From contig CAMEOL010000002.1 in assembly GCA_945929765.1 (NCBI GenBank), positions 1 to 24,979 of the forward strand: DNA of 24,979 nt, read 5' to 3'. The translations under genes and the position numbers were made by a program. Below the pieces are notes generated by a model, which was not told the DNA's origin, did no database searches, and was given only the letters and a program-made list of their open reading frames with translations. How positions within the stretch are numbered: the stretch's first letter is position 1; every line of letters starts with the position of its first letter. Positions 1-24,979 of the stretch are shown here, piece by piece. The stretch is from an uncultured Gemella sp. (GTDB taxonomy: Bacteria > Bacillota > Bacilli > Staphylococcales > Gemellaceae).

Positions 1-549
1 TGTAATTATACAAAGTATTCCTATTATTATCCAAATATTTAATGCTAATCCTAACCTAAAATTTTTACCTATTAAATTAGAAGTAGCTAGAGGATAACTT
101 ACTGCTGCTGCAAATGAAGCTGTAACTGTCATAGTTACTGTATATATACCTGTCATAACTCCTAAATTGTCAGCAAAATATTTTTTTGTAACAGCAGGTA
201 AAAGTACGTTACCTATTGCTATACCAATTCCTATTATAAAAGTTGAAACAAAAAATACTGTTGTATTTATATAAAATCTTAGTGCTAACCCTATAGTTAT
301 TACTATAGTTGAATAAAATAAAGTTTTTTCTAAACCATTTTTGTTAGATATTTTTGTAACTACGGGACTTAATATAGCAAATGCTATTAGTGGAATTGTT
401 GTTATAAATCCTGCTAATGTATTATTTATTGATAAAGTTTCTTTTACTATTCCTATTATAGCTCCTATTCCTGTTATAGGAGTTCTTAATATGGAACCTA
501 ATAAAACTATTCCTATTAAAATTAATGCTCCACTTTTTTTATAATTCAT
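1..549 (-). CDS. CynX/NimT-type MFS permease, N-terminal part (runs off left edge)
   Basis: The minus-strand frame opens with ATG at 549 behind a GAGGTC ribosome-binding site (555-560) and stays open for 183 codons to the window edge, so the C-terminal half is missing. The protein is very hydrophobic from the start. Residues about 5-20 (ALILIGIVLLGSILRTPITG) followed by a GxIxGIVKETL-like stretch resemble the first helix and loop of CynX/NimT (cyanate or 2-nitroimidazole permease) major facilitator proteins. Further membrane segments follow at about 45-60, 75-95 and 100-120. The substrate cannot be told from sequence. The gene lies downstream of dnaN on the same strand but behind a terminator-like hairpin, so it is probably transcribed separately. 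Family assignment is fairly sure; the role is not. Confidence 0.75.
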   Translation of the reverse strand, partial: MNYKKSGALILIGIVLLGSILRTPITGIGAIIGIVKETLSINNTLAGFITTIPLIAFAILSPVVTKISNKNGLEKTLFYSTIVITIGLALRFYINTTVFFVSTFIIGIGIAIGNVLLPAVTKKYFADNLGVMTGIYTVTMTVTASFAAAVSYPLATSNLIGKNFRLGLALNIWIIIGILCIIT

Positions 550-576
550 ATTTTGACCTCATTTCTTATTTCATAG

Positions 577-628
577 AAAAAAGAGTAGAATTATTTTGTA
601 CTACTATAATTTTATTCTACCCTTTTTA
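577..628 (-). terminator. Probable bidirectional terminator between dnaN and the MFS gene
   Basis: GAGTAGAAT (583-591) pairs with ATTCTACCC (614-622) with one G-T mismatch. On the minus strand the stem is followed by CTCTTTTTT, and on the plus strand by a shorter T run. It would end dnaA-dnaN transcription. Confidence 0.6.
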
Positions 629-646
629 TTCTTCATTCTTTCCTAA

Positions 647-1786
647 TTAATAAGTTCTTACAGGTAATAATACTTGAATAATATCTCTATGATAATCGCT
701 AGGTTGCATTATAAAGGCTGTAAGTTCTCCAGAAAATTTAATTATAACTTCTTCTGAATTTACTGCAGAAATTGCTTCTTTTAAAAATTTAGCAGATACA
801 GCAATTTCAAATTTTCCTACTTCACTTGAAGTTTCTGCTATAATTTCTTCTTCAGCTGTTCCTAATTCCTTAGAATATGATGTTAAATTTACTATATTTT
901 CATCTATATTTAATTTAATAATATCATTTTTCTCATCTCTACTTACTAAAGATACTCTATCTACTGCATTATACAAAATTTTGCTGTTAGCTGTAAATTT
1001 ACATTCAAAAATAGAAGGAACTAATTTCTCTGTATTTGGATATTTTCCACTTATCAATAGAACAGTATAAACTATATTTTCATAAACAAATACTACTCTA
1101 TTATTTTCAAAGAAAATATCTAAGTCTTTTTCACTATTTTCTATTATTTTCTGAATAGACTGTAATGCTTTTCTAGGGATAATTAAATTAAATTCTTTGT
1201 TATCTTCATTATTTTGTAAATGTAATCTTCTTTTACTTAATCTATGTGAATCTGTTGCTATTGCTGTCAAATAACCTTTTTCTAAAATTAAATTTACACC
1301 TTCTAATACAGGTCTTTGATCATTAATAGCTGTACAAAAAATAGTTTCTTTTATTATAGCATTAAAAATTTTAGAATTTAATGTTATTTTGTTTTCTTTA
1401 GATACATAAGGCATTTCAGGATAATCATTAACATCATAACCTTGTATATTATATTCACTTTTTCCTGATTTTATTTTTATAGTTTGATCTTTTGTTTCTA
1501 TTTCTATTATATCTGTAGGTGCTTTTCTTATTATATCCAAAATATATCTTGCCGAAATAACTGCTTCACCTTCTTGTTCTATAGTAATAATTTCTTTATC
1601 TTCTTCTACTGTATTAATATAGTATTCCATAGAAACTAATGAATCACTTCCTGTAAGTAACATTTTATCATTTTTTAGTTCTATTTTTATTCCTTTTAAT
1701 ACTTCAAAAACAGGTGTAGGTGAAATAGCTTTTGAAACTATATTTAATCCATCTAAAAATTTATTTTTTATTATTGTAAATTTCAT
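647..1786 (-). CDS. dnaN: DNA polymerase III beta subunit (sliding clamp)
   Basis: The 379-residue product has the usual length for the beta clamp, the ring that holds DNA polymerase III and other repair and replication factors on DNA. Recognisable features are the N-terminal MKFTI start, the region with RPVLEGV and ATDSHRL (about residues 155-185) found in almost every bacterial clamp, and a C-terminal end in LLPVRTY, matching the conserved L-P-V/M-R tail at the partner-binding pocket. ATG at 1786 follows AGGAGAAAAC. The gene lies 141 bases after dnaA on the same strand, the standard order, and the gap contains the origin unwinding site. Downstream is a terminator and then a transporter rather than the usual recF. 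Identification is certain. Confidence 0.98.
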   Translation of the reverse strand: MKFTIIKNKFLDGLNIVSKAISPTPVFEVLKGIKIELKNDKMLLTGSDSLVSMEYYINTVEEDKEIITIEQEGEAVISARYILDIIRKAPTDIIEIETKDQTIKIKSGKSEYNIQGYDVNDYPEMPYVSKENKITLNSKIFNAIIKETIFCTAINDQRPVLEGVNLILEKGYLTAIATDSHRLSKRRLHLQNNEDNKEFNLIIPRKALQSIQKIIENSEKDLDIFFENNRVVFVYENIVYTVLLISGKYPNTEKLVPSIFECKFTANSKILYNAVDRVSLVSRDEKNDIIKLNIDENIVNLTSYSKELGTAEEEIIAETSSEVGKFEIAVSAKFLKEAISAVNSEEVIIKFSGELTAFIMQPSDYHRDIIQVLLPVRTY

Positions 1787-1927
1787 GTTTTCTCCTAATA
1801 ATATATATATAATATTTTAATAATAATAATAATAAGGGGTGTATAAACTGTGGAAAAGTAAATAAAATATATTTCCCTGTTGAAAACTAACTTGTGGAAA
1901 AACTTTTTAAAAAAAATTAAAAAGTTG
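1787..1927. other. oriC: dnaA-dnaN intergenic unwinding region
   Basis: Read on the minus strand (dnaA to dnaN), the gap holds TTTTCCACA (1901-1893), a one-mismatch box TTTTCAACA (1886-1878), TTTTCCACA (1857-1849), then TTTATACA (1847-1840, box-like), CCCC (1839-1836), six TTA triplets and a pure A/T tract to about 1798. Adjacent boxes, a short GC block, triplet repeats and an AT-rich tract are in the order known for the Bacillus subtilis basal unwinding system (DnaA boxes, GC cluster, DnaA-trios). I infer that this is where strands open. The box cluster upstream of dnaA would be the second half of a bipartite origin. Confidence 0.85.
1818..1835 (+). repeat. DnaA-trio candidate: six TAA triplets
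   Basis: Six perfect TAA repeats run directly up to GGGG (1836-1839). Read 3'-5' from the box side, this strand is AAT repeated, which fits the DnaA-trio consensus 3'-(G/A)AT-5' bound by the DnaA filament as single-stranded DNA. The position next to the GC block and a DnaA box argues against a chance microsatellite. Confidence 0.7.
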
Positions 1928-3418
1928 TTAGTTGTTAAGTTTATTTTTTAAAACTTCTATATCATCTGCTAAAGAACTGTCTTCAGTTTTTGTTTCAGAA
2001 ATTTTAGATATTGCATAAAAAATAGTTGAGTGATCTTTATTAAAACTTTTGCCTATTGCTGGTAAAGAAAGTTCAGTTAAATCACGACATAAATATATAG
2101 CCATCATACGAGCGTTAACTATATCTTTACTTCTTTTAGCAGAAAGAAGATCACTAACAGAAACATTGTAATGTTCAGAAACTACATTAATGATTTTAGT
2201 AGGGTCTATTTTTTTCTTAATAATATTAACACGTTTTTTTACGATAGATTCGGCTGTTGTTAGATTCGGCTTTTCGTTAGGTTTTGTAAGGAATTTTAAT
2301 TCTTTTACTATACCTTCTAATTCTCTAATATTTCTATTTGTATTTTGATGAATATTACCTGCAATAAAACTCATAACTGCTTCGTCTAATTCTAAATTAA
2401 CTTCTTTACATTTTAGTTTAAGAATAGCAGTTATTGTTTCGTATCCTGGTGGGGTAATATCAGCAGTAATACCTGATTCAAATCTAGAAACTAATCTATC
2501 TTCTAATTCATCTAGTTGTGAAGGAGATCTATCGCTTATAAGAACAATTTGTTTGTTATTTAATTGTAAATCATTAAAAGTATGGAAAAATGCATTTTGT
2601 GTTTCATTTTTACCAACTAAAAATTGAATATCATCTATTAATAAAGCATCAACTTGTCGATATTTTTTTTGGAAAGCTTCATTAATTTTTGTATCTTGAG
2701 TATTACCACCAGTGTTAATAAGACGCATAAAATCCGTTAAAAATTGTTCAGACGTAACACATTCAATTTTAAATTCAGGATGTTCTTTTTCTAATTCATT
2801 ACCAATAGCGTGTAATAAGTGTGTTTTTCCTAATCCAACTCCACCATAAATAAATACAGGGTTATATTGTCCAGGATACATAGCTACTGTATGTGCAATA
2901 TTATGAGCATATTGGTTACCTTCACCTACAATAAAATTTTCAAAAGTAAAATTTTTATTTAGCGAAGGATTGTGTTTTGATGTAGAAGTTATTTTCGGTT
3001 CAGGAGCTTTATAATCATCTAAAGAAAAAGATTGTTTTTGATAAAAATTTTGAGCTCCAGAAGGCTTATCTTTAGCTAAAAAATTGTTCAGTATTAATTG
3101 TTCAGAAGAAATAGAATCGGATTCTTTCTTTCTTTTATCTTCAATAAAGTTATTGTTGTTATCAACATAATCATAAAAAACGACAAAATTAAGCCCGGTA
3201 TTATTTTTTAAGGCATTTTTTATTTCATTGTCAAAAAAGTTTTCTAAATAATTAGAAATAAGAGAATTAGAACTAACGATAGAAACAGTAAGATTTTTAA
3301 AATCAACATTATCAATAGAACTATTTAAAAACCAAGTATTAAGAACATCTTCATTAACTATTTCATTTTCTTTAAAATGCTTTAAAATATTTTCCCAAAG
3401 AAAATTAGCATTACTCAT
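1928..3418 (-). CDS. dnaA: Chromosomal replication initiator DnaA
   Basis: The 496-residue protein is the AAA+ initiator that binds DnaA boxes and melts oriC. Domain I is at about 1-85, a variable asparagine/serine-rich linker at about 86-150, and the AAA+ domain starts near 155. The AAA+ domain shows Walker A GGVGLGKT (192-199), Walker B LLIDDIQF (259-266) and a sensor/arginine-finger region around SRFESG (311-316). The C-terminal domain IV has the DNA-binding signature KDHSTI (461-466). The frame is open 18 codons further upstream, but ATG at 3418 is the likely start: a perfect GGAGGTGA lies just ahead of it, and the upstream extension would overlap the promoter and a DnaA box. dnaN follows. 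Certain. Confidence 0.98.
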   Translation of the reverse strand: MSNANFLWENILKHFKENEIVNEDVLNTWFLNSSIDNVDFKNLTVSIVSSNSLISNYLENFFDNEIKNALKNNTGLNFVVFYDYVDNNNNFIEDKRKKESDSISSEQLILNNFLAKDKPSGAQNFYQKQSFSLDDYKAPEPKITSTSKHNPSLNKNFTFENFIVGEGNQYAHNIAHTVAMYPGQYNPVFIYGGVGLGKTHLLHAIGNELEKEHPEFKIECVTSEQFLTDFMRLINTGGNTQDTKINEAFQKKYRQVDALLIDDIQFLVGKNETQNAFFHTFNDLQLNNKQIVLISDRSPSQLDELEDRLVSRFESGITADITPPGYETITAILKLKCKEVNLELDEAVMSFIAGNIHQNTNRNIRELEGIVKELKFLTKPNEKPNLTTAESIVKKRVNIIKKKIDPTKIINVVSEHYNVSVSDLLSAKRSKDIVNARMMAIYLCRDLTELSLPAIGKSFNKDHSTIFYAISKISETKTEDSSLADDIEVLKNKLNN

Positions 3419-3445
3419 AAAGTCACCTCCAAAAAGTCTATAAAA

Positions 3446-3474
3446 ATAATAACATAAAAAAAGTTTTTCCACAA
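3446..3474 (-). promoter_or_regulatory. dnaA promoter overlapped by a DnaA box
   Basis: On the minus strand, -35 TTGTGG (3474-3469), a 17-base spacer and -10 TATTAT (3451-3446) preceded by TGT (extended -10). The -35 lies inside the DnaA box at 3465-3473, so bound DnaA should repress its own gene. This is inferred from position. Confidence 0.6.
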
Positions 3475-3776
3475 GTTGTTAATATTTTTTTGAAAAATGT
3501 TAATAACTAAAAAAATAAAGATAAAAATTCTGTGGAAAACTAGAATATTAAAAAGAAAAAATTAGTATTCAAATAAATTTTCCACAAGAAATATAACACA
3601 TAAAAGACATATATATAAAAGAAAAAGAAGTTTTTAACAAATTTTAAAAAGCTGTGGAAAACTAAAATGTTAGAAGTTTTTGTTTTTGTGGAAAACTGTG
3701 TTAAAAATGTGGAAAATTTTAATTGTAAGTGAAGCTTTTTAATAAGTTTTCAAAAGAAAACTTATATTTTTCCACA
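3465..3776. other. oriC: cluster of seven DnaA boxes upstream of dnaA
   Basis: Seven exact copies of TTTTCCACA occur: forward at 3465-3473, 3578-3586 and 3768-3776; reverse at 3531-3539, 3653-3661, 3687-3695 and 3708-3716. Every copy has T rather than A at position 3 of the textbook TTATCCACA. Exact copies also occur twice in the dnaA-dnaN gap. The density and mixed orientation mark the upstream half of the origin. Confidence 0.9.
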
Positions 3777-4004
3777 AATAATACTTTGTAATTTTCTTTT
3801 TTTAAAAGAAATAGTAGAAAATATAGAAGTATATTAATACATTTTCAATTTATACTATAATTAACTATTAAAGATAATTTATTATACTTTGGTCATTGAT
3901 AATTATAGAATATTTAAGTTTTTTTATTGTTTGTTGGGAATGTCATATTTACAATATACGAAGAAAAAATTTTTGTGAAAAAGAGGGAAAATTAGCTTAA
4001 AGTC
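3777..4004. other. Intergenic DNA between the DnaA-box cluster and rpmH; nothing further recognised
   Basis: About 230 bases of AT-rich sequence with no open frame of note, no DnaA box and no clear hairpin. It probably serves as the right flank of the origin and the upstream region of the rpmH promoter. Confidence 0.5.
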
Positions 4005-4031
4005 TTGCATTTTTTATAATATTGTGATAAT
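4005..4031 (+). promoter_or_regulatory. rpmH promoter
   Basis: TTGCAT (4005-4010) and GATAAT (4026-4031) with an extended TGT element in front, spacer 15 bases. An alternative is TTAGCT (3992-3997) with TATAAT (4015-4020), spacer 17. One or both should drive the ribosomal protein gene. Confidence 0.5.
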
Positions 4032-4086
4032 ATTTTATAGTTATTACATCTATCTTTATAAAAAATACTACTCGAGGAGGACTAAA

Positions 4087-4221
4087 ATGAAACGTACGTA
4101 TCAACCAAATAAAAGAAAACATTCAAAAGTTCACGGATTTAGAGCTCGTATGAGTACTAAAAACGGACGTAAAGTATTAGCTAGACGTAGAGCTAAAGGA
4201 AGAAAAGTTCTATCAGCATAA
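4087..4221 (+). CDS. rpmH: 50S ribosomal protein L34
   Basis: The 44-residue, strongly basic protein begins MKRTYQPN and ends KGRKVLSA, the universal L34 pattern, with the conserved HGFRARM region at about 16-22. L34 is a small protein of the large ribosomal subunit. The frame is open further upstream from a GTG at 4024, but ATG at 4087 is the real start because a GAGGAGG ribosome-binding site (4074-4080) lies directly before it and L34 is always about 44-46 residues. It is divergent from dnaA and followed by rnpA, the classical origin neighbourhood. Certain. Confidence 0.98.
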
Positions 4222-4240
4222 TAGTTTAAATAAATAATAT

Positions 4241-4276
4241 AGAGATCTAGAATTAAAAATTTTAGATCTCTTTTTT
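4241..4276 (+). terminator. Terminator between rpmH and rnpA
   Basis: AGAGATCTAGAATT (4241-4254) pairs with AATTTTAGATCTCT (4258-4271) except for one G-T, with a three-base loop and a T run to 4276. It should strongly reduce readthrough, leaving rnpA to its own promoter. Confidence 0.8.
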
Positions 4277-4298
4277 CATGAATATTTTAATAAGATAG

Positions 4299-4327
4299 TT
4301 GTAAAAAAAAATATAAACTGTTAAAAT
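4299..4327 (+). promoter_or_regulatory. rnpA promoter
   Basis: TTGTAA (4299-4304), a 17-base spacer, then TAAAAT (4322-4327). It sits 24 bases before the rnpA start and downstream of the rpmH terminator. Confidence 0.6.
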
Positions 4328-4350
4328 ATACTACATAGAAAGGTTTTAAA

Positions 4351-4698
4351 ATGAAAAAAGAATATCGAGTAAAAAAAAGTACTGAATTTGATCGTATAAT
4401 AAAAGAAAAAAAATCTTTTGCAAATAGGCAGTTTGTAATTTATTATAGTAAAAATAATGAAAATCATATGCGTTTAGGAATATCAGTGAGCAAAAAATTA
4501 GGAAAAGCTCATGAAAGAAACAAACTAAAAAGATATGTTCGTGAAAATTTTAATAAAAAGAAAGATTTAATTAAATCTTATGATATTATTATTATAGTTC
4601 GTCAAGGAGCTGTAGGAATAGATTTTGATCAATTTAGTAATTCTATAAATCATATTTTAATAAAAACAAAATTATATAAAGAGAAGAGGCGTAAATAA
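4351..4698 (+). CDS. rnpA: Ribonuclease P protein component
   Basis: The 115-residue basic protein is the protein subunit of RNase P, which with its catalytic RNA removes 5' leaders from pre-tRNAs. The family signature is clear: LGISVSKKLGKAHERNKLKR at about 47-66 includes the RNR-type helix that binds RNA, and the N-terminal MKKEYRVKKSTEFDRI is typical. The start ATG follows AGAAAGG. The stop overlaps the start of jag by one base (TAATG), which indicates translational coupling. In most Firmicutes the membrane insertase gene yidC/spoIIIJ lies between these two; here it is absent. Certain. Confidence 0.97.
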   Translation: MKKEYRVKKSTEFDRIIKEKKSFANRQFVIYYSKNNENHMRLGISVSKKLGKAHERNKLKRYVRENFNKKKDLIKSYDIIIIVRQGAVGIDFDQFSNSINHILIKTKLYKEKRRK

Positions 4699-5471
4699 TG
4701 GAAAAATACGTATATGTAGCACAAAATGTAGATGAAGCTATAAAAAAAGGTTTAGAAGATTTAAAATTAAAGGAAGAACAAGTAAAAATTGAAGTAGAAG
4801 AAGCAGGAAGTTCAGGTTTATTTGGTCTTTTTAAGAAAGAAGCACGAGTTTCATTAACACCACTAGATAATGAATACAAAAAAATAGTAGACTTTAAAAC
4901 AGAAAAAAATGTAGTGGAAGAAGCGATACAAAAAGAAAAGATAGTTGAAGAAAGTGCACCAGTTGTAAAAGAAAAACAAAACAAAGAAAAAGTAGAAAAA
5001 AAAGAAGATAGAATAGTTGCAAATAAAGAAAGTATAACTAAGTATATGACAAAAATAGTTCATTCTATGGGATTTGATACAGCAATTTTGCAATTTGAAG
5101 AAGAAGGAAATAAAAATTATACATTGAGAATAACGAATGTAGATAATACAAGTTTACTAATAGGAAAAAGAGGAAACACCTTAAATAGCTTACAAGTTTT
5201 GGCAAATAATTATGCTAAAAAATTCACTAAACATTATTATCGTATTAATGTAGATTGTGATGAATATCGTGATAGTAGAAAAGAAACGTTAGAAGAGTTA
5301 GCATTAAACATGGCAAAAAAATCTAAAAAACTTGGACAACCAGTACAATTAGAACCTATGACAAGTTCAGAAAGAAAAATAATACATAACGCTCTTAGTG
5401 ATATTCAAAATGTAGAAACAGAATCGCATGGAAAAGAACCTTATCGCTATTTAGTTATTACAGCAAAATAG
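4698..5471 (+). CDS. jag: Jag/KhpB, RNA-binding protein with Jag_N, KH and R3H domains
   Basis: The 257-residue protein has three parts. Residues 1-52 are a Jag_N domain (KYVYVAQNVDEAI and GSSGLFGLFKKEARV). Residues about 60-115 are a lysine/glutamate-rich linker. Residues about 115-257 hold a KH domain with the GKRG loop in LLIGKRGNTLNSLQ (about 153-166), then an R3H domain with SERKIIHNAL near 225. In related species KhpB works with KhpA as a global RNA chaperone affecting cell elongation and division. The gene overlaps rnpA by one base. It is followed after 9 bases by a receiver-domain gene whose ribosome-binding site overlaps the jag stop, so the three genes are probably one transcript. 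Confidence 0.95.
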   Translation: MEKYVYVAQNVDEAIKKGLEDLKLKEEQVKIEVEEAGSSGLFGLFKKEARVSLTPLDNEYKKIVDFKTEKNVVEEAIQKEKIVEESAPVVKEKQNKEKVEKKEDRIVANKESITKYMTKIVHSMGFDTAILQFEEEGNKNYTLRITNVDNTSLLIGKRGNTLNSLQVLANNYAKKFTKHYYRINVDCDEYRDSRKETLEELALNMAKKSKKLGQPVQLEPMTSSERKIIHNALSDIQNVETESHGKEPYRYLVITAK

Positions 5472-5480
5472 GAGATTAAT

Positions 5481-5855
5481 ATGAAAAAAATATTAATTGT
5501 AGAAGATAGTCCGTATTATTATGAGAGAGCAAAACAACTTGCAAATAGTCTAGGATTAGAAGTTATATTGGCATTTAACGGAAAACAGGGTGTGGAACTT
5601 TATAAAAAAGAAAATCCAACATATGTATTAATGGATATTTGTATGCCTATTATGGATGGACTTGATGCTACAAAAGAAATAACATCATATGATTCTAGTT
5701 CTAAAATAATAATATGCAGCAGTGTAGGTCATGTGCCAATATATAAAAAACAAGCGATAAAAAATGGAGCTAAAGCATTTTTACCGAAAGAATTTTCTAT
5801 AGAAGAAATGGAAGAAATTTTACAAGAGTTAGATTTATACGATAAAACTAGCTAG
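5481..5855 (+). CDS. Stand-alone CheY-like response regulator receiver
   Basis: The 124-residue protein is a single receiver domain with no output domain. It keeps the phosphorylation apparatus: acidic E8-D9 in VEDS, phosphoacceptor D52 in VLMDICMP, S80/S81 in ICSSVG and K103 in LPKE. The C-terminus runs out in an acidic helix ending DLYDKTS. The start follows TAGGAG, which overlaps the jag stop codon. It sits between jag and mnmE, where no regulator is expected, and no kinase or chemotaxis gene is next to it. It may accept phosphate from a distant kinase and act by protein contact, as CheY and Spo0F do. The family is sure; partner and role are unknown. Confidence 0.88.
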   Translation: MKKILIVEDSPYYYERAKQLANSLGLEVILAFNGKQGVELYKKENPTYVLMDICMPIMDGLDATKEITSYDSSSKIIICSSVGHVPIYKKQAIKNGAKAFLPKEFSIEEMEEILQELDLYDKTS

Positions 5856-5899
5856 GATAAAAATAAAAGACAAAATAGCATAAATATAATAAAATAAAA

Positions 5900-5950
5900 G
5901 GAACTGGAGTTCTAGGAAGATGTATATCCCCTAACCTAGTTCCGTTTTTT
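5900..5950 (+). terminator. Terminator or attenuator between the receiver gene and mnmE
   Basis: CCTAGTTCC (5935-5943) can pair with GGAA (5900-5903) plus CTAGG (5912-5916) around an eight-base bulge, or GGAACT (5900-5905) with AGTTCC (5938-5943). It is followed by GTTTTTT. The competing pairings and the position just before mnmE allow either a simple terminator or an attenuator. Confidence 0.55.
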
Positions 5951-5977
5951 ATTAAAAATGAGAAAGAGAGAAAAAAT

Positions 5978-7360
5978 ATGAGTGAAACAATAGCAGCTAT
6001 ATCTACAGCGTTAGGAGAAGGAGCTATAGGAATTGTTAGATTAAGTGGGAAAGAAGCATTCGATATAGCAGACAAAATAATAAAATTACCAAAAAATAAA
6101 ACTTTAAAAAGCGTAGATAGTCACACAATAAACTACGGTCATGTTGTAGATCCAAAAACAAAAGAAAAAATTGAAGAAATTATGGTAGTAAAAATGGCTT
6201 CTCCAAGAACATATACTTGTGAAGATATAGTAGAAATAAACTGTCACGGAGGAATAAGAACTATTCAAAAAATATTAAGTCTTTGTTTGGATAACGGCGC
6301 AAGAATAGCAGAACCAGGAGAATTTACAAAAAGAGCTTTTCTTAATGGTCGTATAGACTTATCACAAGCGGAGGCAGTAATAGATTTTATAAAAAGTAAA
6401 ACTGATGAAGCAAGCCTATTAGCAAATAACCAAATGCAAGGAAGATTATCAAACTTAATAAAGAGATTACGAGCAGAAATTTTGGATATTTTAGCAGTAG
6501 TAGAAGTAAATATAGACTACCCAGAATACGATGATTTAGAAATAGAAACGACGAGTACAATTTTAAAAAAATCAGTAACTATTAAAAGAGATTTAGAAAA
6601 TTTATTAGAGACATCAAAACAAGGAAAAATTATAAAAGATGGATTAAATACAGCTATTATAGGACGTCCAAATGTAGGAAAAAGCTCGTTACTTAACAAT
6701 CTATTACAAGAAAATAAAGCAATAGTAACAGATATTGCTGGGACTACGAGAGATGTATTAGAAGAGTACGTAAACATAAAGGGAGTACCTATAAAATTAA
6801 TAGATACAGCAGGAATAAGAGAAACGGATGACATAGTAGAACAAATAGGAGTTGAACGTAGTAAAAAAGCATTAGAACAAGCCGATTTAATATTATTTTT
6901 ATTAAATAGTAGTGAAGAATTAACAGAAAAAGATAAAGAATTAATAAAACTTACAGAAAATAAACAAACAATAGTAATTCTAAACAAACTAGATTTAGAA
7001 ACAAAAATAGACATAGACGAAGTAAGAAAAATTTCATACAATCACCCTATTATTAAGACTTCTATGACTACATACGAAGGAATAGAAAGTTTAGAAAAAA
7101 ATATAAGAGAAATGTTTTTTGATGGAAAAGCAAAACCAAAAGATGCTACTTATTTATCAAACACAAGACAAATTAACTTAATAACAAGAGCGTTAACAAG
7201 TTTAAATGATGCTATAAATGCGGCAGAACAAGGGTTAGAGGTAGATATGGTTTTAATAGACTATACAACAACATTTAATTTACTAGGAGAAGTTATAGGG
7301 GAAGATACGAGTGAAGAACTAATAAATGAGCTATTCAGCAGGTTCTGTTTAGGTAAGTAA
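5978..7360 (+). CDS. mnmE: tRNA modification GTPase MnmE
   Basis: The 460-residue protein is full length for MnmE (TrmE), which with MnmG installs carboxymethylaminomethyl groups on wobble uridine 34 of certain tRNAs. The N-terminal tetrahydrofolate-binding domain (about 1-118) starts [22 protein letters not shown]. The helical domain carries an inserted G domain with GRPNVGKSS (229-237), TDIAGTTRD (251-259), DTAGIRET (276-283) and NKLD (336-339). The C-terminus is FCLGK, keeping the essential C-x-G-K motif with Cys457. The start follows GAGAAAGAGAG. The usual partner gene mnmG does not follow; 350 bases of non-coding DNA do. Certain. Confidence 0.97.
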
Positions 7361-7715
7361 AAAACGGGATACTTTAAATAAAAAGTAAAAGCACATAAAA
7401 CAGTATAGTTAGGTTGTTAAAAGAAAAAATAGAGAAAACTAAATTTTGAAGAGAAATTAAAAAATATTAGATAAACAGAAATTTTCAAACAATTAATTAA
7501 CAACGTCTAATTAAAATTTTTACAAGGGAGTTTTTTTATTAAATGTAAGTATTATTAAATAACTTACTAGAAAAAAATCACCATAAAAATTTATCTTAAC
7601 AAATTTTTAGAAATTATTTAACTTTCTGAGGATATAAACATTGGAAATTTTTTTAAGGAATTAGAAAAAAAATGAATATTATAATATGGTAAAATAAAAG
7701 TATTAAAATAAAATA
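7361..7715. other. Non-coding gap after mnmE, with exoA promoter element
   Basis: About 355 bases, very AT-rich, without a recognisable gene or a convincing mnmE terminator. A weak inverted repeat is GTAAGT/ACTTAC near 7545-7570. Near the right end an extended -10 TGGTAAAAT (7687-7695) and a TATAAT (7680-7685) can drive exoA. The place where mnmG would be expected is empty, and I see no mnmG remnant. Confidence 0.5.
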
Positions 7716-7731
7716 TGTTACACGTGAAACA
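7716..7731. promoter_or_regulatory. parS centromere site (16/16 match)
   Basis: TGTTACACGTGAAACA matches the ParB/Spo0J-binding consensus TGTTNCACGTGAAACA at every position. It lies about 4 kb from the DnaA-box cluster, where parS sites normally concentrate, in the leader between the exoA promoter and its ribosome-binding site (AAGGAG begins at its last base). ParB loaded here would spread and recruit condensin for origin segregation. Confidence 0.93.
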
Positions 7732-7741
7732 AGGAGAAAAC

Positions 7742-8497
7742 ATGAAATTAATAAGTTTTAATGTTAATGGTCTTAGAGCAATAGTAGGGAAAAATTTTGT
7801 AGAAGATTTTAAAAATATAGATGCAGATATTTTTTGTTTACAGGAAACAAAAATGCAACAAGGACAGTTAGATTTACAATTTGATGGTTATTATAGTTAT
7901 TTTAATTATGCAGAAAGAAAAGGATATTCAGGAACAGCAATCTATACTAAAAACAAACCTATAAACGTAACCTATGGAATAGGAATAGAAGAATACGATA
8001 CAGAAGGTCGAGTAATAACATTGGAGTACGAAACATATTTTGTTATTACTGTATATACTCCAAACTCAGGAAGTGAACTTAAAAGATTATCTTATAGAAT
8101 GGAATGGGATGACGTTTTTCGTGAATATGTAAATAATTTAAAACAAAAAAAATCTGTAATAATTTGTGGAGATTTAAATGTTGCACATACAGAAATAGAC
8201 TTAAAAAATCCTAAAAATAATACAAAGAATGCAGGATTTACCGTTGAAGAGCGAAACAAATTTACGAGTTTATTAGAAAGTGGTTTTATAGACACTTTTC
8301 GATATTTATATCCAACTTTAGAAGGAGCTTATAGTTGGTGGAGTTATCGTTTTAATGCGAGAAAAAACAATGCAGGTTGGAGAATAGATTATTTTTTAGT
8401 GAGTGAAGATTTAAAAGAAAGAATTACAACTGCAAAAATTTTGACTGAAATATTAGGAAGTGATCATTGTCCAGTAGAATTAAATATAAATTTGTAA
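7742..8497 (+). CDS. exoA: Exonuclease III family AP endonuclease
   Basis: The 251-residue protein belongs to the ExoIII/APE1 family, which cuts DNA 5' of abasic sites in base excision repair. The catalytic set is visible: N7 and N9 in SFNVNG, metal ligand E35 in CLQETK, Y105 in VYTPN, D144/N146 in CGDLNVAH, D216 in GWRIDYF, and D241-H242 in GSDHCPVE. The frame is open from an ATG at 7715, but that start lies across the parS site and lacks a ribosome-binding site; ATG at 7742 follows AAGGAG at ideal spacing and gives the normal MKLISFNVNG N-terminus. It is a single-gene unit ended by a hairpin. Confidence 0.95.
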   Translation: MKLISFNVNGLRAIVGKNFVEDFKNIDADIFCLQETKMQQGQLDLQFDGYYSYFNYAERKGYSGTAIYTKNKPINVTYGIGIEEYDTEGRVITLEYETYFVITVYTPNSGSELKRLSYRMEWDDVFREYVNNLKQKKSVIICGDLNVAHTEIDLKNPKNNTKNAGFTVEERNKFTSLLESGFIDTFRYLYPTLEGAYSWWSYRFNARKNNAGWRIDYFLVSEDLKERITTAKILTEILGSDHCPVELNINL

Positions 8498-8513
8498 TAT
8501 ATGAAAATACTAG

Positions 8514-8548
8514 AAAAATCGAGAGTTAAGTGAACTCGATTTTTTTTA
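8514..8548 (+). terminator. exoA terminator
   Basis: AAAAATCGAG (8514-8523) pairs with CTCGATTTTT (8535-8544), running into eight or more T residues. An inner GAGTT/AACTC pairing is an alternative register. Confidence 0.8.
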
Positions 8549-8577
8549 TTTATAAAAATAGTATTATAGTAAATTTG

Positions 8578-8586
8578 TGTTATAAT
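8578..8586 (+). promoter_or_regulatory. Extended -10 of the two-component operon
   Basis: TGTTATAAT, an extended -10 with a perfect TATAAT, 28 bases before the regulator start. No good -35 is visible 17 bases upstream, which fits an extended -10 promoter. Confidence 0.5.
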
Positions 8587-8613
8587 TTATATAATCGGAG
8601 AAAGGAGTAATTT

Positions 8614-9282
8614 ATGTACAAAATATTAATTGTAGAAGATGACAGTGTAATTGCTCAAAATATAGCAGATTATTTAGAAAAATGGAGTTTTGAAGTAAAG
8701 ATAATAGAAAATTTCGAAAAGGTAGTTTCTGATTTTATAAAATTTCAACCAGACCTAGTGTTAATGGATATAAATTTGCCTTTTTATGATGGGTATTATT
8801 ATTGTGAAGAAATAAGAAAAATAGCAAAAACACCTATTATTTTTATTTCTTCTGCTGGTGACGATATGAATATAGTTATGGCGGTAACGGTAGGAGCAGA
8901 CGATTTTATTGCAAAACCATTTAAGTTAGTAGTTTTAAAAGCAAAAATAGATGCTATACTACGTAGAGTTTATAATTTTAATAGTGAAAATAATTTAATA
9001 GTACATAAAGACGTAATTTTTGATAGTTTGAAAGATACAGTCAAATATCAAGAAAATGTAATAGAATTAACAAAAAATGAGAGTAAAATTTTGTATTTAT
9101 TATTGGAACATAGAGATACTATCGTAACAAGAGATGAATTAATGCGTTCGTTATGGGAAAGTGATCATTTTGTAGATGAGAACACATTATCAGTAAATGT
9201 AAATAGGTTAAGAAAAAAACTTGAACAAATAGGAATAGAAGATTTTATAGTAACAAAAAAAGGACGAGGTTATTTAGTATAA
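8614..9282 (+). CDS. bceR: OmpR-family response regulator of a Bce-type module
   Basis: The 222-residue protein has a receiver domain (1-115) with D9/D10, phosphoacceptor D52 in LMDINLP, S80 and K101 in AKPF. A winged-helix DNA-binding domain (about 128-222) includes TKNESKILYLLLEH and the recognition region ENTLSVNVNRLRKKLE. This size and pattern fit the BceR/GraR group of regulators, which activate ABC transporters that give resistance to cell-wall-active peptides. Its stop overlaps the kinase start by one base (TAATG). The symbol is by family; the nearest relative could equally be named graR, vraR-like or braR. Confidence 0.88.
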   Translation: MYKILIVEDDSVIAQNIADYLEKWSFEVKIIENFEKVVSDFIKFQPDLVLMDINLPFYDGYYYCEEIRKIAKTPIIFISSAGDDMNIVMAVTVGADDFIAKPFKLVVLKAKIDAILRRVYNFNSENNLIVHKDVIFDSLKDTVKYQENVIELTKNESKILYLLLEHRDTIVTRDELMRSLWESDHFVDENTLSVNVNRLRKKLEQIGIEDFIVTKKGRGYLV

Positions 9283-10280
9283 TGATTATAACAAGTTATC
9301 TTAGAAGAAATTTATCGTTACTGGCAACTATATGTATAGTTTTTGCTATTATGATAGGCATTCCTTTTTATTTGTATGAAATAGAAAAAGAAATAATTTT
9401 ATATCCAGGTGGACTAAGTATAGCGATAGTAATTATTTATTTTAGTTTTGATTATATAAAGTATAAAAAAAGATATAACCAAATACAATATTATATTAAT
9501 AATGGCGGGATAGATATTAATAAAATAGACAAACAAAATGACATAATAATATCGAAGTACAAACAAATAATAAATTTATTACAAAAAGAAAATACAAAAA
9601 TAATTGACTCAAACAAAAAAGAACAAGAAGAAATAATAGATTACTATACAATGTGGGTTCATCAAATAAAAACACCTATTGCAGCTTTAAATTTTTTAGT
9701 GGAAAATAGTGAAATAGAAAATAAGCGACAGTTAGAAGTAGAGTTATTTAAAATCGAACAATATGTAGAAATGGTACTGAGTTATTTACGTTTAGATAGT
9801 GAATATAATGACTTTGTTGCAGAAAAATTAAAAATAGATGAAATAATAAAAACGGTTCTAAAAAAATATTCTACGATATTTATAGAGAAAAAAATAACAT
9901 TAGAATACGAAAAAACAGATGTAATAATAATTTCTGATAAAAAATGGTTAGAGTTTTGTATAGAACAAATATTAAGTAATGCTTTAAAGTATAGCAAAAA
10001 TAATGGTAAAATAAAAATAGAATTAACAGAGAATGCTCTTACTATTGAAGATAGAGGTATAGGAATAAAAAAAGATAATTTACCGAGAATTTTTGAAAAA
10101 GGATTTACAGGTTTCAATGGAAGAAGAAATAGAAAATCTAGTGGTCTAGGGTTATATTTAACAAAAAAAGCACTAGATAAATTAGGACAAGCAATTCATA
10201 TTTCCTCGGAAATAAACAATGGAACAAAAGTTGAAATAATTTTCGATAAAAGAAGTGTTGTAAAAAGAGTAGATAACTAG
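9282..10280 (+). CDS. bceS: Intramembrane-sensing histidine kinase, BceS type
   Basis: The 332-residue kinase has two membrane helices at about 10-30 and 41-57 joined by only about ten residues, so it has no real sensor domain. This is the intramembrane-sensing type whose input comes from the partner ABC permease. The phosphoacceptor is H127 in WVHQIKTP. The ATP-binding domain shows the N box N233 (QILSNALKYS), DRGIG (257-261), the F box IFEKGF (270-275) and the GLGL (288-291) G2 box. It is translationally coupled to the regulator and followed by a hairpin terminator. It should be stimulated through the BceB-like permease encoded 1.4 kb downstream. Confidence 0.9.
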   Translation: MIITSYLRRNLSLLATICIVFAIMIGIPFYLYEIEKEIILYPGGLSIAIVIIYFSFDYIKYKKRYNQIQYYINNGGIDINKIDKQNDIIISKYKQIINLLQKENTKIIDSNKKEQEEIIDYYTMWVHQIKTPIAALNFLVENSEIENKRQLEVELFKIEQYVEMVLSYLRLDSEYNDFVAEKLKIDEIIKTVLKKYSTIFIEKKITLEYEKTDVIIISDKKWLEFCIEQILSNALKYSKNNGKIKIELTENALTIEDRGIGIKKDNLPRIFEKGFTGFNGRRNRKSSGLGLYLTKKALDKLGQAIHISSEINNGTKVEIIFDKRSVVKRVDN

Positions 10281-10322
10281 GACAAATCGTGGGTTCTATA
10301 AAATATATTTCATTTTAGAATA

Positions 10323-10369
10323 AAGTTAGGTAACCATTAAAATAAGTGGTTATCTAGCTTATATTTTTT
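10323..10369 (+). terminator. Terminator of the two-component operon
   Basis: AAGTTAGGTAACCA (10323-10336) pairs with TGGTTATCTAGCTT (10347-10360), 14 positions with two G-U type pairs, followed by ATATTTTTT. Confidence 0.75.
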
Positions 10370-10440
10370 GCTTTTATTCAAATGAGGTGAAAAATTTTCT
10401 TACGTGAGGACAACCACTTCAACAGACTAATTAATTTAAC

Positions 10441-10474
10441 TTGAAAAATATTCGGTTGTTAATTTTCATCAACC
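10441..10474 (-). repeat. Degenerate terminator-like repeat, minus orientation
   Basis: Bases 10450-10474 match the reverse complement of the hairpin at 22776-22807 at 23 of 25 positions. On the minus strand it reads GGTTG-loop-CAACC followed by GAATATTTTTC, a weak terminator. What it would terminate is unclear. Confidence 0.5.
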
Positions 10475-10576
10475 ACTACATTTATTATCCAGCTATACTT
10501 TTTATATTAATAAAAACGCCAAAGAAATAAATAAATTACTTGTAAATGTTCTTTGTTTGATATTAGAAAAAAATAG

Positions 10577-10592
10577 TGTTTCTCGTGAAACA
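10577..10592. promoter_or_regulatory. parS-like site (one mismatch)
   Basis: TGTTTCTCGTGAAACA differs from the parS consensus TGTTNCACGTGAAACA only at position 7 (T for A). It lies in non-coding DNA 2.9 kb from the perfect site, where selection for coding cannot explain it. Confidence 0.75.
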
Positions 10593-10832
10593 TAAAAAAG
10601 TTTATACATACAACTATATAATTTGTTATAAATATATACATTATTCATAGTGACAGTATTATGAGTGAAATGTAATTTAAATAGTGTAATACTTATAGTT
10701 TGCATATATAATAAACAATGCAATTATATGTTTATATAAACAAGTATTTAAACAGTAAATAAGTAGTTAAGTTGTATAATTCGAAGCAATAATATAAAAA
10801 TAAAAGGAGTTTTGTTTATTACAAATAAAAAG

Positions 10833-10862
10833 AAATAACCTTACAAAAATGTAAGGTTATTT
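10833..10862. promoter_or_regulatory. Candidate BceR operator in a perfect palindrome
   Basis: A 12-base perfect stem (10833-10844 with 10851-10862) contains TTACA-AAAA-TGTAA (10841-10854), fitting the TNACA-N4-TGTNA inverted repeat reported for BceR-like regulators. It ends about 28 bases before the bceA -35 and about 106 bases before the start codon, a position suited to activation. The same hairpin could act as a weak terminator, but only a short T tract follows. Confidence 0.65.
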
Positions 10863-10881
10863 TATTAATTGTAAGATAAAG

Positions 10882-10911
10882 TTATGGTTTATGAAAAAAA
10901 AACGATATAAA
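10882..10911 (+). promoter_or_regulatory. bceAB promoter
   Basis: TTATGG (10882-10887), 18-base spacer, TATAAA (10906-10911). The poor -35 and long spacer suit an activator-dependent promoter. Confidence 0.5.
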
Positions 10912-10960
10912 ATAGAAGTACAACAAGGAACGTTTCTAAAAAATAAGTAAGGAGATAATT

Positions 10961-11722
10961 ATGTTATTAGAAGTAAAAAATTTAAAAAAAGTTTATACAA
11001 ATAAATTTGGAGGTAACAGTACAGAAGCGTTAAAAAATGTAAATTTTTCTGTTGCAGAAGAAGAATATGTAGCAATTATGGGGGAAAGTGGTAGCGGGAA
11101 AACAACGTTATTAAATATATTAGCAACATTTGATAAGGCTACTAGCGGAGAAGTTACTTTAAAAGGAATAAAATTAGATAATTTAAAAGATAAAGATTTG
11201 GCAACATTTAGAAGAAATAATCTAGGGTTTGTTTTTCAAGATTTTAGTCTACTAGATAATTTTAATGTAAGGGACAATATTTCACTGCCTTTAGTACTAG
11301 CGAATAAAAATGCTAAAGAAATATATAGAAAAACAGAAGAAATAGCAAAACCACTAGGAATAGGAAATTTACTAGAAAAATATCCTTATCAAATTTCAGG
11401 AGGTCAAAAACAAAGAGTAGCTGTAGCACGAGCAATAATAACAAATCCATCTTTAATTTTAGCCGATGAGCCGACAGGAGCATTAGATTCAAAATCAACA
11501 GATCAATTATTAGATGTTTTTGATAATATTAATCGAGCGGGGCATACAATTATAATGGTTACTCACTCGGTCAAAACCGCAAGTAGAGCTAAAAGAGTTC
11601 TGTTTATAAAAGACGGAGTAGTTTTCCACGAAATTCATAAAGGTAATAGTACTACAAATGAAATGTATCAAAAAATCACAGATTCATTAACATTAATTCA
11701 GGCAGGTGAAAGTAATGTTTAG
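10961..11722 (+). CDS. bceA: BceA-type ABC transporter ATPase
   Basis: The 253-residue ATPase belongs to the MacB/LolD-like group that powers FtsX-type permeases. Walker A is GESGSGKTT (41-49), the Q-loop is Q93 in VFQDF, the signature is ISGGQKQR (145-152), Walker B is LILADEPTGALD (165-176) and the switch histidine is H202. Next to a BceB-type permease and a BceRS pair, it is expected to free lipid II-cycle intermediates from, or otherwise detoxify, peptide antibiotics such as bacitracin, nisin or mammalian defensins. The start follows AAGGAG. Its last codons overlap the permease start. The substrate is not predictable from sequence. Confidence 0.93.
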   Translation: MLLEVKNLKKVYTNKFGGNSTEALKNVNFSVAEEEYVAIMGESGSGKTTLLNILATFDKATSGEVTLKGIKLDNLKDKDLATFRRNNLGFVFQDFSLLDNFNVRDNISLPLVLANKNAKEIYRKTEEIAKPLGIGNLLEKYPYQISGGQKQRVAVARAIITNPSLILADEPTGALDSKSTDQLLDVFDNINRAGHTIIMVTHSVKTASRAKRVLFIKDGVVFHEIHKGNSTTNEMYQKITDSLTLIQAGESNV

Positions 11723-13784
11723 TAGATTTTATAGAAATTTTGCTTTAAAAAATATAAAGACAAATAAACAGTTGACATTACCGTATTTTATATCTTCAAC
11801 TTTGGTAATATCGTTATTTTATTTAATGGTTTCTTTGACTTTTAATCCGGAAATAACTAAATTACGAGGTGGAGCAGCGACGCAACAAACGCTCCAATTC
11901 GGAATAGTTATAGTAGCTATATTTACGTCGATATTAATGTTTTATACATATAGTTTTGTAACAAAAAAACGTACTAAAGAATTCGGTTTATATTCGGTTT
12001 TAGGTATGACAAAACGACAAATATCAAGGTTATTATCAGTAGAAACAGTATTTACAGCAATAAGCACAGTTTTTTTAGGTTTACTTTTAGGGGTGATTTT
12101 AGATAAATTAGCATACTTATCATTAATAAAATTAATAGACGGAGAAGTTAAATTAGGGTTTCAATTAAACATAGTAGCCGTTCTAGTAACAATTGGATAT
12201 TTTTTCTTTATATATATGTTAATATATTTAACTACTATGTTTCGTGTAGCTAGATTAAACATAATTTCATTGCTGAAAGAAAGTAACACAGGCGAAAAAG
12301 AGCCTAAAGCACGATGGATATTAGTAATTTTAGGTATAGTATTAATAGGGTATGGATATTATACTGCATTAACAATAAAAACGCCAATAGGCGCATTATC
12401 AAACTTCTTTTATGCGGTTTTAGCAGTAATAATAGGAACATATTTATTATTTATAGCTGTAACCATTTTTGTTTTAAAAATATTAAAAAACAATAAGAAT
12501 TTTTATTATAGAACAAAAAACTTTGTTAGTGTATCTAGTATGTTGTTTAGAATGAAAAGAAATGCAGTAGGATTAGCTAATATATGTATTTTAGCAACAA
12601 TGATTCTAGTAACATTAGGGACAACTAGTAGTCTATATTACGGGAAAGAAGATTTAGTAAAATCAGTATATCCGCGAGAAATAGTATACAATTTTCGAAG
12701 TAGTGTACCTTCGGGAAATGAACAAATAGCAGGAGATGTTCCAGAAAGTGATAAAGAGCTATTTAAAAGCATACTAAACGAAAAAATATCAAAAGAAAAT
12801 ATAAAACAAAAAAATATACTAGAATTCGAATATCTGCCTATTACTGGACTAAAAGAAGAGAATGGAATAAAATTCACAAAAGACACTTCTCTAGTGAAAT
12901 TAAGTAAAGCAGCAACAGCTATAGTTATGACTTTAGAAGATTATAATAAGCATTATAATAAAAATGAAAGTTTAGAAAGTAATGAAATATTGTTTAAGGA
13001 TTATCGCAATACATTGAAACCTACTACATTTAACATAAATGATAGTAAATTTAATGTTAAGAAAATAGTAAATGATATTCCAGAATTAGCTAATTCTGCA
13101 GCAAATGTTACAGATAGTTATTATGTAGTAGTAAAAAACAAAGAAGCTGTAGATGAAATTCGAAAAGAAATAGTGAAAGTTTTTGGACCAGAAAAGGAAG
13201 CATATGGAAACATGGAATATATGTACGCTTTCAATATAAATATAGCAGATAACAAAAAAATAACAGAGGCTCAAATAACTAGTATATCTAATTTGGTTAA
13301 TAGTGTAGTAGACGAATTTCACGAAAAACAAGAAACATCAAAATCGTTTGCTTATGTAGATAACAAATTTGATGGTGCAAAAGAAATAAATAATGTGTTC
13401 GGTACATTCTTCTTTATTGGAATAATAATAAGTTTAGTATTTATAGTAACACAAGTAGTTATTATGTATTACAAGCAAATATCAGAAGGATATGAAGACA
13501 AAGGAAGATTTGGAATAATGCAAAAAGTAGGACTAGAAGATCGTGATATTAATAATTCAATACGTTCACAAATATTAATGATATTTTTTGCTCCATTAAT
13601 AGTATCTGCAATACACGTAACAGTGGCTTATCCATTTATAGAGAAAATATTAAAATTATTCCAATTAAGCAATACATCTGTCTTTATGATAGCTATGTTA
13701 GCAACATTTATTATTTTTTCAATATTTTACGCAGCAGTATACTATCTTACTTCGAAAGTATATTATAAAATAATAAAAGATTAA
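11715..13784 (+). CDS. bceB: BceB-type ABC permease (FtsX family)
   Basis: The roughly 689-residue permease has the Bce layout: one N-terminal helix after MFSRFYRNFALKNIKTNK, a first FtsX core near residues 55-160 (KKRTKEFGLYSVLGMTKRQI), further helices to about 300, a large extracellular domain of about 200 residues (roughly 310-540), and a C-terminal FtsX core with MQKVGLEDRDIN. The big extracellular domain is thought to bind the peptide and inform the kinase. A GTG at 11706 opens the frame, but ATG at 11715 is preferred because AGGTGA lies at good spacing and the family starts near MF-R. It overlaps bceA by 8 bases, a sign of coupling. Followed by a strong terminator. Confidence 0.92.
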   Translation: MFSRFYRNFALKNIKTNKQLTLPYFISSTLVISLFYLMVSLTFNPEITKLRGGAATQQTLQFGIVIVAIFTSILMFYTYSFVTKKRTKEFGLYSVLGMTKRQISRLLSVETVFTAISTVFLGLLLGVILDKLAYLSLIKLIDGEVKLGFQLNIVAVLVTIGYFFFIYMLIYLTTMFRVARLNIISLLKESNTGEKEPKARWILVILGIVLIGYGYYTALTIKTPIGALSNFFYAVLAVIIGTYLLFIAVTIFVLKILKNNKNFYYRTKNFVSVSSMLFRMKRNAVGLANICILATMILVTLGTTSSLYYGKEDLVKSVYPREIVYNFRSSVPSGNEQIAGDVPESDKELFKSILNEKISKENIKQKNILEFEYLPITGLKEENGIKFTKDTSLVKLSKAATAIVMTLEDYNKHYNKNESLESNEILFKDYRNTLKPTTFNINDSKFNVKKIVNDIPELANSAANVTDSYYVVVKNKEAVDEIRKEIVKVFGPEKEAYGNMEYMYAFNINIADNKKITEAQITSISNLVNSVVDEFHEKQETSKSFAYVDNKFDGAKEINNVFGTFFFIGIIISLVFIVTQVVIMYYKQISEGYEDKGRFGIMQKVGLEDRDINNSIRSQILMIFFAPLIVSAIHVTVAYPFIEKILKLFQLSNTSVFMIAMLATFIIFSIFYAAVYYLTSKVYYKIIKD

Positions 13785-13790
13785 AATAAG

Positions 13791-13839
13791 TAACGACTCA
13801 AAACAATATTTAAAATAGAAATTTTGAGTCGTTATTTTT
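13791..13839 (+). terminator. bceAB terminator
   Basis: TAACGACTCAAAA (13791-13803) pairs perfectly with TTTTGAGTCGTTA (13822-13834), followed by TTTTT. The loop is 18 bases. Confidence 0.85.
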
Positions 13840-13951
13840 CATAAAATCATATAAACATAATAATCAATTTAAAAAAATAAAAAATCACAAAAACTAAGAA
13901 AAAGTATAAAAATATTTCATGAAATAAAAACAAAAAATATTAGAAAAATTT

Positions 13952-13980
13952 TTGAAAATAAAAGTAAATATTGATATAAT
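13952..13980 (+). promoter_or_regulatory. Promoter of the fabK-like gene
   Basis: TTGAAA (13952-13957), 17-base spacer, TATAAT (13975-13980) with TGA just before it (extended -10). This is among the best sigma-A-type promoters in the window. Confidence 0.75.
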
Positions 13981-14007
13981 AGAAGAAGAATAATTAGGAG
14001 GGATAAT

Positions 14008-14940
14008 ATGAAATCAATAAAAGATTTATTCAACATTAAATATCCATTGTTACAAGGAGGAATGACGAAAATAGCAGATCATAAGTTGGTTAGTGCTGTA
14101 TCGAATGCAGGAGCATTAGGTATTTTGGCATCAGCAGGGCTAGATGCAGAAGAGTTAAGAAAGGAAATAAAATTAACAAAACAACTAACAGATAAACCAT
14201 TCGCAGTAAATTTAATGCTTATGAGCAAAAACATACCTGAGCTTATAGAAGTTATAATAGAAGAAAACATTAAAATTGTAACAACAGGAGCAGGAACGCC
14301 GAAACCTTATATGCGAATTTTGAAAGAACATGGAATTAAGGTTGTTGCAGTAATACCAAATGTTAAAGTTGCTAAAAAGATGGAAGAATTAGGTGTTGAT
14401 GCAGTAGTTGCAGAAGGTACAGAATCAGGTGGTCACGTAGGAGAAACTACGACATTAACATTAATACCGCAAGTGGTAGATGAAGTAAATATACCTGTTA
14501 TTGCAGCAGGGGGAATTGCAGATGGACGAGGGATAGCAGCAGCATTTATTCTTGGAGCTCAAGGGGTACAATTAGGAACATTGTTTCTAGCAACAGAAGA
14601 ATGTTTAGTCCCAGATGCTTTCAAAAAAGCTCTAATAGACGCAAGCGATACTTCTACTGTGGTGGTAGGTCGTCAAAAAGGAATACCATTCCGTAGTATA
14701 AAAAATGACTTAATAAGTAAATATTATGAATTAGAACAAATAAATTATACCAAAGAAGAGTTAGATAAACTAAAAAATATAGGGATAGAAAATGCTATAA
14801 CTAATGGAGATGTCGAAAATGGAATATTAATGGTAGGACAAATCACCGGGCTAATAAAAAAAGTAAAACCTGTAAAAGAAGTTATAGAAGAAATATTTAA
14901 AGAAGCTAATAACATTTTAGTGAATACAGAAGAAATTTAG
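14008..14940 (+). CDS. fabK: FabK-type enoyl-ACP reductase II / nitronate monooxygenase family
   Basis: The 310-residue FMN protein has the TIM-barrel pattern of the family: YPLLQGGM near 12-19, VTTGAGTP (91-98), the catalytic-histidine motif GTESGGHVG (137-145, H143), VIAAGGIADGRG (164-175) and GVQLGTLF (186-193) for FMN phosphate binding. The C-terminal GDVENGILMVGQITGLI closely resembles Streptococcus FabK, which reduces enoyl-ACP in fatty-acid elongation, more than typical nitronate monooxygenases. It stands alone with its own promoter and terminator, away from any fatty-acid cluster, so a nitronate monooxygenase or other oxidoreductase role stays possible. The start follows TAGGAGGG. Confidence 0.8.
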   Translation: MKSIKDLFNIKYPLLQGGMTKIADHKLVSAVSNAGALGILASAGLDAEELRKEIKLTKQLTDKPFAVNLMLMSKNIPELIEVIIEENIKIVTTGAGTPKPYMRILKEHGIKVVAVIPNVKVAKKMEELGVDAVVAEGTESGGHVGETTTLTLIPQVVDEVNIPVIAAGGIADGRGIAAAFILGAQGVQLGTLFLATEECLVPDAFKKALIDASDTSTVVVGRQKGIPFRSIKNDLISKYYELEQINYTKEELDKLKNIGIENAITNGDVENGILMVGQITGLIKKVKPVKEVIEEIFKEANNILVNTEEI

Positions 14941-14942
14941 AA

Positions 14943-14981
14943 AAAAACAAGAATGTTTCACAAGAAACATTCTTGTTTTTT
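14943..14981 (+). terminator. Terminator of the fabK-like gene
   Basis: A perfect 17-base stem (14943-14959 with 14964-14980) with loop ACAA and a T-rich 3' arm. Its tip, TGTTTCACAAGAAACA, is 14/16 identical to parS, differing only at the two central bases. Confidence 0.9.
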
Positions 14982-15330
14982 ATTATATAAGGTATAAAAT
15001 AAAAATATACGACGGTATTTAATAAATAAGGGATGGTTAAGCAAAGAGGTTAATATATTAATAATATTTAATTATTTTATATTGTGGTTTTTTGAAAAAA
15101 TTAATAATCACTAGGAAACGTGGTGATAAAAAAAGAAAAAATTATTACATTATCCTTATGAGGTGCATAACAAGAAAAATATTTAATTTTGCATTACAAT
15201 TTCTATGTTAGCAATTTATATAATTTTTTGTATAAGTAAGTAGGAGTGTTATGTTATCGATCTACATTCTTTATAAATATAACGAATACTTTTGTAGAAA
15301 TAGTTTAAACTAGAGATATAAAAATGATAC
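14982..15330. other. Non-coding region before mntH; no gene seen
   Basis: About 350 bases of AT-rich DNA with stop codons in all frames. No RNA fold that I recognise, in particular no convincing yybP-ykoY manganese riboswitch. A CTAGAG/CTCTAG inverted repeat (15310-15315, 15335-15340) reaches into the mntH promoter. Confidence 0.5.
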
Positions 15331-15359
15331 TTTACTCTAGAAATAAGATGGTGTATAAT
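15331..15359 (+). promoter_or_regulatory. mntH promoter
   Basis: TTTACT (15331-15336), 17-base spacer, TATAAT (15354-15359). Expected transcription start is near 15366. Confidence 0.6.
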
Positions 15360-15374
15360 AACCAATATACATTA

Positions 15375-15390
15375 TTTTCCCTTAGGAAAC
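15375..15390. promoter_or_regulatory. Candidate metal-responsive operator (MntR type) at mntH
   Basis: TTTTCCCTTAGGAAAC contains the palindrome TTTCC-CTTA-GGAAA (15376-15389), placed 10 to 24 bases after the predicted start, where a repressor would block transcription. The left arm can also pair with TAAGGGAAA (15400-15408). Assignment to MntR is inferred from the transporter it precedes. Confidence 0.5.
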
Positions 15391-15435
15391 AAAAATAAAT
15401 AAGGGAAACTATAATTCTAAAGAGAGGGAAAATCA

Positions 15436-16758
15436 TTGAATTATAATGGGAAATCGTTAGAAGAAATTAATGGAACGATAGAAATACCTAAAAAAGCTAG
15501 TTTTTTGAAAAAGCTATTTATTTTTACCGGACCGGGTGTATTAGTTTCTGTAGGGTATATGGATCCAGGTAATTGGATAACATCTATAGCTGGTGGAGCA
15601 CAATATTCATATACACTTCTTTTTGTAATTTTATTTTCTAGCATTATTGCTATGATATTACAAAGTATGGCAGCTAGACTAGGAATAGTAACAGGAATGG
15701 ATTTGGCACAAGCTACAAGAAGAAACGTAGGAAAAAAATCAGGTGTGATTTTATGGATTATTACAGAATTAGCTATTATGGCTACAGATATAGCAGAAAT
15801 TATAGGAAGTGCTATTGCACTTAATTTATTATTCGGAATACCTTTGTTATTGGGTGTTTTTATAACTATATTGGATGTATTTTTATTGTTATTATTAATG
15901 AAGTTTGGTTTTAGAAAAATAGAAGCAATAGTTGCAACGTTAATAATTACAATTTTTGCTGTATTTTTTTATGAAGTTTATTTAGCTACTCCTAATGTAC
16001 CTGATATAATAAATGGATTTATTCCATCTAAGACAGTATTTAATAATCAAGGAGCGTTGCTAATAGCATTAGGAATTGTTGGAGCAACAGTAATGCCTCA
16101 TAATTTATATTTACACTCTTCAATAGTTCAATCTAGAAACTATGATAGAAAAAATAAACAAGAAATAAAAGAAGCTATTAGGTTTGCAACGATAGATTCT
16201 AATATTCAATTGTTCATTGCTTTTATAGTTAATTGTTTATTATTAATATTAGGTGCTGCTTTATTTTTTGGTAAATCTGACACGTTAGGTCATTTTACAG
16301 AATTGTATAAAGCTTTGCAAGACGAGTCTATTGTAGGTGTAATAGCTTCACCGGTATTAAGTACGCTTTTTGCTATAGCATTATTAGCGTCAGGACAAAA
16401 TTCAACTATAACAGGGACATTATCTGGACAAATTGTTATGGAGGGTTTTATTAGAATAAAATTACCTGCATGGTTAAGAAGAATGATGACTAGATTGTTA
16501 GCTGTAACACCGGTAGTAATTTGTTTGTTAATTTTTGGTGACAATGAACAGGCGATCGAGAAATTGCTAATATATAGCCAAGTATTTTTAAGTATAGCTT
16601 TACCAATATCAGTAATACCATTAACTATTTTTACTTCTAATAAAAAAATAATGGGCGAATTTGTTGTTAGTAGTTTTATTAAATACCTTTCTTGGCTAAT
16701 AAGCATAGTTTTAGTAATATTAAATATGTGGTTAATATATTCTACATTCAGTGGATAA
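15436..16758 (+). CDS. mntH: Nramp-family divalent metal (manganese) transporter
   Basis: The 440-residue protein is a proton-coupled Mn2+/Fe2+ importer of the Nramp family with about eleven membrane helices. The metal-binding motifs are present: DPGNW (43-47) in helix 1 and MPHNLYLHS (220-228) in helix 6, the methionine and aspartate/asparagine of which hold the ion. [20 protein letters not shown] (about 318-337) is the conserved loop that follows. The only sensible start is TTG at 15436 behind AGAGAGGG; no ATG is in frame before the DPGN motif. The unusual start codon may lower expression. A promoter and candidate operator lie upstream and a shared terminator follows. Family certain; Mn2+ preference inferred. 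Confidence 0.93.
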
Positions 16759-16786
16759 AAGAGCTAATTAAATAAAATTTATAAAA

Positions 16787-16839
16787 TAAAAAAGCTACTA
16801 AAAAATCGATATTTTATCGTTTTTTTAGTAGCTTTTTTT
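16787..16839. terminator. Bidirectional terminator between mntH and the ABC exporter
   Basis: A very long hairpin: AAAAAGCTACTAAAAAA on the left pairs with TTTTTTTAGTAGCTTTTT on the right, with a small inner CGAT/ATCG stem (16807-16810, 16816-16819). A and T tracts on both flanks serve both strands. The ABC gene stop codon touches its right edge. Confidence 0.9.
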
Positions 16840-18436
16840 ATAATTGTACAATTTTATCACAAATTGATAAAGTGCTCTTGTTGTGAGAAATTATTAAAAT
16901 TATTTTATTTTCTTTTATTTGCTCTAATGTTTTTAGCAATTCAATTTCACTGAATATATCGATGTTTGAAGTAGCTTCATCTAAAATTAAAAGTTTTGAA
17001 TTGTTATAAAGAGAACGAGAAGTAGCTATTCTCTGTTTTTGTCCAGAAGAAACATTAGAACTCCTCTCCCCTATTATTTCACGTGTTCCTTTTTTAAGTG
17101 AAGAGACAAAGTTTGTTAAATTTGTGTTGTCAAAACTTTCTAATAATTTTTCTTTATTAATATTTTTATCGAATATAGTTACGTTACTTTCTAATGAAGA
17201 GTTGAATAAGTAACTTTCTTGCATAATAATAGAACTATTTTCTCGGAAATATTGAGTATCTATATTTTTTATATTAATATTATCTATAAGAATTTCTCCA
17301 TCTTCAACCGGTAAAAATTGCATAATTAATTTAGCTAACGTAGATTTTCCACTACCACTCTCACCACAAATACCGATTATTTCTCCTTTTCTCGCTGTGA
17401 ATGAAATATTGTCGACAACAACATTATCATTGTATTTGAACGATAGGTTGTTAATTTTCAACTCGTTAAATTCAACTTTTTTGTTTCCTTGTTCGGTAGA
17501 TTCTTCCATTTCAAGTAAATTAATAAATCTTGTACCTGCTGCCATAGTTTGACTAAGTGTTGATGCAAGATTCCCCATGTATAATACAGGAGTGAAAGAA
17601 ACGATATATAACGCAGTTAAAGTAATTATAGTATTAACATCAGTAATTAATTTAGTTGCAAATATTATAAAAATAATAATACTTAAATTGTATAAAACAG
17701 TTGTTAAGAAATTAATATTAATTTGAAATTGTGCTTTTTTATACGAACTAGTTGTCAGTAATTCTGTTTCTAATTTTAATTTTTCTTTTACGGCATGCAC
17801 TTTGTTATATTGAATAGTTTCAAAAATTGAGTAAGCTTCTTCAACTGATGAGTTATTGATGTTAGTTAAATTGTTTCTATAATCGTTTCCGTATAACTCC
17901 CCTTTTGTTTTTGAAAATATTGGTACAAAAAATCCAATAATAACATACAAAACAAAAACTATTAAAGAAAGTTTCACGTTAAACATTGCAATAAACAAAG
18001 TAACTGCTAAAGTTTGAATTACATATATTAAAAAAGGTGTTATAGTGTGCGCATAAAACACTTCTAATATTTCAATGTCGGTCATGATCATTGTCATATA
18101 GTCACCGGAACTATTTTTCGAAAAATTATTCATTGATAGTTTTTTGAATTTGTCTAATACTTTTAAACGTAAAACGTGTAAAATTTTAAACGCTACGTAG
18201 TGGTTTAATAGTTGTTCCGTATAACTAAAGAACCCTTTTAAAAATGCAAATGCTATTGTTGCTATGATGAGCAAACCAACAATCCACCCTTCTTTTAAAA
18301 AAATGGACGTTAATAAAAAAGTAATTACAACGACTGATAAATGCCCAAAACTACCAAATAATGTCGCTAAAAGCAGTTGTTTTTTTAAATCTTTTGCGAT
18401 TATAAGAAGTTTTTTTAAATTTTTTATTGTTAACAT
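16838..18436 (-). CDS. ABC exporter half-transporter, second subunit (CydC-like position)
   Basis: The 532-residue protein joins a six-helix membrane domain (about 15-300) to an ATPase domain. Walker A is GESGSGKST (358-366), Q-loop Q406 in IMQESYLF, Walker B LLILDEATSNID (482-493) with catalytic E487, and switch histidine H518. The signature is VSSGQ (462-466), one glycine short of LSGGQ. The chain stops right after the strand following the H-loop (CDKIVQL), so the usual 25-40 residue tail is missing. It begins on the last base of the upstream subunit gene (TAATG), so the two are coupled and surely form a heterodimer. I infer an iron- or heme-linked substrate from the Fur box. Confidence 0.85.
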   Translation of the reverse strand: MLTIKNLKKLLIIAKDLKKQLLLATLFGSFGHLSVVVITFLLTSIFLKEGWIVGLLIIATIAFAFLKGFFSYTEQLLNHYVAFKILHVLRLKVLDKFKKLSMNNFSKNSSGDYMTMIMTDIEILEVFYAHTITPFLIYVIQTLAVTLFIAMFNVKLSLIVFVLYVIIGFFVPIFSKTKGELYGNDYRNNLTNINNSSVEEAYSIFETIQYNKVHAVKEKLKLETELLTTSSYKKAQFQININFLTTVLYNLSIIIFIIFATKLITDVNTIITLTALYIVSFTPVLYMGNLASTLSQTMAAGTRFINLLEMEESTEQGNKKVEFNELKINNLSFKYNDNVVVDNISFTARKGEIIGICGESGSGKSTLAKLIMQFLPVEDGEILIDNINIKNIDTQYFRENSSIIMQESYLFNSSLESNVTIFDKNINKEKLLESFDNTNLTNFVSSLKKGTREIIGERSSNVSSGQKQRIATSRSLYNNSKLLILDEATSNIDIFSEIELLKTLEQIKENKIILIISHNKSTLSICDKIVQL

Positions 18437-20160
18437 TAGTTATTCTCCTTTGCAAAAAATTTATTTTTTAAAAGTAGTTGCTCTTCTAACAATTTGTTAA
18501 ATAAATTATTGTTGTTTATTAATTCAGAGTAATTTCCGTTTTCGATTATTTCACCGTTTTGTAAAACGTAAATGTTATCGCAAGTTTTCATTACTTCTAA
18601 ATCGTGAGAAATTATAATTATAATTTTATTTTCTCTAATACTATCAAACGCGTCGAGAACACATTGTTTGCTGTAATCATCTATATTAGAGACAGCCTCG
18701 TCTAAAATATAAATGTAGCTATTTTTCAGTATTGCTTTTGCTGCGATTAAACGTTGTCTTTGTCCACCTGATAAATTGTTAGCACCTTCGGTTAATTTAT
18801 AATTCAGTCCACCATTTTCTAGAACAAAATTTTTCAAATTAACTTTTTCTAATGCAGCAAACATTTCTTTTTCGGTAATGTTTTCGTTAACTTTCAGATG
18901 ATTGTATATAGTGTCAGAGTTTAAATAACTTTCACTAGAAATAACGGTCATTAATTTAGTTAGCTCGTTAAAAGGTATTATATTTGTTTCGTAATTATCA
19001 TAGACTACAGTTCCAATATTCGCTTTTCTAAGTCCCATTATTAGTTTAATAATAGTCGATTTACCACTGCCGCTTTCTCCTACTATAGCAGTTTTTGTTG
19101 AATTTTTGAAAGACATATTGATATTTTTCAAAATAGTTTTATTTTCGTTATAGCTAAATGTAACATCTTTAAAATAAATAGTTTTATTGTTAGCAAGAGT
19201 TATAGAGTTATCTTTTTCGTCTTCTTGATAGTCTAGTAATTTATAGATATTGTCTAGTTCTACGCTAGCTTTCATAGAAATGTGGAATAAGCCACCTAAA
19301 GCTCGTAATGGTCTAAAACATTCGAAACTAGCTACTATTACAAAAATAATAAGCATACTTTCTTTGACGATAAAAATAGAAATTATTGACATCGTGAAAA
19401 TAGAAATGTATGTAATAGCGTCCATTACGTTTATAGAATTAAGTTGGTGTTTTAGTAATGCCATAGTAGAAACTCTATATTTTTCACTTCGTTTATCAAT
19501 TTCTCGTGTAACATTATTTTCCTTACCATAAATTTTCGCAACAGAGAATCCCTTTAACCTATCGAAAAAAAGTTCGGTTAAACTTAAAAAATCACTAAAA
19601 GTTTTTTTGTTTACTTTTTTAGATTTTTTCATAATCATCATAATAGATATTGGTATTAAAGGATATAAGAAAAGCATAGCAACGCTTAACCAAATACTAA
19701 TATTACCAAAGATAACTAGCGAACTAATTATGATGAAGAGTGTAGAGAAAACTTGTGGAATAAATTTGCTAAAATATAATTCTATACTTGGAATAGATGT
19801 AGAATTTATAACTAGCAAACTACTCGTAGGAATAGCTTCAGTATAATTTAACGATAATTTTTCTATTTTACTATAAATTTCTGAACGTAAAATGTTTCTA
19901 ATTTTTGTAGAAATAACGTGACTTAATTTGTTATCCAAAAATAACGATAAATAGTATATAATTAAAATCAAAATAGTTCTGCCGAAAAAGAAATACCAAA
20001 AATTAGTATTGATGTTGTTATTTAATATCTTAAAAAGCAGATCAACAAAATTGTAAGAAAATGCTAAAAAAGAAAGGAATGCAACAATACGACAAACAAT
20101 TAAGTAATTGATTTCTTTTTTTATGTTGAAGAGAGCCATAGCTCGTTTATCAATTTTCAT
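18436..20160 (-). CDS. CydD-like ABC exporter half-transporter, first subunit
   Basis: The 574-residue protein has a membrane domain (about 15-300) whose motifs follow CydD: LNYTEAIPTSSL (104-115), ELYFSKFIPQ (127-136), YPLIPISI (166-173), FFDRLKGFSVAKIYG (198-212) and CFRPLRALGGLFH (281-293). The ATPase domain has Walker A GESGSGKST (361-369), signature LSGGQRQR (463-470), Walker B with E488 and H519, but the Q-loop reads ISSESYL, with serine where glutamine is expected. CydDC of E. coli is needed for cytochrome bd and has been described as a heme or thiol transporter. No cyd oxidase genes are near, so another small iron-related substrate is possible. Start ATG follows AGGAGGATTAA. Confidence 0.87.
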   Translation of the reverse strand: MKIDKRAMALFNIKKEINYLIVCRIVAFLSFLAFSYNFVDLLFKILNNNINTNFWYFFFGRTILILIIYYLSLFLDNKLSHVISTKIRNILRSEIYSKIEKLSLNYTEAIPTSSLLVINSTSIPSIELYFSKFIPQVFSTLFIIISSLVIFGNISIWLSVAMLFLYPLIPISIMMIMKKSKKVNKKTFSDFLSLTELFFDRLKGFSVAKIYGKENNVTREIDKRSEKYRVSTMALLKHQLNSINVMDAITYISIFTMSIISIFIVKESMLIIFVIVASFECFRPLRALGGLFHISMKASVELDNIYKLLDYQEDEKDNSITLANNKTIYFKDVTFSYNENKTILKNINMSFKNSTKTAIVGESGSGKSTIIKLIMGLRKANIGTVVYDNYETNIIPFNELTKLMTVISSESYLNSDTIYNHLKVNENITEKEMFAALEKVNLKNFVLENGGLNYKLTEGANNLSGGQRQRLIAAKAILKNSYIYILDEAVSNIDDYSKQCVLDAFDSIRENKIIIIISHDLEVMKTCDNIYVLQNGEIIENGNYSELINNNNLFNKLLEEQLLLKNKFFAKENN

Positions 20161-20178
20161 TTAATCCTCCTATCTAAA

Positions 20179-20193
20179 TGATAATGATTATCA
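20179..20193. promoter_or_regulatory. Fur box, perfect 7-1-7 inverted repeat
   Basis: TGATAATGATTATCA equals the Bacillus Fur 7-1-7 consensus TGATAATnATTATCA at every position. PerR (TTATAAT) and Zur (TCGTAAT) arms fit worse. It lies between the -10 and the ribosome-binding site of the CydD-like gene, covering the expected transcription start, so iron-loaded Fur should repress the exporter operon. Confidence 0.9.
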
Positions 20194-20201
20194 ATAGAAA
20201 T

Positions 20202-20207
20202 ATTATA
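20202..20207 (-). promoter_or_regulatory. -10 of the CydDC-like operon
   Basis: TATAAT read on the minus strand (20207-20202), with a poor -35 (TACACT, 20230-20225) at 17 bases. It lies 8 bases upstream of the Fur box. Confidence 0.5.
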
Positions 20208-20395
20208 ACTTATTTTTTATATATAGTGTATAAGTATGCTGAGAAAACTTTTATAAAATAAAAAAAAGTATAATTTTATTCACAATTTCGCCACAAATAT
20301 AAGAGTTTTAATTTTAAAAGTAGTTTCAAATTTTAGTCATATTTTAATAAGAAATGATATATTAGTAGCTATATTATAATTTAGGAGGTAACTTT

Positions 20396-21031
20396 ATGAC
20401 AAAGGCTGTTCTTGTAGGTGCTACAGGAGAAGTAGGGAGTAAAGTCTTAAATTTGTTGTTAGATAATTCTTATTATAGTAAGATTTATGTTTTAGGACGC
20501 TCTTCTATATATAATATAAAAGACGAAGAAAAAATAGAAAAAATATTGATAGATTTTGAAGATCTTAAGTTTGACGAAACAATATTAGATGGAGCAGATG
20601 TCTTTAGTTGTCTAGGGACGGGTGGAAACGGACAATTTGCTGCTATAGATTTAAAATATCCATTGACATTAGCATTAAAATGTCATAATAGAGTAAAAAG
20701 TTTTAATATAGTTTCTGCGATGGGGGCTAATTCTAAGTCGCCATCATATTATCAAAAAATTAAAGGACAAGCAGAAGAAGGATTAAAACAATACAATTTA
20801 GGTATAGTAAGAATATATCGTCCATCTATGTTTTTAGCTTTAGACAGAAAAATTATAACAAAAAAAGAAATTATTTTAATTCATATGTTTACAATGTTTA
20901 AACCGTTATTTATAGGTCCGCTAAAAAATTGGCAAGGAATACGCCCTATTCAAGTAGCGACAGCAATGGTTAATAACGCTATTTATGGCGATGAAAGAAA
21001 GTTGTATAAATATGAAGATATGGTAAAATAA
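20396..21031 (+). CDS. YraR-like NAD(P)-binding Rossmann protein
   Basis: The 211-residue protein has an N-terminal Rossmann fold with GATGEVGSKVL (8-18), DVFSCLGTGG near 75-84 and VSAMGANSKSPSYYQKIKG near 106-124, where Y and K are spaced as in the short-chain dehydrogenase YxxxK pair. RIYRPSMFL follows. Length and these motifs match E. coli YraR and the TIP30/HTATIP2 group of atypical SDR proteins. No substrate is known for the bacterial members. The gene starts behind TAGGAGG, is divergent from the iron-regulated exporter, and lies about 150 bases before a hydrolase gene. Confidence 0.8.
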   Translation: MTKAVLVGATGEVGSKVLNLLLDNSYYSKIYVLGRSSIYNIKDEEKIEKILIDFEDLKFDETILDGADVFSCLGTGGNGQFAAIDLKYPLTLALKCHNRVKSFNIVSAMGANSKSPSYYQKIKGQAEEGLKQYNLGIVRIYRPSMFLALDRKIITKKEIILIHMFTMFKPLFIGPLKNWQGIRPIQVATAMVNNAIYGDERKLYKYEDMVK

Positions 21032-21177
21032 GAAACAATAATTGTATATTAATCGAGAAAATGTAATTTTATTACGTGTTAAAAATACTTTATAAAGTTA
21101 ATTGCGAACTACAAAACAGTTGTGATTAAATTAGTTAGTGTTCACCTCTTTTAATAAAAGTTAAGAAAGGAATAGAG

Positions 21178-22275
21178 ATGAAAAAGAAATTGTTATCAGT
21201 TGCGGCTTTGGCAACTATAGGATTAATAGTAAAAAACAAAAAAGTTTTTGGTAAATTACCGACAGGAAGTAGAAAAGATCGTATAGTTAAATCTAGTTAT
21301 TACGATGGAAAACAATTTAACAATATAAAAGAAACTCCAATTTTTTCGGAGGACAGTACACCTTTCGAAACATTTATGGAGTTTGTTTTTAGAAATACAC
21401 CAAAGGTATATCCAGAACAAAGTATCCCCTATATAAAAACTGATTTTTCGAAAGTAGTTGAGCAAGATTATTATGTGTGGTTCGGACATTCTTCTTATTT
21501 ATTACATTTAGGGGAGAAGAATTTTTTAATAGATCCTGTTTTTAGTGGAAATGCTTCTCCAGTACCTATGAGTACAAGAGCATTTAAAGGAAGTGATTAT
21601 TATAAGAGTCAGCACATGCCAGAAATAGACTATTTAATAATAACACACGATCATTACGATCATTTAGATTACAAAACGGTAGTAGAATTAAAAGATAAAG
21701 TAAAGAAAGTAATAGTTCCGTTAGGTGTTGGCGAACATTTTGAATATTGGGGTTATGATAGTAAAAATATAATTGAACTTGAGTGGGAAGAAGATGTTCA
21801 ATTAGAAGAAGGTATAAAAATTTCTTCAGAAACTTCACGCCATTCAGCAGGAAGATTTTTGAAGTTTAATCAGGCGTTATGGTCGTCTTATGTGCTAACT
21901 ATTAACGGGAGAAATTTCTTTTTAGGTGCTGATGGGTGTTATGGAGAACATTTTAAAGAAATTGGCGAAAAATATGGCGATTTTGAAGTAGTATTTTTAG
22001 AAAATGGACAATATAATCTTCATTGGAAGTATAGCCATATGTTCCCAGAAGATACTTTAAAAGCAGCGCAAGATTTGAATGCAAAAACATTAATTCCAAT
22101 TCACAATTCTAAATTCAAATTGTCTACCCACCCTTGGAATAAGCCTATGCAAGAGTTAGTAAGATTAAACGATAAATATTATTCTTTAAACTTGTTGACA
22201 CCAAAAATAGGAGAGGTAGTAGATTTAAACAATACAGAGAAAAAATATGAAAATTGGTTCGATAAAATTAAGTAA
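21178..22275 (+). CDS. Metallo-beta-lactamase-fold hydrolase, NAPE-PLD/RomA type
   Basis: The 365-residue protein has a hydrophobic N-terminus (residues 4-18) after three lysines, without a lipobox cysteine, so it may be membrane-anchored or secreted. The metal site follows the family: THDHYDH (156-162; H157, H159, D161, H162), RHSAGR (221-226; H222), D252 in GADGCYG, and IPIHN (306-310; H309). WFGHSSYLL (101-109) and the late HNSKFKL...HPW block are typical of the N-acyl-phosphatidylethanolamine phospholipase D-like branch, which points to a phosphodiester or lipid-type substrate. Twelve bases separate it from the phosphatase gene, so the two are likely co-transcribed. Real substrate unknown. 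Confidence 0.85.
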   Translation: MKKKLLSVAALATIGLIVKNKKVFGKLPTGSRKDRIVKSSYYDGKQFNNIKETPIFSEDSTPFETFMEFVFRNTPKVYPEQSIPYIKTDFSKVVEQDYYVWFGHSSYLLHLGEKNFLIDPVFSGNASPVPMSTRAFKGSDYYKSQHMPEIDYLIITHDHYDHLDYKTVVELKDKVKKVIVPLGVGEHFEYWGYDSKNIIELEWEEDVQLEEGIKISSETSRHSAGRFLKFNQALWSSYVLTINGRNFFLGADGCYGEHFKEIGEKYGDFEVVFLENGQYNLHWKYSHMFPEDTLKAAQDLNAKTLIPIHNSKFKLSTHPWNKPMQELVRLNDKYYSLNLLTPKIGEVVDLNNTEKKYENWFDKIK

Positions 22276-22286
22276 AGGAGATAATT

Positions 22287-22748
22287 ATGGTAAAAGTATT
22301 ATTTGTCTGTTTAGGGAATATTTGTCGATCACCTATGGCAGAAGCTGTATTTAGAAAAATGGTAGAAGAAGAAGGTTTAGAAAATTATATAACTATAGAC
22401 TCAGCTGCAACTAGTTCATGGGAACATGGTAACCCTGTACATTATGGCACACGTGAACGTCTAGCAAAAGAGAATATTTCGGTAAAAGGAATGACAAGTA
22501 GACCTTTAGAAGATAAAGATTTAGACAACGACTACATTGTAGGTATGGACGAAAGTAATATCGTTAATATAAGAAAATTTATAGCTGGTCGTTCGACAGG
22601 AGAGGTAAAGATGCTGTTAGAGTATTCGGGGGAAAATCGAGGTATAGCAGATCCGTGGTATACGGGTGATTTCGATACAACTTACAACGATGTTGTAAAA
22701 GGATGTTCCGCTCTTTTAAAAGAAATAAAAGATAAACTTCAATATTAG
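22287..22748 (+). CDS. Low-molecular-weight protein-tyrosine phosphatase
   Basis: The 153-residue protein is a complete LMW-PTP. The phosphate-binding loop CLGNICRS holds the nucleophile C8 and R14 at the N-terminus, and the general acid is D122 in ADPWYTG. MTSRPLEDKDL and DYIVGMDESN are also conserved. Such enzymes remove phosphate from tyrosine (or arginine) residues. Capsule-type members (Wzb) sit next to a kinase, but here the neighbour is a metallohydrolase gene 11 bases upstream. YfkJ/YwlE-like housekeeping roles are an alternative. Start follows AAAGGAG. Confidence 0.93.
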   Translation: MVKVLFVCLGNICRSPMAEAVFRKMVEEEGLENYITIDSAATSSWEHGNPVHYGTRERLAKENISVKGMTSRPLEDKDLDNDYIVGMDESNIVNIRKFIAGRSTGEVKMLLEYSGENRGIADPWYTGDFDTTYNDVVKGCSALLKEIKDKLQY

Positions 22749-22775
22749 GATGAAAAATAATAGGTTGTATAATAA

Positions 22776-22817
22776 ATTCGGTTGGTGATAAAAATCAACA
22801 ACCGAATAATTTTTTTG
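22776..22817 (+). terminator. Terminator after the phosphatase gene
   Basis: ATTCGGTTGGTGAT (22776-22789) pairs with ATCAACAACCGAAT (22794-22807) with one G-T position, loop AAAA, then AATTTTTTT. A related sequence in opposite orientation is at 10441-10474. Confidence 0.9.
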
Positions 22818-22942
22818 TAAATTAAAATTAATTAGACTGTATAATAATACAATTGTTAAAAAATAAAGTGTAGCATTATTGCGTGGTATTTGTTCGCTGT
22901 GGAAGAATATATTTATTTTTTAACGACCGTATTTTACATAGA

Positions 22943-22990
22943 ACATAAAAAAAATCCAATTCGGGTAGAGGTTAAAACCGAATTGGATTT
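22943..22990 (-). terminator. Terminator of the TVP38/lipoprotein operon
   Basis: AAATCCAATTCGG (22952-22964) pairs with CCGAATTGGATTT (22978-22990), a perfect 13-base stem. On the minus strand it runs into eight T residues. Confidence 0.9.
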
Positions 22991-22993
22991 CTG

Positions 22994-24208
22994 TTATTTA
23001 GTTGATACTTCTACAGTTTCAATAGATTCTTCATTTTTATGTTTATCGTTATAAACTTTTTTCATAATACTAATTACAATTGATAGAGCGAATAGAGTCA
23101 TTAAACCTAAGAAAAGCTTTTGAGCTCCTCCTGTTAATGTTCCACCAACGTAAGAGTATACGATAGTAGCAGGTAATTGTCCGATACCTGTTGCAACGAA
23201 GAATGACCAGAATTTCATATTTGTTAATCCTGCTCCATAACTTACGAAGTCAAAAGATACGAATGGAAGTAGTCGACAAATAAATATTGTACGGTGTCCG
23301 TAACGCTCAAAGAATACGTCGACACTAGCCATAGCTCCTTTACTAGTAAGTTTTTCGATTGGACCACGGCCCAAAGCACGTGCTAGATAGAAGCATACCA
23401 CAGCTCCAGCCATTGCTGACGACCATGATAATACAGCTCCCCAAACCCAACCGAAGATAGCGGCGTTAGAAAGGGTAATAAGAAAAGCTGGTATTGGTGC
23501 AGCTATAGATTGTAGTATCATTAAAATAAACGATACTACCGCAGCCCAAGCTCCGTATGAACGTAGGTATTCGATTACTATTGCAGTATCAAGTTGAGAT
23601 ATAGTAGCAAAGGCGTAGTCTAAATTATTTTTAACACTAGGTACAGCAAAATAAACAATTAGGGAGATTGCGATTAATACTAATGCTGTAATAGTTTGTT
23701 TTTTTCTAATAGCTTTACGTTTTGCTTCTTCTTCTGGACTTAATACTTCACGAAGTTCACTTAATTTTGTTTCTTTCGCTTTCAGTGCTTTTAATTCTTC
23801 ACGAGTATAAACTTTTTGATATTTACGAAGTGTAGCGATAATGTAAATATTAATTAGGTTTATTACTACAACTACAACCACAAAGGGAACTATTAATTTT
23901 CTTGCTGGAGTTGTAAGCGAAAAAGATTCTTTTGTAATATAGATTAGTTGCATTAGTCTTCCACTAAACAAGGCTAATAGTAGGGTGATACCTTGAGTAA
24001 TGAAAAGAAAATACTTATAGACAAAGGTGTTACTAATCTTATTAAATGCAATACCTAACATAAGTCCAAAACCTATATAAACATAAATTATTAATTCTAC
24101 ACGAACCATCATTTCATACTTAGTAAAAAATGTTAGTAACATTGCAAAGAAATAACCTATAGCTAGACCAGTAGAAAGGTAGTAAAATAATACTCTAAGT
24201 CTTTGCAT
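22994..24208 (-). CDS. TVP38/TMEM64 (VTT-domain) membrane protein with extra N-terminal membrane domain
   Basis: The 404-residue protein is longer than usual for the family (about 200-250). Residues 1-125 hold about four helices. Residues about 130-170 are a charged, probably coiled linker. Residues about 172-385 are a VTT domain with SAMAGAVVCFYLARALGR (264-281) and the FICRLLPFVSFDFVSYGAGL block (309-328) typical of TVP38/TMEM64, a relative of the DedA lipid scramblase-like proteins. It is 16 bases downstream of a YdjY-like lipoprotein gene, so they share an operon. In E. coli, ydjX and ydjZ (TVP38 family) flank ydjY, which suggests a conserved partnership. Arg codons are often CGT and G+C is high, e.g. 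27 of 60 at 23341-23400. Confidence 0.87.
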   Translation of the reverse strand: MQRLRVLFYYLSTGLAIGYFFAMLLTFFTKYEMMVRVELIIYVYIGFGLMLGIAFNKISNTFVYKYFLFITQGITLLLALFSGRLMQLIYITKESFSLTTPARKLIVPFVVVVVVINLINIYIIATLRKYQKVYTREELKALKAKETKLSELREVLSPEEEAKRKAIRKKQTITALVLIAISLIVYFAVPSVKNNLDYAFATISQLDTAIVIEYLRSYGAWAAVVSFILMILQSIAAPIPAFLITLSNAAIFGWVWGAVLSWSSAMAGAVVCFYLARALGRGPIEKLTSKGAMASVDVFFERYGHRTIFICRLLPFVSFDFVSYGAGLTNMKFWSFFVATGIGQLPATIVYSYVGGTLTGGAQKLFLGLMTLFALSIVISIMKKVYNDKHKNEESIETVEVSTK

Positions 24209-24224
24209 AAAGCTTCCTTTCTAA

Positions 24225-24926
24225 TTATGCTTTGTCTTTATCGATACTGTAAACAGTAGCTACGTAAGTACCATCTTCTGGTAGTACGTCAGAGTTACCA
24301 GTAAATTTAACTTCACCAGTATTTTCAACTGCACCATAAGTGTAAGTAGTGTTAGAGATTATACCTACTGGGCAGCTGTCAAGACACGTTAAGCATCCTG
24401 TATTTTTATCTTTTGCACGTTGTAAGTTTCCTCCGAAACGGAAATCAATTTTTTTACCATTACTGTCGGTAATAATTTCGTTGATATCATAAGTTTTCGG
24501 AGCACCTTCCCAAGTAACTTCCATTTTTATAGGAGTTCCTTCTACGTGCGTTGTTGCAGCGTTAGCAGGAGTCATGTTTTCTCCAGCTTTTGCACCTATT
24601 TCTACTAGGGCGTTGTAGAATTCTTCAGGTTTTGCAAATGCTGTAAGAACAGATTTTGCTCCGTTGCTTCCGCTTTGTTCTACAGAACCGTGACGAGTAG
24701 TTTGGTTAAAATATTTACCATTAACTTGTGCCAATACTGTTATAGTTCCTTTTTCTTTGTCCACTTTTATAGGGTTAGAAAGTGAAACACCAAGAACTTG
24801 ATCAGCAGATTTTTGTTCTGTAGTATTATTTGAGCTTGTGCTCGAAGTGCTCGAAGAGCTACAACCAGCGATAGTAACTGATAGGGCAGCTACTGTAGCG
24901 ATTGATAGTAATTTGTAAAATTTCAT
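24225..24926 (-). CDS. Lipoprotein with YdjY-like domain and cysteine cluster
   Basis: The 233-residue protein has a lipoprotein signal peptide: KFYKLL, a hydrophobic run, then the lipobox TIAGC with lipidated C22, followed by a serine/threonine-rich spacer (23-45). Residues about 50-165 look like a YdjY-type beta domain (VTVLAQ-like strands, then KPEEFYNALVEIGAKAGENMTP at 98-119). Near 177-185 is CLTCLDSCP, a C-x2-C-x3-C-P motif that could hold an iron-sulfur or other metal centre, or form disulfides, outside the membrane. Start ATG follows GGAGGTTTAC. It precedes the TVP38 gene in the same operon. Function unknown; a redox or metal-related role at the cell surface is my inference. Confidence 0.8.
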   Translation of the reverse strand: MKFYKLLSIATVAALSVTIAGCSSSSTSSTSSNNTTEQKSADQVLGVSLSNPIKVDKEKGTITVLAQVNGKYFNQTTRHGSVEQSGSNGAKSVLTAFAKPEEFYNALVEIGAKAGENMTPANAATTHVEGTPIKMEVTWEGAPKTYDINEIITDSNGKKIDFRFGGNLQRAKDKNTGCLTCLDSCPVGIISNTTYTYGAVENTGEVKFTGNSDVLPEDGTYVATVYSIDKDKA

Positions 24927-24965
24927 ATATGTAAACCTCCTGTTATATTTGAATTTTACAATTAA

Positions 24966-24971
24966 ATTGTA
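24966..24971 (-). promoter_or_regulatory. Possible -10 of the lipoprotein operon
   Basis: TACAAT on the minus strand, 40 bases before the start codon. Its -35 would lie beyond the window, so it cannot be confirmed. Confidence 0.3.
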
Positions 24972-24979
24972 TCACAACA

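Follow-up and report, generated by a model that had tools for sequence, protein, structure and literature searches.

The window analysed here is a stretch of 24,979 nucleotides of DNA from an uncultured Gemella sp. On its minus strand, two open reading frames joined by a one-base overlap (TAATG) encode subunits A and B of a transporter, each with an ABC_membrane and an ABC_tran domain in Pfam. The features of the locus are as follows.

16790..16837, no strand assigned: A+T-rich inverted repeat with runs of T, possible bidirectional terminator (read from the sequence)
16838..18436, minus strand: subunit B (SiaE/Lmo1132-like, CydC-side), 532 amino acids, TMD-NBD half transporter
18047..18049, minus strand: codon of B His130, aligned with CydC R136, a heme propionate contact (alignment)
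18200..18202, minus strand: codon of B His79, aligned with the heme axial ligand CydC H85 (alignment)
18436..20160, minus strand: subunit A (SiaD/Lmo1131-like, CydD-side), 574 amino acids, TMD-NBD half transporter
19282..19284, minus strand: codon of A His293, aligned with the heme axial ligand CydD H312 (alignment)
20166..20170, minus strand: GGAGG, probable ribosome-binding site of A (read from the sequence)
20179..20193, no strand assigned: perfect 7-1-7 Fur box, TGATAATGATTATCA, predicted Fur site (motif scan)
20202..20207, minus strand: TATAAT, -10-like hexamer, at -47 to -42 of the A start and 8 bases before the Fur box

The inverted repeat separates the pair from the convergent mntH, and the terminator scan reported no terminator at its position.

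The initial annotation had described a CydDC-like two-subunit transporter under a perfect Fur box. The box is confirmed, with zero mismatches, and is the sole such match within the window; it lies at -33 to -19 relative to the start of A. Five perfect boxes were observed in the 1.14 Mb assembly, where 0.06 would be expected from an order-1 model fitted to 76 kb of that genome. When up to two mismatches were allowed, the whole genome gave 55 matches and a reversed-pattern control 57, so only perfect or conserved boxes are informative. A box with 0-2 mismatches was found upstream of all 13 orthologues and is kept despite a distance that varies from -31 to -221, which makes the iron control claimed earlier probable; the pair is apparently switched on by iron shortage. 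At the same threshold of two mismatches, no Fur box was found for the Fusobacterium and Subdoligranulum pairs or for 7 of the 14 loci of the DUF454/lone type. The sigma-70 promoter scan listed no promoter in the TATAAT/Fur box region, and it is plausible that the box lies over the start of transcription at a candidate promoter.

In addition to the box of the A/B pair, one perfect box precedes FecCD/ATPase/binding-protein genes, one a NEAT protein gene, one a Shp-Peripla_BP_2-FecCD row and one a redoxin-Trep_Strep-CbiQ-ECF ATPase row, the last on a different contig from the pair. NEAT, Shp-Hts, pair and ECF modules are scattered in this genome, each under its own perfect Fur box. In the window's family the pair stands next to no heme gene, and at its 13 loci no match was found to Shp, HtsA/B or ECF S/T. 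Two genomes of the same genus (G001, G005) lack the pair and have a weak Shp match; in two others (G002, which is incomplete, and G006) the pair is present and no Shp match was found. A flavodoxin gene (L009) was dropped as a further Fur target because its one-mismatch box is internal to the open reading frame. HrtAB-type heme efflux genes beside the pair were also considered and rejected, the ABC/TetR neighbours in locus L064 being DrrA/SagH/TetR-like.

The top NCBIfam match of A was CydD, at 270 bits where the cut-off is 435; B scored 228 bits with CydC, whose cut-off is 329, with MsbA about level at 231. No CydA or CydB is encoded in the window or the 12 orthologous loci, and a positive control found both elsewhere. 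The earlier statement that no cytochrome bd gene lies nearby thus holds for the window, but it is incomplete for the genome. There, cydA is found as two pieces at contig ends (C163, C127), cydB is present, and contig C127 also encodes a true CydD (483 bits), its gene adjoining cydA/cydB away from the window. The idea of a CydDC orphaned from cytochrome bd was rejected on the same grounds. Complete cydABDC rows were present in all 12 pair-bearing genomes that were fetched. Of 15 further pair-bearing genomes searched, 14 had a true CydD. The pair is not CydDC: its scores fall short of the NCBIfam cut-offs, and the genome has its genuine cydD at another site.

Relatives were sought in 246 genomes, of which 38 matched, and 20 regions plus two more (G402, G155) were examined. 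The class searches scored only the four best first-look candidates per genome, and the clade sample is not random because relatives were gathered through similarity to one sia-type B subunit. Three trees were built: the first of 64 rows; the second of 69, after removal of 15 long-branch or redundant rows and addition of sia, Listeria, Fusobacterium and Subdoligranulum rows; and the third of 68, after removal of 19 more and addition of CydDC pairs, YbtPQ and the source genome's own C6 pair. The CydDC kinship proposed at the outset is borne out: A is placed beside CydD and B beside CydC, so that the pair is sister to CydDC subunit by subunit. The pair family forms a clade of its own, which includes Listeria lmo1131-1132, DUF454-linked pairs and the pair at the siaD/siaE position. 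Support for this family, including the sia-type and Listeria members, was 100/99 for A and 100/99 for B in the 68-row tree; in a concatenated tree of 33 pairs it was 100/100, as was its union with CydDC. The AU test on the concatenated data rejected a clade of the Gemella pair with CydDC (p-AU 4e-6), and the single-subunit tests rejected neither GemA+CydD (p 0.159) nor GemB+CydC (p 0.063). YbtPQ fell outside the pair family, with MsbA and MdlA/B, and a grouping of the pair with YbtP/YbtQ was not seen. Nor was the grouping with drug or peptide exporters that would have spoken against the initial annotation, a result that covers MsbA, MdlA/B and the C6 pair, the only such exporters in the trees.

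Broader searches were less specific. When A, B and their profiles were searched against PDB sequences, double-length P-glycoprotein-type chains stood first among the best 60 rows each, which is uninformative about subfamily. The AlphaFold models of the single subunits A and B were weak (pLDDT 63.0 and 65.4). Among the best 50 Foldseek matches listed for B, MsbA and PCAT1 came first by E-value, CydC chains stood at ranks 24, 31 and 33 (TM-score 0.53, 0.57 and 0.57) and IrtB chains at ranks 19, 28, 40 and 46 (0.49-0.53); the top TM-score was 0.57 and MsbA reached 0.55, so that this model-based ranking is not decisive. A scan of genome contigs gave three distant matches only. Matches in a plasmid collection came from Rhizobium/Agrobacterium, Lachnospira and Ilyobacter, the last with an iron ABC permease encoded nearby.

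The heme axial ligands of E. coli CydDC are CydC H85 and CydD H312 (PMC10374445, PMC10691846). In a 126-row alignment, the column of A His293 is histidine in 43/43 A-family rows, 15/15 CydD rows and 0/8 outgroup rows, and that of B His79 in 45/45 B-family rows, 15/15 CydC rows (14 genes, because one CydC, G616, is present twice) and 1/8 outgroup rows. The column of B His130 is histidine in all 45 B-family rows and R, K or T in CydC. Other residues of the site differ from CydC in B (R81 to Q, T88 to A, H132 to V) and from CydD in A (F247 to L, Y311 to F). Of the TMD columns that are invariant in CydD and CydC, only 6/24 and 7/16, respectively, are kept in the pair family. The two ligands may have been kept as a legacy of common ancestry. 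As an oddity among the controls, the H85 column is histidine in YbtP and likewise in the A subunit of all 13 members of the window's family.

Relatives of the pair have been published in Listeria and streptococci (PMC4481299, PMC6305404, PMC6593403), so the genes are not the undescribed system that they were first taken for. In Listeria, lmo1131-1132 are reported as Fur-regulated (PMC4481299, PMC6305404), are listed as Fur-derepressed and carry the annotations 'CydD-like' and 'MdlB-like' (PMC4481299); the account of their deletion deals with adhesion to and invasion of cells rather than with heme (PMC5736727). The Listeria pair in our sample (L167), equated with lmo1131-1132 from a neighbouring 'lmo1136 family internalin' annotation, has a Fur box with one mismatch at -172. 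In genus g39, all seven Shp-bearing genomes have a homologous pair within one gene row: NEAT, Shp, HtsA, HtsB, HtsC, A, B, ECF S, T, A. This row matches the streptococcal order shp/siaA, siaB, siaC, siaD, siaE, siaF-H, and the streptococcal sia (hts) operon belongs to the MtsR regulon (PMC6593403). The names SiaD and SiaE are assigned here by gene order, not by accession.

We propose, with a probability of roughly 55%, that the pair is a heterodimeric exporter-fold ABC transporter of heme (iron-tetrapyrrole) within a Fur-controlled heme-acquisition regulon. The pair probably helps to handle heme as an iron source, because both heme-gripping residues are kept and relatives lie in streptococcal heme-uptake clusters. 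The heme-linked role that had been suggested thereby gains support from sequence comparison, and heme is the likely substrate. In the proposed mechanism, iron-loaded Fur would cover the promoter of the pair, and iron shortage would allow it to be made together with the NEAT surface protein, Shp-HtsABC and the heme-type ECF transporter. Heme lodged in the membrane would enter a lateral site between the TMDs, where B His79 and A His293 would hold it and B His130 would stand in for the propionate-binding arginine, and would then be flipped at the cost of ATP. Movement inward, toward the cytoplasm or inner leaflet, is tentatively and somewhat favoured over efflux; movement outward seems doubtful.

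The pair may instead be a heme efflux valve, which would protect the cell against the load from a derepressed uptake system, but we regard this as rather unlikely. It shares its heme ligands with E. coli CydDC, for which outward heme movement has been modelled (PMC10374445) and which is described as a heme exporter toward the periplasm (PMC10374445, PMC13337084), and Listeria FrvA, Fur-regulated and needed for haem resistance, offers a precedent (PMC3283593). However, the known enterococcal efflux system HrtAB is heme-induced, not iron-repressed (PMC11282960), and the homologous pair stands inside an uptake operon in 7/7 sia loci. Furthermore, lmo1131-1132 are named as Fur-regulated in a section on heme-repressed genes (PMC6305404), and repression on heme exposure, if it applies to them, would have the wrong sign for detoxification.

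Transport, in or out, of another iron-linked small molecule, either a siderophore or a heme breakdown product, is less probable still. YbtPQ and IrtAB are exporter-fold (type IV) siderophore importers in an iron-regulated context, and the iron control of the pair would suit such a role; in addition, at one locus (L155) a divergent pair comes after an importer of the binding-protein/FecCD type, and the Fusobacterium pair precedes a PF12641 flavodoxin. Against this, the pair lies outside the YbtPQ group, no siderophore-interacting domain is among the Pfam matches of A and B, and an iron-free bilin would leave two iron-coordinating histidines without a function. A second CydDC, exporting reductant or heme for cytochrome bd assembly under an acquired Fur box, is improbable: the sister-group position, the best match of A and the single-subunit AU tests permit it, but both curated cut-offs were missed, 13/13 loci lack CydA/CydB, and the pair-bearing genomes have the CydDC genes described above. 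Least probable is a multidrug or peptide exporter of the usual kind whose Fur box arose by chance, since the fold and the P-glycoproteins, MsbA and PCAT1 at the top of the listed PDB sequence and fold matches are outweighed by trees that set the pair apart from the only such exporters included and by a box conserved in 13/13 orthologues.

Returning to a heme transporter of the iron regulon, it is conceivable, though we hold it only tentatively, that SiaDE, Lmo1131-1132, DUF454-linked pairs and the window pair, as a widespread branch of the CydDC superfamily under iron control, are exporter-fold importers that flip membrane heme inward. If so, this branch would work beside ECF and HtsABC importers, with the same two-histidine clamp as in cytochrome bd assembly and the opposite direction. 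The genes were already known in Listeria and streptococci; what is added here is their grouping into one family and the conserved heme site. siaD/siaE and lmo1131-1132 belong to iron regulons, and we found no assigned substrate for them in the portions of the literature available to us; the conserved clamp would give both one testable substrate. The direction of CydDC-type transport, outward in E. coli and proposed as inward in E. faecalis, where CydDC reportedly takes part in heme import (PMC9296619), could be tested in paralogues that share one cell.

Compared with known systems, the pair resembles CydDC (E. coli K-12 cydDC, Bacilli cydABDC) in being a heterodimer, sister subunit by subunit, with both heme axial histidines. 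Unlike CydDC, it is unlinked to cydAB, has a Fur box, differs at other heme-site residues and falls in a separate clade, and both types coexist in one genome. With YbtPQ and IrtAB it shares the type IV fold, but IrtA carries a siderophore-interacting (SID) domain that is not among the Pfam matches of the window pair. Listeria monocytogenes lmo1131-1132 (LmA/LmB) is likewise a stand-alone pair of the same clade with a Fur box, although its identity to the window pair is about 30% and its box lies farther from the start. The pair at the siaD/siaE position is of the same clade and keeps both heme ligands; it stands with NEAT, Shp, HtsABC and ECF genes, whereas the relatives of these genes are scattered in the window's genome and the window pair, at 24-28% identity, forms a separate two-gene unit under its own Fur box.

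Genes A and B encode the CydD-side (574 aa) and CydC-side (532 aa) subunits of the pair; they overlap within TAATG. An exact Fur box lies ahead of them, as the initial annotation had claimed:

20179-20193: Fur box TGATAATGATTATCA, 15-base palindrome, exact match
18436-20160, minus strand: gene A, half transporter (transmembrane domain and ATPase domain)
16838-18436, minus strand: gene B, half transporter (transmembrane domain and ATPase domain)

Across the window's family (the window and 12 orthologous loci) the Walker B glutamate is present in both subunits, and the signature is LSGGQ in A (12/13) and (V/I)SSGQ in B (13/13); B's less canonical ATP-site signature fits an asymmetric heterodimer. 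When the window's genes were compared across the orthologous loci, none was tied to the pair in all of them. In the window an Nramp (MntH) gene (15436-16758) is convergent with the pair, and in genomes G155 and G453 such a gene is divergent from a row of DUF454 gene and pair (L070:10749-12320; L148:2266-3870). The first gene 3' of the pair in G007 (L058:12680-14224) belongs to the thiol-activated cytolysin family (PF01289), and genes of similar length, judged by length and place, stand there in G010 (L059:5151-6695) and G012 (L060:12349-13890). Between 1928 and 4698 of the window dnaA and dnaN (minus strand) lie opposite jag and mnmE (plus strand), with a GC-skew shift near 3-4 kb, and the replication origin is probably in the gap between them.

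The window is a complete contig (G000:C2) of an assembly of 1.14 Mb (66% complete), which has five exact Fur boxes against 0.06 expected under an order-1 model. At ≤2 mismatches the box is no commoner than its reversed form (55 vs 57), and so weak matches were counted only when conserved. Of 14 further genomes from the genus and family, 12 have the pair at E ≤ 1e-60; at that threshold it was not found in G001 and G005, of the window's genus, or in any of 45 genomes of the same order. G001 and G005, each with a weak Shp match, are useful material for comparing phenotypes. In all 13 loci a box lies within 300 bases of the start of A (0 mismatches in three, 1 in six, 2 in four; L056 has just 73 upstream bases), at -31 to -38 in six loci and -103 to -221 in seven. 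With 400 order-1 random sequences drawn per locus, the chance of an equally good match came to between 0 and 0.018. A motif retained while its distance shifts looks like a regulatory site, here a predicted Fur site. The other four exact boxes, 21-54 bases from their genes, precede the following:

Contig C7: FecCD permease, then a further ORF, ABC ATPase and binding protein
Contig C12: 1454-aa protein with NEAT domains and leucine-rich repeats
Contig C62: redoxin, Trep_Strep ECF S component, CbiQ-type T component, double ATPase
Contig C79: Shp, Peripla_BP_2 protein, FecCD, then a fourth ORF truncated by the contig end

Four of the five perfect sites (predicted Fur sites) thus stand ahead of known kinds of module for heme or iron import, and the fifth ahead of the pair. 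Among the five one-mismatch sites listed, one is ahead of a ZnuA-type gene, another is inside a PF12641 flavodoxin ORF (L009:872-1444, window's genome), and the rest look unrelated too.

A profile search of 299 genomes of the class gave one non-CydD relative, the pair in G155; a match in G076 was the CydD of a cydABDC row. The ECF S component was matched six times in 398 class genomes, own genome included, and the pair adjoins it in one of the five others (L104). The B subunit of L104 found matches in 38 of 246 genomes of one order, and contexts were read from 20 of those regions. In L104, L143, L144 and L145 the pair is followed by ECF S, T and A, and in L142 by ECF S alone; in L141 (G411) a B-type subunit precedes ECF S, T and A but no A subunit could be recognised ahead of it, so that the system may be broken or only half there. 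Elsewhere the pair stands alone or directly behind a DUF454 (YbaN-like) gene (ten loci: L070, L148, L150, L151, L154, L156-L160). In L155 (G502, 59% GC) a divergent, long-branch pair lies directly behind an HtsABC-like importer (L155:6044-11974, HtsA/HtsB-like binding protein and permease, plus ATPase). Shp was found in 7 of 265 genomes of genus g39, all seven with the row NEAT protein, Shp, HtsA, HtsB, HtsC, A, B, ECF S, T, A. The S. pyogenes list runs shp/siaA, siaB, siaC, siaD and siaE ('putative ABC transporter') and siaF-H (ECF) (PMC6593403), and the iron-regulated sia operon has ten genes, with Shr, Shp and SiaABC its well-studied members (PMC12796733); from this published list A and B of the g39 rows are placed at the SiaD and SiaE positions.

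We infer that g39 is Streptococcus, that the window comes from Gemellaceae and that f64/g156 is Listeria, the last backed by very short branches from L153 to L. monocytogenes L167 in the tree. A 102-aa ABM-family protein (PF03992; L167:7492-7800) lies opposite the end of the L. monocytogenes pair; the ABM-family fold is common to heme monooxygenases. In Fusobacterium vincentii a PF12641 flavodoxin (L161:10398-10907) lies 3' of the pair and is possibly linked to heme breakdown. NZ_CP084075.1 (Fusobacterium) and NZ_CP030101.1 (Listeria) are entered in PLSDB as plasmids; they are chromosome-sized (2.1 and 2.9 Mb), with nearly no gene table.

Among the more distant relatives, a box of ≤2 mismatches no more than 300 bases from the start of the operon was found in 7 of 14 DUF454 or lone-pair loci (L152, L153, L154, L157, L159, L160, L167). 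The other seven have best matches of 3 to 6 mismatches (L070, L148, L149, L150, L151, L156, L158), L151 having a one-mismatch box farther upstream, ahead of an extra ORF. Such a box was found in one of five ECF-linked loci (L144) and at neither the Fusobacterium nor the Subdoligranulum pair. In Listeria, lmo1131 is listed as 'CydD-like' with a Fur box and values of 9.93/5.97 (PMC4481299), a set of Fur-locus mutants includes an lmo1131 insertion strain (PMC3283593), and lmo1131-1132 are named as Fur-regulated in a section devoted to genes that exposure to heme represses (PMC6305404). Their deletion reduces Caco-2 invasion and their transcription drops without oxygen; the passages of PMC5736727 that report this offer no substrate.

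Both subunits score far below the NCBIfam CydD and CydC cut-offs. In the trees, A-type subunits form one group (100/99) beside CydD (100/100), and B-type subunits one group (100/99) beside CydC (99/93; 92/59 in an earlier tree), which upholds the CydDC kinship first proposed; the suggested comparison with YbtPQ turned out otherwise, YbtP and YbtQ pairing up and then joining MsbA/MdlA/B (93/82). A concatenated tree of 33 pairs gives the pair family 100/100 and rejects grouping the window's family with CydDC (p-AU 4e-6), an alternative that single-subunit tests did not reject at 0.05 (A, p 0.159; B, p 0.063). These trees give the window's branch no firm position within the family: it is sister to all others in the concatenated tree (81/77), and its B falls on the DUF454/Fusobacterium side in the single-subunit tree (94/79). 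The Fusobacterium and DUF454-type pairs are nearest in identity (30-32%; SiaDE 24-28%). Scans of the window and the 12 orthologous loci for CydA, CydB, Shp, HtsA, HtsB, ECF S and ECF T found none of them, and control loci returned the expected Cyd, Shp and Hts matches. The initial annotation was therefore right that no cytochrome bd gene is nearby, but cydA (as two pieces at contig ends), cydB and a true CydD do occur elsewhere in the genome. CydD scored above cut-off in 14 of 15 other pair-bearing genomes searched, G456 having none at E ≤ 1e-120, and cydA, cydB, cydD and cydC stand in one row in 12/12 fetched.

In E. coli CydDC the heme iron is held by CydC H85 (TM2) and CydD H312 (TM6) and the propionates by CydC R81 and R136, and H85A abolishes function (PMC10374445, PMC10691846). 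We aligned 126 rows (43 A, 45 B, 15 CydD, 15 CydC with one gene twice, 8 outgroup). Every B row (45/45) has His at the position of H85 (His79 in the window), as do 15/15 CydC and one of eight outgroup rows (YbtP); A of the window's family has it too (13/13), though other A subunits mostly do not. At the position of H312, His stands in 43/43 A (window His293), 15/15 CydD and 0/8 outgroup rows. At that of R136 all 45 B rows carry His (window His130), R81 is replaced by Gln, or by His in Sia types, and the family departs from CydDC at T88, H132, F247 and Y311. CydD has 24 invariant TMD columns and CydC 16; allowing at most one miss, only 6 and 7 of these, respectively, are unchanged in the family, so retention of both ligands is more than general conservation.

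When regulation, operon context and ligands are combined, the most economical account of these sequences is that the pair would be a heme flippase serving heme acquisition, putatively under Fur. Two directions were weighed. Heme may move outward, for which E. coli CydDC is the precedent; inward movement would agree with the place in uptake operons at sia loci, the Fur box and the proposal that E. faecalis CydDC imports heme, made together with listed doubts (PMC9296619) and noted elsewhere to lack validation (PMC11282960). The putative heme flippase is not the undescribed system first suspected, genes of its family and their iron control being in print for Listeria and GAS; in the open-licence PMC literature we found no paper joining SiaDE, lmo1131-1132 and the CydDC heme ligands. 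As in E. coli CydDC, both heme axial His positions are kept in the pair family, as the alignment shows; unlike CydDC, the pair is without cydAB linkage in the window and the 12 orthologous loci, and cydABDC rows coexist with pairs in the 12 genomes fetched.
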